Origin: Planctomyces sp. SH-PL14
GTDB taxonomy: Bacteria; Planctomycetota; Planctomycetia; Planctomycetales; Planctomycetaceae
DNA: 64,000 bases
NCBI RefSeq assembly: GCF_001610835.1
Contig: NZ_CP011270.1
Span: forward strand, 6,404,001 to 6,468,000
Direction of reading: 5' to 3'
Shown here: positions 1-64,000 of the stretch, one piece after another
Layout: every line of letters begins with the position of its first letter
Numbering within the stretch: position 1 is the first letter of the stretch
Notes under the pieces: generated by a model
Told to the model about the DNA's origin: nothing
The model's database searches: none
The model's input: only the letters and a program-made list of their open reading frames with translations
Program-made: the position numbers and the translations under genes

Positions 1-143
1 CTTCGCCCTGCCGGTCGCCGGCGATCAGGCTTCCCCGGTCGAGAGACGCCACCGACTTTCGAGACACACGCTCTCCCCTCGATGGACAGTCCCATCAGTC
101 GATCCTAATGTCACCCCGAGCCAAGTCCCCTGGGAGATGACTG

Positions 144-923
144 ATGTTGCGACTGCTGTCTGTGGCGGCCCTGGTGGCCGTGTTCGCCGGATCGATCGTG
201 GCGGGTTCCGCGGCCTCGGCGGCCGAGCCCTCGACCAGCGTCTATGAGATGCGGACCTACTACGCCCCCGAGGGGAAGCTGGATGCGCTCCATGCCCGGT
301 TCCGCGATCACACCCTCAAGCTGTTCGAGAAACACGGGATTCAGAACGTCGGTTACTGGGTGCCGATCGAGAACCCGGACCGCAAGCTGATTTACTTCCT
401 GGTCTATCCGAGCCGCGAGGCCCGCGAGGCGTCGTGGAAGGCGTTCCAGGCCGATCCGGAATGGCAGAAGGCGAAGGCCGAGAGCGAGCGGGACGGGAAG
501 CTGGTCGCCAAGGCGGAGTCGCTGTTCCTGAACCTGACCGATTACTCCGTCCCGGTGGAGCTCAAGAAGGACTCGCCGCGGGTCTTCGAGCTGCGGACCT
601 ACACCGCTTCGGAAGGGAACCTCGACGCGCTCCACGCCCGGTTCCGGGACCACACCTGCAAGCTGTTTGAGAAGCACGGGGCGACGAACATCGCCTACTG
701 GTCTCCGATGGCCGATCAGCCCGGCGCCAAAGACACGCTGATCTACATCATCTCCCACAAGTCCCGCGACGCGGCGAAGGAGTCTTTCGCCGCCTTCGGC
801 AAGGACCCCGAGTGGACGGCGGCGCGCAAGGCTTCGGAAGAGAAGGCCGGCGGCTCGCTGACCGTGCCGATGGGAGTGAAGTCGCTGTTCATGAACGCGA
901 CCGACTACTCGCCGATCCAGTAG
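144..923 (+). CDS. secreted NIPSNAP family protein (two tandem domains)
   Basis: 259 aa. Residues 1-27 look like a Sec signal peptide (hydrophobic core, cleavage near ASAAE), so export is inferred. Two homologous NIPSNAP (dimeric alpha-beta barrel) units follow at about 34-133 and 148-254. Each starts with a Y/FE-M/L-RTY strand and then the nearly identical LDALHARFRDHT helix, so the protein is an internal duplication that could form a pseudo-dimer. A GGGAG ribosome site sits just before the ATG. Family members have no settled enzymatic role, so no reaction is assigned. The PIG-L gene follows on the same strand, separated by a hairpin repeat at 957-1024. Confidence 0.9.
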   Translation: MLRLLSVAALVAVFAGSIVAGSAASAAEPSTSVYEMRTYYAPEGKLDALHARFRDHTLKLFEKHGIQNVGYWVPIENPDRKLIYFLVYPSREAREASWKAFQADPEWQKAKAESERDGKLVAKAESLFLNLTDYSVPVELKKDSPRVFELRTYTASEGNLDALHARFRDHTCKLFEKHGATNIAYWSPMADQPGAKDTLIYIISHKSRDAAKESFAAFGKDPEWTAARKASEEKAGGSLTVPMGVKSLFMNATDYSPIQ

Positions 924-956
924 GTCGCGAGTCGCCTGAACCGCTGAGAAGTCATC

Positions 957-1024
957 ACGCCAGCCCGAAGCGCGAGCGAGGACCGGACGCACGTTCCCTC
1001 GCTGGCGCTTCGGGCTGGTGGCGT
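957..1024. repeat. R7 hairpin repeat between NIPSNAP and PIG-L genes
   Basis: Two arms of about 20-25 bp (core 961-981 and 998-1018) are inverted copies around AGCCCGAAGCG / CGCTTCGGGCT, with a loop of about 15 bp. The arms could form a long stem in RNA or a cruciform. No T-tract follows, so this is not a classical terminator. It looks like a dispersed short element, but only this one copy is in the window. Confidence 0.6.
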
Positions 1025-1058
1025 TCGTCCACGTTGCCCCCGCTCGGAGGATTTCCGC

Positions 1059-1955
1059 ATGACCTGGTTTCGATGGCTCTCCGGTCTCGCGTTTCTGATG
1101 TTCGCGTCGGCTCCTGTCGTCTCGACCGCCGCCGACGAGCCGCTGCGGATCATCGTCTTCGGGGCCCATCCTGATGACGCGGAGTTCAAGACCGGCGGGA
1201 CGGCGATCAAGTGGGCCCGGCAGGGGCATCAGGTGAAGCTGGTCTCCGTGACGAATGGGGACATCGGGCACTGGCGGATGGCGGGGGGGCCGTTGGCGAT
1301 CCGCCGGGCTGGCGAGTGCGAAGCGGCGGCGAAGGTGATGGGGACCACCTCGCAGGTTCTCGACATCCACGACGGCGAGCTGGAGCCGACGCTGGAGAAT
1401 CGCAAGACGATCACCCGTCTGATCCGCGAGTGGAAGGCGGACATCGTCATCGCCCATCGGCCGTGGGACTACCACCCGGACCACCGCTACGTCGGGGTCC
1501 TTGTGCAGGACGCCGCCTTTATGGTGACGGTGCCGTTTATCTGTCCTGAGGTTCCGCCGCTTAAGAAGAACCCGGTGTTTCTCTATTCGAGCGATGGGTT
1601 CAAGAAGCCGTACCCGTTCCAGGCGGACGTGGCGGTCGCGCTCGATGATGTGTTCGAGAAGAAGCTCGATGCCGTTCACGAGCTGGAGTCGCAGGTCTAC
1701 GAAGGGGGGGCGTCGGGGAGCGAGGAGTACGTCCGCAATGTCCCGCCGGCGGCGGATTTGCCGGCTCGGAGGGCGTGGCTCAAGCAGCGGTGGGAGCGCC
1801 GGCACGGGGATGAGGCGAACAAGTTCCGCGACGTTCTTGTGGAGTGGTATGGCGAAGAGAAGGGGAAGGGGATCCGGTTCGCCGAGACTTTTGAGATCTG
1901 CGAGTACGGCCGTCAGCCGACGAAGGAAGAGTTGCGGACGCTGTTTCCGTTTTGA
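1059..1955 (+). CDS. PIG-L (LmbE-like) family deacetylase, exported
   Basis: 298 aa. The N-terminal 25 residues form a signal peptide ending near STAADE. The zinc-binding signature AHPDDAE lies at residues 36-42 and the second metal motif HPDH at 139-142, as expected for PIG-L/LmbE N-acetylglucosamine-type de-N-acetylases. The family removes N-acyl groups from amino sugars or related conjugates. Export suggests a periplasmic or extracellular glycan substrate, but the actual substrate is unknown. The start is supported by CGGAGG eight bases upstream. It lies in the same direction as the NIPSNAP gene, and R1 repeat copy 1 begins 44 bp after its stop. Confidence 0.9.
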   Translation: MTWFRWLSGLAFLMFASAPVVSTAADEPLRIIVFGAHPDDAEFKTGGTAIKWARQGHQVKLVSVTNGDIGHWRMAGGPLAIRRAGECEAAAKVMGTTSQVLDIHDGELEPTLENRKTITRLIREWKADIVIAHRPWDYHPDHRYVGVLVQDAAFMVTVPFICPEVPPLKKNPVFLYSSDGFKKPYPFQADVAVALDDVFEKKLDAVHELESQVYEGGASGSEEYVRNVPPAADLPARRAWLKQRWERRHGDEANKFRDVLVEWYGEEKGKGIRFAETFEICEYGRQPTKEELRTLFPF

Positions 1956-1998
1956 GGGGGGAAGGAGGCTAGGGAAACGAGTTGGGAACTCCGTCAAA

Positions 1999-2340
1999 CC
2001 GGGTCCAGGGCGGGCCCTGGTGGGGAGTGCAGAGGGGCGACGCCCCTTTGCCCGCCGGAGGCCTGGCCGTCGAGAGATGTCTGAAGGAGATCGTGTCCAA
2101 GCGCGGACACCGTGCCGTATGCCCCCTCACCAACCCGCGGGGATTGCAAAGCCAGCGGTGTGATCTGGGGGAGCCCTCAACGCCGGTGACCTAAAGCGGA
2201 AACCTGTTGTGCCCCACGGTTCCGCGTAGAAGAGGCCTCCGGCGGCAAGGGGGCCTGTGTTGTTTCTTGGCCCCTTGACCCCAGGCTGCCGTGGCACGTT
2301 GGGCTTGAGCAATCCGAGCGAAACCGGCGAGGACGCGGTT
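1999..2340 (+). repeat. R1 interspersed hairpin repeat, copy 1 (+)
   Basis: First of seven related elements in the window. Order in this orientation: a terminal mini-hairpin (CCAGGGC/GCCCTGG type); a left arm with an internal GGGGC/GCCCC hairpin ending in GCCGGAGGC; a core of about 150 bp with the conserved stretches GTGTCCAAGCGCGGAC and CCCCCTCACCAACCCGCGGG; a right arm starting GCCTCCGGC with a second G-rich/C-rich hairpin; then GGGTTTGAGC and a GCCGGCGAGGACG tail. Left and right arms are imperfect inverted repeats of each other. In this copy the left hairpin has a short loop and the right one the long TGTGTTGTTTCTTGG loop. It lies between convergent genes and contains no credible ORF. Confidence 0.85.
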
Positions 2341-2410
2341 CGAGGTGGCGGGACAAAACTGGACCTCCCGCGCATGTATCCCGTTCGCTCAGTCATCCCT
2401 AGACCTGCTC

Positions 2411-2698
2411 CTACTCCACCAGATCACACGGATGCGGCGTGCGGTCAACGAGCGGAATGACCTGCGGGGCGTAGACCGTCTGGTAGGCGTGGGCCTTGCG
2501 GTGTTCGTCGAGGGCTTCCTGCGACTCCCAGTGCTCGTTGAGGATGAACAGGTTCGGCTGGTTCTTCGAGTGGTAGACGTTGAACCGCACGCAGCCCGGT
2601 TCCTTCTTCGAGAGCTGGCACTGCAGCTTCAGCAGGTCGCTGACCTTGGGGATGTCGGCTTCGTTCTTGACGGTGAGCAGGACGTTGAGCGTGAGCAT
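2411..2698 (-). CDS. antibiotic biosynthesis monooxygenase (ABM) domain protein
   Basis: 95 aa with no signal peptide, so probably cytoplasmic. The pattern NVLLTVKNE...ACR-like helix...EPGCVRFNVYHS...FILNEHWES-EALDEH matches the ABM/YgiN ferredoxin-like fold, whose members act as dimeric quinol monooxygenases or in related cofactor-free oxidations. Length equals the usual single-domain size. The specific substrate cannot be read from the sequence. It is convergent with the PIG-L gene across R1 copy 1. Confidence 0.85.
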   Translation of the reverse strand: MLTLNVLLTVKNEADIPKVSDLLKLQCQLSKKEPGCVRFNVYHSKNQPNLFILNEHWESQEALDEHRKAHAYQTVYAPQVIPLVDRTPHPCDLVE

Positions 2699-2863
2699 CG
2701 GGGCTCCCTTCGAGTGGTGTCTCGGTTGGCAGGCGAGAGTCTGATCGGCCCCTTCGCAACATTCAAATCAACGCCAATGCAGCCACACTCAGGGGAACCA
2801 GGGAGTGTGTGCCTGGAAAGTCGGTAGCATCTTTCGGGTGGTGAAGGCCTGATCGTTGGGACT

Positions 2864-3032
2864 GGGAGGGCGAGGCTCCTGCCGAGCCGCGAAGGTTCAC
2901 AAACGCGTTCCCTTTGTCGCCTCGACGTCCCGCCCCTAATTCCTGGGGAACAGCCTGTCTCTCGTCGGCGGGGACGAGGGGCGATTGGAGACGTGTTCCA
3001 CCGCCGCGGCTCGGCAGGAGCCTCGCCCTCCC
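2864..3032. repeat. R2 element: 28-bp perfect inverted repeats around a 113-bp centre
   Basis: The arm at 2864-2891 (GGGAGGGCGAGGCTCC...) and the arm at 3005-3032 are exact reverse complements over 28 bp. Single copies of the same arm occur at 12455-12482 (two changes) and 25452-25475. The interior has no convincing gene. The structure resembles a small non-autonomous mobile element or paired hairpin repeat, but no flanking duplication was recognised. It fills most of the 490-bp gap before mutS. Confidence 0.75.
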
Positions 3033-3191
3033 GACATCTTCCCCTCCACCGGCCGGTTGGATTTCTCCCCGGAGATCTGGGACACACATAGCCAGGGACC
3101 TCGCCGCCAACTCCCTTGCAACTCGATCTCCGAATGGTCACCCTCGCCGCCTCTCCCCAGACCCTCGTCCCCAGTCCCTAGTCTGCGCCCC

Positions 3192-6005
<2,814 letters not shown>

Positions 6006-6006
6006 A

Positions 6007-6140
6007 GGGGAGGCGGAAGGCTTAAGGCGGAAGGCGGAAGGTAGAGGGAAACAGGCGGGTTCAAACGGGGCTCTCTCTCCACCAGAGGCGGAATTGTCCT
6101 CTCTACCTTCAGCCTTCGGTCTTCAGCCTGTCTCCCTCCC
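6007..6140. repeat. R6 inverted pair downstream of mutS
   Basis: GGCGGAAGGCTTAAGGCGGAAG-type units at 6007-6045 face CCTTCAGCCTTCGGTCTTCAG-type units at 6104-6140. They form a long imperfect inverted repeat with about 58 bp between arms. This is the same family as the insert in mutS. Confidence 0.6.
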
Positions 6141-6151
6141 TCAAAAAACAA

Positions 6152-6194
6152 AAGCGGCCGAAGTTCGTCTCCCCCGAGACGTCTTCGGCCGCTT
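6152..6194 (+). terminator. bidirectional intrinsic terminator after mutS
   Basis: The perfect 12-bp arms AAGCGGCCGAAG (6152-6163) and CTTCGGCCGCTT (6183-6194) enclose a second small stem (CGTCTC/GAGACG). An A-rich run precedes the stem (for the minus strand) and TTGATT follows. It sits 146 bp after the mutS stop and could also end transcription of the HTH/receiver gene from the other side. Confidence 0.8.
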
Positions 6195-6493
6195 GATTCA
6201 AGCCGCTCATCCGCGATTCCGGTCGCGTCACCTCGTCCGTGTCCTGGTCATTCGCTCCGTGAGTTCGTCAGGGTTTCCCGGCACATCTCGGTTCTTCCGC
6301 TCCACCTCTCGCCCTCGGGTTTGATGGACCCACGGTTTCGAGAGTTTCGAGGCGTTGCGGGTGGAGAGCCCGCTGTGTGCCTGAATCGCCTTTCGCACGC
6401 ACTTCGCTCCTGACATCGAACGTGCCCATCTTCCATGACGGGGCCGAACGAGTGCCGGCAATCCGTATTGGCGGCAGCGTCCGCGTGTCCGAC
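6195..6493. other. non-coding gap before the HTH/receiver gene stop
   Basis: About 300 bp with only short frames on both strands. No ribosome site, hairpin with T-tract or repeat copy was recognised here. Confidence 0.4.
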
Positions 6494-7066
6494 TTACGCC
6501 AACTGCTTCTTGCGGTTGACGAGGGTCCGGACGCGTTCGGCCAGCAGGGCTGAGTCGAACGGCTTGCGGAACGTTTCGTTGAACATCGACCGGTCGAATC
6601 CGGCCGCGTTGTCATCGTCCGAGAGGAGGGCGATCAGAACGGTGTCTGCGTAGTCCGCATTCTTGCGGAGGTTGGCGGCAATCATCAGGGCTTCGTTGCG
6701 GCCCATTGCGAAGTCGATGACGACGCAATCGGGATGCAGCGATTCCGCCTGGATGCCGGCTTCGAATCCGCTGGCCGCGAATTCGGTCTTGAACTCTTCC
6801 GCCGTAAGGATGGCGGTGAGGTTGCCGCGGACGGCTCCGTCGATGCCGACGAGGAGCAGCTTGCCCATCGCCTCATCTTCGAGCTCACCCAGGGGCATTC
6901 CGTGTTCCTTGAGGAACCGGATCAGATGCTCGCGGGGAATGCGGCGGTCCTGGGAGCCAGGAATCCGATACCCACGCAGCCGGCCCGAATCGAACCATTT
7001 GCTGACGGTGCGGGGTGCGACCTTACAGATCTTGGCAACCTGTCCGGTCGTGAAAATTGTCCTCAT
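6494..7066 (-). CDS. excisionase/MerR-type HTH fused to a receiver-like domain
   Basis: 190 aa. Residues 4-55 form a helix-turn-helix of the excise/MerR type (TTGQVAKICKVAPRTVSKWFDSG...RIPREHLIRFL). Residues about 69-185 look like a response-regulator receiver fold: beta-1 KLLLVGID, a possible phosphoacceptor D118 in PDCVVIDF, and the conserved Lys in FRKPF (K168). The acidic pair after beta-1 is reduced to one Asp, so phosphorylation is uncertain. It is probably a DNA-binding regulator. The chosen ATG has GGAGAG at a good distance, and an in-frame ATG at 7111 is a weaker option. It is followed by a gap of almost 1 kb. Target unknown. Confidence 0.8.
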   Translation of the reverse strand: MRTIFTTGQVAKICKVAPRTVSKWFDSGRLRGYRIPGSQDRRIPREHLIRFLKEHGMPLGELEDEAMGKLLLVGIDGAVRGNLTAILTAEEFKTEFAASGFEAGIQAESLHPDCVVIDFAMGRNEALMIAANLRKNADYADTVLIALLSDDDNAAGFDRSMFNETFRKPFDSALLAERVRTLVNRKKQLA

Positions 7067-8031
7067 AGCGGGGCTCTCCAAATCTTCATTTTTGTCCGGG
7101 TTCGAGGTCATCCCTCGATCGTCCCCCCCGACATGGCCGGCGTCCTTGCCCGTGGGTCCTGGGGCGAGTCACCATGTCGTCGGGCCGACAAAACGTGCGC
7201 CCGTCAGCGGCAACCGTGTCCGTTGCCGGCGTGAAACGAAGTCCCCCCCTGGTCATCGCCTGGCCAGAGTTCTTCGCAGTCACATTACGTGCGCGTGGCA
7301 GACGCGAGTCTGCTCCTGGGGAGCGGGCCGGTACTGAAGGCGCAAGGACATCCCTGCTCCTGTGGCCGGTCACATACCAACAACTGCCCCCCGATTCCCC
7401 TCGACACCACTCGCCTGATCGCCCAGGCGTTCGGTCTCATCACTCCGATGGATGTCGAGATGAATCCACTGAGGTTCTTATCGGAAAAGCGACGCAATGG
7501 ATTTCAACCTGAATTTCCGGAATCTCGGGTCTCACGGGTGAATCCTGCCGAACCGAGCCTGACCTCCTGTCGGGCTCTGCCGGTTGAATGAACTGTACCG
7601 CTTCTCCCGCCGCAGGCCCCCGCGTTTTCCGCTCAGCCCGCATAATCCGATGTTGACCGGACGTAACGCGTCGGCACAACCGGACCATCTTCACATGTGC
7701 GGATGACGTTTCGTCCCGCGGCGCGAGAGGGGAGCGCAAAGTCTTCGCTTTTTCCCCACGCGGAACCAGCGGTAAGGTCCATGGCAGTCGTCCGCGAGAA
7801 AGCGAATGCGACGATTCACAACCGATGATTCCATTTTGGTTCACCTCGGCGCTTGCACGGCGTTTGTCCTCTTGGCAGAGTGACCTAGGTTCCCAGAAGC
7901 CCGTCGTGAATGTGTTCTGACGTTGCCCCTGAGAGGCGCGTTTCGATTCACGGCGGTGACCAGAGTCCGCCGCCTCCGGGACCAGCCGCAATTCACGCGG
8001 TTCCCGCCGGCAGCGTGTGGGGGAAACGCTG
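7067..8031. other. long intergenic region (965 bp), no gene recognised
   Basis: Frames exist on both strands, but none has a recognisable domain together with a ribosome site. It must hold the divergent promoters of the HTH/receiver gene and the S41 protease gene. A GGGGAGCGCAAAG...CTTTTTCCCC imperfect hairpin lies near 7730-7760. Unlike most large gaps here it contains none of the R1-R7 repeats. Confidence 0.4.
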
Positions 8032-9699
8032 ATGTCGTGTTCGTCATTGCGTCGGTCGATTTGGGAACGCTCCGTCTTCGGTGGCGCAGCGCTCCGCCGG
8101 TCTCTGCTGCGGGCCACGGTCTTCTTCGGGGCCGCCGTCGCAGGGATGAGCCAGGCCACCGCCGAGCCGCTGCGGCTGACGGACGCCAAGACCGCCGCGA
8201 CGGACGCCGCCCGCCTCGAACGGGAGCGGAAGTGGCGCGACGCGATCGACCTCTACAAGCAGGCCCTCAAGACCTGGCCGCAGGACGAGGCCCTGAGCTA
8301 CGGCCTCCGCCGGTCGCAGTTCCAGTTCGCCGTCGAGCGGCGCTACACCGATCCTTCGTTCACGAAGCAGCTCCGGACGCTCGACCGCGAGACCGCCCTG
8401 ACGCTGTTTGACGACGTCCTGGACAATATCCAGAACCACTTCGTCGATCCGATCAACACGACCTCGATCGTGGCTCACGGGACGGAAAGCCTGTGGCTGG
8501 CCCTCTCGAACGAGCGGTTCCTCGAAAACAACCTGTTCGGCGTGGCGGACGACCGCCTCAAGGCGTTCCGCGACGTCCTCCGCACCCGCTACTGGAACAA
8601 GCCGGTCTACTATAAGGAGGGAGCCCGGCAGACGATCAGCGAAGTCTGTGCTCTGGCGCAGGACCAGCTCGGTCTCGATCCGGGTGCGGTCGTCATGGAA
8701 TACGTCTTCGGGGCCTGCAACTGCCTCGACGACTACAGCAACGTCCTCAGCCCCGGCCGTCGCGGCGACCTTTACAGCAACATCCGCGGTTCGTTCGTCG
8801 GGATCGGAATCGTTCTCGAGGCGGAAGTCGGCAAGGGGATGCGTCTGGTCCAGGTCCTGCCGGAGAGCCCGGCGGCCGAGTCCGGTCTTCGGGCCGGGGA
8901 TCTGATCGCCCGGATCGATGGAACCGATTGCCGGTTCATGTCGACCGACGAATCGGCCAACCTGCTGAGCGGCCAGGAGGGTTCGCGTGTTCAGCTGGAG
9001 GTCATCCGCAGCAGCGAGAACCTGAACGTCGCCTGCACCCGCCGTCCGGTGAAGGTCCGCAGCCTGCCGGTGGTCAAGATCATCGATCGGTCGAACGGTG
9101 TCGGCTACATCCAGATGACCGGCTTCCAGCAGGGCTCGGTGGCGGAGCTGGATGCCGCTCTGGCTCAGCTGGAGCAGGAAGGGATGAAGTCGCTGGTGTG
9201 GGACCTGCGGGGGAATCCCGGCGGCCTGCTCCCCGCTTCCGTCGAAATTCTGGACCGTTTCATTGAAGAAGGGGTGCTGGTCTCGACCCGCGGCCGGAAT
9301 GCCGACCAGAACTTCACTTATACGGCCCATCGGCCCGGCACGTACAACATGCCGCTCGTTCTGCTGGTCGACGGCAACAGTGCCAGTGCCAGCGAGATCG
9401 TGGCGGGGGCGATCCGGGATCACAAGCGGGGCCAGATCGTCGGCCGGAACACTTACGGAAAGTGGTCTGTCCAGAGCATCTACGACATCCGCCTGAGCTG
9501 TGGGGTCCGTCTGACGACCGCCAAGTTCTACTCGCCCAAGGGGGACACGCTCGGCAAGATCGGTGTGAAGCCGGACGTCGAAGTTCCGGAAGGGGAGCAG
9601 TTCGAGCGGCGGCTGGGCGAGGTTGATGCCGAGAACGATCCGGACGTCGTGAAGGCCCTTGAGATTCTTCGCGGTCCGAACACGTTCACGAAGCGGTAA
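8032..9699 (+). CDS. S41 family (C-terminal processing) serine peptidase with PDZ domain, exported
   Basis: 555 aa. An N-terminal signal region ends near SQATAEP (about 45). A TPR-like helical segment (about 53-120) follows, then a helical domain, a PDZ domain (about 250-335, GIGIVLEAE...SPAAESGLRAGD), and the S41 core. The catalytic Ser is predicted at 452 in GNSASASE and the general-base Lys at 477 in TYGKWSVQ, with the family's 25-residue spacing. Such Ctp proteases cut exported proteins near their C termini. The TPR-like N terminus is additional to the standard Ctp layout. The GGGGGA site favours ATG 8032 over GTG 8017. Substrate unknown. Confidence 0.92.
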   Translation: MSCSSLRRSIWERSVFGGAALRRSLLRATVFFGAAVAGMSQATAEPLRLTDAKTAATDAARLERERKWRDAIDLYKQALKTWPQDEALSYGLRRSQFQFAVERRYTDPSFTKQLRTLDRETALTLFDDVLDNIQNHFVDPINTTSIVAHGTESLWLALSNERFLENNLFGVADDRLKAFRDVLRTRYWNKPVYYKEGARQTISEVCALAQDQLGLDPGAVVMEYVFGACNCLDDYSNVLSPGRRGDLYSNIRGSFVGIGIVLEAEVGKGMRLVQVLPESPAAESGLRAGDLIARIDGTDCRFMSTDESANLLSGQEGSRVQLEVIRSSENLNVACTRRPVKVRSLPVVKIIDRSNGVGYIQMTGFQQGSVAELDAALAQLEQEGMKSLVWDLRGNPGGLLPASVEILDRFIEEGVLVSTRGRNADQNFTYTAHRPGTYNMPLVLLVDGNSASASEIVAGAIRDHKRGQIVGRNTYGKWSVQSIYDIRLSCGVRLTTAKFYSPKGDTLGKIGVKPDVEVPEGEQFERRLGEVDAENDPDVVKALEILRGPNTFTKR

Positions 9700-9726
9700 C
9701 GGATCCGCTCAACGAGAGAACTCCAG

Positions 9727-9758
9727 CGACCACCCTTCGGGGTGGTCGTTGACGTTTT
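9727..9758 (+). terminator. intrinsic terminator of the S41 protease gene
   Basis: A 9-bp perfect stem CGACCACCC / GGGTGGTCG closes on a stable TTCG tetraloop (9736-9739). It is followed by TTGACGTTTTAG, 28 bp after the stop codon. Confidence 0.85.
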
Positions 9759-9779
9759 AGAGGGCTTGTCCGCTGACGC

Positions 9780-10101
9780 AAACCGCGTCCTCGCCGGCGC
9801 GGCTTCCATAGCTCAAACCCAACGTGCTACGGCCGCTGGGGTCAAGGGGGTCTCACCCCCTTGCCGCCGGAGGCACTTCCATGAGGAACCGTGGTAAGCA
9901 ACGGGCGTCCGCTTTGTTGAACGGGCGTCGAGAACGCACCGCTCGCTTTGCACTCCCCGGGGGGGTGATAAGGGGGCATACGGCACGTCGTCCGCGCTTG
10001 GACACGATCTCCTTCAGACATCTCTCGACGGTCAGGCCTCCGGCGGGCAAAGGGGCGTTGCCCCTCTGCACTCCCCACCAGGGGTGCCCCCTGGACCCCG
10101 G
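9780..10101 (-). repeat. R1 interspersed hairpin repeat, copy 2 (-)
   Basis: Minus-strand copy: tail, GCTCAAACCC, right arm with short-loop hairpin, core, left arm with short-loop hairpin and the terminal CCAGGGG mini-hairpin. It lies between the S41 terminator and the leader of the MMPL exporter gene, so transcripts of the latter may begin inside or just after it. Confidence 0.85.
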
Positions 10102-10277
10102 CAATGTTCGCCGGTGGCATCGCGCGGACTGCATTCTCCAGCCCGCAGGACCGGAACCCCCCCCACCCATCCGCTCCGATCCAACCCACTTGCTCTCGCA
10201 CCCCCCGCCAACCGGCGACGATAGACGGAAGACACGTCGATCGTGTCTGCGCGGTGCGCGGAGCCCAGAGGATCCGG

Positions 10278-12428
10278 ATGATCACAGCTCTCTATCAGCG
10301 CATCAGTCGCCCGCTCCTCCTCCTGGTGCTCATCAGCACCCCCTTCCTCTGGTATCAGGCCTCCAAGGGGAAGTCCAACAACGATATCGAGACCTGGCTC
10401 CCCCGCAACACTCCCGTCCGGGCACGGTACGAGGACTTCAAGCGGAACTTCGGCCTCGAAGAAGTCATCGTCGTCGGCGTCTCCCCCCAGATGGAGCCCC
10501 GGCTCGTCGAGGCGGTCGCGAAACGGATCGAGACGACCCACGGCGTCGGTGCCGTCTGGACCCCGACCCGGATGATCGACCGCATGGGCGAATTCGGCGT
10601 CGACGCCGACGAAGCCCGCCGCCGCGTCACCGGCCTCCTCGTCGGCGAGAAGGCGACGCTCGACGGAATCATGGTCGTCCTGAACCATGCCGGGACCGCG
10701 GACCGCTCCGGCGTCGTCCAGCGGGTCCGGGAAGTCCTCGACTACTGCCGCCTCCAGAACCCCGAAGCCTTCCTGACCGGAGCCGCCGTCGTCGTGACCG
10801 AGCTCGACCGGCTCGGAAGCCCGCAGGCATCGATCAAGTTCTTCGGCCTGACGGTCGTGATCTGCCTGGGGCTGCTCCAGTACTCGATCGGCCACTGGCG
10901 GATGAGCCTCTCGCTCCTGGGGGTCACCCTCTGGAGCATCTACCTCACGCAGGCGACCGTCAAATACTTCGGCGGGGAGATGAACTTCATCATGGGCGCC
11001 CTGAGCGTCATGGTGATGACCTTCACCCTCTCGATCGCCGTCCACTTCCTCGACTACTACTCGGCCGCCAAGGCGTCGGGCGCGGAAGACCCGCTCCGCA
11101 AGGCGATGAAGGACTCGCTCGCCCCCTGCCTCTGGTCGACCCTCACGACGCTCCTCGGCCTCCTCTCGCTCAACATCAGCTCGATCGGCCCGGTGAACCA
11201 GTTCGGTTTCGCCACCGCCTTCGGAGCGACGGTCGCGGTCGTCGTCGGTCTGGGGATCACCCCCGCCCTCTGCACGATCTGGCCCGCCTGCACGGTCCAG
11301 GAAGGGCGGATGCACTTCGACTTCCACGCCTGGGGTGGCTGGATCGGCCGGCACCGCTGGCGGATCTTCCAGTACTCGATGGCGGGCCTCGTGCTCGTCG
11401 GGATCGGGATCTCGATGCTGGAGCCGAAGATCGACCCGGTCGACTTCCTCCCGCGGAACAGCATCGTCACGAGCGACCTCAAGCGGGTCGACAGCGAACT
11501 GACGAGCGTGAACTCGATCGAAGCGGTGATCGACTTCGGCCTGACCGGCTCCTCGTTCGTCGAGCGGCTCAAGAAGGTCCAGGAGTGGGAAGGGATGATC
11601 CGGGCGATGCCGGGGGTCCGGCACACCTTCTCCGTCGCCGACTTTTTCCCGAAACAGCTTCCCGACAGCCCGACCGAGCTCGGGACCATGCTCGGAAAGG
11701 CTCAGTCGCAGCAGGCGAGCCAGGGCTACCTCGCCCAGCAGCAGCGGCTGTGGCGGATCTCGGTCCGCATCCAGCCCGGGGTCTCGCCGGCCGTGGCGTG
11801 CAGCGACCTGGAGAAGCTCACCGCCGGCCTGCCGATCGAGTATACCGGCGTCTCGCCGCTCCTCGTGAATGCCCAGAACGAGATCTTCACCGGGTTCTGG
11901 CAGAGCTTCACCGGTGCGGTCGGGATGATCTCGATCGTGATGGTCGTCGCCCTCCGCTCGTTCAAGATGGCGGCCCTGGCGATGATCCCCAACATCCTGC
12001 CGATCTGGCTCGTCTTCGGCCTGATCGGATACGCCGGGGTGCCGGTCGACATCGGGATGATGATGACCGGAAGCATCGCGATCGGGATCTCGGTCGACTG
12101 CACGTTCCACTTCCTCGTCGCCTTCCGTGAGAAGCTCGACGAAGGGGGAACGCCGATCGAAGCGTGCCAGGCGGCCCTCGAGCACTCCGGACGCCCGCTC
12201 GTCGAGAGCACGTTCATCAGCGCGGTCAGCATGCTGGCCCTGTGCCTCAGCAGCTTCCGCCCGACGTGCCGCTTCGGCTGGATGATGTCGGCCCAGATGC
12301 TGGCGTCGCTCCTCGGCGAACTCGTGCTGCTGCCGGTCCTCCTGTGCCTCTTCACCCGGGCCAAAAAAAAGACGAAGGCCAGGCTCGAGTCGCAGGGACA
12401 CGCTCACGCCGTCCGTCGCGCCGCCTGA
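10278..12428 (+). CDS. MMPL/RND superfamily exporter
   Basis: 716 aa. A first transmembrane segment (PLLLLVLISTPFLWY) is followed by a large periplasmic loop starting NDIETWLP and a five-helix bundle (about 190-340). A second loop and second helix bundle (about 550-705, including NILPIWLVFGLIGYAGVPVDIGM and SVDCTFHFLVAFREK) complete the two-fold RND/MMPL layout. It probably uses proton-motive force to move a lipid or hydrophobic substrate across the inner membrane. The substrate is not evident. The start was chosen at ATG 10278 because it has a GAGG site and places the first helix at the N terminus. No periplasmic adaptor or outer-membrane gene is adjacent. Confidence 0.88.
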   Translation: MITALYQRISRPLLLLVLISTPFLWYQASKGKSNNDIETWLPRNTPVRARYEDFKRNFGLEEVIVVGVSPQMEPRLVEAVAKRIETTHGVGAVWTPTRMIDRMGEFGVDADEARRRVTGLLVGEKATLDGIMVVLNHAGTADRSGVVQRVREVLDYCRLQNPEAFLTGAAVVVTELDRLGSPQASIKFFGLTVVICLGLLQYSIGHWRMSLSLLGVTLWSIYLTQATVKYFGGEMNFIMGALSVMVMTFTLSIAVHFLDYYSAAKASGAEDPLRKAMKDSLAPCLWSTLTTLLGLLSLNISSIGPVNQFGFATAFGATVAVVVGLGITPALCTIWPACTVQEGRMHFDFHAWGGWIGRHRWRIFQYSMAGLVLVGIGISMLEPKIDPVDFLPRNSIVTSDLKRVDSELTSVNSIEAVIDFGLTGSSFVERLKKVQEWEGMIRAMPGVRHTFSVADFFPKQLPDSPTELGTMLGKAQSQQASQGYLAQQQRLWRISVRIQPGVSPAVACSDLEKLTAGLPIEYTGVSPLLVNAQNEIFTGFWQSFTGAVGMISIVMVVALRSFKMAALAMIPNILPIWLVFGLIGYAGVPVDIGMMMTGSIAIGISVDCTFHFLVAFREKLDEGGTPIEACQAALEHSGRPLVESTFISAVSMLALCLSSFRPTCRFGWMMSAQMLASLLGELVLLPVLLCLFTRAKKKTKARLESQGHAHAVRRAA

Positions 12429-12454
12429 TTCTTCCCGGAAGAACGCTGCGCTCC

Positions 12455-12482
12455 GGGAGGGGGAGGCTCCGGCCGAGCCGCG
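12455..12482 (+). repeat. R2 repeat, single arm
   Basis: A GGGAGGGGGAGGCTCCGGCC-type arm differing at about two positions from the arms at 2864-2891 and 3005-3032. It lies in the short gap between the converging MMPL and CYTH genes, with no opposing arm nearby. Confidence 0.55.
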
Positions 12483-12498
12483 ATGGGTCGATCGACTA

Positions 12499-13062
12499 TC
12501 AACCCTCGTCGAAGCCGCTCCGCTCCAGCAGCATCACCAGGTAAGACCGCCGTTCCGATTCCCCCAGTCCCAGCCGCGCGGCGAGGGCAAGCAGGGCATC
12601 GCGGGCCACGGTCCAGCGGGGTTCGTCGGCAAGCGTCTCCAGCTCGACGAACTCCCCGAGCCCCTCGACCCGGTCGTGGCAGAGATGCAGGTCGAGTGAA
12701 TCGACGCGGCCCTCATACTCGGTCCGGTCCTTGACGACCGCCGGCCGCGCGACGAACCCGAGCGCGGTGAGCATCTCTTCCATGCTGCGGCGGGCGCTGT
12801 CCCCCTCGGCGAAGTCGATCTCGATCTCCTTCCGCGTCTTGCTGACGCGGTCGAGAAGGGGGCCCTTGTAGGTCAGACAGTTCCGCTCGCCGACTGCCCG
12901 GATCCGGAATGCCTCGTCGGTCGCGCGGAAGTCGCGGGCAGGGTGCTGGTAGTAGACGTCGATCTGCCGGACCGTCTCGCCCGCCCGTCCGCCGATCTCG
13001 GCGACGAGCGAGGCGATCGTCTTTCCTTCGGGCACCCGGAACTTGAGTTCGACTTCGATCAC
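12499..13062 (-). CDS. CYTH domain protein (class IV adenylate cyclase / thiamine-triphosphatase type)
   Basis: 187 aa from GTG 13062. The signature ExExK is at residues 3-7 (EVELK), followed by the RQIDVYYQHP and EAFRIR strands, YKGP, the KEIEID strand and the C-terminal GEFVELE strand that make the CYTH triphosphate tunnel. The family acts on triphosphorylated substrates (inorganic triphosphate, ThTP or ATP to cAMP). Which one cannot be decided. The frame is open upstream to 13179, but that part encodes the R4 repeat. GTG 13062 has an AGGAAG site and puts ExExK at the N terminus as in the family. Confidence 0.87.
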   Translation of the reverse strand: MIEVELKFRVPEGKTIASLVAEIGGRAGETVRQIDVYYQHPARDFRATDEAFRIRAVGERNCLTYKGPLLDRVSKTRKEIEIDFAEGDSARRSMEEMLTALGFVARPAVVKDRTEYEGRVDSLDLHLCHDRVEGLGEFVELETLADEPRWTVARDALLALAARLGLGESERRSYLVMLLERSGFDEG

Positions 13063-13120
13063 GGGCGTCTTCCTGATCTCGTTTCGCTGAGAGCCACTGA
13101 TGGCAATTCTCTGCGGATCT

Positions 13121-13194
13121 GATCTGTGTTCATCTGTGTTGATCCGTGGCTGATGAATTTTTATGCCACTGATGAACACAGATAGACACAGATC
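13121..13194. repeat. R4 inverted repeat (ACACAGAT family)
   Basis: Arms 13121-13150 and 13165-13194 are near-perfect inverted copies made of GATCTGTGTTCATCTGTGTT units around a 14-bp loop. It separates the CYTH and U32 genes. Translation of one strand gives an INTDEHR-like peptide that falsely extends the CYTH frame. Confidence 0.7.
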
Positions 13195-13228
13195 AAGGCA
13201 GGGGATGCCGGGCGATGAACGACGGCTG

Positions 13229-15763
13229 TCACAGGATTGCGAGTGGATTGCGGCGCTCTTCCAGCGTGCCCCGTGTAACGCCGACGCGATTCGCCGCCCG
13301 CAGGCCTGTCCAGACGTCGCGGCCGGTGACTTCGCCCGCGAGGAGCTGCCGGTAGAGCCGGAGGACGGCGTCCATCTCCTCCGGAGTCTCGCTCAGGAAC
13401 TCCAGACGGTAGTTCGCGATCCCCTGCGCGAGGAGCGCGGGGACGACCTCCGCGGCGCTCTGCGGGACGGCGTTGAACAGGGTGTTCCGGCAGCCGACGT
13501 CGGCCGTCAGCGGGTGCTGCATCCCGATCCGGTCCCGCAGCTTGACCTCGTGGGTGTCGCAGGGGCGGCCGCAGTTCGTCTTGTTCGTCCCGGGGGAGAT
13601 CACGGCGCAGAACACGCAGTGCTCCATGTGGAACATCGGCATGTGCTGGTGGACCACGACTTCGAGTGCGGAGGCCGGGACGACCCGGACGAGGTCGAGG
13701 AGCTGGTCGCGGTTGAGGTCGTACGAGGCGGTGACCCGGCCGCTGCCGAAGGAGAGGAGGTAGTCCGTTGTCAGTTCATTGGTGACGTTCAGCGAGAAAT
13801 CGGCGACGAACGGAATCTCCTTCTCGCGGAAGTACCGCATCCCGGAAAGGTTCCGGACCAGGACACCGTCCGGGGCGTACTTGGCAAGCAGGTGAAAGAT
13901 GCCGATCTCGTCCGGCTTCTGGATCCGCGGCGTCGCGAGGAACAGCGGGCGGCCGGCGTCGCGGGCGAGGGCGACTGCTTCGCGATACTCGCGGATGTCG
14001 GCGAAGTCGACGTAGTGCTCGAGGCCTTCGTGCGTCAGGAGGTGCCGCAGCTGCGCGAGGCTGCGGCTCAGGACGCGAAGGACAGGTGGAGCCGCTCCAC
14101 TCTCGGAGCCGGCACTCGAAGCCGCGAGCCGTGAGCGGAGCTCCGTGAGCGCGGAGTCTTCGCGGATCCGCCGCGGCGGAGGGGCGGTGCCGGCGGCATC
14201 GAGCCGTTCGATCAACTGCCGCCGCAGTTCGGAGAGAAGACTCAGCGGGACCATCGGCGCGCCGTCGATCTCCACGGCGACCGACCGCAGCTCGTAAACG
14301 CTCGCCCCGAGCCGGTCCATCTGCTCCGTCAGCTGTTCCCGCGTGGCAGGGTGCTTCCGGGCAGTCTCCAGCGTTTGCTCGGAGGCGACCGTGACGGCGT
14401 GCCCCGAGTCAGTCGTGGCCGAAAGGGCCAGGGACTCTCCGACCGCGGCCCGGACCGTGACCGCGATCGGCACGCGGCGGTGGATCTGCGGCCCGGTGAA
14501 GGTCTTCCGCAGGCGGTTCGTCAGCTGCGGATCGTCGGTCTTCCAGACCTTGAGACCCGGACGGAGGAGGGAAAAATCGATCGCCCCGTGCTGGAACTCC
14601 AGCTCGACGACGCCGGAATCGGCCACGTCCTCGATGCGGATCCGCCGACGGAGGATCTCGTAGACGCGGCCCCCCTGCTCGGAGTTCGTCGTCCGGTCCC
14701 CTTCGAAGACAATCCCGTCCCCCCGCCGCAGCGGCGCCGCGAGCCGGACATCGACGGTCCGGTGCGAGACGCTGACGACTTCGCCGAGCAGCACTCCCCG
14801 CTTGGTCGAGCTGAGGCCGGGGACCAGCATCTTGTGGTCGTTGCCCTGAAGCCACCCGGGCGAGAATCCGCGGGAGAAGGAGAGCTCCATCTCCCGGACC
14901 TCTTCAGCGGTGAAGTCGACCTTCCGGCCCGCCATCGCGGCGTCGATTGCCCGGCGGTAGTGGCGGGTGATGTTCGCCACGTATTCGGGGGTCTTGAGCC
15001 GGCCTTCGATCTTGAACGAGATCACCCCGGCCTCGATCAGGTCATCCGCCAGAGCATAGGCGGCGAGGTCCTGCGGGCTGAGGAGGTACTTCTGGTCGCC
15101 GAGGTCGACATCCGCCCCGTCGACGATCAGGTCGTAGGGGAGCCGGCACGCCTGGGCGCACTGGCCGCGGTTGGCGCTGCGGCCTCCGAGTGATTCGCTC
15201 GTCAGGCACTGACCGGAGTAGGCGACACACAGGGCCCCGTGGACGAACGCCTCCAGCGGCACGTCGCACTCGCCGGCGATCGAGCGGATCTCGGCGACCG
15301 ACAGCTCGCGGGCCAGCACGACCCGGTTGACGCCGAGGGCCGCCGCTTCGCGAACGCACTCGGCGCTCGTCAGCGTCATCTGCGTCGAGGCGTGGATGGC
15401 AAGGTCCGGGCAGATCTCGCGGACAAGCCGGACCGCTCCCAGGTCCTGCAGCAGCACGGCGTCGACGCCGCACCGGGCGACATGCCGGACGACGTTCTCG
15501 AACTCCGGCAGCTCATCGGTGAAGACGAGCGTGTTGAGTGTGACGTACCCCTTCACCCCCCGCTGGTGCAGCTCCGCCAGGATCTCCGGCAGGTCGCCGG
15601 GGGTCATGTTCGTCGCCCGGGCGCGGGCGTTGAAGCCGACGTCGAGGCCAAAGTAGACCGCATCGGCCCCGTTCTCGATCGCCGCCCGGATGGACTCCCG
15701 CGAACCGGCTGGAGCCAGCAGTTCCGGCGCGAGGGGAGCAGGGGCTGAGGGCCTGTGGGACAT
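13229..15763 (-). CDS. U32 family peptidase/hydroxylase, RlhA/TrhP-like, with duplicated C-terminal part
   Basis: 844 aa. Starts with ELLAPAGS and NGADAVYFG, typical of U32 proteins. A conserved cysteine group C179, C186, C202 and C206 (ALCVAYSGQC...GQCAQAC) could bind an Fe-S cluster. A DUF3656-like middle region follows. The C-terminal third has a second Cys-rich segment (HCVFC...CGRPC...GCRN) and a repeat of the TIM-barrel edge ending YRLEFLSETPEE. E. coli relatives hydroxylate RNA (RlhA on 23S rRNA, TrhP on tRNA), so RNA modification is a reasonable inference here but older collagenase-type names also exist. The 844-aa length exceeds E. coli RlhA. The upstream GTG 15808 is a possible alternative start. 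Confidence 0.88.
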   Translation of the reverse strand: MSHRPSAPAPLAPELLAPAGSRESIRAAIENGADAVYFGLDVGFNARARATNMTPGDLPEILAELHQRGVKGYVTLNTLVFTDELPEFENVVRHVARCGVDAVLLQDLGAVRLVREICPDLAIHASTQMTLTSAECVREAAALGVNRVVLARELSVAEIRSIAGECDVPLEAFVHGALCVAYSGQCLTSESLGGRSANRGQCAQACRLPYDLIVDGADVDLGDQKYLLSPQDLAAYALADDLIEAGVISFKIEGRLKTPEYVANITRHYRRAIDAAMAGRKVDFTAEEVREMELSFSRGFSPGWLQGNDHKMLVPGLSSTKRGVLLGEVVSVSHRTVDVRLAAPLRRGDGIVFEGDRTTNSEQGGRVYEILRRRIRIEDVADSGVVELEFQHGAIDFSLLRPGLKVWKTDDPQLTNRLRKTFTGPQIHRRVPIAVTVRAAVGESLALSATTDSGHAVTVASEQTLETARKHPATREQLTEQMDRLGASVYELRSVAVEIDGAPMVPLSLLSELRRQLIERLDAAGTAPPPRRIREDSALTELRSRLAASSAGSESGAAPPVLRVLSRSLAQLRHLLTHEGLEHYVDFADIREYREAVALARDAGRPLFLATPRIQKPDEIGIFHLLAKYAPDGVLVRNLSGMRYFREKEIPFVADFSLNVTNELTTDYLLSFGSGRVTASYDLNRDQLLDLVRVVPASALEVVVHQHMPMFHMEHCVFCAVISPGTNKTNCGRPCDTHEVKLRDRIGMQHPLTADVGCRNTLFNAVPQSAAEVVPALLAQGIANYRLEFLSETPEEMDAVLRLYRQLLAGEVTGRDVWTGLRAANRVGVTRGTLEERRNPLAIL

Positions 15764-15903
15764 CCGCTGCAGTTCGATCAGGACGGTGGGGAGGGGGAGC
15801 AGCGTCACGCTGCAGAAGACGATGGAGGATTCTACCGCGTCGGCTCGCCGGACCAGTCCGCATTCGCGACGGCTGGCAGTAAACCCCGGAGAGAGCCATC
15901 TGG

Positions 15904-15947
15904 CAAAACGACATCGGCCATCGGCACGCAGGGCGCCGATGGCCGAT
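15904..15947 (-). terminator. intrinsic terminator upstream of U32, downstream side of the minus-strand TPR/alpha-CTD gene
   Basis: A perfect 13-bp stem (15913-15925 with 15935-15947, ATCGGCCATCGGC type) with a 9-nt loop is followed on the minus strand by GTCGTTTTGCC. It starts 26 bp beyond the stop of the TPR/alpha-CTD gene and should end its transcript before the U32 gene. Confidence 0.85.
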
Positions 15948-15972
15948 CGAGTTCACTGGAACGCCGGACCGA

Positions 15973-17274
15973 TCAGTCGTTCCGCAGCTTGAGGTTGACC
16001 TCGGTCAGCTTGGCCCGGATTTCGTTGAGCGACGTCACGCCGAAGTTCTTGGCGGAGAGGAGCTCGTCGGGCGTCCGGGAGGTCAGCTCGCCGATCGTCG
16101 TGATGCCGAGGCGGGTCATACACTTGCGGCTGCGGACCGACAGGTTGAGGTCGGCAACCGGCTGGCCGAGGATCGCCTGCTCTTCCGGGGAGAGGTCGCG
16201 GTAGTCGACGCTCGCTTCCCGCGGCTTCTCGTGCAGGTTCATTCCGATCTTGAGGCCGTGCAGGCCCATCAGCTCGCGGACTTCCTTCAGCGACGTCTCG
16301 CCGAAGTTCTTCCCGGCGAGGAGCTCCTGTTCGGAGATCATCGTCAGGTCGCCGAGGCTCTGGATATTCATCCCCTGGAGGCAGTTGCGGCTGCGGACCG
16401 ACAGTTCGAAGTCGGTGACCGGGCGGGCCAGGAGCTGCTCGAGCTTCTGCTGCTGCTTGAGGGTCTCGTCGTCGACGAACTGGCCGCTCGTCGCTTCGAT
16501 GTCCTTGAGGTACAGGGTCGCCCGCTCGTTGTTCGGGTCGTACTTGAGGACCCGCTCAAAGCAGTACTTGGCGGCCGGGAAGTTGTCCTTGTCCTCGTAC
16601 AGCAGCCCCAGGTTGAGGAGCGCGTTGGAGAAGAACGGCGGCTTGGAGAGGCACCGCTCGTAGAGGCGGATCGCGTCGTCGTCGTTCCCCTGCCGGGAGG
16701 CCTGGACCGCCAGCGAGAAGAGAGCCCGCTGGTGGTGCGGGTCCATGTCGACCGCCCGCTCGAAGTACTCGATAGCGCCGTAGGTGTCGCCGCGGTCGGA
16801 CATGACGCAGCCCATCTGGTACGAATATTCGGCCAGACGAGCCCCTTCCGCTCCCGTGCTGCGGATCAGCTCTTCGGACTTGTCGAGCTGGCCGAGCCGC
16901 CGCAGTTCGCCGGCGCGGCGGAGGATGCACTCGATCTTGTTTTCGCCGAGCTTGGCCGCTTCGTCGAATTCGCGGGCGGCGTCTTCATGCTTGCCGAGGC
17001 TGGAGTACGCCTGTCCGAGGTAGTACCGGCCGAGTCCGTCCTTGCAGCCGGAGAGGGTCTCGATCGCCCGCTGCGGGTTCCCGAGGAGGAAGAAGCCGAT
17101 CCCGGCCCGCACGCGGAGGGTCGGGTTGGCGCTCGCTTCCGTGTTGACCGTTTCGACGGCCCGCCGGAATTCCCCCGCTCCGACGCCCGAGGCGGCGCTC
17201 AGCATCCGCCGGACGTCGTCTTTTCCGAACGAGGAGGAATCGCGCAGGGTCGAGAGAAAATCGAATTGAGCCAT
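15973..17274 (-). CDS. TPR protein with two RNA polymerase alpha C-terminal domains
   Basis: 433 aa. Residues 50-260 hold about six TPR units (for example GAIEYFERAVDMDPHH and AIRLYERCLSKPPF). Two tandem alpha-CTD folds follow, at about 281-347 (FELSVRSRNCL...NFGETSLKEV) and 368-431 (LNLSVRSRKCM...NFGVTSLNEI). Compared with E. coli RpoA, the first keeps the positions of R265, N268, C269, G296, S299 and E302 used for UP-element DNA contact (here R294, N297, C298, G325, S328, E331) but not K298. The second has Lys for N268. There is no polymerase assembly domain, so this is not RpoA. A DNA-binding or transcription-linked scaffold role is inferred. It is monocistronic, with its own terminator. 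Confidence 0.88.
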   Translation of the reverse strand: MAQFDFLSTLRDSSSFGKDDVRRMLSAASGVGAGEFRRAVETVNTEASANPTLRVRAGIGFFLLGNPQRAIETLSGCKDGLGRYYLGQAYSSLGKHEDAAREFDEAAKLGENKIECILRRAGELRRLGQLDKSEELIRSTGAEGARLAEYSYQMGCVMSDRGDTYGAIEYFERAVDMDPHHQRALFSLAVQASRQGNDDDAIRLYERCLSKPPFFSNALLNLGLLYEDKDNFPAAKYCFERVLKYDPNNERATLYLKDIEATSGQFVDDETLKQQQKLEQLLARPVTDFELSVRSRNCLQGMNIQSLGDLTMISEQELLAGKNFGETSLKEVRELMGLHGLKIGMNLHEKPREASVDYRDLSPEEQAILGQPVADLNLSVRSRKCMTRLGITTIGELTSRTPDELLSAKNFGVTSLNEIRAKLTEVNLKLRND

Positions 17275-17624
17275 GCCTGAGTTACGATCCGGTCGATGGA
17301 AACCCCGGCTCCGCGCGTACCAAATTCGGCGGAGACGAAACCGCCGATGATACCGGGTCCCTCTGGAGTTGCAACCGGCCCCGTCCGCCGGATGGGCCCC
17401 TCTCCCGCTCCCGGTCCCGCGGCGACGGTCCCGCGCGTCGTCTACTGACCGGGGACCGCCACGCGCCGACGCGTTTGCGACACTCCCGCCGTCTCTCGCT
17501 TTAGTTAGGCCACGAAAGATCGCCCAGAACGGCTTTGGCCCCCGGGTTGGAGACGGCCCAGACCTCCGTCAATCCCTGGTTTGTGTGACTTGTGCGAAAA
17601 TCCGGGTTTCCCCGGGAGCGTCGT

Positions 17625-17652
17625 TGACTTCATCGTTAGAACCGGTAGGCTC
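17625..17652 (+). promoter_or_regulatory. candidate sigma-70 type promoter of the first Tyr-rich gene
   Basis: TTGACT (17625-17630), 16 bp, then TAGGCT (17647-17652), within the 517-bp gap before the gene. The second Tyr-rich gene has a similarly spaced pair (TTGACA-16-TACCTT), which is the main reason to list it. The -10 match is weak and the leader would be about 130 nt. Confidence 0.35.
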
Positions 17653-17791
17653 TTCACTGGCAATTCAGCTTCTGAGCTCTCCAGAGGCGGGAATTTGCGC
17701 ACGGGCGTTAAGCGGGTTAAGGCTCCAGGCGCGGGTGCCACGAGCAGCTTGGTGCGTCTTCTTCTTTGTGGCAATGAGGAGGGGGTTTGTC

Positions 17792-18214
17792 ATGGGCGCT
17801 TTGAAGTCGGGCTTAATGGCATTGGTGGTGGGGCTGACGCTCTTTGGCGCGACGCCGAAGAAGGCTGAGGCATACAGCTTCGGTTCGTATGCTTACGATA
17901 TCGCGTACGATACCTATGTTTTTGCTCTGTACGGTATTTACGACGACATCAGCTACTACGGCGACTACACGGACAACGCCTTCTACGCCTACTATTACGG
18001 CTACTACGGCTATGCGTATGCCGAATACGCCTACTTCTACGACTCCGATTACTCCTACGACGCTTACTATCTGCTGTATTACTCGGCGCTGTATTCGGAG
18101 TACACCTATTACTATGAGGTGAGCAGCTTCTACTTCCTGATCTCCTCGCTTTATGGCTATGAGGGGTCCTATTTCTCGCTCTACGCCTACTACTACGGCT
18201 TCTATGGGTACTGA
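17792..18214 (+). CDS. secreted tyrosine-rich protein A1 (37% Tyr), unknown function
   Basis: 140 aa. A clear signal peptide (MGALKSGLMALVVGLTLFG...KKAEA) precedes a mature chain of about 113 residues with 42 Tyr, many in AYYYGYYGYA-like runs, plus Gly, Ala, Ser, Asp and Phe. There are no Cys, Lys or Arg after the signal peptide, so the mature part is strongly acidic. It starts with GAGGAGGGGG well placed before ATG 17792. It is homologous to A2 (20182-20595), sharing YYGYYG, AEYAY and YYSALY blocks and the C-terminal GY/GI. Such a composition suits a matrix, sheath or dityrosine-crosslinked polymer, which is inference only. It is followed by a terminator and then partner gene B1. Confidence 0.85.
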   Translation: MGALKSGLMALVVGLTLFGATPKKAEAYSFGSYAYDIAYDTYVFALYGIYDDISYYGDYTDNAFYAYYYGYYGYAYAEYAYFYDSDYSYDAYYLLYYSALYSEYTYYYEVSSFYFLISSLYGYEGSYFSLYAYYYGFYGY

Positions 18215-18256
18215 TCGGCCGTCGGGCAGAGCATTTTCCTGATGAATGGCAGAGCG

Positions 18257-18292
18257 AAGCCTGGATTGAACACCGTTCGATCCAGGCTTTTT
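18257..18292 (+). terminator. intrinsic terminator/attenuator between A1 and B1
   Basis: The 10-bp stem AAGCCTGGAT / ATCCAGGCTT (18257-18266 and 18280-18289), extended by GAAC/GTTC, leads straight into a T5 run ending at 18292. It is 42 bp after the A1 stop and 16 bp before the B1 ATG, so B1 must rely on readthrough or a promoter overlapping this site. Confidence 0.85.
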
Positions 18293-18308
18293 CCGCGAGG
18301 TACGATCG

Positions 18309-19673
18309 ATGTTCGGATCCCTCCACTGGATGCTGATTCTCGTGGCGCTGGCGGGGCCCGCTCAGGCCCCCCGTCCCGGACGCCCGCTCCCTGGCGGCGG
18401 CCCTCCGCCGGGCGGCCGGCCGCTTCCCGCCGGCCGTACGGCTCCCGCGGCTCCTTCGGCCTCTTGGATTCCGCTCTCGACGGCGGAGCAGTTCGCGATG
18501 CTGCTGAAGCTCAAAGAGGTTGGGAAAGAGATCGGAGTCGAGTCGCCGCCGCAGGAAATGCTGGCCGACCTGCGACAGCTGGTCCGGGGAGGCGGCTCGG
18601 CCGAGGTAAGCGACTCCACCAAAGGGGCCGAAGGGCTTCCGATCGAAAAAAGGGCCGAAGGGCCCCCGACGGAGAAAGGGGCGGAAGGCCCCCCGACCGA
18701 TCCGGCCGAATATCTGGCGATCGTGGAAAAGCACTGCGGCCGCGCCCCGGCGAAGCGGCTGCGGGAACTCCGTTTCCAGGCGCTCGGGCTGCGGTTTGCC
18801 GCCAAGGCCGATCCGGCACTGGCCAGGGCCCTCAGCCTCAGTCCGTCGCAGACGGCCGGGCTCGGCGAGCTGCCGATTGCGGGGCTCCCCGAGCAGCTCG
18901 GCGGGAGTTCGGGAGAGGCGCTGCGGGCGGTCGAGCTCCGGTTTCTCACGGAGTCCCAGCGCGGCAAGTGGCAGGAGGCCTGCGGAACGCCCTCGACCGT
19001 GCAGCTCCCGCCGCTGATCTCGGTGGCCGGATTCGGGGGCAAGGTCCGCGTGCCGCAGCTTCTGGCCGGCGGGGGCTTCGCCCGGGTTCTCGGAGATCCG
19101 GCCGTTCAGAAAGATCTGTCGATCACGGAGCGTCAGCAGGGGAAGCTGGACGGCCTGATCACCGCTCTCAAGGAGGGGGACGCCGCGGCGCTCGAAGGGG
19201 TTCCGGAACGGGTGGAGTATGACGAACTGGCCAGCCTGGCCGAGAAGCGTCGCGATGCGGCCCGGAAGACGATCCAGGACACCCTCGGCACCGAGGTCGA
19301 GAAGCGTGTCTCCCAGATTGCGCGGCAGCAGGCGGGCCTCCTGCCTTCGCTGCGGTCTGATCCGGAAATCGAGCGGCTTCTGGCCGTGACGAACGAGCAG
19401 CACGACAAGCTGGCGTTTCTGCTGCAGAGCGGCGCGCTGCCGACTCCGCCGCGAGTCGTGGGCCGCCCGACCCCGGAGATGTTCGGCCAGTTTCGGGAGT
19501 ATCGCCGGATCGTCGACGAGGCGATCTTTGACCAGGTCCTCACCGCCGAGCAGCGGGACGTCTGGAAGGAGCTGACGGGCGAGCCGCTCGATGTCGACCT
19601 GAAGCTGCTCCCCTTCCTTCCCGCCCCTCCGCCGCGGTCGCGAACCTCCGAAGCGAACCGCGGCCGCGAGTGA
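18309..19673 (+). CDS. exported LTxxQ-repeat protein B1, partner of A1
   Basis: 454 aa. Signal peptide 1-20, then a Pro/Gly-rich linker (21-52) and a short AEGPPTEK-type triplication (106-131). The rest is helical with repeated motifs DP-x5-L-x-[LIV]-[TS]-x-x-Q at 168-181, 263-276 and 351-364, and VLTAEQRDVW / FLTESQRGKW at 409-419 and 212-221. The [LIV]TxxQ signature recalls the Spy/CpxP family of periplasmic chaperones, though this protein is much longer and the link is only by motif. It is clearly homologous to B2 (20788-22011) over almost its full length, for example the shared GLLPSLRSDPEI. A chaperone or assembly factor for A1 is a testable idea. Confidence 0.8.
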   Translation: MFGSLHWMLILVALAGPAQAPRPGRPLPGGGPPPGGRPLPAGRTAPAAPSASWIPLSTAEQFAMLLKLKEVGKEIGVESPPQEMLADLRQLVRGGGSAEVSDSTKGAEGLPIEKRAEGPPTEKGAEGPPTDPAEYLAIVEKHCGRAPAKRLRELRFQALGLRFAAKADPALARALSLSPSQTAGLGELPIAGLPEQLGGSSGEALRAVELRFLTESQRGKWQEACGTPSTVQLPPLISVAGFGGKVRVPQLLAGGGFARVLGDPAVQKDLSITERQQGKLDGLITALKEGDAAALEGVPERVEYDELASLAEKRRDAARKTIQDTLGTEVEKRVSQIARQQAGLLPSLRSDPEIERLLAVTNEQHDKLAFLLQSGALPTPPRVVGRPTPEMFGQFREYRRIVDEAIFDQVLTAEQRDVWKELTGEPLDVDLKLLPFLPAPPPRSRTSEANRGRE

Positions 19674-20181
19674 CCGCGAGCGGGTGAAGAGGCCAGTGGG
19701 CCGAGTCGCTGCGGAGATCGAGCGGGGACTTCCTGTCGGCCGCCGTGATGCCGTTCCTGCCCCGGATATTCCCTCCGCGCAGGCGGACCGGCAGCTCGCG
19801 AGAAGCCCTCGACGAAGTCGGCGGTCCCCCGGGGGCGAGGGGAATGCTGCACCGCTTTGGCTGGCCGACGGAATGCAACCGCAATCCGAGATCCCGGTTC
19901 GACAGGTCCGCTCTTCCTGAGCGCCGGCAGGGACCAGACCGGTTGTGTCTTCCCTGCAGAGAGATCCGTCCACCCCGATCCTGCCGATCTGTTTGGCAAA
20001 ATGGGTGGTATGGGTCATTCTTGTTGACAGGGGTCAACGGCTCGATACCTTCGACACTGCCACTCTCGGCTTGGAGCGATTGCGGCGGTTACTCCGAACG
20101 TGTCCATCATCCGGTCTGGGCAGTCGCGGGCTCGCTGTGATGAAATTCCTGTTGCCGCCGTGACAAGACGAGGGGGTTCGA
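19674..20181. other. 508-bp intergenic region before A2
   Basis: No gene recognised. It holds the candidate A2 promoter at 20024-20051 and the GAGGGGG ribosome site just before the A2 ATG. No member of the R1-R7 repeats is present. Confidence 0.4.
20024..20051 (+). promoter_or_regulatory. candidate sigma-70 type promoter of the second Tyr-rich gene
   Basis: A perfect TTGACA (20024-20029), a 16-bp spacer and TACCTT (20046-20051). A short inverted repeat TTGAC...GTCAA overlaps the -35 (20025-20037) and could be an operator. Spacing and layout resemble the candidate at A1. Confidence 0.45.
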
Positions 20182-20595
20182 ATGTTCACTGTCAAGAAAA
20201 CTCTGCTGGCCCTGCTGGTCGGCATCTCGCTGTTCGCTTCGGCGCCGAGCCAGGCGAAGGCGGCCGGGCTCGACTACTACGCGTACTCGCTGGCCTATGA
20301 CGGTCTGGTGTACGCGGGCGGGGCCTACCAGCAGTCGCCGTCGCCCACGACCTACGAGTACTACGCGTACATCTACGGCTACTACGGCCTGGTCTACACG
20401 GAGTACGCCTACAACGCCAAGGTCTACAGCTACCAGTCCGACGCCTCGACGTTCTGCTACTACTCGGCCCTCTTCGGGAACTACACGTACCAGTACGAAG
20501 GCCGCAGCTACCTCTGGTTCGTGTCGGCGATCTTCGAAACGTACGCCTCGGACGTTGCCGAGCTCTCCTACTACTACAGCCCTTACGGCATCTGA
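20182..20595 (+). CDS. secreted tyrosine-rich protein A2 (26% Tyr), paralogue of A1
   Basis: 137 aa. The signal peptide MFTVKKTLLALLVGISLFAS...AKA has the same plan as A1. The mature chain of about 110 residues has 29 Tyr. It aligns with A1 through YIYGYYG, TEYAY, CYYSALF and the YYYSPYGI end. It differs by one Cys, a few Lys/Arg and an SPSPTT stretch, so the two have diverged well beyond a recent copy. The ribosome site GACGAGGGGGTT mirrors that of A1. The composition could favour stacked or crosslinked assemblies at the cell surface (inference). Followed by a terminator, then B2. Confidence 0.85.
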   Translation: MFTVKKTLLALLVGISLFASAPSQAKAAGLDYYAYSLAYDGLVYAGGAYQQSPSPTTYEYYAYIYGYYGLVYTEYAYNAKVYSYQSDASTFCYYSALFGNYTYQYEGRSYLWFVSAIFETYASDVAELSYYYSPYGI

Positions 20596-20620
20596 AACGC
20601 GTCAGAGCCTAGCTCAACTG

Positions 20621-20654
20621 GCGGGGTCCCGAGCTGCTCGGGGTCCCGCTTTTT
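20621..20654 (+). terminator. intrinsic terminator/attenuator between A2 and B2
   Basis: A 13-bp stem (20621-20633 with 20637-20649, GCGGGGTCCCGAG type, two G-U pairs) with a CTG loop and a T5 tract at 20650-20654. It occupies the same place in the module as the hairpin after A1. Confidence 0.88.
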
Positions 20655-20787
20655 CGTTGAAGTCGGCGAGTGCCGCTTGTGTGGTGTCCGGACGGGTCGC
20701 AAACTCGCTCCAGCCGATGGCGCGACCCGGGCCGATTCCGACCGGCGTCCCGTCCTCCCGGCGGTCTCTCGTTGAGGAGCCTCTCCC

Positions 20788-22011
20788 GTGAAGCGTCTTC
20801 CCGCGATCTCCGCGTTGGTCCTGCTGCTGACGCTCCTGGCTGGCGGCGCCACGGGCCAGGAGCCCCGGCCGCCGGCGACTCCGGTCATCGAGTGGGGGCT
20901 GATCTCGCCCCCCGAGCAGTACCTCCGTCTCCTGGCCAACCCCCGGGTGCTGGAGGACCTGAAAGTCGCCGAAGTTCCCGAATCGCTGTCGAAGGAACTC
21001 CACGCGAAGGCCCTCGCGGCGTCGCAGTCGGAGACTCAGCCCGGGAAGTCCGTCCCCCAGCTCCGGGAGTGCGCGGCGCTCGTCGAAGAGGCTCTCGGGA
21101 AGGAGGCGGCCCACCGGGTGGAGCAGGTCCGCTACCAGTGCGTCGGCCTGCGATACGCCGTCCAGGAAGATCCGGGGCTGGCGAGCGACCTGAAACTGAC
21201 CGAAACGCAGCAGGAACGGGTCGCGGCCCTGCCGATCGGCGGTCTCCCCCCGCGCCTGGGAGGGGCCGACTTCGCCTCGTTGCGGACCGCGGAAGCGGAG
21301 ATCCTCGACGCCGGCCAGAAGCGGCGCTGGGAGGCGCTGTGCGGATCGCTCCTGGAGGGGCGACTGCCGCTCATGATGGCGATCAAGGGGGGCGGGAATG
21401 TCGGGAAGGTCAAGATTCCGGTCGTGCTCAGCGGCGGGACCTATGGCCGTCTGCTCGTCGACCCGGCGATCCAGCAGGAGCTCAAGCTGACGCCCCCTCA
21501 GGTTGAAAAGGTCCGCGAGGTGATCCCCCGGCTTCAGCAGGGGGACGCCGACGTCATCAAGGAGAACCCGCCGGAAGTCGAACCCCTCCGGCTCCGGGAG
21601 ATTGCGACCGACCGCCGGGACGCCGTGCGGAAGCTCATCAAGGAGGAGTTCTCGCCCAAGATCGAAACGCGGCTGACGCAGCTGGTCCGCCAGCACCAGG
21701 GGCTGCTTCCCAGCCTCCGCTCCGATCCGGAGATCGCGGAGATGCTGAAGTTCACCGAGGAGCAGAACCGGAAGATCGGAATCCTGATGCAGAGCGGCGT
21801 GCTCCCGCGCCCGCCCCGTCCGACCGGGACTCCGCAGCAGGTCGAAGCGGCCTTCAACGAGTTTCGGCGGCTCCTCGACGAAGTGATCGTGGCTGAGGTC
21901 CTCACCGAGGCCCAGCAGAAGCAGTGGACCGAGATGTCCGGAGAGCCGTACGAGGTCTCGATCCTCATCGGCCCCTTCCTCCCGCTGGTCCCGCGGGGTC
22001 CCGCCCCCTGA
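20788..22011 (+). CDS. exported LTxxQ-repeat protein B2, partner of A2
   Basis: 407 aa from GTG 20788, with GAGGAG 12 bases upstream. Signal peptide MKRLPAISALVLLLTLLAGG ends near TGQE. The repeated motifs match B1: DLKLTETQ, ELKLTPPQ and MLKFTEEQ, plus EVLTEAQQKQW and EILDAGQKRRW. The Pro-rich and AEGPPTEK insertions of B1 are absent. Strong shared blocks are QGLLPSLRSDPEI, the LLQSG/LMQSG segment and the final GEP. Motifs recall Spy/CpxP-type chaperones. Direct evidence of function is lacking. Confidence 0.8.
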   Translation: MKRLPAISALVLLLTLLAGGATGQEPRPPATPVIEWGLISPPEQYLRLLANPRVLEDLKVAEVPESLSKELHAKALAASQSETQPGKSVPQLRECAALVEEALGKEAAHRVEQVRYQCVGLRYAVQEDPGLASDLKLTETQQERVAALPIGGLPPRLGGADFASLRTAEAEILDAGQKRRWEALCGSLLEGRLPLMMAIKGGGNVGKVKIPVVLSGGTYGRLLVDPAIQQELKLTPPQVEKVREVIPRLQQGDADVIKENPPEVEPLRLREIATDRRDAVRKLIKEEFSPKIETRLTQLVRQHQGLLPSLRSDPEIAEMLKFTEEQNRKIGILMQSGVLPRPPRPTGTPQQVEAAFNEFRRLLDEVIVAEVLTEAQQKQWTEMSGEPYEVSILIGPFLPLVPRGPAP

Positions 22012-22026
22012 TCGACGGCACGGGCG

Positions 22027-22060
22027 GCGGGCGGAGGCGTGCTGCCGCCTGACCGCCCGC
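22027..22060 (+). terminator. possible weak terminator after B2
   Basis: GCGGGCGG plus AGGCG (22027-22039) pair with CGCCT plus CCGCCCGC (22046-22060), with a 2-nt bulge. A very G/C-rich stem 15 bp after the B2 stop, but followed only by TCTCTG rather than a T-run. Confidence 0.4.
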
Positions 22061-22169
22061 TCTCTGCGGACCGCTGCGGAAATCGCGGCACGGGGGTTCG
22101 TCCGCCATCGAAAATGCTCTATCGTGCAGGAGGCGCCGCGCGCGGCCGCCGTACCTTCACGAGGACTGC

Positions 22170-24236
22170 ATGTCGAACCCGCTGCTCGCCACCTCCGGAC
22201 TCCCCGCCTTCGACGCCATCCGGCCCGAGCACATCCTGCCGGCGATCGAGGAAGTCCTGGCGGACTCGCGGACGCAGCTTGAGGATCTCGAGATCCACCT
22301 CCAGCCGACCTGGGACGGCCTGATGGCCCCGATCGACCGGATCAACCGGCGGTTCGAGCGGGCCTGGGGGCCCGTAGCGCACCTCTTCGGCGTCCTGAAT
22401 TCGCCGGAGCTGCGGGCCGCCTATGAAGAGGCCCTCCCCAAGGTGGTCGAGTTCGGGCTGCGGATGCGGCAGAGCGAGCCGATCTACAAGACCCTCAAGT
22501 ACATTAAGGCCAACGACGTCTGGAAGACCCTCACGCCGGTCCAGCAGCGGATCGTCGATCAGCGGATCCTGGCCACGGAACTCTCCGGGATCGGGCTCGC
22601 GGGCGATGAGCGGCAGCGGTTCAACGACATCGAGAAGGAGCTCTCGCGGCTCTCGACGGAGTTCTCGAACCATGTCCTCGATTCGACGAAGGCCTGGTCG
22701 CTCATCGTGACGGAGGAAGAAGACGGGGCCGGTCTCCCGCTCTCGCTCCGCAGCCTTGCCGCCCAGTCTTACAACAAGTCGAAGCCGGAAGGGGCCGCCG
22801 AGGCGACCCCCGAAGCGGGCCCGTGGAAGATCACGCTCGATCTCCCCTCCTACAACCCGTTCCTGCAGCACTGCCGCAACCGGGCCCTCCGCGAAGAGGC
22901 GTACCACGCCTACATGACGCGGGCCTCGTCCGGAGAGTTCGACAACACGGAGCTCTGCCGGCAGATCCTGAAGCTCAAGCGGGAGAAGGCCCGGCTCCTC
23001 GGCTATGAGAACTTCGCCCAGGTGAGCCTCGCCGAGAAGATGGCGGGCAAGGCCGAGACGGTCCACGAGATGTTCGAGACCCTTCTTGCCGCCGCCCGTC
23101 CGGCGGGAGAGAAGGACATGATCGAGCTCCACGAACTGGCGATCGCCTCCGGCCAGGCGGGCCCGATCGAGCACTGGGACGTCCCGTTCTGGGCGGAGCG
23201 GCTCCGCGAGCGGAAGTTCAATTTCACCGACGAAGAGCTGCGGCCCTACTTCGCCCATGAGAAGGTCCTCGACGGACTGTTCCAGCTCCTGCAGCGGCTG
23301 TTCGGGATCACGGTCGTCCCGGCGGACGGCCAGGCGCCCGTGTGGCACCAGGACGCCCGCTACTTCATGATCCTGAACGAAGCGGGCCAGGAGATCGCCG
23401 GGTTCTACTACGACCCGTACTCGCGGCCGGAGAACAAGCGGCCCGGTGCCTGGATGGACGACTGCCTCACCCGCCGGCGGATCGACGGCTCCCTGCAGCA
23501 TCCGGTCGCGCACCTTGTCTGCAACTGCACGCCGCCGGTCGGGAACGAGCCGGCCCTGATGACCTTCCGCGAAGTCGAGACCCTGTTCCACGAGTTCGGC
23601 CACGGCCTGCAGCACATGCTGACGACGGTCGAGCATCCGGAAGTCGCGGGGATCAGCGGCGTCGAGTGGGACGCGGTCGAGCTCCCGAGCCAGTTCATGG
23701 AGAACTGGTGTTATCACCGCCCCACGCTGATGAGCCTTGCCCGGCACTACAAGACCGGCGCCCCGCTCCCGAACGATCTCTACGAAAAGCTCGTCGCCGC
23801 CAAAACGTTCCGGGCCGGCTCGATGATGCTCCGCCAGATCACGTTCGGCATGACCGACATGGAACTGCACACGAAGTTCGATCCCGAGGGCGGCGAGACG
23901 ATCTTCGACGTCCAGAAGCGGGTCATGGAGCGGACCGCCGTTCTGCCGATGGACCCTCGCGACCGGTTCTTGTGCGCCTTCTCGCACATCTTCGCCGGCG
24001 GCTATTCGGCCGGGTACTACAGCTACAAGTGGGCCGAGGTCCTGAGCGCCGACGCCTTCTCGGCCTTCGAGGAGGCGGGGCTCGACAACGAGGACGCGGT
24101 CCAGACGACCGGCCGCCTGTTCCGGGACACGGTCCTGGCCCTCGGCGGAAGCCAGCACCCGATGGAGGTCTACCGCTCCTTCCGCGGCCGCGAGCCCAAT
24201 GCCGCGGCCCTCCTGCGGCACACGGGGCTGGCCTGA
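22170..24236 (+). CDS. prlC: oligopeptidase A-type M3 family metallopeptidase
   Basis: 688 aa, usual length for oligopeptidase A. The N terminus [20 protein letters not shown] and the zinc motif HEFGH at 474-478 ([13 protein letters not shown]) identify the thimet/OpdA family. The third ligand Glu is expected in the [17 protein letters not shown] helix. No signal peptide, so it is cytoplasmic. Its known role is degradation of short peptides, including cleaved signal peptides. ACGAGGACTGC precedes the ATG. It follows B2 by 158 bp and may be co-transcribed, but it is a housekeeping gene and need not be part of the module. Confidence 0.95.
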
Positions 24237-24256
24237 GCCGCTTCGAGGGGGGAAGA

Positions 24257-24354
24257 TTAAACACCAAGACACCAAGATGGCACAAAGGGGACGAAGTGGG
24301 GCGGTGATTGCTTTCTTGGTGCCCTTGGTGCGACCTTTGTGCCTTGGTGTTTAA
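24257..24354. repeat. R3 inverted repeat (TTAAACACCAAG family)
   Basis: TTAAACACCAAGACACCAAG at the left and CCTTGGTGTTTAA at the right form a stem-loop spanning the gap between the prlC-like and HDAC-like genes. Related sequences are at 55985-56075 and 58373-58418. Confidence 0.7.
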
Positions 24355-24387
24355 TCCGAAGGAATGGACCGCAGCCGGGAGGTCGCG

Positions 24388-25329
24388 ATGCTGCTGTATG
24401 CCGACAACCGCTTTACCCATCACGAGACCGGCAATCACCCCGAGCAGCCGGCCCGGATCGAGCGGCTCATGGGGCTGGTCGAGCAGCCGGAGATTGCCGC
24501 GCGGGTGACCCGTAGGCCCCTGCGGACCATCACCCGCGACGAGCTGCTCCTCGTTCACGAGCCGGCCTATCTCGACCGTCTCGAGAAGTTCTCCGCGGAC
24601 GGCGGCGGGAAGATCGATCCCGACACGATTGTCGCGAAGGAGTCGCTCGGCGTCGCCAAGGACGCCGCCGGGACCGCGCTCGCGGCCGTCGATGCCGTCA
24701 TGACGGGCGAGGACCGCCGCGCCCTGTGTCTTGTCCGCCCCCCCGGACACCACGCGCTCGCCGGGCGGGCGATGGGCTTCTGTCTCTTCAACAACGTCGC
24801 TCTCGCGGCCGCCTACGCCCGGAAGAAGCACGAACTCGACCGGGTTCTGATCGTCGACTGGGACGTCCACCACGGGAACGGGACGCAGGACATCTTCTAT
24901 CGGGACGGCAACGTCTACTTCCTCTCGCTCCACCGTTTCCCGTTCTATCCGGGGACCGGCGACAGCGACGAGATCGGCGAAGGCCGCGGGCTCGGCGCGA
25001 TCCGCAACGTCCCGCTCCGCTTCGGCATCAGCCGGGAGGACTATCTCGCGGCGTTCCGGCGGTCGATCGACACCTTCACGGAGCGGGTCAAGCCGCAGCT
25101 CCTCCTGATCAGCGCCGGCTTCGACGCCCACCGCTCCGATCCGATCGGCTCGCTCGGTCTCGAGAGCGAAGACTTCGCCGCCCTGACGGAGCACGTCCTT
25201 CAGGTCGCCCAGACGCACTGCGAAGGGCGGATCGTCAGTCTCCTCGAAGGGGGCTACAACCTCGATGCCCTGAAGGAGTCGGTGAAGCACCACATCGACG
25301 TCCTCGCGCCGCCGAAGGAACCGGCATAG
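24388..25329 (+). CDS. histone deacetylase-like (class II HDAC / acetylpolyamine or acetoin utilisation type) hydrolase
   Basis: 313 aa. Motifs HETGNHPEQPARI, the active-site RPPGHHA, VDWDVHHGNGTQ with zinc ligands D and H, SAGFDAH with the second Asp, and the terminal EGGYN are all present, as in arginase-fold deacetylases. Bacterial members remove acetyl groups from lysines, polyamines or other amines. The substrate is unresolved. GGGAGG supports ATG 24388 over an ATG at 24364, which has its purine run too close. Confidence 0.92.
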   Translation: MLLYADNRFTHHETGNHPEQPARIERLMGLVEQPEIAARVTRRPLRTITRDELLLVHEPAYLDRLEKFSADGGGKIDPDTIVAKESLGVAKDAAGTALAAVDAVMTGEDRRALCLVRPPGHHALAGRAMGFCLFNNVALAAAYARKKHELDRVLIVDWDVHHGNGTQDIFYRDGNVYFLSLHRFPFYPGTGDSDEIGEGRGLGAIRNVPLRFGISREDYLAAFRRSIDTFTERVKPQLLLISAGFDAHRSDPIGSLGLESEDFAALTEHVLQVAQTHCEGRIVSLLEGGYNLDALKESVKHHIDVLAPPKEPA

Positions 25330-25632
25330 GGCCGTAGCACGGACGTTGCCGGCCTACAGGTCGGCATTCCTCTTCAGCCGCTCTGGCCCAAAGGACCATC
25401 CCTTCCGCCAGCCAGGGCCAACGGCCCTGGTTTGGTCTTCCAGCACATGGGGGGGCGAGGCTCCTGCCGAGCCGCAGCGGTCGCGTCCGCGGCCGATGAA
25501 TCCTCGACTCTCCTCTGTGTCCTCCGTTTCTCTGTGTTTCAAAACTCTTCCGGAAGAAAGAAACACAGGGGTGCAGAGAGCATAGAGAGGAGGAGGTGGG
25601 CCGATCCGCCGATCCGTGTTCGCTCGCCCTGC
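25330..25632. repeat. cluster of short repeats (palindrome, R2 arm, R5 inverted pair)
   Basis: This gap between converging genes contains the palindrome CCAGGGCC-AAC-GGCCCTGG (25412-25430), an R2 arm (25452-25475), and the R5 pair of CTCTGTGTTTC units (25511-25540) facing AGAAACACAGG units (25559-25590). No gene is evident. The palindrome may act as a transcription stop for either neighbour. Confidence 0.6.
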
Positions 25633-28257
25633 TCAGTAGTTCAGCCGCAGCCCGAGACTCCCCATCGTGGCTGCCCGATCCCCCTCGAAGCCCCGCGCGT
25701 ACTGGCCGCTTCCGTACAGCGACGCGTGCTGCGTGACCTGAACCGTCACGTCTCCGCCGATCTCGGCCCACGCCCCTCCCATGTCCGATGCGAAGCTCAG
25801 CGGATTGCTGCCGTCCAGGGCCGTCAGAGTGGCCACATTGTCGCCGAGAAACTCTCCCCAGCTGTCCGCGGTCAGGCCCACGGTCAGCAGTCGCGGCCCC
25901 CCGGCCCGCGTCTCCCGCAAGGCAATCGTCCGGGCTCCCCGCACTCCCAGACGACCGCGGAACGAATCATTGTCGTTGAACGAGGTGATCGACGCCGCAT
26001 CCCGCTGCGATTGGAAGTCGAAGGTCTGGTACACCATCTGGGCCTGCGGCTGGATCAGGAACGTTTCGCCGACCCGGATCGGATATCCCGCTTCCAGCGA
26101 CGTCGCCAGACCCGCTCCCTTCGGACGAATCCCGCTTCCGTCGACGGTCGTCGCCGTTCCCTCGTACCAGGTTCCCTGGACGACCGCGTCCAGGTATCCG
26201 TCGCTCGGTCCATACCAGGTCCAGTAACCTCCGACTGACGCCGCATCGAGAGCGAGTCGCGCCACCTGACCACCCGCATCCGCCCGTCCCTGGCCGCCTG
26301 CCACATACACGCCGGCGTAGTGATGGATGCCCCCCGCGACCTCGTCGTGGAAGAGGTCGATCCCCCCCTGTCCCGCGGCGAGCTGATAGTCGAACGGCGT
26401 TCCTCCGCCGGTCTGTTCGCCTCCCAGTCCGATGGTCCGGCCCCAGCCGCCGTTGAAGTAGGGCTCGTCGAGGAGATCGGCCCGGTCGCGAAGTTGTTCC
26501 TGCGCCCCCAGGCGCCGGTGGAGCGTCCCGAGCAGGCGAGCGCCGTACTCCTGGGCCAGCGAGGGGACAATCGGATAGGCCGCAGCCGCGGGACGCAAGC
26601 CGCTTCGCAGGAACCAGTCGTTCGGATCGCCGGAGCCCCCCAGAAAGAGCTGGTAGTTATACGCTCCGGCGTTCACCGGTCCCGCCAGCACGAAGGCATT
26701 GGCCGCCGAGACCCCGCCGACGTCGACGATCCGGATCCCGTCGCCCGTGGTCGGAGCCCCCAGCCCGCCGTTGTTCACCACCTGAACGAAGGACTGACCG
26801 CTGACGTTCCCGTTGACGACCAGCAGATCGGCCGGGGAGCTGCTGTTCCCCAGCACCGATTCGATCCGGAGCACGCCGCCGGTCCCTGTGTAGTTCCCGT
26901 CGATGGTGAACGTGCCGATCCCGGCATTGCCCGGATCCACGATCCCGCCATTGAAGACGTCGCCAACAATCGTGCCGGTCCCCGCCAGCGTGCCTCCGGC
27001 TTCAACGGTCGTATCGGACGTCGTCGAGCCGGTGATGAGGAGCGTCCCCTCCTGGATCGTTGTGACGCCGGTGTACGTGTTGCTTCCTGCCAGGGCGAGG
27101 GTGCCGGTCCCCACCTTCGTGAGCGAGCCCCCCGTTCCCCCACCTGCACCCCCATCACGGATGACACCGCTGAACTGCGTACTGGCGTCATTGCCGCCAA
27201 TCTGCAGGGTCTTGCTCCCCAGGGAGATCGTCCCTTCCCCCGCAATCGATCCCAGAGTGGTGCCGGCCGAGTTCAGCTGGCTGATGTCGACGTCGGCGGT
27301 CGCTGCGTTGACGACCGCGGCATTCCCACCAGTCGAGTTCCCCCGGAAAACGATCAGGCTGTTGTTCAGAAGGGTGGCATCGCCCGCCGTCGAGTTGCCA
27401 TTGAAGTCCACTCCAAACCCGTTGAGGGTCAGCGTGGCGTTACCCGCGGTGGCGTTTCCGTAAAAGTTCAGAGTCGAAGCGAAGCCGGTCGTAATCGAAG
27501 CGTTGCCGGCCGTCGCGTTGCCAAAGAACTCCGCTCGTCCGACGGGGCCCATCGTCAGGGTCGCGTTCCCCGCCGTAGCGTTGTCTTCAAACAGGAGAAT
27601 GCTGAGGCCCGAAACAGAAATGGCGGCGTTTCCCGCCGTGGAATTGCCCAGGAACGCAACAGCGCCTGCGTCGAAGTCAATCGTGGCGTTGGCCGCCGTC
27701 GCCGTGTCCCGAAACTCGACTCTGTCACTCCCGAAGAGATCAGTGATCACGGCGTTCCCCGCCGAGGACGCATCCTGAAAGATGAGGGCTCCATTGACGT
27801 CGATCTGGGCGTTTGCCGCCGTGGAGGCGTTGGCAAAGGTCACGTCGCCATTGAGGAGCAACGCATCACCGGCACTGGCCGAGTTGAGAAAGGTCACCGG
27901 TCCGCCAAACACAAGGTTCAGCGTAGGACGATTGGCCGAGTTGTTGACAATCCCGGCCCCGGAAAAAGTGAGTGCCGTGGCGACATTGAAATCGTACGCC
28001 GGCGCGCCGGCGTTGAACGTCATCCCCCCGATGACCGTGTCGGCCGAGAAGAACAGAGACGTGACCGTCGAGCTGTCGAAGATCGCCGTCGCACCCGCTC
28101 CGCTGGGCGCCAGGCCTCCGACCCAGTTCGCATCGTCATTCCAGTTGTTCGTGCCCGGGTTGGCCAGCCATTGCTGAGCCATGGCCGGCCGGCACCAAGC
28201 GCCGAATAGCCCGAGCGCCATCGCGATGGCCAACCCGCAAGTTGAGCGACGAAACAT
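25633..28257 (-). CDS. type V autotransporter with ten TAGNA-type passenger repeats
   Basis: 874 aa. Signal peptide to about residue 27 (GAWCRPAMAQ). The passenger starts with a NNWNDDANW motif common in exported beta-helix proteins. Ten repeats of 19-22 residues centred on (S/T)AGNA lie at about 128, 147, 166, 188, 208, 229, 250, 271, 290 and 310. A passenger-associated repeat GTGTLALAGSNTYTGVTTI follows. The last ~280 residues form an autotransporter beta-barrel ending in aromatic Tyr (LGLRLNY). The passenger is probably a surface-exposed beta-solenoid. Adhesion is plausible but unproven. GGGAGG before ATG 28257 decides the start. Confidence 0.88.
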   Translation of the reverse strand: MFRRSTCGLAIAMALGLFGAWCRPAMAQQWLANPGTNNWNDDANWVGGLAPSGAGATAIFDSSTVTSLFFSADTVIGGMTFNAGAPAYDFNVATALTFSGAGIVNNSANRPTLNLVFGGPVTFLNSASAGDALLLNGDVTFANASTAANAQIDVNGALIFQDASSAGNAVITDLFGSDRVEFRDTATAANATIDFDAGAVAFLGNSTAGNAAISVSGLSILLFEDNATAGNATLTMGPVGRAEFFGNATAGNASITTGFASTLNFYGNATAGNATLTLNGFGVDFNGNSTAGDATLLNNSLIVFRGNSTGGNAAVVNAATADVDISQLNSAGTTLGSIAGEGTISLGSKTLQIGGNDASTQFSGVIRDGGAGGGTGGSLTKVGTGTLALAGSNTYTGVTTIQEGTLLITGSTTSDTTVEAGGTLAGTGTIVGDVFNGGIVDPGNAGIGTFTIDGNYTGTGGVLRIESVLGNSSSPADLLVVNGNVSGQSFVQVVNNGGLGAPTTGDGIRIVDVGGVSAANAFVLAGPVNAGAYNYQLFLGGSGDPNDWFLRSGLRPAAAAYPIVPSLAQEYGARLLGTLHRRLGAQEQLRDRADLLDEPYFNGGWGRTIGLGGEQTGGGTPFDYQLAAGQGGIDLFHDEVAGGIHHYAGVYVAGGQGRADAGGQVARLALDAASVGGYWTWYGPSDGYLDAVVQGTWYEGTATTVDGSGIRPKGAGLATSLEAGYPIRVGETFLIQPQAQMVYQTFDFQSQRDAASITSFNDNDSFRGRLGVRGARTIALRETRAGGPRLLTVGLTADSWGEFLGDNVATLTALDGSNPLSFASDMGGAWAEIGGDVTVQVTQHASLYGSGQYARGFEGDRAATMGSLGLRLNY

Positions 28258-28678
28258 AGACGGCCTCCCAGCCTGCTTGTTCAAGAGTTCGCTCGATGTC
28301 GCTTCGGCCCCATTTTCCGCGGAAGAGGCATCCTCTGCCTCGCCCGAAAGCACACCCTGCCCGAGTTCCTTACGGCCGCGTTATTGTTTCGGACGATCCG
28401 CCCGTCTCGTGGAGCCGCCCCGGCTCGGATGTCCCGCTTCGTAGTCCTCGCGTTTCCTTCTGGAAGGATTGTGCCGATTAGGCAACTCGGGAAGCGGAAC
28501 CGGCCGCACGCCAACGTCTCAAGGAATTCCGGCCAGGAGGCGTCCTCTCACGAATGTCGGTCCTTGCGGACCCGGTCGCGGCCCCCGTATCGTCTGAACG
28601 CAGCCACTCCGAAGGACCAAGCCGGTCCGCCCCGGACGTTCTGGCATGGGCCCTCAATTGAGCATGGAAGGAAAGTCG
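28258..28678. other. 421-bp divergent intergenic region
   Basis: Must contain the promoters of the autotransporter gene (minus) and the secreted unknown (plus). No clear -35/-10 pair, operator-like palindrome or repeat copy was recognised. Confidence 0.35.
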
Positions 28679-29569
28679 ATGTTTGCTTCACACGACCCGG
28701 TTCGAGCCCTCACGCGTCGCCTGATTGCGGGCTGCCTGGGGATCGCGCTGTTTGCTCTTCCGCTCACCGCGCAGGACAAGCCCGCGGAAGACCCGCCCGC
28801 CGAGCCGCAGGCCGCCGCCGACCGCCCGGCACAACAGGCCATGCGGACGCTGGTCAACGGGCTCGCCCTGACCGTCCGGGACGACAAGGCCGCCGAGCCG
28901 CGGCCGATCAAGCTCCACCCCCAGCCGCTTGTCTCCTATGGCGACGAGACCCGCTTCATCAAGGACTCCACCCTCTGGGTCTGGCTGGATGGCGAACGTC
29001 CCGCCCTCTTCCAGAAACTCGAAGTCAACGACTGGAACGCCGGCTCCCCGCTCTGGACCTGGTGCCTCGCCTCCTCCTCGCCCGGCATCATCGAGGGCCG
29101 CTGGCCGAACGTACCGGGCGATCAGAAAACCACGGCCTCGGTCCCCGTGACCGCCATCCCGGAAGCGACCGTCAACGACAACGCCGCCCGGTGGCCATTC
29201 GAAGCCCGCACCCTCAACCGCCGCTTCACCGCTGAGACAGGCCCGGAAAAGGGCCGGAGCGAGTTTCCGGAGGTCCTCCGTGTCGTCGCCCGACCGATCT
29301 TCGAGTTCAACGCACCAGACCAGGGGGTGCCCTATGGTGCCGTGTTCTCCCATGCCGGCGGAACAAATCCCACCGTCCTCCTGGTCATCCAGGTTGAGAC
29401 GCAACCGGATGGCAGCCGCCGCTGGACCTACACCCCCATGCACATGACGGCCACCAAAGTGACCCTCAAGCTCGACGGCAAAGAAGTCTGGACCGACCCC
29501 GCCCAGCGGGCCGGGCAGGTCACAACCTGGGGCTACTTCTTCACCCGCCGCAGCGCGGCCATCAAGTAG
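28679..29569 (+). CDS. secreted protein of unknown function
   Basis: 296 aa. Signal peptide MFASHDPVRALTRRLIAGCLGIALFALPLTAQ, then a Pro/Ala/Glu-rich linker and a beta-rich domain of about 240 residues with several Trp (LWVWLDGERPALFQKLEVNDW, SPLWTWCLAS) and a C-terminal KVTLKLDGKEVWTDP. I do not recognise a catalytic motif. The AAGGA site points to ATG 28679, with in-frame ATGs at 28646 and 28664 as alternatives. Single gene, divergent from the autotransporter. Confidence 0.75.
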   Translation: MFASHDPVRALTRRLIAGCLGIALFALPLTAQDKPAEDPPAEPQAAADRPAQQAMRTLVNGLALTVRDDKAAEPRPIKLHPQPLVSYGDETRFIKDSTLWVWLDGERPALFQKLEVNDWNAGSPLWTWCLASSSPGIIEGRWPNVPGDQKTTASVPVTAIPEATVNDNAARWPFEARTLNRRFTAETGPEKGRSEFPEVLRVVARPIFEFNAPDQGVPYGAVFSHAGGTNPTVLLVIQVETQPDGSRRWTYTPMHMTATKVTLKLDGKEVWTDPAQRAGQVTTWGYFFTRRSAAIK

Positions 29570-29693
29570 CGTTCGAGACGACAGCAAGCAGACGACGCAG
29601 CCGGGGCCATCTCACAGCAGAGCCCCGGCTGCCCGGCCCCGCGATCGACTTCCGCCTGCCTGACCCCGCAGCCCGTCACGGGCTCCGCGCAAC

Positions 29694-29728
29694 AAAAAAG
29701 GACTCACGGCTTTTGCCGTAAGTCCTTG
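29694..29728 (-). terminator. intrinsic terminator of tRNA-Leu
   Basis: On the minus strand AAGGACTTACGGC, an AAAA loop and GCCGTGAGTCCTT form a 13-bp stem with one mismatch, followed by a run of T residues. It begins 14 bp after the tRNA 3' end. Confidence 0.88.
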
Positions 29729-29741
29729 GAGGATCCAACAG

Positions 29742-29825
<84 letters not shown>

Positions 29826-30050
29826 CGCGGGGGAGCGAGGCATCGTAGCCGCGGAACACGGGTTTTCAAGTCCAAGCCGCAGCATCCTTTACCGAGCGAA
29901 AAAGATCTCCGCGCCCGCCGGAAAGCCCGCTTTCTCCACCCGACCCGCCGAACGAGATCGTTCGGCGGTCCGACAGGCCCGCCCGGAGTGCCCGCTCCGA
30001 GCCAGCGACGCCTGCGGCGTATCTTGTCGACGACCGGTCGATCTGGCCCG

Positions 30051-30380
30051 CTACTGGTCGATCTTGATCGTCCCGTAGGAGATGAGCCGATTGACGACCC
30101 GGTCCACCCCCCGCACCCGACGGGCGATGTCGCAGACATCCGCCGCATCGTCGTCGAGTTCGACGACCCCCGTCAGGCAGACGCCGTCCGGCAACCGATG
30201 GACCGACAGGTCGCGGAACCGCATTCCCGGCGACTGCTTGAGCTGGCAGGTCACCTGCTGCTCGAGCGAGTGCGCCGTGTTCAGGAGTTCGCAGGGAAGA
30301 AACCACTGCGATCCCGAATCCGACGGGACCGGATCATCCATGGCCGCTGGAACCAAACGTGGCATAGCGATTGAAGGCAT
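30051..30380 (-). CDS. small BON domain protein
   Basis: 109 aa. The C-terminal ~70 residues have the BON pattern: a helix (SLEQQVTCQLKQSP), then DLSVHRLPDGVCLTGVVELDDDA and ARRVRGVDRVVNRL. BON domains bind phospholipid or other ligands in periplasmic or osmotic-stress proteins such as OsmY. There is no clear signal peptide here, so it may be cytoplasmic. The AGGAGGG site fixes the start at 30380. Function unknown. Confidence 0.8.
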   Translation of the reverse strand: MPSIAMPRLVPAAMDDPVPSDSGSQWFLPCELLNTAHSLEQQVTCQLKQSPGMRFRDLSVHRLPDGVCLTGVVELDDDAADVCDIARRVRGVDRVVNRLISYGTIKIDQ

Positions 30381-30595
30381 GAACCGTCCCTCCTGAGTCA
30401 TTCCCCTCAGCCCCGGGCACCCCCGGCCCACTCCCCAGTCTAAAAATCGGAATCCATAAACGAAGCGGAATCCGGACAGATCGGCAAAAATCCTGTGAAC
30501 GGTTCTTCCGTACCTTCCCGGCCCTCCCGGACTCGTCTACTGCTTCTCGACGGGGCCGAGGGCCACGATGCAAATTGGCAACAACGGAGCCGGTT

Positions 30596-31651
30596 TCAAA
30601 AGAGTCGAAGCTGTCCCGAAGCCGGCCGGGGCGAGACAAACTGCGAGACGTCGAGCGACGGAAGGTTTTCGAAGCCCAGCTTCTTCCGGAGCGTCTGGAA
30701 CAGCTGTTCGATCTGCTCGGCGATCAGCCCTGTCCCCCGCTGTCGCTCCCCCCATTCCGAGCGGTACAGCTTTCCCCCCCGCGTCTGCCGGATCAGGCTT
30801 TCCACCCGCTCCGCCTTCAGCGGCTGCGTCCGGCGGAGCCATTCCAGAAAGACCGGCTCCACCGTGATCGGCAGCCGCAGAAGGACGTACCGGGCATCCG
30901 TCGCCCCGACGTCGCGGGCCGCTTTGAGGACCTGGGGGATCTCGCTGTCGTTCAGCCCCGGAATGATCGGCCCCATCATGACCCGGACCGGGACCCCGGC
31001 CCGGGCGAGCGTCTCGACCGCCCGCAGTCGGGCTGTGGGGATGCTGGTCCGGGGCTCCATCTCCCGCGCGAGCTGCGGGTCGAGGGTCGTGACCGACAGA
31101 TTGACATGAGCCAGCGAGCGTGCCGCCATCTCGCCGAGGATGTCCAGGTCGCGAACGACGAGGGCGTTCTTCGTGATGAGGCTCACTGGCTGATGGCACT
31201 CCCGGGCGACCTCAAGACATCCCCGCGTGATCCGGAACTCCCGCTCCGCCGGCTGATAGCAGTCGGTCACGCCGCAGAAGATGATCGGCTCCGGCTTCCA
31301 TGCGTCGCGGGCCAGGAACTCCCGCAGCAGCCGCGGGGCGTCGTGCTTGACGACGATCTTCGTCTCAAAGTCGAGGCCGGCGTTGAAGCCCAGGTACTCG
31401 TGCGTGTTGCGGGCGTAGCAGTAGGCGCATCCGTGGACGCACCCCCGGTACGGATTGACGCTGTACCGGAAGTGGATGTCCGGCGAATCGTTCTGCGTCA
31501 CGATCGACTGCGACGCGTCCGTCAGGTACTCGATCGACCGCGAGAACCGCCCCTCCAGGTACTCCGTGTCCCACTCCAGGTGTTCCGAGTCGGGGACGGC
31601 GTGAAACTGTTCGAACCGGTTCGGCGGATCGAGTTGAGAGCCGTGCCGCAT
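30596..31651 (-). CDS. PA0069-type radical SAM protein
   Basis: 351 aa. The radical SAM cluster motif CxxxCxxC is at C71, C75 and C78 (RGCVHGCAYCYAR), after the family's SVNPYRGC approach. Later blocks include IIFCGVTDCYQPAE, SLITKNALVVRDLD and VMMGPIIPGLND. The family is related in sequence to spore photoproduct lyase-like enzymes and its reaction is unknown. It binds a [4Fe-4S] cluster and SAM. Monocistronic, 46 bp beyond the window's lnt-side gap. Confidence 0.9.
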   Translation of the reverse strand: MRHGSQLDPPNRFEQFHAVPDSEHLEWDTEYLEGRFSRSIEYLTDASQSIVTQNDSPDIHFRYSVNPYRGCVHGCAYCYARNTHEYLGFNAGLDFETKIVVKHDAPRLLREFLARDAWKPEPIIFCGVTDCYQPAEREFRITRGCLEVARECHQPVSLITKNALVVRDLDILGEMAARSLAHVNLSVTTLDPQLAREMEPRTSIPTARLRAVETLARAGVPVRVMMGPIIPGLNDSEIPQVLKAARDVGATDARYVLLRLPITVEPVFLEWLRRTQPLKAERVESLIRQTRGGKLYRSEWGERQRGTGLIAEQIEQLFQTLRKKLGFENLPSLDVSQFVSPRPASGQLRLF

Positions 31652-31736
31652 GATCCACCTTCGTCCGGGGGCAAAGACGAAGTGATCTTATGTACACTTC
31701 CGCCGCCGTTCAAGATGAAGAGGGGCCGGAAACCTC

Positions 31737-33698
31737 TCAGGCCGCGAGGTCGAGGACCGGGGTCCTGGGCTTTCCGATCCCGGCCAGTCCGACGACCAGC
31801 ATCCCGAAGGTAAACAGCAGGCAGAGTCCCGCGAACCAATCCCCCCAGCGGACATAGAGGCTCGTCCGTCCGTCGAGGGGGACCTCGCTGACCAGGACGG
31901 CGTTCAGCTCCTTGTGGTAGCGGCCGGTCTTGGGATCGCGCATCGAGGTCCGGGCATCGACGGGGGTCGCCACAGGGCGGGTGGGGTCGGCGCGGCCGTT
32001 GTCGACGGGCTGCTTCATCATGGCGTCGAAGTCGAGGAACAGGTTCGGCTCGCGGATCACGCCGTCGCCGTCGATGAAGGCCGAGATCCCGGTGTTGACC
32101 GCCCGGACCATCGGCACGCGGGTCTCGATGCAGCGGAAGGAGGCGGTGATCAGGTGCTGGTCGAGCTCGCTCGAGCCGTGGAACCAGCCGTCGTTCGTCA
32201 GGTTGACGAGGCAGTCGATCTCCTTGCCGTTCTCATCGCGGGTCGCCTTGACCGCGGCCCGAACGAGCTGCGGGACGGTGTCCTCAAAGCAGATGAGCGG
32301 AACGAGGCGGTGGTCCTTGTGCTGGAAGACGTGAACGTGTTCGCCTGCCGAGAGTCCCATCCCGCCGGCCGCCGGAGTGAGCGTGGCGAGGAACGGGAAC
32401 AGCTCCCTCATGGGGACGTACTCACCGAACGGCACCCGGTGGAGCTTGTCGTACCGGCCGGCCAGACCCTGTCCCGGTTCGAAGAAGAGGGCCGAGTTGT
32501 AGACCCGCATCCCTTCCTGGTCCCCCGCGAAGACGTCGGCGCCGATGACCAGGGCCGCCCGGCTGGCTTCGCTCATGTCCCGGAGGCTCTTCTCGGCCTG
32601 GGTGTCTTTCCAGAACTCGAGGGAGAGATCCTGATGGAGAGCCTTGATCTGTTCTTCGGAGAGGGTCGGATCGAGAGCGGGGTACGGCCAGCGGAACATC
32701 GTTTCCGGCCAGACAATGAGCTCGGCCTGCTGCCGCGTCGCGAGCCCGGTCAGGGACCGGTGTGTCTGCCAGATCCGGCCGAGCTGGTTCTCCTCATGCT
32801 TCAGCGACGAGGGAAAATTCCCCTGGACGAGCCCGATCCGCGGCCCCGGCTGGAAGTCCGCCTGAGACCGCCGGACGGAGCCGTAGGCCAGGACCGCGAC
32901 CAGGGACAGCACGGTCGCCCCGACCGCGATCGCGTGGGCTCCGAACGGCCGGTCGAGCCTGGCGGTCTCCTCCGCGGTCGACTGCGGCACCAGCTTGAGT
33001 TTCTCAAAGGCCGAAGCCGGGATGAGCTCCGCAACGCAGGCATTCCCCATCATGACGAGGAAGCTGACGCCGTAGGCCCCCACGAGGTCGCTGACCTGCA
33101 GGAGGTTGATCCAGTGATGCTGCGTGTGACCGAGGTAGTACCACGCGAAGCCGGTCATGATGTACGCGCGGGCGTACTCCAGTCCGACCCACACCAGGGG
33201 GGCCGAAACGAGGAGCGGGACGTGCAGCCGGTGCACGGCGATGCGGGCCAGCCCGACGAACACCGGGAAGTAGAGTCCGACATAGAACGCGAGAGCGGCC
33301 CAGGCGAAGTACATCGCCGGGTCCCCCAGCCGCATCCACTGGAGCGTCATCAGGGAGAAGAGCCAGCCGCCGACCGCCAGGGCGAGGTACATCTTCCGCG
33401 TCGCCTGCGGCATGCGGACGAGCAGGAGCACCGGCACGAGGGCGACCCAGGCCAGCGGACCGAAGTCGAGGGGGGTGAAGCTGGCCCACAGGGCGACGGC
33501 CGAGACCGTCGAGAGGAGCCACGGCGTTTTCGATACCGGGGCGACCACCCGGGCGCGGGCGCGGGAGATGATCTCGGCGACCGAGATGTCCGCGTCGGAG
33601 CGCTTCGGGCGGCTCGGAATCGCGGAGCCGGAAGCCGGAGGGGGAGTGGCCCCGGAAGCGGGAGGAGCGGGCGCGGGTTCCATGAGCGTCGTCGGCAT
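31737..33698 (-). CDS. lnt: apolipoprotein N-acyltransferase
   Basis: 653 aa. An N-terminal cytosolic stretch of about 50 Pro/Ala-rich residues is followed by six or more membrane helices and a periplasmic nitrilase domain. The Glu-Lys-Cys triad is visible as IVWPETMF (Glu), GRYDKLHRVPFGEYVPM (Lys) and VPLICFEDTVP (Cys). One C-terminal helix (LCLLFTFGMLVVGLAGI) completes the fold. The enzyme N-acylates the diacylated N-terminal cysteine of lipoproteins. It is longer than the ~510-residue E. coli protein because of the N-terminal extension and loop insertions. moeA lies just upstream on the same strand (51-bp gap), so the two may be co-transcribed. Confidence 0.93.
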   Translation of the reverse strand: MPTTLMEPAPAPPASGATPPPASGSAIPSRPKRSDADISVAEIISRARARVVAPVSKTPWLLSTVSAVALWASFTPLDFGPLAWVALVPVLLLVRMPQATRKMYLALAVGGWLFSLMTLQWMRLGDPAMYFAWAALAFYVGLYFPVFVGLARIAVHRLHVPLLVSAPLVWVGLEYARAYIMTGFAWYYLGHTQHHWINLLQVSDLVGAYGVSFLVMMGNACVAELIPASAFEKLKLVPQSTAEETARLDRPFGAHAIAVGATVLSLVAVLAYGSVRRSQADFQPGPRIGLVQGNFPSSLKHEENQLGRIWQTHRSLTGLATRQQAELIVWPETMFRWPYPALDPTLSEEQIKALHQDLSLEFWKDTQAEKSLRDMSEASRAALVIGADVFAGDQEGMRVYNSALFFEPGQGLAGRYDKLHRVPFGEYVPMRELFPFLATLTPAAGGMGLSAGEHVHVFQHKDHRLVPLICFEDTVPQLVRAAVKATRDENGKEIDCLVNLTNDGWFHGSSELDQHLITASFRCIETRVPMVRAVNTGISAFIDGDGVIREPNLFLDFDAMMKQPVDNGRADPTRPVATPVDARTSMRDPKTGRYHKELNAVLVSEVPLDGRTSLYVRWGDWFAGLCLLFTFGMLVVGLAGIGKPRTPVLDLAA

Positions 33699-33749
33699 GG
33701 CGGCTTCTTCCGTGAAACCGGAGCGGTAGGCGTGGGACAAAGGCAACCG

Positions 33750-34970
33750 TCACCACGCGAAGAACGCAACCGCATCCCCCCGGTGGTATTGCCGTTCGCC
33801 CGCCGGAAAGTGGGCCGTCCCGTGGGCTTCCACGGTCGCCCGCAGGTCGGAGGAGCCCCGCCATCCGACCGGATGCACCACCGGTCCGTCGGCGCTCCAT
33901 TCGACTCGAACGGGGAGCCAGGTCGGGCGGTCATCCTTGAACGCGAGGTCCGTTCCGATGCGGGCAGGGATCGGCGCCGGCAACGCCGGATCGATCCCCT
34001 GCAGCCGGCGCAGGGCCGTCCGGACGAACAGGTCAAAACAAACCATACTGCTGACCGGATTTCCCGGCAATCCGAATATCCAGTGCGACTTACGATCAGC
34101 ACTCCGCTCCGCCGGCAGCTCCCCGAACCACAAGGGTTTCCCCGGTTTCATCGCCAGCTTGTGGAAGTTCTCGACAACGCCGCACGCCGCCAGCGCCGCG
34201 GGGACGAGATCGAGCTTCCCGGCCGAGACCCCCCCGGAAAGACAGAGGATGTCCGCCTGAAGACCCGCCCGAATCCGGCTCTCCAGTTCCGCCGCATTGT
34301 CGCGGGCAATCCCGAGCGGGCGGGGCTCTGCACCGCACTGGCGGATCTGGGCCGTCAGCATCGGCTCATTCGTGTTACGGATCTGCGCGGGGCCGGGGAC
34401 CGCCCCCACGGGAACGAGCTCATCTCCGGTGGCGATCACCGCCACCGTCGGGCGGGGACGAACGGAGACGCGGGGATGTCCCAACTCGGCGAGCAGGCCG
34501 ATCTCGCAGGCGCGGAGGATCCGTCCCGCCGGGAGGACCGTCTCCCCGGCCCGCATCGACTGACCGCGGGGAACGATGTCCCGCCCGGACTTCAGCGACG
34601 CGAGCCGGATTCGAACCCGGCGCCCCTCGTCGAGCGTCTCGGTGTCCTCGACCCGCACGATGGCGTCCGCACCAGTCGGGATCGGAGCCCCGGTCATGAT
34701 CCGGACCGCCTGCCCCGGGGCGACTTCTCCGCTGAAGAGACTCCCCGCCATGACCTCCGCCACGACCGGCAGTTCGACACCCGCCGTCACATCGGCCGTC
34801 CGGACCGCGTAGCCGTCCATCATCGACTTGTCGAAGGGCGGGGAATCGACGCCGCTGACAACGTCTTCCGCCAGCGTCAGTCCGAGCGCCTCGTTGAGCG
34901 GGAGCGGCAACGGGTTTCGCGGGATGACCGCGGCAAGGATCTTTTCGAAGGCCTGTTCGACGGTGAGCAT
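33750..34970 (-). CDS. moeA: molybdopterin molybdotransferase MoeA
   Basis: 406 aa, normal length. Contains DSPPFDKSMMDGYAV, the TGAPIPTGADAIVRVED strand, the MoCF domain TGDELVPVG...NTNEPML and GGVSAGKLDLV, and the late GLPGNPVSS motif, followed by the MoeA C-terminal domain. It inserts molybdate into adenylylated molybdopterin in the cytoplasm. No other molybdenum cofactor gene is in the window. Confidence 0.95.
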   Translation of the reverse strand: MLTVEQAFEKILAAVIPRNPLPLPLNEALGLTLAEDVVSGVDSPPFDKSMMDGYAVRTADVTAGVELPVVAEVMAGSLFSGEVAPGQAVRIMTGAPIPTGADAIVRVEDTETLDEGRRVRIRLASLKSGRDIVPRGQSMRAGETVLPAGRILRACEIGLLAELGHPRVSVRPRPTVAVIATGDELVPVGAVPGPAQIRNTNEPMLTAQIRQCGAEPRPLGIARDNAAELESRIRAGLQADILCLSGGVSAGKLDLVPAALAACGVVENFHKLAMKPGKPLWFGELPAERSADRKSHWIFGLPGNPVSSMVCFDLFVRTALRRLQGIDPALPAPIPARIGTDLAFKDDRPTWLPVRVEWSADGPVVHPVGWRGSSDLRATVEAHGTAHFPAGERQYHRGDAVAFFAW

Positions 34971-35048
34971 GGCAGAAATCTATGATCATTGCCGGTCGCC
35001 TCGCCACCGTTTGTCATCCGGGCGATCTCTCCGATTCGGGTTTGCCAC

Positions 35049-35714
35049 ATGCCCGACATCATCTGCTGTCCCCGCTGTCACAAACCGGTTTCCCGCCGGC
35101 TTCCCAAGTGCCATTGCGGTCAGGATCTCGGAGAGGCTCCCTGGGCGTTCGACCTTGTCCTGTTGGAAAGTCTGCGCGACGAAGACCTCTCCTGGGCCAT
35201 CTGGCTTTACTGCTGGAAGCTCTTTGAACCGCTTCAGAACCTGATTGGGGCGTCCAACGACCGAGAACTGGTCGCCACGCTTCCGCCTGGACTCCGCGCC
35301 GGCTACTGCCTGTTCCTGTTTGCCAGCGAGGCGGACAACGGCGGCTATTCGCAGTGGCTGACAAATTGCAGCGGGCAACTGACCGCAGAGACCCTGGAAG
35401 GAGCCCGGCTGATTCAAGCCGATCAGTGCGTCGAACTTCTGGAAAAGATCCTGAGCATCAACACCCGATTGGAGCGGGAGCATCCCCTCTATCGCGACCG
35501 CTGGATGCTGGACGAAAGTCTGCGGCAACGTGGATCGATTGCCGAGTGGAAGGAGTTCCACCGACAGACACAGTCCGACTTCGAAGCCGTCGACGCGCTG
35601 TATGGCGAGTACTCCGCCGCGTACAGCGGTTGGTCGATGTGGGAGCCTCATCTGGCCGACTTCGCCCGGGCTCAACCCCAGCAGTTCGTTCACGACGGCT
35701 CGCTGAAACTGTAG
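35049..35714 (+). CDS. DUF4375-like protein with N-terminal zinc ribbon
   Basis: 221 aa. Residues 5-25 are a small Cys-rich knuckle (CCPRC...CHCG) that may bind zinc. The rest is helical and includes LPPGLRAGYCLFLFASEADNGGYSQWL, the Asn-Gly-Gly motif of DMP19/DUF4375 proteins, which have no established activity. The start is placed at ATG 35049. Adjacent genes give no functional clue. Divergent from moeA with a 78-bp gap. Confidence 0.7.
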   Translation: MPDIICCPRCHKPVSRRLPKCHCGQDLGEAPWAFDLVLLESLRDEDLSWAIWLYCWKLFEPLQNLIGASNDRELVATLPPGLRAGYCLFLFASEADNGGYSQWLTNCSGQLTAETLEGARLIQADQCVELLEKILSINTRLEREHPLYRDRWMLDESLRQRGSIAEWKEFHRQTQSDFEAVDALYGEYSAAYSGWSMWEPHLADFARAQPQQFVHDGSLKL

Positions 35715-35798
35715 GCCAGGAGCGTTCGCGCCATTGTCGACACTCTTCCGCTGCTGGCCTATCATTCGGTCGACCACTTTGCCGACCCTGGAGTTTCG

Positions 35799-36125
35799 AT
35801 GTCTTCCCCCGCCCCGCATGAGATCTACGACGCCGCGATCAAGCTGAAGGACGCCGGCGACCTGGCCGGGGCGGTGGCGAAGCTGCAGGAAGTCCTGGCG
35901 ATCGATCCCAACCACGTCGAGACCCACTCGGCTCTGGCGGTCTACTTCCACCGGCTCGGGAAGTTCGACGACGCGATTGCCCACGCCCGCAAGGTGGTCG
36001 AGATCGCCCCCAACGACACCTTCTCCTACACGCAGCTCTCCGTCATCTACATGCGCTGCGGCAAGATCCTGGAAGCGGAAGACGCCAAGGCCCGCGCGGC
36101 CATGATGTCCGGCCATCGGCACTGA
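35799..36125 (+). CDS. small TPR protein
   Basis: 108 aa, essentially three TPR units: IYDAAIKLKDAGDLAGAVAK, HSALAVYFHRLGKFDDAIAHA and YTQLSVIYMRCGKILEAEDA. No signal peptide, so likely a cytoplasmic protein-protein adaptor with unknown partner. R1 copy 3 begins immediately after its stop codon. Confidence 0.85.
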   Translation: MSSPAPHEIYDAAIKLKDAGDLAGAVAKLQEVLAIDPNHVETHSALAVYFHRLGKFDDAIAHARKVVEIAPNDTFSYTQLSVIYMRCGKILEAEDAKARAAMMSGHRH

Positions 36126-36462
36126 GACGTCCTTGCCGGCACGACTCTGCTCGCTCAAACCCAACGTGCTACGGCAGCCGGGGTCAAGGGGCCAAGAAAC
36201 AACACAGGCCCCCTTGCCGCCGGAGGCACTCCTGTGAGGAACCGTTGTAAGCAACGGACGTCCCCTTTGTGGTACCGGCGTTGAGGACTCACCGCTCGCT
36301 TTGCAATCCCCGCGGGTTGGTGAGGGGGCATACGGCACGTTGTCCGTGCTTGGGCACTTGCTCCTTCAGACATCTCTCGACGGCCAGGCCTCCGGCGGGC
36401 AAAGGGCCAGAAAAACAACACAGGCCCCTCTGCACTCCCCACCAGGGTGCCCCTGGGCCCGG
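36126..36462 (-). repeat. R1 interspersed hairpin repeat, copy 3 (-)
   Basis: Between convergent genes. Both hairpins of this copy carry the long loop (CAAGAAACAACACAGG on the plus strand, and a CAGAAAAACAACACAGG variant in the left arm), whereas most copies have short loops. Core and terminal blocks match copy 7 closely. Confidence 0.85.
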
Positions 36463-36479
36463 TGGGCTGTGACACTCTG

Positions 36480-36520
36480 CTCTACCTTCAGCCTTCCGCC
36501 TTAAGCCTCCAGCCTCTCCC
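36480..36520 (+). repeat. R6 repeat, single arm
   Basis: CTACCTTCAGCCTTCCGCC-type units, the same as those inside mutS and behind it, placed just before the stop of the spermidine-synthase fusion gene. Confidence 0.6.
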
Positions 36521-36522
36521 CA

Positions 36523-39500
36523 TCATTTGGACTGTCTCACACGCAGCAGCCCCAGCAGACTGTGCCGGCGGTCCGTCCATGCAAACGCCCGTGAGCTGAC
36601 CGCCGGCGAATCCATCGTCCCCTCGACCGGCACCCGACCACGCGACAGGATCGCCCAGAGCGATCGCGGATGCGGTCCCGGCTCGTGGTAGTCGACATAG
36701 GTGAGATTCAACCCCATCCGGCGGGCGTGGTCGTTGACGATCGGCGTCAGGTCGAGGTGCGAATTGCTGACATGCAGCGCCAGGAACCCCTCCGGCCGCA
36801 GCCGCTCGAGATCGAGCGCCAGGGCCTCGGCGGTCAAAAGATGCGTCGGGATGGCGTCCCCGGAAAAGGCGTCGAGAATCACGATGTCGTAGGTCCCGCG
36901 GTCCCGCTCCAGGGCGAGACGGCCGTCCGCCACGACAACGTCGACCGCCGCCCGGCTCTCTTTGAGAAAGCTGAAGTCGCGGCGGGCGATCTCTTCGACA
37001 TCGGGATCGATCTCGAAAAAGCGGATCCGGTCCCCCGGCTGCCCATACGCCGCGATCGTCCCCACGCCGAGGCCGACCGCGGCGATGTTCCGCGGACGGC
37101 CGCTGGTGGCGTCGAGCAGCCGCCCGATCCCGCTCCCGCGGTGGTAGTACATGGTCGGCTCATCCCGACGACCGGGCTCCAGGTACTGCCGTCCGTGAGA
37201 GACGCTCCCATGAATGAACTCCCGGACCGCCACCGGCTCCCAGCGGTCTTCAACGCGGAGCGTGCCGTAGAAGTTCCGCCGCGCCAGCAGGACTTCTCCC
37301 TCGGGCTTCGGGCTGGCAAGCAGGCTGCACGACAGCCCGACGGCGATCACCACCGCCGCGGAGACGAGAGAGCTCAGACGGGTTCGAGCCGGAAACAGCT
37401 CGCCGCCCCCCAGTTGCCACGCCGCCGCGAGCCCGCAGCCGGTGAAGAGAACCGGGCCCGGGAGCTGCGGAAACAGCACTCCCAGGACCAGGGCCGCCGC
37501 AGCCCCCCCGACTTCCCCAGTGGTCCATCCCTGCGAGTCGTTCGGTCTCCGGCAACGGCCGCGGGCCAGGCCGACGCAAATCATCGCCATCAGGATCTGG
37601 AGGCTGAGCGAGATGGCCGAGCCATAGGGAACCGACTGGCTTGCCAACGCCAGGGCGGCGGGGATCGAGACGACGGCTAAGAGTCCCGCTGCCAGTCCGG
37701 TCCCGTGCGCCGCGACCCGGTCACGCGACACGAGGAAGGGGCCTCCGATCACGAGACTCGCCAGCCACCACACGGCCGGCGCGTCCGCGACGAGGGACTC
37801 GACAAGGACGCGCGTCAGCAGGAGAGTGCCGGCCGCCGTCCACAGCAGGGCGGGCCAGTCCGCCGCAGGCAGGCGATCGCTGCCGCCCGGTTCAGGCGGA
37901 TTCGTCGCCGGGACTTGTTCCCGCCTCCTCCCGATGCCGACCAGCGTCAGTGCCCCCAGCCCCCACAGCAGCACGGGACTGGTCACCAGCGAGAGGGCCT
38001 CGGAACGAACCTCCGTCCGGAGCCCGAAGAGACTCACTCCCAGCACGAACGCCGCCGCGAGCGCCCCGGCCAATCCAAGCGCCAGGCCGGTGATCGCAAG
38101 CCACCGCAGCGCCTGTCGCCACCAGGCCATCGGCAGCTGGCGGGCGCGACCTTCCCGCGGGGACCACGCCAACAGACCACCCACGCCGAGCAGCAGCAAC
38201 GGGAGGAACGCCCCCAACTCGGGAACGGGCGTGACGGTGCGGCCGTGAAGAGCGGCCGGGAGGCTCTGGGCGAGACCCGTCAGGTCGGGACTCAGCCAGA
38301 GCGCAATCGCCGCGAACCCGGTGAGGCTCGTCACGATCCGCGGAACGGTCTCTTCGTGCTGCGGCGCTGGGGTCTTTCCCGAGCCGACCACCGCGGCCGG
38401 GCCGGGCCGAATGGCGATCGCCAGGGCCACCGCGGCCGCCACCACGAGCGGCAATTCGAGATAGGTCGTGAAAACGAGCGGAGCGCCGAGCGAGACGAAG
38501 AGCGTCCCGAGGGCGCCTCCCAGAGACATGCACAGGTAGTACTGTGTCAGCCGGGCCGGTCCCGGTTTGCGGCGGGCGAGTTCGCGGTGGCAGAGCAGGC
38601 AGCAGAAGAACAGGACGCCGTACAGCGAGACGCACAGTCCGGCGAGCGACGGATTGCGCAGTCGCAGGAGTGTTCCCGCCAGCAGGAGCGAACCGGCCGT
38701 CGCGGCCGGCAGCAGCCACGCGGGCCCCAGGCCGCGCCGTCCGAAGCTGAGGATGAACGTGACGAGGTAGAGGGCCAGCGGAATGATCCACAGCAGCGGG
38801 ATCGGGGCGACTTCCAGGCTGATCTTGTTCGTCACCGCCAGGAGCACGGCGCAAGGAAGAGCCGAGAGGACGATCCAGAGGCCGGAGTCCGCGATCCACG
38901 CGGAAGGCTCGTCGGACTCGGACGCCAGGGAAAAATCCGGGCGGGGGTCGGCCTGCCAGAGCCAGACGAGCAGGAGGCCGAAGAGAGCGAGTTCGAAGCT
39001 GGCGAGGCCGGCCCACAGAGCCGCCTGCGCCGGCGTGTCGAGGAGCGGCTCGACCACGAGCGGGTAGGTCAGGAGACCGAGCAGCGACCCGGCGTTCGAG
39101 TCGGCGTAGAGGCGATAGGGGTTCCGCTCGCCGAGGGCGGCGTACCACCGCTGGAGCAGGGGAGCGGTGGCGCTCAGAAGGAGGAAGGTCGGCCCGACCG
39201 AAGTCGCCAGTCCCCGGACGAGAGTCGCCAGCGGTTGAGAGAGAACCGCCTCAGACTGGAAGTGCGGCAGGATCGTCAGGAACGGCAGGGCCGCTGCGAG
39301 GACGAGCCAGTGCATGACCGCCTGCGTGCGGACCGTGTACTGGGCCAGGCTGTGCGCGTAGAGGTATCCCCCCAGGAGCGCGATCTGGAAGAACAGCATG
39401 CAGCTCGTCCAGACCATGGCGCTTCCGCCGAACGACGGCGTGATCGCCTTGGCGATGAGGGGCTGCAGCTGGAACAGCAGGAACGCGCTCAGGAAGACGG

Positions 39501-39525
39501 CGAGTCGATAGCAGGTGCGTTGCAT
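36523..39525 (-). CDS. fused MFS-like membrane domain / spermidine synthase-like methyltransferase fold
   Basis: 1000 aa. The N terminus (FLSAFLLFQLQPLIAKAI...SAMVWTSCMLFFQIALLGGYLYAH) and many further helices, at least 16 in all, form a large membrane region. The final ~250 residues are a spermidine synthase-type Rossmann domain with AAVGLGVGTIAAYG, the acidic FFEIDPDVEEIA and ILDAFSGDAIPTHLLT. Similar fusions are widespread in bacteria. Whether they make or transport polyamines is not known. GAGGA is correctly spaced before ATG 39525. Confidence 0.85.
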   Translation of the reverse strand: MQRTCYRLAVFLSAFLLFQLQPLIAKAITPSFGGSAMVWTSCMLFFQIALLGGYLYAHSLAQYTVRTQAVMHWLVLAAALPFLTILPHFQSEAVLSQPLATLVRGLATSVGPTFLLLSATAPLLQRWYAALGERNPYRLYADSNAGSLLGLLTYPLVVEPLLDTPAQAALWAGLASFELALFGLLLVWLWQADPRPDFSLASESDEPSAWIADSGLWIVLSALPCAVLLAVTNKISLEVAPIPLLWIIPLALYLVTFILSFGRRGLGPAWLLPAATAGSLLLAGTLLRLRNPSLAGLCVSLYGVLFFCCLLCHRELARRKPGPARLTQYYLCMSLGGALGTLFVSLGAPLVFTTYLELPLVVAAAVALAIAIRPGPAAVVGSGKTPAPQHEETVPRIVTSLTGFAAIALWLSPDLTGLAQSLPAALHGRTVTPVPELGAFLPLLLLGVGGLLAWSPREGRARQLPMAWWRQALRWLAITGLALGLAGALAAAFVLGVSLFGLRTEVRSEALSLVTSPVLLWGLGALTLVGIGRRREQVPATNPPEPGGSDRLPAADWPALLWTAAGTLLLTRVLVESLVADAPAVWWLASLVIGGPFLVSRDRVAAHGTGLAAGLLAVVSIPAALALASQSVPYGSAISLSLQILMAMICVGLARGRCRRPNDSQGWTTGEVGGAAAALVLGVLFPQLPGPVLFTGCGLAAAWQLGGGELFPARTRLSSLVSAAVVIAVGLSCSLLASPKPEGEVLLARRNFYGTLRVEDRWEPVAVREFIHGSVSHGRQYLEPGRRDEPTMYYHRGSGIGRLLDATSGRPRNIAAVGLGVGTIAAYGQPGDRIRFFEIDPDVEEIARRDFSFLKESRAAVDVVVADGRLALERDRGTYDIVILDAFSGDAIPTHLLTAEALALDLERLRPEGFLALHVSNSHLDLTPIVNDHARRMGLNLTYVDYHEPGPHPRSLWAILSRGRVPVEGTMDSPAVSSRAFAWTDRRHSLLGLLRVRQSK

Positions 39526-39678
39526 TCCCGTTCCTCTTCCGCAGTGAGCGGAAGGGTTTCATAGGGCGAACGCGTTAGGGAAACGTGAACGCGGACGGCA
39601 TTCGCCCTGCGGGCGGCCGATCGCGACTTCCCCTCCCTCGCGCCGCGCGGGGCTGCTGAAACGCGAGTTCCCAAGACC

Positions 39679-40890
39679 TCACAGGTTGACCGTTTCCAGA
39701 ATCGAGCCGTCGAGGCGGGACATCGTGAGCGTCAATCGCTCCTTCGTCGCCGTGCCGGCGATGATCGTGGCCCCCTGCGGCTTCGGGCCGCCGCCGATCA
39801 GCTGGGGAATCGGCCGACCTTCGGCGGCCGGCAGCCACTTGGCGTCATGCGTGTGGCCGGAGATGACGAGCTTGATCCCCCCTTTCCGGAGGAGCGGAAG
39901 CCAGGCGTCGCGGCAGACGCGGCTGAACGTCCAAGGCCCGTTTTCGCTCTGCTCTTCGGTCGTCCACCACAGGGGGATGTGGCAGAACAGGACCTTGTGC
40001 GGCGCCGCGGCGAACCCGGGTTCTTCGATCGCCTTCGCCAGCCACGCGGTCTGCCGGTCGCGCATCGCCCGGAAGGCGGCCAGTCCGCCGAAGACGGGGT
40101 GGTCGTCGGTCTTGTCTTCGCCGGTGTCCATGACCAGGGCCGCCAGGGGACCGCTGCGGAAGGCGTAATAGAAGCGGTCGTCCGGAGTCCCCGTGAACCG
40201 GGAGAGCGAGCGGGCCGCCGGGCCGCGGACGTCGTGGTTGCCGCGGGCGTAGGCGAGAGGCCATTCCGCGGCGACCGTCAGCCCGTTCGGGGCGAGGTAC
40301 TGGTTCCCCATCTTCGCTTCGTCGTAGATGTCGTTCGTCTGGTCGCCGTTCCAGAGGAGAAAGTCGGGCCGCAGCTTTTCCGTAGCGGCGACGAGGGACT
40401 GGATCGTCGGCAGGTTCTCGTGGGTGTCGTTCCAGATGACGAACTTTGTCTCAGCCGCGTCCGGATTGAGGGTGCGGACGCTGTGCGTCTCTGAGGTCGT
40501 CGCCTCCCCGGGGAGGATCTTGTAGGCGTTCTGGAAGTCGACGGGAGTGGCGGTGACGCGGTACCGGATCTCCTGTCCGGCCGGCAGCGGCGGGAGCCGG
40601 AACTTGAGGACGTGGTGGTCGTAGGGGAGGAGGCCGGCGGACTCGGCGTCGATCCGCTGCCAGGAATCGGCTTTCCCCTGGAGTTCCAGGTATCCCGTCG
40701 CCGGCCGACGGACCGCCTGGAGGATCGTGAGTGACTCGGCCGCGGGGCCGGTCACCACCGGCGCCCCCTGGAGGAGAGGCTCACTCTTCGCAGAGGCTTC
40801 CCCCTCGGCAGCGATTGTCGACGCCGGGGCGAGCGCCGAGAGGGCAAGCGTGGAACCGAGGGCGTCGCGGAGAAATGTTCGTCGTTCCAT
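39679..40890 (-). CDS. exported metallophosphoesterase
   Basis: 403 aa. N terminus MERRTFLRDALGSTLALSAL ends near IAAEG. The RRTFLR pattern resembles a twin-arginine leader. A fibronectin-like beta region (about 45-145) is followed by the calcineurin-like core: NDTHEN, WNGDQTND, RGNHDVRG, FCHIPLW and SGHTHDAK supply the usual metal ligands. The family hydrolyses phosphomonoesters or diesters, and the layout is like purple acid phosphatase-type or PhoD-like exported enzymes. Substrate unknown. A single gene between the spermidine-synthase fusion and the DUF58 gene on the same strand. Confidence 0.88.
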   Translation of the reverse strand: MERRTFLRDALGSTLALSALAPASTIAAEGEASAKSEPLLQGAPVVTGPAAESLTILQAVRRPATGYLELQGKADSWQRIDAESAGLLPYDHHVLKFRLPPLPAGQEIRYRVTATPVDFQNAYKILPGEATTSETHSVRTLNPDAAETKFVIWNDTHENLPTIQSLVAATEKLRPDFLLWNGDQTNDIYDEAKMGNQYLAPNGLTVAAEWPLAYARGNHDVRGPAARSLSRFTGTPDDRFYYAFRSGPLAALVMDTGEDKTDDHPVFGGLAAFRAMRDRQTAWLAKAIEEPGFAAAPHKVLFCHIPLWWTTEEQSENGPWTFSRVCRDAWLPLLRKGGIKLVISGHTHDAKWLPAAEGRPIPQLIGGGPKPQGATIIAGTATKERLTLTMSRLDGSILETVNL

Positions 40891-40931
40891 AACAGTCAGT
40901 CTTCTTTCGTCCCCGGCGGGACCCGGTCAGG

Positions 40932-41828
40932 TCAGAACCGAGCGCGGCGCTGGGAGAGGTATTCGACGAGGGCTTTGTCGAACCGCATGCTGGTGTCGAT
41001 CTCGACGAAGTCCGCTCCCGCGGCGCGGCACTCCTTGCGGTACATCGCGCGGAGCTTCTTGAGCTCGTCGAGGTAGTCCGCCTGGATCCCCTGGGCGTCG
41101 ACAATCATGGTCTCGCCCGACTCGGGATCGCGGAGGTCGAGCATCCCGCTGAACGGGAATTTCACTTCCGCTTCGTCGAGGACGTGGAACACGATCACGT
41201 CGTGGCCCGAGAACCGGAGGAGGCGGATGGCGTCGAGGACCGGCTGGGGTTCGGTCAGGAGGTCGGAGAAGAGCATCATGAGGCTCTTGTGCCGGACCAT
41301 CGCGGCGACCTGCCGGAGGTTGCGGGCAATCTCGGTGGGGCCGGTCGGCTTGGCCTTGGCGAGGAGCGTCAGGATGTTGGCGAGCTGGGTCCGCTTGCTG
41401 CGGGCGGGGAGGCTGGCCCGGACCTTCTCGTCGAAGGTCACGACGCCGACCGGATCCTGCTGGTGGATCATGAGGTAGGCGAGAGCGGCAGCGAGGCAGA
41501 TCGAGTATTCGAACTTGGTGAGCTGCTGGCGGTAGGTGTAGGCCATGCTCTCCGAGAGGTCCATCAGGAGGTAGCCCGTGATGTTGGTCTCGGCCTGGTA
41601 CTTCTTGACGTAGTAGCGGTCGGTCTTGGCGTAGACGAGCCAGTCGATGTCCTTGAGGTCGTCCCCCTGGGTGTAGCGGCGGTGTTCGCTGAACTCGACG
41701 CTGAACCCCTGGAAGGGGGAGGCGTGGAGACCGGAGAGGAAGCCTTCGACGATGAACTTGGCCCGGAGGTCGAGCCGGGCGACCGACTGGATGACTTCGG
41801 GTTTCAGGTATTGTTCGGCGGTAGGCAT
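40932..41828 (-). CDS. DUF58 domain protein
   Basis: 298 aa. Starts with the FVEGFLSGLHASPFQGFSVEFSEHR..YTQGDD..KDIDW segment typical of DUF58. A von Willebrand-like fold then has a degenerate metal site (LLMDLSESM). In many bacteria DUF58 genes lie with a MoxR ATPase and VWA genes in a chaperone-type cluster. No MoxR gene is seen here, so the partner may be elsewhere. Cytoplasmic; function unknown. Confidence 0.9.
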   Translation of the reverse strand: MPTAEQYLKPEVIQSVARLDLRAKFIVEGFLSGLHASPFQGFSVEFSEHRRYTQGDDLKDIDWLVYAKTDRYYVKKYQAETNITGYLLMDLSESMAYTYRQQLTKFEYSICLAAALAYLMIHQQDPVGVVTFDEKVRASLPARSKRTQLANILTLLAKAKPTGPTEIARNLRQVAAMVRHKSLMMLFSDLLTEPQPVLDAIRLLRFSGHDVIVFHVLDEAEVKFPFSGMLDLRDPESGETMIVDAQGIQADYLDELKKLRAMYRKECRAAGADFVEIDTSMRFDKALVEYLSQRRARF

Positions 41829-41939
41829 GGGGGGATTCTACTGGCGGAATCGCTCCGCGGCATCGTTGGGCGGGCGCCGGCGCGGTCGGCCCGTTGCTGC
41901 GTCGTTTGTTCTGGTGGTGAGACCAGGGGGAGGCCGGGG

Positions 41940-42731
41940 CTACGGAGAAGCCGGGTTTCGCGGGGGCCAGGGGAGGAAGGCGTTAGTTCGACGCTGATAG
42001 TCGGCATAGCCGGGGCGCCTGGCGGTGATCGTGGACTCGAGGAGGGAGACTCCTGAGACCTTGAGGAGCAGGGCGGTCATGATCAGGGGGCTGAGGAAGG
42101 TCCACCCGCCGCCGGCGGCGAGGCTCAGCAGGTAGTACCCCCAGGCCATGAGGAACTCGCCAAAGTAGTTCGGATGCCGGGTGTATCGCCACAGGCCGCG
42201 GTCCATGACCTGTCCCTTGTTGGCGGCGTCGGACTGGAAGCGGGCCATCTGGGTGTCGCCGATCGCTTCGAACAGGAAGCCGACCAGCCAGAGCGCGGCG
42301 CCGGTGATGTCGGACCACGTCATCGCCTTCGGGCCGGCGTGGACCGCGGCGACCTGGAAGGGGAACGCCACCCACCACAGGATCACCCCCTGGAGCAGGA
42401 ACACCGTGAAGAGGCTGACCCACCAGAACTTGGGGCCGTGGTGGTCCCGCATGGCGGTGTAGCGGCGGTCTTCGCCTTCGCCCCACTTCCGCCACAGGAG
42501 GTAGGCGGCCAGCCGGACGCCCCAGACCGTCACAAAGATCGCCATGACCAGCGGCCGCGGTGCGGAACCGTTGCGGAAGAGGGCGAGCCAGGCGACGACG
42601 GGGAAGCCGAGTCCCCAGTAGATGTCGACGAGGCTCACGTCCCGCCGGAGGGTGGCGAGGATCCACAGGACAAGCATGATCACCAGCGTGACTCCCAGCG
42701 TCATGGCGAGGGTGGCGGCGAGCGGCGACAT
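41940..42731 (-). CDS. DUF1295 / steroid 5-alpha reductase-like membrane protein
   Basis: 263 aa with six or seven predicted membrane helices. The conserved end GLWRYTRHPNYFGEFLMAWGYYL is characteristic of DUF1295 and isoprenylcysteine methyltransferase/steroid reductase relatives. It probably works on a membrane lipid. Last gene of the lipid operon (66 bp after the preceding methyltransferase), so a role in finishing the modified fatty acid is plausible but inferred. Confidence 0.88.
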   Translation of the reverse strand: MSPLAATLAMTLGVTLVIMLVLWILATLRRDVSLVDIYWGLGFPVVAWLALFRNGSAPRPLVMAIFVTVWGVRLAAYLLWRKWGEGEDRRYTAMRDHHGPKFWWVSLFTVFLLQGVILWWVAFPFQVAAVHAGPKAMTWSDITGAALWLVGFLFEAIGDTQMARFQSDAANKGQVMDRGLWRYTRHPNYFGEFLMAWGYYLLSLAAGGGWTFLSPLIMTALLLKVSGVSLLESTITARRPGYADYQRRTNAFLPWPPRNPASP

Positions 42732-42796
42732 GGTTTCGTCTCCGGGGTCTCGTGTCAGTCGCGTTGGTGCTGCAACGGGTGTTCCCGGACTGCCTG

Positions 42797-43852
42797 CTAA
42801 CGGACGGGGCGGAGCCGGCACTGGGTGACGCACCACTCGTTCCCGCCGGCCAGTCCGAACAGCTCTGCGACGGCGAGGAAAAACATCCGCCAGCGGTGGA
42901 GCCACCGCGCGGCGTCGGCGGGGCCGTAGGTCTTCGTCAGGATCTGTTCGACCTCCTGGCGGCGGGCGTCGAGGTTCGCCAGCCAGGCGTTCGAGGTCAG
43001 TTCGTAGTGCGTGCCGTTCCAGTCCGCCTGAGCTTCGACGGTGAACCGATTGTCGAACCAGCGGAACAGGTCGCGGCTCGGCATCAGGCCGCCGGAGAAG
43101 AAGTGCCGGGCCATCCAGTCGGACGGGTCCGCCTCCTCGAAGGGATAGAGGTGGTCGCGGTGGCAGAAGACGTGGACGAACAGCCGGCCGTCGGGAGCGA
43201 GCCAGCGGGCGATCCGCTCCAGGAGCCGGTCGTAGTTCCGCATGTGCTCGAACATTTCCACGGAGACGACGCGGTCGAACTCCGTCGGGACGGTGGACGC
43301 GTTCGCCGGATCGAACGTGTTCATGTCGGCCGTCACGACGGTCAGGTTCGTGAAGCCCCGTTGTCGTGCCTGGGCTTCGATGAACTGCCGCTGTGGAGCG
43401 GAGTTTGAGACGGCGGTGATGAGGCTTTGCGGATAGCGCTCCGCCATCCAGAGCGAGAGCGATCCCCAGCCGCAGCCAAGTTCCAGGACTTGCTGGCCGT
43501 TGGAGAGATCCGCGTTGCGGGCGGTCTCCTCGAGGGCGGCGTCTTCGGCTTCGATGAGCGTCGCGGAGGGAGTCCGGAACAGGCAGCAGCTGTACTTCCG
43601 CCGCGGGCCGAGGACCGCCTCGAAGAACGCCGGCGGGATTTCGTAGTGCTGCTCATTCGCCCGTTCCGGGACAAGGGCGATCGGTCCGGTCCGGAGGCAG
43701 GGGAGGAAGGACGGGACGCCGTCGCGGCGGGGGTAGTCCCGTTCACAGTCGCGGAGCCGGCGGCGGCAGAGACGGCGGATGACGTTCCGCAGGACCGGGT
43801 CGGGAACGAGTCCCCGTTCGGCGGCCGCGATCCCGAGGTCGGTCCAGCTCAT
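42797..43852 (-). CDS. cyclopropane-fatty-acid-synthase-like methyltransferase (second copy)
   Basis: 351 aa. SAM-binding motif VLELGCGWGSLSLWMAE, then NLTVVTADMNTF, VSVEMFEHMRNYDRLLERIA and the C-terminal LRRWRMFF-like helix of the Cfa family. It lacks most of the N-terminal extension of its neighbour. ATG 43852 overlaps the TGA of the first methyltransferase by 4 bases (ATGA), which suggests translational coupling. It probably methylates or cyclopropanates an unsaturated acyl chain of membrane phospholipids. Confidence 0.9.
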   Translation of the reverse strand: MSWTDLGIAAAERGLVPDPVLRNVIRRLCRRRLRDCERDYPRRDGVPSFLPCLRTGPIALVPERANEQHYEIPPAFFEAVLGPRRKYSCCLFRTPSATLIEAEDAALEETARNADLSNGQQVLELGCGWGSLSLWMAERYPQSLITAVSNSAPQRQFIEAQARQRGFTNLTVVTADMNTFDPANASTVPTEFDRVVSVEMFEHMRNYDRLLERIARWLAPDGRLFVHVFCHRDHLYPFEEADPSDWMARHFFSGGLMPSRDLFRWFDNRFTVEAQADWNGTHYELTSNAWLANLDARRQEVEQILTKTYGPADAARWLHRWRMFFLAVAELFGLAGGNEWCVTQCRLRPVR

Positions 43853-45201
43853 GTCGCGCTCCGCGTCTCTCCCGGCGAGACCGGTGAGGGGACGGGTGTG
43901 GTCGTGGCGGTGTCGAGCGGGCGCGACGCCGCGCGGCCGCCGATCTGGAGCGGGTCGGCGGGGCACTCGGCCTTGTCGAACTGGATCTGGACGACTCCGA
44001 CCTCCCGCTCGGCGAAAACCGCTTCGCAGTAGCAGAGGTAGTAGTCCCACAGGCGGATGAACCGCTCCGGATAGCCGAGCGCGCGGACCTCCGCGAGTCG
44101 CTCCAGGAAGGCGGCCCGCCAGCGGCGGAGAGTCTCGGCGTAGTGCGGCGAGAAGTCCTCAAGGTGCGAGAGCCGCAGGTCGCTCGTCCGGCCGATCGAC
44201 TCCAGGATCGCCGACACCGAGGGGAGGAAGCCGCCGGGGAAGACGTGCCGCTGGATGAAGTCGACCGACCGGCGGTACTGGGGGTAGCGCCGCTCCGGCA
44301 TGACGATCGCCTGGATCACGAACGATCCGTGCGGCCGGAGCAGGCGGCCACACTGCCGGAAGTAGTCGTCCAGGAATTCGTCGCCGACCGCCTCGACCAT
44401 CTCGATGGAGACGAGCTTGTCGTACTGACCGGGGAGGTCGCGGTAGTCGCAGCAAAGGACTTCGACGCGGTCGCGAAGGCCGTGGGCCTCGATCCGTTCG
44501 CAGGCGACCCGGTATTGCTCCTGCGAGATCGTGGCGGTCGTGACCCGGCAGCCGTAGCGCGTGGCGGCGTGGATCGCGAAGCCGCCCCAGCCGCTTCCGA
44601 TTTCCAGCACGTGGTCGGTCGGCTGGAGATCGAGCTTGCGGCAGACGCGGTCGAACTTTTCGAGTGAGGCCTCGCGGAGCGTGGCGTCGAACGTCGGGAA
44701 GACGCCGCTCGAGTAGGCCATCGTTTCATCGAGCCACAGCCGGAAGAAGTCGTTGCCGAGGTCGTAGTGCGAGCGGATGTTGCTGCGGCTGCCGCCGCGG
44801 GTGTTCGACCGGCGGAGATGGGCGCGTCGCTCGCGGAGCCGCGAGAGCCAGGACCAGCGGTTCGTCGAGAGCTGGTCCGTCGAGTCGGGGCTCTGGATGA
44901 AGAGCCGGAAGAGGGCCGTCAGGTTGTCGCAGTCCCAGCCGCCGTCGAGGTAGGCGTCGTCGACGGCATTGACCCCGCCCCGCAGCATCTTTCCGTAGAA
45001 CGCCGGGTCGCGGACGGTGATCGCCACCTCGGGACCGGCGGCCGGGCCAGCGAATGCCTCGGTGCCGAGGGAGTCGGTCACGATCAGCCGGCCGCGGCGG
45101 ATCGCTCCCAGGGCGCGGAAGACGACGGACCGAGCGAACCGCTGGAGGAGGCCGGGGCGGACGGTCGGAAGAGTGCCGCATTCAACAGTGGTCGTGGACA
45201 T
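43849..45201 (-). CDS. cfa: cyclopropane-fatty-acyl-phospholipid synthase family protein (first copy)
   Basis: 450 aa. N-terminal Cfa-specific region ([29 protein letters not shown]), [14 protein letters not shown], then [31 protein letters not shown] and [13 protein letters not shown]. The end has [14 protein letters not shown] and [16 protein letters not shown]. This is the closer match to true cyclopropane synthase, which adds a methylene bridge from SAM to double bonds in membrane lipids. Its ATG overlaps the end of the DUF1365 gene by 20 bases. An alternative methyl transfer (as in furan-fatty-acid synthesis) cannot be excluded. Confidence 0.92.
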
Positions 45202-46042
45202 CAGGTGCCGGAACGCGTGTGAGATCGGGACGAGGGGGCGAAGGGGCCGCAGGCAAGGTTTGCCCGGTGCTGGATGCAGGCTCCGGCACGGCCGGACCCG
45301 CACGGCCCGGATGCGGGACGTAGGGGACTCGCTTCCGCCACAGCCGCAGAGCCTGCCAGTAGATTCCCGCGACGACCCGGAGCGTCATGAGCGGATACTG
45401 GAGGAGAACCCGCGTGCGGTTCCAGGCAGTCCAGGGGACGCGGCGGAGGGCGAGGGCGGCGTCGAAGGGCGATCCCTCCGCGGCGACGTTTTCGATAGAG
45501 AGCCGCAGCCGCTCGCCGGGGGGCTCGATCCGCCACGTGTAGTCGAAGGCCATCGCGAGGAACGGCGAGACGTGGAACGCTTTCGGGACGACCGGGCGGC
45601 GGGGGCCTTCCACGGGGCCGTCCCGCAGATCGAGGACGTAGCAGTGCCGTTCGTTCCAGGGGGTGTTGGTCACCTCGGCGACGAGCACTTCCAGCCGCTC
45701 GTCCGGCGAGAACCCGAAGTAGAAGCTGACCGGGTTCATCTTGAAGCCGAACGACCGCAGGTTCGTCAGGAGCCGGACGGGGCCCTGCGGCCGGAAGCCG
45801 AGGCGACTCTCGACAAGGTTCCGGACCGATTCATCGAGCGGTTCCTCGGGGGGACCGAGGTAGTCGGCGCGGCGGAACCGGGCCACCGCCGGCCAGCGGG
45901 CGGACCACAGCCCCGGGCGGTCGAGGAGCGGGGGAAGCTCCGCGAGGTCGAGATAGGTCATGTAGAGCGCGTACGAAAAGGCATGCTCGACCGGTGTTCT
46001 CCGGCGATGCGTCACGGTCCCTTCGTAGAGGCAGCTTTTCAT
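45182..46042 (-). CDS. DUF1365 domain protein
   Basis: 286 aa. [37 protein letters not shown] and the [12 protein letters not shown] and [15 protein letters not shown] blocks are typical of DUF1365. The C terminus has a Pro-rich tail overlapping the next gene. DUF1365 genes regularly sit with flavin oxidoreductase and Cfa-like genes, but the biochemical step is unknown. The start overlaps the oxidoreductase stop by 4 bases (ATGA). Confidence 0.92.
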
Positions 46043-47358
46043 GAGGCGGTCAGGAGGCTCCCCTGCGGCGGTGGCGGCGACGCGGCTTCGGACGGGCCGG
46101 TTCCGGCGAGGCGGTGGACCGCCGCGGCCGCCGCCATCCCGCTGGCGACGCCGTCTTCGTGGAAGCCGTTCCCCCAGTACGCCCCGCAGTACGAGGTCCG
46201 GTTCCGGCCGAGAAGTTCCGCGTGCCGCGTCTGGAGGGCGCGGCGACGGACCGAGAAGATCGGATGTTCGTAGACGAACCGGCCGAGGACGCGGGCGGGA
46301 TCGATCGCCTCTTCGCAGTTCAGCGTGACGCAGAAGACATCGTTCGAGGCGATGTGCTGCAGGATGTTCATGCAGTAGGTCAGGGTCGCGGGGGCCGAGG
46401 CGTCCTCGCTGCGGCACAGGTAGTTCCAGCTCGCCCAGGCCCTTCGGCGGCGGGGGAGGAAGCGGACGTCCGTATGCAGGACCGCGATGTTGCGGCTGTA
46501 CGGAAACCCCGAGAGCACCTCCCGCTCCGCGTCGCCCGGGTCCCGCAGGATCCGCAGGGCCTGATCGCTGTGGCAGGCGAAGATGACGTGGTCGAACGTT
46601 TCCCGCTCTCCTCCGGCCAGGTCCAGTTCGACCCCGTCCGGGCCGCGGCGGGCCCCTTCGACCGAGGTTCCGAGTCGCAGTCGGACGCCGCCGTTCCAGC
46701 GGCGGAGGAGGGCCTCGATGTAGGTTCGCGAACCGCCGCGGATGACCCGCCACTGCGGCCGGTCGCGGATGCTGAGGAGGCCGTGGTGGTGGTAGAACTC
46801 CGCGATGAACCGCATCGGGAACTGCTCGAAGGTCCCGGTCGGGCAGGACCAGATCGCGGCCCCCATCGGCAGGAGATACTGGTCGGCGAACGCGCGGGAG
46901 TAGCGGCCGTCCTCCAGGAAGCGGCGGACCGTGATTTCGTCACCCGGCGGATCGAGGGCGAGGGCGGTCCCTTCCCGGTTGAAGCGGAGGATGTCCCGGA
47001 TCAGGCGGTGGAACCTGGGCGAGAAGAGATTCCGCCGCTGCGCGAAGAGGCCGTTGAGGGTGGAGCCGTTGTATTCGAGGCGGGCCGCGTCGTCGCGGAC
47101 GCTGAAGCTCATATCCGTGGGGTCGGAGGCGACCCCCCATTCCTCGAGCCGGCGGCAGAAGCGGGGGTAGGTCCGGTCATTGAAGACGATGAACCCGGTG
47201 TCGATGGCGTAGCGGCGGCCGTGGAGCGTGACGTCGACCGTGTGGGTGTGGCCGCCGAGCGCCGGCCGGGCTTCCAGCAGCGTCACGTCGTGACGGTCTC
47301 GCAGGTCTTCGGCGGCGATCAATCCCGAGATTCCGCCGCCGACAATCGCGATCTTCAT
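46039..47358 (-). CDS. FAD-dependent amine oxidase-like oxidoreductase of the lipid operon
   Basis: 439 aa. N-terminal dinucleotide motif [17 protein letters not shown], then [15 protein letters not shown], and a flavin-binding oxidoreductase body with the conserved end [18 protein letters not shown]. First gene of the minus-strand set oxidoreductase/DUF1365/Cfa/Cfa-like/DUF1295. In several bacteria the same group belongs to the singlet-oxygen (ChrR) response and some members make furan fatty acids. No ECF sigma or ChrR gene is present here. The start was taken at ATG 47358, directly before the FAD motif. Confidence 0.92.
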
Positions 47359-47528
47359 CCGGACGCTCGATCCTGTTCGGGCAGGGCCTACCGCGGTGGC
47401 GCGAACCGCGACATCGCCCCTGACCCGCACTGCGGAGGTCGATTTAACTGGTGGAAGAAACAATTTCCAGAGTTGCGGCGGCGCGTTCCTTGCGGTCGAC
47501 TCCACGACACCTTGCCGGAGCCCGTCCG

Positions 47529-47960
47529 ATGGCGATCAAGCTGTACCTGATTCTGCTGCCGATCTTCCTGGCGATCGACGCCGTATGGATCGGCGTGGTG
47601 ATGAAAGCGTTCTACAACGCGGAGCTGGGGGAGCTGGCGAAACGTGGAGCGGACGGGGGGCTCTCGCCCCGGTGGATTCCGGCCGTGCTGGTTTATGCTC
47701 TCATTCCGCTGGGGATTGTCGCGTTCGTCCGGCCGGCGATGGGCGCGGAGGCGACGGTGGGCCAGGCGGCGGGCTGGGGAGCGCTGTTCGGCCTGATTGT
47801 GTACGGGGTCTATGACCTGACGAATCGGGCCACCATCGAGAAGTTCTCGCTGAGGATGACGCTCGTCGATCTGGCGTGGGGGGCGACGGTCTGTGCCCTC
47901 TCGGCGGTCATTGTCCGCGTGGCGGAGCGCTGGATGACGACCCGCCTTCCGGTCGAGTAG
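47529..47960 (+). CDS. DUF2177 membrane protein
   Basis: 143 aa with four membrane helices; LPIFLAIDAVWIGVVMKAFY, GLIVYGVYDLTNRATIEKFS and TLVDLAWGA are DUF2177 signatures. It diverges from the lipid operon with 170 bp between, so shared regulation is likely. DUF2177 often co-occurs with these genes in other bacteria. Function unknown; no ChrR-type -35 element recognised in the shared region. Confidence 0.9.
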   Translation: MAIKLYLILLPIFLAIDAVWIGVVMKAFYNAELGELAKRGADGGLSPRWIPAVLVYALIPLGIVAFVRPAMGAEATVGQAAGWGALFGLIVYGVYDLTNRATIEKFSLRMTLVDLAWGATVCALSAVIVRVAERWMTTRLPVE

Positions 47961-48011
47961 TGCCGGCGTCTGTTTGCTGGATGGTGGCGGCGTGCCAGCG
48001 GACAAAGGAAA

Positions 48012-48346
48012 CCGGGGTCCAGGGGGTCACCCCTGGTGGGGGATGCAAGGGGGCAACGCCCTCTTGCCCGCCGGAGGCCGTCTCGTCGAACAAGATCGGA
48101 AGGGGGACGTGTCCAAGCGCGGACGACGTGTCGCATGCCCCCTCACCAACCCGCGGGGACTCCAAAGCACGCTGTGTGGTTTGAGGGAGTCCTCAACGCT
48201 GGTCCCACAAAGGGGACGTCCGTTGCTTACCACGGTTCCTCACAGGAGTGCCTCCGGCGGCAAGGGGGCGTGGCCCCCTTGACCCCAGGCTGCCGTCGCA
48301 CAATGGGTTTGAGCAAACAGAGCCGCGCCGGCAAGGACGGGATTCG
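48012..48346 (+). repeat. R1 interspersed hairpin repeat, copy 4 (+)
   Basis: Between the ends of the converging DUF2177 and GH32 genes. Both hairpins have short loops. Its first arm differs from others (a GGGGGCAACGCCCTCTTGCC version), and the core is more diverged just after the left arm. Confidence 0.85.
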
Positions 48347-48391
48347 AGATACCGGGCTCATCCTCGCCCTTCGCCCTCCCGATCGGCCGTC

Positions 48392-50710
48392 TTATGGAAT
48401 ACTGGTGGCCGGTTCCCACTTTCTGTCCGTTTGGGCCTCTCGAAATCCCTGGTTCGTCGGGTGGAGCTTCCAGACATCCACCGTCTTGAACGTCGTGGGG
48501 GCGCCGATGGTAAACGCCTCGACGTTCAGCTTGCCGGTGTGGTTCGGGTAGGAGCCGATGAGGGCCTGGCGGCCGTTGACGAAGACTTCCACGAGGTAGC
48601 GGTCGACAAAGATCCGCAGTTCGATGTCCTCGTTCTCCGGCAGGTCGGAGATCGCGAACGGGGCCTCAGACGTGCCGACCCGCAGCGCTCCGGTTTCCGG
48701 ACGGAAAATGATCGGAAGCCCACCCCCCTGGCCGTCGGCGAAGAGCGTGATTCCGAAGAGTTTTCGAAGGGCTTCCCGCCGCGGGATCGTGATCCGGAGC
48801 TCAGCCGCTTCGCCCGGTAGCTGGGCGATCGTCTTGCCCTTCGGAAGCTTGTCGGCGAGGAGGTCCCGGGCGATGTCGGTGAGGGCGATGTCGCTGGCGG
48901 TCACCGGATCGTGGCGGAGCGACTCAAGCTCGCGAAGCGGTTGGATCCGGAGGCTGCCGTCTTCCGCGAGGCTCAGCTCGCGGGGGAGAGACTGGATCGT
49001 CCGCAGGTCCATGTGGCCGTTGTTCCGGTCGAGCGTCGCCAGCCAGGACCACATGACGCGGCGGCCGTCGGGCGTTTTCACGCTCTCGGGAGCGAAGTAG
49101 TCGACCCGCCAGGAACTGCGGCCAAAGAGGCTCTGGCCGTCGCGCCGGAAATTCATCCGGCCGTGACGCTCAGGCACGAACTGCTCCGCCTTGGCGTCCC
49201 AGTCGCCGAGGTAGTAGCGGCAGCCGAGGTCGTGCGAGATGCACAGCAGCATCCACTTGTCGCCGATCGGGAAGAAGTTGGGGCACGAGATGTCCTCGCC
49301 GATCGCGACGTCGGGAAGGTCCCGCTGCAGGAACGGGCCGACGACGGTCCAGTTCTTGAGGTCCTGGGACTTGAAGAGCGGGGGATTCTCGCCGCCGGAG
49401 ATGGAGTAGTAGGTGTCGCCGATCAGGAAGCAGTCCGGGTCCCAGTGCTGGACTTTGGCTTCGGTGCCGTCCGGATTCTTCGGCTCGACGGGGTAGGGCT
49501 TCTCCCACGCGGAGAGCTGGTTGTCCTTGGCGATCGCGATCTGGTTCCGGCCCGAGGACTCGCCGTGATAGATCGCGGCGGGGCGGCCCTCCTTGGTCAG
49601 GAATCCGGTGCCGCTGAACATGCCGTGGCCGGTGAACGACGGCTGAAGCTGGGTCGGCTGCCACGTCCAGTGGAGCATGTCCGGGCTCGTCACGTGGACG
49701 AACGAAAAGGAGTGCTTCCCATTCCACGGATGCCCGAGGATGTAGTGCAGGTGGTAGACCCCGTCGAGGCAGAACGCGGCATTGGGGTCTCCCGGGACGC
49801 TGTCTCCCCCCGGATGCATGAGGTGGTAGTTGAGAACGTACTGCTCCGCGGGGACCGGGGCTCTGGCGGGCGTCTCCGTCTCCGGCGCGGATTTGGCGGC
49901 GGTCTCTTCGACGACGCCCGCCTCCACCGCGGCGAAGAGCGCCGCGCCTTGCCCATTCAGGATCAACCGACCTTCTTCCACTTTCGCTCCCCCTTGCAGT
50001 CGAACTTGCGGGAAGCGGCCGGTCCGCTCCCGGGCCGTCTTCTCATCGAAACTCCACCACGCCCACGGCGCGGGACCGCCGTTGGTGTCCGGCCGCAGGG
50101 CCGCGATCTCCTGCGCCGTCAGGGCGGCGTCGTAGATGCGGGCGTCCTCGATGGCGCCCGCGAAGAACTGCCGGTTCGCGATGTGCCGCGGACCGATCAT
50201 GACGACCGTTCCCGGGCCGAACGAGACGGGCGCGTCGGCGATCTCGTGCCGCGAATACTCCACGCCGTCGTGGTAGGTGGTGACCGTCCGGCCCCGGTAG
50301 GTGATGGCGATCTGGACGAGCTTGGCGGGCGTCGCCGTTTCGGCGGGCCAGTTCTCCTGGTTTTGCATCGTCCGCCGGTAAAACTCGCTCCCCGCCATCC
50401 ACCTGGCCGGGGTGAGTTCTCCGAAGACGATGCCGTCGAAGTGACCGCCGAGGTCGTCGAGCGTCAGGGCGCTGCCGCCGCGCTGCGTCAGGTTGGCCGG
50501 AGCGACCCAGGCGACGAGGGTCTTGTCCTGCAGCGGGCCGTCGGCCGCCATCGCTTTCGTTGCGGTCCCGACCGTGGCGAGCAGCCAGAACCCGGCGACC
50601 GCTCCGGCGGCGGCGAGGAGCCCCAGCGTCAGGGCGACGGCTTTGGAAACGGAGCCTCGGGCGTTGCGGGCGCCCGAAGGACGACGCGGGATGGAGTCCG
50701 GTGTGTGCAT
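48392..50710 (-). CDS. exported LamG-like + glycoside hydrolase family 32-like protein
   Basis: 772 aa. A single N-terminal membrane/signal helix (about 23-47) is followed by a LamG/concanavalin-like domain (about 55-215, with the ending GAIEDARIYDAALTAQEIAALR) and a GH32 five-blade propeller (about 290-600) plus beta-sandwich. The nucleophile position is GDPNAAF (D308), the second Asp HWDPDCF (D424). The usual acid/base motif E-C-P appears as S-C-P (S475) with the nearest Glu three residues earlier (E472), so activity on fructans is uncertain. GH32 enzymes split fructosyl bonds (levan, inulin, sucrose). The start was set at ATG 50710 so that the helix is N-terminal. Divergent from polX. Confidence 0.85.
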   Translation of the reverse strand: MHTPDSIPRRPSGARNARGSVSKAVALTLGLLAAAGAVAGFWLLATVGTATKAMAADGPLQDKTLVAWVAPANLTQRGGSALTLDDLGGHFDGIVFGELTPARWMAGSEFYRRTMQNQENWPAETATPAKLVQIAITYRGRTVTTYHDGVEYSRHEIADAPVSFGPGTVVMIGPRHIANRQFFAGAIEDARIYDAALTAQEIAALRPDTNGGPAPWAWWSFDEKTARERTGRFPQVRLQGGAKVEEGRLILNGQGAALFAAVEAGVVEETAAKSAPETETPARAPVPAEQYVLNYHLMHPGGDSVPGDPNAAFCLDGVYHLHYILGHPWNGKHSFSFVHVTSPDMLHWTWQPTQLQPSFTGHGMFSGTGFLTKEGRPAAIYHGESSGRNQIAIAKDNQLSAWEKPYPVEPKNPDGTEAKVQHWDPDCFLIGDTYYSISGGENPPLFKSQDLKNWTVVGPFLQRDLPDVAIGEDISCPNFFPIGDKWMLLCISHDLGCRYYLGDWDAKAEQFVPERHGRMNFRRDGQSLFGRSSWRVDYFAPESVKTPDGRRVMWSWLATLDRNNGHMDLRTIQSLPRELSLAEDGSLRIQPLRELESLRHDPVTASDIALTDIARDLLADKLPKGKTIAQLPGEAAELRITIPRREALRKLFGITLFADGQGGGLPIIFRPETGALRVGTSEAPFAISDLPENEDIELRIFVDRYLVEVFVNGRQALIGSYPNHTGKLNVEAFTIGAPTTFKTVDVWKLHPTNQGFREAQTDRKWEPATSIP

Positions 50711-50731
50711 GGCAGGAGCGCGGCGGTCAGG

Positions 50732-50760
50732 AGGGCGGCGAATGGCCCAATCAATATAAT
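50732..50760 (+). promoter_or_regulatory. candidate -10 region between GH32 and polX
   Basis: A perfect TATAAT (50755-50760) stands out in this GC-rich DNA, 63 bp before the polX start. No good -35 hexamer lies 16-18 bp upstream. The reverse strand reads CATTATATTG, so the same AT island might serve the divergent GH32-like gene. Confidence 0.35.
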
Positions 50761-50822
50761 GTGGTCGGCTGACGACCGGCGAGGTTTTCGTCCGGTCTCG
50801 AACGACGATTGGCCGAGAGACC

Positions 50823-52544
50823 ATGCAGAACCCTGAAATTGCCCGCCTGTTCGATGAGCTTGGCGACCTGCTGGAGATTCAGGGGGCGAATTCGTTTCGC
50901 GTGCGGGCGTACCGGAACGCCTCGCGGACGATCGAAAGCCTGAGCGAGTCGATCGAGACGCTGGCGGAGCAGGGGGTGGCGGCCCTGACCGAGCTGCCGG
51001 GGATCGGCGAGGACCTGGCGAAGAAGATCGTCGTCATCGTCGAGACCGGGGCGCTGCCGCAGCTGGAGGAGATTCGCAAGCAGGTGCCGCCGGTGGCGCT
51101 CAAGATCCTTCGGATTCCAGGGTTGGGGCCGAAGAAGGTCGCCACGCTTCTGACGGAGCTCAAGGTCAAGACGCTCGAGGCGCTGAAGGCGGCGGCCGAG
51201 GGGGGGCAGATCGCGGCCCTCAAAGGATTCGGGAAGAAGACGGCCCAGATGATCCTGGAAGGGCTGCCGATGGCCGAGCAGGCGGGGCAGCGGGTTTATC
51301 TGGCGGAGGCGAAGATCCTGGCCGATGCGATCGTGGCGGACCTCCGGACGCTGACGGCGGTGAAGCAGTGCGACGTGGCGGGGAGCTGTCGACGGCGGCG
51401 GGAGACGTGCGCGGACCTGGATGTGCTCGCGACGTCGACCGAGCCCGAGGCGGTGATGGACAAGCTGGCGGCGAACCCGCTGGTCGCCGCGGTGCTGCAG
51501 CGGGGGGAGACGAAGCAGCGGGTGCGGCTGACGGAGGGGCTGGAGCTGGACCTGCGGGTCGTTCCCGAGGAGTCCTATGGGGCGGCGATGCAGTACTTCA
51601 CGGGGTCGAAGGAGCACAACATCGTCATTCGCCGCCGGGCGCAGGAGCGGGGGCTGAAGCTGAACGAGTGGGGGCTGTTCCGCGATGACAAGCCGGTCGC
51701 GGGGCGGACCGAGGAAGAGATCTATCGGGCGGTCGACCTGGAGTGGATTCCGCCTGAGCTGCGGGAGAACCGCGGCGAGATTGAGCTGGCCGAGCAGGGG
51801 AAACTGCCGAAGCTGCTGGAGCTGGAGGACATCCAGGGGGACCTGCACATGCACACGACGGCGTCTGACGGGACGGCGTCGATTCTGGAGATGGCGGAAG
51901 CGGCGAAGGCCCGCGGTCTCAAGTACATCGCGATCACGGACCACTCGAAGCGGGTCGCGATGGCGAATGGGCTGGATGGGCCGCGGTGTCTGGAGCACTG
52001 GCGGGCGATTCAGTCGGTGCGGAAGTCGATCTCCGGGATTGAAGTACTGTGCGGCATCGAGTGCGACATCCTGGAAGATGCCACAATGGACCTGCCGGAC
52101 GAGATCCTGCAGGAGGCGGAGTGGGTGGTGGCGGTGTTGCACTATGGGCTGAAGCAGCCGCGCGATCAGATCCGGAAGCGGCTGGTGACAGCCATTCGCA
52201 ATCCGTATGTGTCGGTGATCGGGCATCCGACGGGGCGGATCATTGGACGGCGGGCGCCGGCGGATGTGGATTTTGAGGATGTGCTGAAGGCGGCGGCGGA
52301 CCATGGGGTGATGATGGAGATCAATGCCAATCCGGCGCGGCTGGATCTGGACGATATCCATGCGGCGGCGGCTCGGGATCTGGGGATTCCGATCGTCATC
52401 AACACCGATGCTCACAGTACGGCGGGGTTTGAGGCGATGGAGTATGGGGTGTATCAGGCTCGGCGGGCGGGGCTGACAAAGGGTGATGTGGCGAACACGA
52501 AGCCGTGGTCGGCGTTCAAGAAGCTGTTGAAGAAGACGATCTGA
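50823..52544 (+). CDS. polX: family X DNA polymerase / 3'-5' exonuclease PolX
   Basis: 573 aa, the usual bacterial size. Helix-hairpin-helix repeats at the N terminus ([36 protein letters not shown]), then the nucleotidyl transferase site [16 protein letters not shown], and a C-terminal PHP phosphoesterase ([31 protein letters not shown]) with intact metal ligands. It fills gaps in base-excision or end-joining repair and trims 3' ends. R1 copy 5 starts directly at the stop codon. Confidence 0.95.
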
Positions 52545-52827
52545 ACCGCGTTGATGCCGGCGCAGCTCTGATTGCTCAAACCCAATGTGCCACGGCAGCC
52601 TGGGGTCAAGGGGGCCACGCCCCCTTGCCGCCGGAGGCACTTCCATGAGGAACCGTGGTCAACAACGGACGTCCCCTTCGGGGTACCCGCGTGTTGGTGA
52701 GGGGGCATACGGCACGTTGTTCGCGATTGGACACTTACTCCTTCAGATGTCTCTCGACGGTCAGGCCTCCGGCGGGCAAGGGGGATTCTCCCCCTTGCAT
52801 CCCCTGACCAGGGTGCCCCTGGACCGG
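52545..52827 (-). repeat. R1 interspersed hairpin repeat, copy 5 (-), internally deleted
   Basis: 283 bp, shortest copy. It lacks about 45 bp of the core (the stretch between the GACGTCCCC block and the TTGGTGAGG block), and its outer edge touches the polX stop codon. Left-arm hairpin reads GGGGGATTCTCCCCC and right-arm GGGGGCCACGCCCCC, both short-loop. Confidence 0.85.
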
Positions 52828-52926
52828 TCGGACATGCCCCGTGCTCGGGCATCGTTGTTCGCCGTTCTGCTTTTCTATAAACAACCCTGAATGGGTTCCG
52901 CGTTCCACTCGTTCAGGATGTGTCGC

Positions 52927-54150
52927 ATGCTTGGCGTCTCGCGCTCTCCGATTCGCTCTCTCCACTGGCTGTCGTCCCGGGCTGCTCTCGTGGCTGCCCT
53001 CTCGCTCTCTTCCCTGGCTCTCCCGTCCACCGGTTCCCGGCTGCTGGCACAGGAGGCCGCCAACGAAAAGACCCTCGCCGCGGCACTCGCTCCGTTCGTT
53101 GAGAAGCACACGCTGGCCGGAGCCGTCCTCGTCGTGTCCGACAAAAACAAGACACTGGCGACCGAGAGCGTCGGCTTCGCGGACATCGAACGCCAGAAGC
53201 CGATGGCGCCGGAAACCGTCTTCTGGATCGCTTCCATGTCGAAGCCGATCACCGCCGCGGCCGTGATGATCCTCGTTGACGAAGGAAAGGTGAAACTCGA
53301 CGACCCCGTCGAAAAATACCTGCCGGAGTTCAAGACCCTGTGGATGGAAGTGGAGAAGGACGGCAGCCACGTCCTCCTAAAGAAGCCCTCCCACCCGCCG
53401 ACCGTCCGCGAAGCTCTCTCGCACACGAGCGGCATGCCGTTCAAGTCCGAACTGGAGACGCCGACCCTCGACGGCCTGCCGCTCAAAGACGCCGTCCGCA
53501 GCTACGCCATCACGCCGCTGATCTACGATCCGGGGACGAAGTACCAGTACAGCAATGCCGGCATCAACAGCGCCGGGCGGATCATCGAAGTCGTCAGCGG
53601 CATGCCGTACGAACAGTTCCTCGAGGAACGCCTCCTGCGCCCGCTCGGAATGAAAGACACCAGCTTCTGGCCGACCGAGGAACAGGTTGCGCGGCTCGCC
53701 AAGTCCTACCGGCCCGACAAGGCCAAGACCAATCTCGAGGCGTTCCCGATCTCGCAGCTCCAGTACCCGCTGCAGAAGCACGAAGGACGGTACCCGATGC
53801 CCGGCGGCGGACTGTTCGGGACTGCCGAGGACATGGCCCGCTTCTGCCGCATGATCCTCAACGACGGAACGGTCGACGGGAAGCAGATCCTCTCACCGGA
53901 GGCGGTCCACGAACTGACGAAGCGGCAGACGCCGCAGTCGGTCAAGGAGAGCTACGGACTGGGGTTCTCGACCGACGGGAACTCGTTCGGTCACGGCGGG
54001 GCGCATGCCACGAACATGACCATCGACAAGAAGGCTGGGTTGATCTTCGTCTACATGGTCCAGCACGGCGGCTATGCCAACGATGACGGCGGAAAGATCC
54101 AGCCCGCCTTCCAGAAGGCGGCGCGGGAACGGTTCGCGACGGCCAAGTGA
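52927..54150 (+). CDS. exported serine hydrolase, beta-lactamase class C / PBP-like fold
   Basis: 407 aa from ATG 52927 (other in-frame ATGs at 52891 and 52918). Signal peptide to about 42. The Ser-x-x-Lys motif is SMSK (S103-K106), the Tyr motif YSN in KYQYSNAGIN and the third box GHGGAHAT, where His-Gly-Gly stands for the Lys-Thr-Gly of beta-lactamases. This pattern is usual for esterase/peptidase members of the family rather than true beta-lactamases. Substrate unknown. An amidohydrolase gene follows after 58 bp on the same strand, so an operon is likely. Confidence 0.9.
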   Translation: MLGVSRSPIRSLHWLSSRAALVAALSLSSLALPSTGSRLLAQEAANEKTLAAALAPFVEKHTLAGAVLVVSDKNKTLATESVGFADIERQKPMAPETVFWIASMSKPITAAAVMILVDEGKVKLDDPVEKYLPEFKTLWMEVEKDGSHVLLKKPSHPPTVREALSHTSGMPFKSELETPTLDGLPLKDAVRSYAITPLIYDPGTKYQYSNAGINSAGRIIEVVSGMPYEQFLEERLLRPLGMKDTSFWPTEEQVARLAKSYRPDKAKTNLEAFPISQLQYPLQKHEGRYPMPGGGLFGTAEDMARFCRMILNDGTVDGKQILSPEAVHELTKRQTPQSVKESYGLGFSTDGNSFGHGGAHATNMTIDKKAGLIFVYMVQHGGYANDDGGKIQPAFQKAARERFATAK

Positions 54151-54208
54151 ATCGGCCTTCGGGCACGCCGTGACGAAGTTTTCGAGTGGGAGCAGCGAGG
54201 TGACGGAG

Positions 54209-55975
54209 ATGAACCGCATGACCGGAATCGTGTCCGTCCCTCGCCTCTGTTCGGCGTACCTGTTCGCGGGCATGTTTCTGAGCTGGCTCAGTTCAGCGCG
54301 GGGAGCGGAGCCCGCGGACCTGATCGTCCATTCGGGCCGCGTGGTTACGGTCGATAAGGGGTTTTCGATCGCGTCCGCAATGGCGGTCTTGGGATCGAAG
54401 ATCGTTGCCGTCGGGACGACGGAGGAGATCCTCAAGCATCGCGGCGACAAGACGGAGGTGGTCGACCTCCAGGGGAAGATGGTTCTGCCGGGGCTGATCG
54501 ACTCGCACGTTCATCCCGGCGGGGCGAGCCTGCATGAGTTCGACCATCCGATCCCGGCGATGGAGTCGATCGCCGATGTGCTGGACTATGTCCGGGCACG
54601 AACGAAGGTCGTGCCGGAAGGGGATTGGATCACGCTGCGGCAGGTGTTCATCACCCGTCTGAAGGAGCAGCGGTATCCGAATCGGAAGGAACTCGACGAG
54701 GCAGCCCCGAAGCATCCCGTCATGTTCAGCACGGGGCCCGACGCCTCGGTCAACTCGCTGGCTCTCAAGCTGAACGGGATCGACAAGGAGTTCCGCGAAA
54801 CCGGAGCGGGGAAGATCGAGCGGGACGAGGCGGGCGAGCCGACCGGGATCATCCGGACGGCCGGGCGGTACATCAAGACGCAGGGCTCGTCCGGCCGGTC
54901 GCCGACCGCCGCCGAGTCCGACGCGAGGCTGAAGCTGCTCTTTGCAGACTACAACCGCTGGGGGATCACCGGCGTGATCGACCGGAACTGCAGCTCCGGG
55001 GGCCAGGAGCAGTACCTCCGGCTGCGCGAGGCAGGGGAACTGACGGTCCGGGTGCGGATGTCGCGGAGCCTGAAGGTCGACCAGCCGATCGAGAAGGTCG
55101 TCGCGGACCTCGATAAGCTCGCCGCCGATCCGGCGTTCACGACGGACGACGATCTGGTCCGGATCCTGGGAGTGAAAGTCTTCCTCGATGGCGGGATGCT
55201 GACCGGCAGCGCGTACATGCGCGAGCCGTGGGGCGTCAGCCAGATCTACGGGATCGACGACAACCAGTACCGCGGCCTGCTCTACATTCCGCCGGAGACT
55301 CTGACGCCGGCCGTGAGGGCCTGTGTCGAACGCGGGCTGGCGTTCACCGCCCACAGCGTCGGGGACGGCGCGGTCCATGCTCTCCTCGGGGCGTATGACG
55401 AGGTCAACAAGACGACCCCCGTCGGGCCGACGCGGTCGAGCCTGACGCACTCCAACTTCATGAGCCGTGAGGCGGTCGGGATGTGCGCCCGACTCCAGAT
55501 CCCGGTCGACATCCAGCCCGCGTGGCTCTATCTCGACACCCGCACTCTGGTCCGGCAGTTCGGCAATGAACGGCTGCGATACTTCCAGCCGCTGAAGAGT
55601 CTGTTCGAAGCAGGAGCGATCGCGGGAGGCGGGAGCGACCACATGCAGCGGATCGACGCCGAGACGTCCGTGAATCCGTACCACCCGTTCCTCGGGATGT
55701 GGGTCGCGCTGACGCGGCAGGCAAAGTGGTTCGAAGGGACGCTCCATCCGGAGGAGGCCCTCAGCCGCGAGCAGGTGATCCGCTTCTACACCTGGAACAA
55801 CGCCTACCTGATGAAGCTCGAAGAGAAGGTCGGCTCCCTCGAACCAGGCAAGCTCGCCGACTTCGTGATCGTCGACACCGACCTGCTGAGCTGTCCTGTC
55901 GAGGACGTGCGGAAGACGACTGTCCTCGCGACCTATCTGGCCGGGCAGAAGGTGTATGACGCAGGACGGAAGTGA
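54209..55975 (+). CDS. exported YtcJ-like amidohydrolase
   Basis: 588 aa. The signal peptide ends near SSARGAEP. Motifs include the metal HxH of PGLIDSHVHPGG, DGGMLTGSAYMREPWG, the FTAHSVGDGAVHALL His pair, GGGSDHMQ (Asp) and the closing GSLEPGKLADFVIVD. This is the YtcJ/amidohydrolase-3 type, whose members hydrolyse diverse amide or related bonds with one or two zinc ions. The substrate cannot be named. It follows the beta-lactamase-fold hydrolase gene. Confidence 0.9.
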   Translation: MNRMTGIVSVPRLCSAYLFAGMFLSWLSSARGAEPADLIVHSGRVVTVDKGFSIASAMAVLGSKIVAVGTTEEILKHRGDKTEVVDLQGKMVLPGLIDSHVHPGGASLHEFDHPIPAMESIADVLDYVRARTKVVPEGDWITLRQVFITRLKEQRYPNRKELDEAAPKHPVMFSTGPDASVNSLALKLNGIDKEFRETGAGKIERDEAGEPTGIIRTAGRYIKTQGSSGRSPTAAESDARLKLLFADYNRWGITGVIDRNCSSGGQEQYLRLREAGELTVRVRMSRSLKVDQPIEKVVADLDKLAADPAFTTDDDLVRILGVKVFLDGGMLTGSAYMREPWGVSQIYGIDDNQYRGLLYIPPETLTPAVRACVERGLAFTAHSVGDGAVHALLGAYDEVNKTTPVGPTRSSLTHSNFMSREAVGMCARLQIPVDIQPAWLYLDTRTLVRQFGNERLRYFQPLKSLFEAGAIAGGGSDHMQRIDAETSVNPYHPFLGMWVALTRQAKWFEGTLHPEEALSREQVIRFYTWNNAYLMKLEEKVGSLEPGKLADFVIVDTDLLSCPVEDVRKTTVLATYLAGQKVYDAGRK

Positions 55976-55984
55976 GCCGGTCGG

Positions 55985-56075
55985 TTAAACACGAAGGCAC
56001 CAAGAGCACGAAGGTGAGATGCTCAAAGGGGAGCGCCTTGGTGACCTTTGTGAGATCTTTGTGTCTTGGTGTTTC
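55985..56075. repeat. R3 inverted repeat (TTAAACACCAAG family)
   Basis: TTAAACACGAAGGCACCAAG at the left and TTTGTGTCTTGGTGTTT at the right, forming a stem-loop after the amidohydrolase gene. More diverged than the copy at 24257-24354. Confidence 0.65.
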
Positions 56076-56196
56076 ACTTCTGCGGACGAAACAGCCGTGC
56101 GGCTGTTCGGCGCGTCGTGGCTGGCCCGGAGCGGGAGCCCGGCAGCGAGGGCTGCCGGGATGTGAAGCCGACTTCAAGAGAGAGACCGCGGCCCGA

Positions 56197-56487
56197 TCAG
56201 TGGTTCTTCGAATCCGACATGCTGAAGTCGGGCTCGTTGTCGTGCCGGACTTCAGTGGTCTCGTAGGCGAAGTTCGTCGGGTGGGTGCAGGTCAGGATGC
56301 GGAACTGCGCTTCCCGGGCGGAGATGGCGAGCGGCTTCAACTCCTGAATGGAGAATCTGGCGCGAGCCCAATCCGCGCCGTCCACGGCGACTGAAGTGAA
56401 CAGGGAAAGGCCGGCACTACCGCAAACCGTACCGAAATAGAGGATTGCGAGCAGGAGCAACTCTGCCGCAGGAACATGCCCTCTCAT
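56197..56487 (-). CDS. small membrane or exported protein, unknown
   Basis: 96 aa. Residues 5-30 are strongly hydrophobic (a signal or anchor helix), and the rest is polar with a few Cys. GGAGG lies four bases before the ATG, which is the main support that this frame is used. No family recognised. Confidence 0.55.
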   Translation of the reverse strand: MRGHVPAAELLLLAILYFGTVCGSAGLSLFTSVAVDGADWARARFSIQELKPLAISAREAQFRILTCTHPTNFAYETTEVRHDNEPDFSMSDSKNH

Positions 56488-56747
56488 TGAACCTCCACAC
56501 CTTGGGGATCCAGACCATAACAGTACCGCGTATTTTCGGTAAGTTGACTGGACGCCGAATTAACAAACGGAAGCCGGGCGGAATGGACTGCTGGACGGAG
56601 AGCGTCCCGCTCGACGCGATCTCCCAGCCGCCTGCCCGACAGCCGGCTGTCTATGGAAACGCTTCGCGCGGGAAAAGTTTCGCCCGTAATGGTGCCGCGC
56701 ACAAAGAATCTCGCGGCTGAGCGAACCGCGAGACGCGGGTGAGCGAG
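56488..56747. other. 260-bp gap, nothing recognised
   Basis: Contains the leader of the small protein gene and the downstream side of the aminotransferase gene. No hairpin with a T-tract, promoter pair or repeat copy was found. Confidence 0.3.
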
Positions 56748-57875
56748 TCACACCGACCGGAGAGCGGTGGTCAGGGTGCGGAGCAGGCGGTCAACATCGG
56801 CCGGGGTGTTGTAGCCGTGGACCGCGATCCGCAGACGGCCGGCGTGGCTCATGACGTGGATCTGCTCCGCCAGCAGCTGCCGATGGATCTCGTCCGCCTT
56901 CGGATGCCGGAAGGCGATGATCCCCGCCGGCGGGACATCGGTCGGCGTCAGCAGCTCGACCGGAAACTTCTTGATCTCGTGAAGAAGCCCTTCGGTGAGC
57001 GGGCGGGCGTGGGCGTCGATGGCGTCGACGCCGGCGGACTCGATGTACCGCAGGCCGGCGCGGATGGCGTAAATCGCCGGGAAGTTCGGCATCCCGACCG
57101 CGAAGCTCGGTGCGCCCGGGCGGCTGATCGCTTCGTCGAAGCGGTTGGCGCCGAAGGCGTCCTGGAGGTGGTACCAGCCGCCGGCGGGGGCCGTCAGTTC
57201 GGCCGCCCGCTGCGAGCGGACGCCGACGAGACCGCCCCCGTGCGAGGCGAGGATCCACTTGTGGGTCGAGCTGACGATCAGGTCGACGTCGTCGAGTTCG
57301 AGCGGGATGCGTCCGAGGGCCTGAGTGACGTCGACGGAGAAGAGGGCGGAGGAGTGGCGGCGGACGGCGTCGCGGACGGGGGCGAGCGGGAGGCGGTAGC
57401 CGTTGTAGAAGCTGACGAGGGAGGTCGTGACGAGCCGCGTCTTCGGCGAGAGCAGAGGGATCAGGTCTTCGGTCCGCAGGGCTCCGCCGCGGGACCGCCA
57501 GACCTTGACGGTGGCGGGGGATTCCTTCTGGAGCCAGGGGGTGACGCCGGCGGGGAAGTCGAGATCGTTGACGACGACTTCGTCCCCTTCGCGGAGCCGG
57601 AGGGCCATGGCGGCGAGGTTGTAGGCTTCGGAGGAGCAGGAGCAGATGGCGACTTCGTCGGTGGTGAGTCCGTAGAAGCGGGCGACGAGGGCCTTGGTTT
57701 CGTCGAGGGCGGCGAAGTGGGGGACGCGGCCGTCCATGCCGCGCTGTTTGTGTTCGAAGTATTCGAGGAAGGCGTCGCGGACGGCGAGGGGCGAGACCCC
57801 TTCGGCGGCTGTGTTGAAGTAGGCCATCTCGCGGAGAGGCGGGAAGTCGCGGAGGCGGGATTCGGCGGTCAGCAT
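56748..57875 (-). CDS. class V aminotransferase / cysteine desulfurase-like PLP enzyme
   Basis: 375 aa. The PLP lysine lies in SSTHKWILASHGGG, preceded by SVDVTQALGRIPLEL, and the N-terminal MAYFNTAAEGV segment fits class V enzymes. No catalytic Cys loop of SufS or IscS was identified, so a desulfurase function is not claimed. The start was set at ATG 57875 with GGAG upstream. No neighbour indicates the substrate. Confidence 0.88.
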   Translation of the reverse strand: MLTAESRLRDFPPLREMAYFNTAAEGVSPLAVRDAFLEYFEHKQRGMDGRVPHFAALDETKALVARFYGLTTDEVAICSCSSEAYNLAAMALRLREGDEVVVNDLDFPAGVTPWLQKESPATVKVWRSRGGALRTEDLIPLLSPKTRLVTTSLVSFYNGYRLPLAPVRDAVRRHSSALFSVDVTQALGRIPLELDDVDLIVSSTHKWILASHGGGLVGVRSQRAAELTAPAGGWYHLQDAFGANRFDEAISRPGAPSFAVGMPNFPAIYAIRAGLRYIESAGVDAIDAHARPLTEGLLHEIKKFPVELLTPTDVPPAGIIAFRHPKADEIHRQLLAEQIHVMSHAGRLRIAVHGYNTPADVDRLLRTLTTALRSV

Positions 57876-57974
57876 GGCGGGGAACTCCAGGAGGGATTGC
57901 TGAAGATGACGACCGCCGGGGGCCGCGACAAGAACGGAGCGCAGCGGGAGGGCCGGCATTCAACGATGTCTTCA

Positions 57975-58320
57975 CCGGGTCCAGGGGCACCCTGGTGGGG
58001 AGTGCAGAGGGGCCTGTGTCGTTTTCTTGGCCCTTTGCCCGCCGGAGGCCTGGCCGTCGAGAGATATCTGAAACGCGCTGTGTCCAAACACGGACAACGT
58101 GCCGTATGCCCCCTCACCAACCCGCGGGGATTGCAATGTAAGCGGTGTGAATTGAGGGAGTCCTCATAGCGGGTACCACAAAGGGGACATCCGTTGTGTC
58201 CCACGGTTCCGCGACGAAAATGCCTCCGGCGGCAAGGGGGCGTGGCCCCCTTGACCCCAGGCTGCCGTCGCACGTTGGGTCTGAGCAATGAAAGTCGCGC
58301 CGGCGAGAAGAGTGTTCGAG
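57975..58320 (+). repeat. R1 interspersed hairpin repeat, copy 6 (+)
   Basis: Upstream of the aminotransferase gene and downstream of ftr. The left hairpin has the long loop (CCTGTGTCGTTTTCTTGG), the right one the short loop. Conserved core but with TCCAAACACGGAC in place of TCCAAGCGCGGAC, keeping the small GTCC/GGAC stem. Confidence 0.85.
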
Positions 58321-58372
58321 CCACCGGGACAAACCATTCGTTCCGAACCTTCAACGGCATCGATACGCGAGA

Positions 58373-58418
58373 ACACCCCTTTGTGCTCTTGGTGCCCCCT
58401 TGGTGTCTTGGTGTTTAA
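58373..58418 (+). repeat. R3 repeat, single arm
   Basis: TCTTGGTGCCCCCTTGGTG-type sequence ending in TTGGTGTTTAA. One arm of the R3 family, 65 bp from the ftr stop, with no visible partner arm. Confidence 0.6.
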
Positions 58419-58483
58419 CAACCAGCCCACAAGTCCGGGACGACAGCCGAGCACGTCCCTTCCCGCGAAGCGGACATTCGCCG

Positions 58484-59404
58484 TTACAGCAGGTCCTTCA
58501 GCGCGAAGTGGTGCTTGCCAAGCTTGCCGCCATAGTTGCCCGCGGTGATTCGTAGCAGGCCCGGCTGAGTGGCGGCCGCATGCAGCCCGGCCTTCATTGC
58601 CGCCTGCACGGCCGCGAAGCTCAGGCCGTCGATGACGATCTCGTAGACCGCCTGGCACTCCGGCGGCAGTTCGGACGCCGTCGTCCCCCGCAGCGTCGGG
58701 CAGTAGGCGTCATTGGTGCTCGCCTTGAGCTTCGGATACCGCGAGCCGACCTTGCTCCCCGACCGGACGATGCCGCCGGGGAAGGGGAGGGCGACGTCCG
58801 TGAGCGCGCGGATCGCGTCGACCGCCGCCTCGGTGGCCTGGAGTGTCACGGCGGCGCTGCGGCCGCAGAAGAGGAGGTTCCCCCCCGCGATGCCGGTCTG
58901 GGTGCCGAACCAGTCCTCGCAGAGAAACTCTCCGTCCATGACCGGGATCCGCCAGTATCGCCGGTCGCCGAGCTTCTTCGACTTCTGGAAGCCGTCGCCG
59001 AAGTACCGGATCGCGCCGCCGATCCGGATCCGCTTCTCCTTCGGACAGTCGAAGATTCCGTTGAAGCAGGCGGTCGTCGGGCAGGTGAGGACGCACTGGC
59101 CGACGCGGGACTGGAGCGCCTTCCCGAGTCCGTCGGTGCTGAACCCGAACGCCAGCACCGAAACGCCGGGACGTCCGTCGGGCGTGTCGTCCGCCGGGAT
59201 CTCGCGTTCGATTGCCGCTTCGACGTCGCAGGCGATGACGCTCGTGGCGTTGCCGCAGAGGACGGTGGCGGCGGTGCGGGCCCAGCGGGCGGTGGCGGCG
59301 GTGATGACGAGCCGCGCGGCCTTGATGGGGAACGCTTCGGCGAAGGTGTCGACGATCTCGACGCCGTTGACGAAGTGCGATGTCGGAGCCGCCGCGGTGT
59401 CCAT
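58484..59404 (-). CDS. ftr: formylmethanofuran--tetrahydromethanopterin N-formyltransferase
   Basis: 306 aa, close to the family length. Contains NGVEIVDTFAEAFPIKAARLVITA at the N terminus, FGFSTDGLGKAL, RVGQCVLTCPTTACFNG, GGAIRYFGDGFQKSK, the GRSAAVTLQATEAAVDAI region and the terminal GNYGGKLGKHHFALKDLL, characteristic of Ftr/FhcD. The cytoplasmic enzyme moves a formyl group between tetrahydromethanopterin and methanofuran in C1 oxidation or detoxification. Bacterial versions are found in methylotrophs and in planctomycetes. Other genes of this pathway are not in the window. Confidence 0.94.
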   Translation of the reverse strand: MDTAAAPTSHFVNGVEIVDTFAEAFPIKAARLVITAATARWARTAATVLCGNATSVIACDVEAAIEREIPADDTPDGRPGVSVLAFGFSTDGLGKALQSRVGQCVLTCPTTACFNGIFDCPKEKRIRIGGAIRYFGDGFQKSKKLGDRRYWRIPVMDGEFLCEDWFGTQTGIAGGNLLFCGRSAAVTLQATEAAVDAIRALTDVALPFPGGIVRSGSKVGSRYPKLKASTNDAYCPTLRGTTASELPPECQAVYEIVIDGLSFAAVQAAMKAGLHAAATQPGLLRITAGNYGGKLGKHHFALKDLL

Positions 59405-59577
59405 GTCCCCTGGCCTGTGCGCTGGTGAAGTCGGACGCTCAGGCTAGTCGCTGGCGGCGGATCGACGAAAGGGAAGCGGGAGGCGGCAGAAGGCGCGCAA
59501 GCGGGAAGAGAATCGAGAAGCAGAAGACGCGCTGTGCGGCGGACGGGAACGAAAGGCAGCGTGCGCGGTCAAAGAGA

Positions 59578-60039
59578 TCAGACCGCGTACTCGCGGGAGT
59601 CTTCGGGATACTCCTGCTCCTGCGGGGCGGCCTTGCGAGGCGGAGCGAAGGAGTCCTCGTCCTCAAGGACATCATCATCGAAGTTGAGCTTCACGACCTC
59701 GTGCGGGAGGTTCAGGACTTCCGTGTGCTCTTCGTGGATGGAGCTTGTCTGGCCGGGGCCGAGGAACACCTGGAAGCGGACGGAGGCAAACGAGACTTCG
59801 TCGCCTGGGAGCAGGGCGGCCCGCGTCACACGCTGGCCATTCACCTTGGTGCCGTTCGTGCTGCCGAGATCGCGAATGAACAGAAGGCCGTCTGTCCGGG
59901 CAAGAACGCAGTGCAGCTTCGAGATGCTGGAGTGATCCAACACGATGTCGCACAGGCCGCTCTTGCGACCGATCAGCGACACTTCGCGCTTGATCACCAG
60001 GGGAGGTCCTCCGTCAGCCGGAATGAGTTTCGCGATCAT
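59578..60039 (-). CDS. FHA domain protein
   Basis: 153 aa. Residues 20-90 contain the FHA core: SLIGRKSGLCDIVLDHSSISKLHC and DLGSTNGTKVNGQRV (the Gly-Arg, Ser, and Asn-Gly of phosphothreonine-binding FHA domains). The remaining ~55 residues are acidic and disordered-looking. It likely binds a phosphothreonine partner. No kinase is adjacent. Confidence 0.9.
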   Translation of the reverse strand: MIAKLIPADGGPPLVIKREVSLIGRKSGLCDIVLDHSSISKLHCVLARTDGLLFIRDLGSTNGTKVNGQRVTRAALLPGDEVSFASVRFQVFLGPGQTSSIHEEHTEVLNLPHEVVKLNFDDDVLEDEDSFAPPRKAAPQEQEYPEDSREYAV

Positions 60040-60235
60040 GCGGAGAACCGTTAGCGAGGCATCAAGGCGTACTTCTCAAATTCTCACCGATGTTGGAACG
60101 CTGTCAATGGGTTCCACCGGTTGAGAGCTCACTCCACCGCATCCAGTCTGAGGAGTTTGCCGCAGGGACGGGGGACGCCGCCGGCGGGCTTTCCACAATC
60201 TTCGACAGGGACACCGTCTGAGAGCGTGGCACTAT

Positions 60236-61369
60236 TTAATCATCGTGGCGAATTGGAAACGTCCCGCAATGGAATCCCGGCCCGAATCCCGTTTCTCCGT
60301 GGAAACCCTGGGGAAAGAGGACTGTTGTACAGTAGTTTGTGGGGCGTTCTCCGATTTTCGGCGGGGTGACAGCAAGGATGCGGATGGCCGCGTTCACAAG
60401 GTCTTGCGGGATTTCGCCATGCAGCCAGAGTCCGTCGGCGTCCTGGTGGGGTAGCCGGCGCCAGCCGAGGCTGAGCCGGCCCATGGTCCAGCGGGCGTTG
60501 ATGTCCTGGATCGGCCGGACCCGTTTCGCCGCCCCGTCGCGGTACAGCATGGAGTCGATGCCGAGCGGGCCGAAGTAGCCGTCCCGAGTCAGCCGCTCCG
60601 CTACCGGTCGAGTGTCGTGGACCGCCTCGTCCCACCACCGCTCGGTCTTAGCGGAGCGGAACAGGCTGCCGAGATATCGGCCGTCCGGATGGCAGAGCAG
60701 GGGCGTGACGCCGACGAGCTGCGGGGCGTTTCCGGCCCGGAGGTCCCACTGCACGCCGACCTCGGCGATCCGTTCCACCCATGGTTCGAGATAGACCGCG
60801 CCGTCCCGGGCGATCCGCTTGCGGGCCCATTGCTCCGCGGTCTCGTTCGGCGAGCCACGGCCGAGAAGACGCTCCCGCGCGGCGTGACTGTACTGGGCCT
60901 TGATGACCCACCGCGCGTCCCCGAGCTCACGAGTGCACGCGGCGAGGTCCTCCCATGTGCGGCACTCGGCTGAGCCGGCGAGGGCGGTCCCGGTCTCCTG
61001 CTCCATCGCGAACGAGAACTGCCGGCTGTTGGCGGCGCGGACGATGTCGAGGGGTGGAGGCGTGGGGGTGAGGCCGTGTCGGCGGGCCCATGCGACGGCG
61101 TCGGAGTTCCATCCCCACGGAACGAACTCGGCATCGCGCGGCACCGTGGCGCCGGGGCCGATCGCGATGACTCGCGGGAGGCCTTGTGCGACGAGGCCGT
61201 CCCAGAAGTCGGGCGGGATCGGCTCGGGACACCAGATGGCGTCCCCTTCGTCCGCGACGGCGATCCAGGCGGTGGCCAGCTCCGCCTGGATCCGTCGGAC
61301 TGCGGGAGTGGAGGCGGGCTGGCCGGTGAGGCCCGCTTCGAAGTCGAAGTTGCCGTAGAAGAGTTTCAT
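60236..61369 (-). CDS. ATP-grasp fold protein
   Basis: 377 aa. An ATP-grasp body is suggested by DARWVIKAQYSHAARERLLGRG, the YLEPWVERIAEVGVQWDL strand and the metal-binding end RPIQDINARWTMGRLSLGW. Such enzymes ligate a carboxylate to an amine or other nucleophile. Lying between ftr/FHA and an aldolase gene, it might serve a cofactor pathway, but nothing proves it. It follows the aldolase gene by 30 bp on the same strand, so the two are probably co-transcribed. The C-terminal ~40 residues are unusual (TVLFPQGFHGETG). Confidence 0.72.
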   Translation of the reverse strand: MKLFYGNFDFEAGLTGQPASTPAVRRIQAELATAWIAVADEGDAIWCPEPIPPDFWDGLVAQGLPRVIAIGPGATVPRDAEFVPWGWNSDAVAWARRHGLTPTPPPLDIVRAANSRQFSFAMEQETGTALAGSAECRTWEDLAACTRELGDARWVIKAQYSHAARERLLGRGSPNETAEQWARKRIARDGAVYLEPWVERIAEVGVQWDLRAGNAPQLVGVTPLLCHPDGRYLGSLFRSAKTERWWDEAVHDTRPVAERLTRDGYFGPLGIDSMLYRDGAAKRVRPIQDINARWTMGRLSLGWRRLPHQDADGLWLHGEIPQDLVNAAIRILAVTPPKIGERPTNYCTTVLFPQGFHGETGFGPGFHCGTFPIRHDD

Positions 61370-61399
61370 GTCGGCGCCCGTCGCCGCGGAGCGCTCCGG

Positions 61400-62185
61400 T
61401 CAGGAGGTCTTGTCGGTGAAGAACCGGCCGAAGGTCTGCTTCACCGACTGGATGCCGGCGTTCATGGAGCGGACGTCGTTCGTCGGGGAGAGCATGAGGC
61501 AGCCCTTCTCGACGAGCATCGCGGCGTGTTCGGGAGTCGTCGTGACCGCGCCCCAGGTCTTGCCGTGGCGGCGGCAGGCGGCGGCAACGCGGTCGATCGC
61601 TTCGAGGCAGCGCTCGTGCATGAACTGGCCGGGGACGCCGAGTTCCTGGCTGAGGTCGGAGGGGCCGATGAAGAGGAGGTCGACGCCGTCGATGGCGGCG
61701 ATTTCGTCGCAGGTCTGGACTGCCTGGGCGGTTTCGATCTGGATGGCGACGAAGGTTTCGCGGTTCGACTTCTCGCAGAACTCAGCGAGGCCGAGGGTGT
61801 TGTACCGGCCGTCATAGCCGCCGACGTTGACGCCGCGGCGACCGCGGGGGGCGAACTTGACCCATTGGACGATGCGTTCGGCTTCGGCGGGGGAGTTGAT
61901 CTGGGCGGCCATGACGCCGCCGGCGCCCGCTTCGAACATCCGCATGACTTTGGCGTAGTCGGTGGGTGCGAGGCGGACGAAGCTGTCGAGGCCCGCGGCT
62001 CGGCCGGCCATGGTGGCGAGCTCGATGTCCTTCATACCGAGACCGGTGTGTTCTTCGTCGATCCAGAAGCCCTGGAAGCCGCCGTGGATCCCGTACATCT
62101 CGATGATGTTGGGGTGGAAGATGCGGCCGATGGCAAAGACGTTGACGCGTTCGCCGCGTTGGAGGCGGGACTTGAGGGATGTCAT
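61400..62185 (-). CDS. HpcH/HpaI family aldolase
   Basis: 261 aa. [44 protein letters not shown] and [18 protein letters not shown] are signatures of the family: the metal-binding Glu sits in QIET and the Asp in GPSDLS. Members split 4-hydroxy-2-oxo acids in aromatic or sugar degradation. The substrate is not evident. Probably co-transcribed with the ATP-grasp gene. Confidence 0.93.
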
Positions 62186-62313
62186 GGCTTGGGGCGGGGG
62201 GCGGGGGACGGTGGGGCGTGGGGGGGAGCGAGCGTCCGCAAGTTTAGATTGCGACGCCGTCGATTCTCCATCCCACCGGGTTCAGGCCGATCCCGGTGTC
62301 CCGAACCACGTCC

Positions 62314-62622
62314 ATGCCGGCGCAGCGCCGATAGCTCAAACCCAACGCGCGACGGCAGGCTGGGGTCAAGGGGGCCACGCCCCCTTGCCGCCGGAGGCAT
62401 TTTCGTCGCGGAACCGTGGGACACAACAGACGTCCCCTTTGTGGGACCGGCGTCGAGGACTCACTGGTCGCTCTGCAATCCCCGCGGGTTGGTGAGCGGG
62501 CATCCGGCACGTTGTCCGCGCTTGGACACTCACACCTTCAGGCATCTCTCGACGGTCAGGCCTCCGGCGGGCAAAGGGGCGTTGCCCCTCTGCACTCCCC
62601 ACCAGGGTGCCCCTGGACCCGG
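62314..62622 (-). repeat. R1 interspersed hairpin repeat, copy 7 (-)
   Basis: Between the aldolase start and the methyltransferase end. Short loops in both hairpins. This copy is close to a consensus: right arm about 62353-62399, left arm about 62561-62602. Confidence 0.85.
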
Positions 62623-62676
62623 TTTTATGAGTCCGCTGTTACGCCACAACGGACCCGTATCCTGGACGCTGGCTAC

Positions 62677-63417
62677 TTATCGATTCGATGTGGCGTGCTC
62701 AAGCTGCTCCGGCTCGACATAGATCGTTCCTTCAAACCTTGCGATCTGCTCCAGCGTCGCCGTCAGAATCGAGTCCACGGACGGAACCACGGCCGGCTTC
62801 GCCAACCGGAACCCGACAAACCGCGAACAACCCAGGAACCGGTCCACAACAAACGTCTCACCCAGCGTCAGCCCCGCCTTCTCGGCATAACGCGCGATCT
62901 GCCGATGCGTCTGACAAAGCGTGTCTCCCCAGAAACCGGGAAGCCGACGGCCGGTCACCGAGTAAACCGCCGTATTGACGAGCATCCGGCATCCATAAAC
63001 CCGCCGGCCCGGCTCCGTGAGCGCGTAGTGCAACCCATACCCCACGCCGTGGCAGGTGATGTTGATCACGCCCCCCGGCCGGAGAACGCGCGACCACTCC
63101 GCGAAAATGTTCTGCTGGTCCGTGTACGGAATCACCACGCTCGAAACGATCGCGTCGAACTCGGCATCGCCGAACGGCAACTCCTCAGCCCGGCCATGTC
63201 GGACCGACAGCCCGGCCTCGCAGCATTCCGCGACGAGCCGCTTATCGATCTCGACCCCCTGGACGCGATGCCCCCGCTGGCGGAGGTCGGTCATGAGCTC
63301 GCCATGGCCGCAACCGATGTCGAGAATCTGCGACCCGGGCCGCAGTCCATCCACGAGGAACTGGCGGCAGAGGACGTTGGGAGGCGGAGCATGCGGATCC
63401 GGAGTCGGGATCGACAT
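62677..63417 (-). CDS. class I SAM-dependent methyltransferase
   Basis: 246 aa. ILDIGCGHGELMTDLRQRG (motif I), VEIDKRLV, AEELPFGDAEFDAIVSSVVIPY and RVLRPGGVINITC fit the Methyltransf_11/UbiE fold. The substrate is unknown. The start was taken at ATG 63417, although the frame stays open further upstream. Confidence 0.88.
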   Translation of the reverse strand: MSIPTPDPHAPPPNVLCRQFLVDGLRPGSQILDIGCGHGELMTDLRQRGHRVQGVEIDKRLVAECCEAGLSVRHGRAEELPFGDAEFDAIVSSVVIPYTDQQNIFAEWSRVLRPGGVINITCHGVGYGLHYALTEPGRRVYGCRMLVNTAVYSVTGRRLPGFWGDTLCQTHRQIARYAEKAGLTLGETFVVDRFLGCSRFVGFRLAKPAVVPSVDSILTATLEQIARFEGTIYVEPEQLEHATSNR

Positions 63418-63532
63418 CGGGACTATCCACTGAAACGGGGGAGCGGGGTGACCCGACAACCCTAGCTCCCCCGACCAGCCGCTCCCGGCCAATGCCCGCA
63501 ATCCCGTCCGGATCCCGCCCGTCAAAGTCGGC

Positions 63533-64000
63533 CTATCCCTCTTTCACCGCTGCGCCCGCCGCCGCCGGTGCCACCGCTCCAGCCCCTGCGGCCGGCCCGT
63601 TGGTCGGCATCTCGGCCGAGTCGTGCAGCGGAAGCGTGAAGCCGTGCGCCTGCATGATCTCGTGGATCGCGGGACGCACCCCGGGAAGATGCGCGACGAG
63701 CCGCTTGAACGCCTGCCGCGAGACCGTGATGACGTTCACGTCGGTCTTGGCCCGGATCCGGGCGTTCCGGGGCTGGTCCGACACGAGGGCGACCTCCCCG
63801 AAGACATCCCCCGCGGAGAGCGTGGCGACGACGTTGTCGTTCTTCACGACCTCAACCTCGCCGTCCGCGATGGCATAGAGCTTGTCGCCGAAGTCCCCGG
63901 CGTCAAAGACCGTCTCACCGGCATGGAAGTGCTGCGAGACGACGTTGTCCGGACGGAAGATCCGGACCTGGGTGATGTCCCGCGGGAGGATGAAGTCCAG
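63533..64000 (-). CDS. C-terminal part of type II NADH dehydrogenase fused to a cyclic-nucleotide-binding domain (5' end outside window)
   Basis: At least 155 aa, open to the window edge. It begins with LDFILPRDITQVRIF, which resembles the conserved C-terminal membrane-anchor region of NDH-2 enzymes. Then comes a CNB fold: FDAGDFGDKLYAIADGEVEVV, the GDVFGEVALVSDQPRNARIRA phosphate-binding cassette with Glu and Arg, and an Ala/Pro-rich tail. If NDH-2 is confirmed, the flavin domain lies beyond the edge, and the CNB domain could tune NADH oxidation by cAMP or another ligand. The sequence seen does not include the FAD or NADH motifs. Confidence 0.75.
   Translation of the reverse strand: MDFILPRDITQVRIFRPDNVVSQHFHAGETVFDAGDFGDKLYAIADGEVEVVKNDNVVATLSAGDVFGEVALVSDQPRNARIRAKTDVNVITVSRQAFKRLVAHLPGVRPAIHEIMQAHGFTLPLHDSAEMPTNGPAAGAGAVAPAAAGAAVKEG

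Follow-up and report, generated by a model that had tools for sequence, protein, structure and literature searches.

A small tyrosine-rich secreted protein followed by an exported protein with LTxxQ motifs raises the question of whether the second gene encodes a dedicated chaperone for the product of the first. Such a pair, designated A and B, occurs twice in a 64,000-nucleotide stretch of planctomycete DNA (the window), which is part of a genome consisting of one 8.44-Mb contig. Spy-type chaperones, to which LTxxQ proteins are related, are generalists of envelope stress. If the proposed function is true, a Spy copy dedicated to a single client would illustrate how a general holdase turns client-specific, and the pair could point to a protein that is part of planctomycete surface structures. 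We therefore analyzed the arrangement of the genes, the two proteins and the alternatives to a chaperone function.

Organization and copies of the A-B unit

The genes follow each other in the order A1, B1, A2, B2, all on the + strand, as described in the initial annotation. A1 (17792–18214, 140 aa) encodes a Tyr-rich secreted protein with a predicted Sec signal peptide reaching to residue 27, and A2 (20182–20595, 137 aa) encodes a homologue of A1, A3 and A4. B1 (18309–19673, 454 aa) and B2 (20788–22011, 407 aa, GTG start) encode predicted exported proteins, each with two Spy-like units of ~170 aa. The genome contains four A genes and three B genes. The third pair, A3-B3 (genome 5664657–5662772, - strand), shows the same A-then-B order and lies 0.76 Mb from the window pairs on the opposite strand, while the lone A4 (genome 291137–291547) has no B beside it.

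B is located directly downstream of A on the same strand at three of the four A genes, and all three members of the double-unit B subfamily have an A gene directly upstream. Adjacency can be counted in the host genome only, because A and full-length close relatives of B are confined to it; a count across planctomycetes, as the initial annotation had envisaged, thus yields no A-B pair in any other species. Within the host genome the homologues are mostly neighbors, and the order recurs at an unrelated locus, although one A gene stands without B.

Comparison of the loci by BLAST limited the homology to A and B. As the flanks are unrelated, the duplicated unit is exactly A plus B and no larger block. 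Protein identity is 40–43% among A1, A2 and A3 (43% between A1 and A2) and 38–44% among the three B proteins (B2-B3 44%, B1-B2 38–40% over the full length), so that the unit has been held together down to about 40% identity. A3 and A4 are 81% identical; their similarity extends over the A frame and some 215 bp upstream of it and ends at the A stop codon. The description of the locus as tandemly duplicated holds for the two window pairs, but the pair is dispersed in the genome as well, and A1B1 and A2B2 are no recent duplicates, since B2 resembles B3 (44%) more than B1 (38%). The linkage may represent one ancient pairing that was copied as a unit. A and B form a real, compact, lineage-specific two-gene module.

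Protein A is a tyrosine-rich orphan under purifying selection

The Tyr contents of 37% and 26% initially noted for A1 and A2 were confirmed for the mature proteins. Mature A1 contains 37.2% Tyr and 13 acidic residues with neither Lys nor Arg, and mature A2 contains 26.4% Tyr, nine acidic residues and two Lys plus Arg. Among ORFs of at least 80 aa, the next Tyr-richest in the window besides these two reaches 4.7%. A protein with about one third Tyr residues and, in mature A1, without Lys or Arg would be an unusual natural material, and A would escape tryptic proteomics.

All four diverged A copies have intact frames, signal peptides and ribosome-binding sites. Between A3 and A4 we determined a dN of 0.10 and a dS of 0.60 (dN/dS 0.16), which indicates that A is a translated gene subject to purifying selection, the lone A4 included. 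It follows that B need not be present in cis.

HMM searches revealed no homologue of A in 169 other genomes of the host's family or in 391 other genomes of its phylum. Peptide-pattern scans of GTDB r220 contigs and viral collections were likewise negative, as was tblastn against plasmid and phage collections. The host genus is represented in these searches by this one genome, and the A family may therefore be genus-wide. No match above cut-off was obtained in Pfam, NCBIfam, PHROGs or PADLOC; six weak matches in genomes of the host's family (E 0.19–0.94), inspected where an open frame was readable, were signal-peptide look-alikes or unrelated proteins and no Tyr-rich relatives. Profiles of A and B gave nothing significant against the sequences of solved structures, and a literature search on Tyr-rich secreted proteins in planctomycetes returned nothing relevant.

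The AlphaFold2 model of A2, calculated from a two-row alignment, is of low confidence (pLDDT 44), and the helical prediction for A was accordingly left out as evidence. A periodicity of Tyr peaking at 155 degrees in A2–A4 (P 0.02–0.06) is absent from A1 and was considered unconvincing. Codon usage (CAI 0.57–0.77) neither supports nor excludes strong expression of A. A is best interpreted as a polypeptide that is secreted and has a structural or adhesive role.

Protein B consists of two remote Spy-like units

B1 and B2 had been described as homologous proteins with repeated LTxxQ-type motifs, and both points hold: the translations of B have signal peptides and contain LTETQ, LTPPQ and LTEAQ among other such motifs. 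The assignment to the LTxxQ/Spy type is supported at the level of remote homology. B1 scores 15.8 bits against PF07813 (LTXXQ), under the curated Pfam cut-off of 24.3 bits, and B2 gives no match; the relationship emerges through single-unit LTxxQ proteins of planctomycetes (such as G000 6071730, L054, L055, L057). By hhalign, the two halves of B share homology (97.5%, E 5e-12), and both are homologous to these proteins, the second half with 98.9% (E 1.2e-17) and the first with 96.4% (E 1e-9). Seven of the eight members of the single-unit alignment match PF07813 (E<=0.001), and a PDB search with the profile of this family retrieves Spy of E. coli (E 4e-5). Given homology by way of the single-unit family together with sub-cut-off Pfam scores, B is best described as a remote doubled Spy relative outside Pfam's membership rule.

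To judge from the alignments, B is a tandem duplication of the ~170-aa unit found in the single-unit proteins. It differs from them in lacking Gly-rich stretches and in always being preceded by A, and identity in the profile alignment amounts to 25%. With Spy/CpxP proteins B shares the signal peptide and the LTxxQ-type motifs; in contrast to their one small domain it has two tandem units, and it is genetically tied to one secreted protein. Hallmarks of the Spy/CpxP family further include a cradle-shaped helical dimer and chaperone activity independent of ATP. The AlphaFold2 model of B2 (two-row alignment) is helical with low confidence (mean pLDDT 52), and a Foldseek search of the B model against the PDB returned no match at E<=0.001. 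The B proteins contain two to four His and one to three Cys residues.

Full-length close relatives of B were restricted to the host genome, and a scan of genome contigs returned no further ones. The LTxxQ unit itself is common, being present in 73 of 150 genomes of the host's family, and no Tyr-rich neighbor was seen beside the distant LTxxQ proteins examined in the host and other genomes. In other planctomycetes the unit also occurs in fusions (L057 3096–5714; L056 4079–6115), one with a Ser/Thr kinase, next to which a single-unit LTxxQ protein is encoded, and one with an NHL-repeat protein; a sensing role of the unit is possible. Its occurrence without a Tyr-rich neighbor and in fusions shows that the unit is more than a chaperone of A. 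A literature search on LTxxQ proteins in planctomycetes found nothing relevant. In its N-terminal part (18620–18710), B1 contains repeats that are only about 10 aa long (KGAEGLPIE-KRAEGPPTE-KGAEGPPT) and that B2 and B3 lack.

Transcription signals

Promoter-like sites were identified by pattern matching on the + strand upstream of A1 (TTGACT-N16-TAGGCT, 17624–17651) and A2 (TTGACA-N16-TACCTT, 20024–20051). The common pattern TTGA[AC][ACT]-N16-TANNNT is present at -150 to -168 from the ATG of all four A genes. It has three matches on both strands of the window, two of which are those at A1 and A2. As the pattern was chosen after the sequences had been seen, the sites are suggestive and do not amount to a test; a sigma-70 scan of the region does not list them. 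None of the A-B gaps contains such a site.

The terminators reported between A and B were recovered. A terminator-like hairpin with a U run lies directly 3' of the A1 stop codon (18256–18293, + strand, shuffle z -3.4), and an intrinsic terminator was detected 3' of A2 (20620–20655, + strand) by terminator scan and shuffling (z -2.0), with hairpin energies of -26.9 and -26.4 kcal/mol, respectively, in a 45-nt window. Each of the four A genes has a strong hairpin after its stop codon, the U run being restricted to A1 and A2. B1 starts about 15 nt past the U run of the A1 hairpin. The simplest reading is that A has its own transcript and that B is reached by read-through of the A terminator, which would result in less B.

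The leader of A2 also contains a 36-nt element, CATC.G.TC.GGC..GTCGCGGGCTC......GATGA (20108–20143, + strand), with an 11-nt invariant core, GTCGCGGGCTC. In a whole-genome search allowing up to three mismatches it was found only at A2, A3 and A4 (the latter two in L010 and L011), each time at the same distance from the start codon (about -75 to -39 relative to the ATG); the backwards control gave no match. The element may serve as a protein site, a small-RNA site or a leader peptide. An Rfam search of the region gave no result.

Is B a dedicated chaperone of A?

The observed gene order, its repetition, the exact limits of the unit, the homology of B to Spy-like proteins and the composition and selection of A served as the basis for a functional model. 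The gene pairing, a direct observation, suggests that A is bound and chaperoned by B. We tentatively favor a model, held with somewhat less than even confidence, in which A is a secreted self-associating structural or adhesive protein and B its dedicated periplasmic holdase. A would have a promoter of its own and a short mRNA terminating at the hairpin and, given its signal peptide, would be exported through Sec. It would most likely self-associate into an extracellular or cell-wall layer, an adhesive or a fibre; self-association is proposed on account of 26–37% Tyr, the acidic character and the near absence of Lys and Arg. Most B transcripts would arise from read-through past the A terminator, so that B is presumably made in smaller amount. 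It would be exported as a dedicated periplasmic holdase and, with its two Spy-like units, keep the sticky A soluble until exit or assembly.

In vitro, Spy has been reported to inhibit the assembly of the curli subunit CsgA into amyloid (PMC6123696), which makes a dedicated holdase biochemically plausible; a spy knockout alone left curli production unaffected (PMC6123696). The resemblance to the pairing of CsgA with CsgC or Spy, in which a small periplasmic protein keeps a self-associating secreted subunit soluble, is one of analogy; A is Tyr-rich and is not itself a homologue of curli proteins. The host genome in addition has no CsgG (PF03783), for which controls were positive. With the curli-type export pore absent, A would need another way out or would stay in the envelope.

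Against a dedicated holdase stand the lone A4, under selection with no B in cis, the Pfam score under cut-off, the occurrence of the LTxxQ unit in other planctomycetes apart from any Tyr-rich neighbor and in fusions, the low confidence of the structural models, the lack of a PDB match for the B model, the absence of CsgG, a CAI (0.57–0.77) that does not point to strong expression of A, and a linkage that may go back to a single ancient pairing.

A more specific version of the holdase model, which we regard as less likely than not, sees A as a new lineage-specific Tyr-rich secreted building material, possibly dityrosine cross-linked, and B as a dedicated double-unit chaperone, the pair having arisen in one planctomycete lineage from the general LTxxQ pool. 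Tyr-rich structural proteins with dityrosine cross-linking are known from spore coats and from insect and mollusc materials. A resembles them in being secreted and very rich in Tyr, although no homology was found, and no cross-linking oxidase was recognized among the neighbors examined.

The wide distribution of the LTxxQ unit could also be taken to mean that A is secreted to serve in the surface or matrix and that B is one of many planctomycete LTxxQ-type envelope proteins, with another role, such as stress or signal sensing or wall binding, which was once placed behind A and then copied along. This would account for the presence of the unit in 73 of 150 family genomes, for the lack of a Tyr-rich neighbor beside those examined, for its fusion to Ser/Thr kinase or NHL domains and for A4 lacking B in cis. 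However, B has stayed behind A at three loci despite about 40% identity and changed surroundings, and the double-unit subfamily is found with A only; we consider such an origin somewhat less probable than a dedicated holdase, if well worth keeping in mind.

It is improbable that A is secreted as a toxin or bacteriocin-like peptide against which the exported B provides immunity or neutralization, the diverged copies representing different specificities. A small secreted protein with a partner, diverged copies, a narrow distribution and a terminator between the genes would fit, but A is acidic and not cationic, A4 stands without a partner, B is a member of a chaperone-related superfamily, and searches of toxin, defence and phage families returned no match. 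We assign similarly little probability to metal or redox handling, with the acidic, Tyr-rich A binding or reducing metal ions or quenching oxidants and B acting as a ZraP/CnrX-like sensor or buffer. A HlyD/RND-type efflux pair is located about 3 kb from A4, and a precedent is offered by ZraP, which the title of a work cited in PMC6737893 describes as a periplasmic chaperone repressing a zinc-responsive two-component system; on the other hand, B contains few His and Cys residues, and no metal genes lie beside the three A-B pairs. That A is no gene and its frame stays open by chance in repetitive DNA of high G+C content, as its low complexity and lack of homologues outside the genome might suggest, has a negligible probability: the four copies have diverged, yet each retains an intact frame, a signal peptide, a ribosome-binding site and the shared promoter-like site, and the dN/dS of A3/A4 likewise argues strongly against it.

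Neighboring genes

The flanks of the module in the window are of housekeeping type, encoding a U32 peptidase, a TPR/RNA polymerase alpha-CTD protein and an M3 peptidase. The TPR protein, beside the module (15973–17274, - strand), contains a pair of RNA polymerase alpha C-terminal-like domains (PF03118, E 5e-41). The window of this planctomycete also encodes a classical autotransporter with PF03797 barrel, PATR and autochaperone domains (25633–28353, - strand). An ORF adjoining A3/B3 (L010 10203–11969, - strand, genome about 5.665 Mb) contains a phage tape-measure domain (PF20155, E 4e-24) and, by eye, a phosphoribosyltransferase/HAD-like tail; it is probably a prophage remnant fused by deletion.
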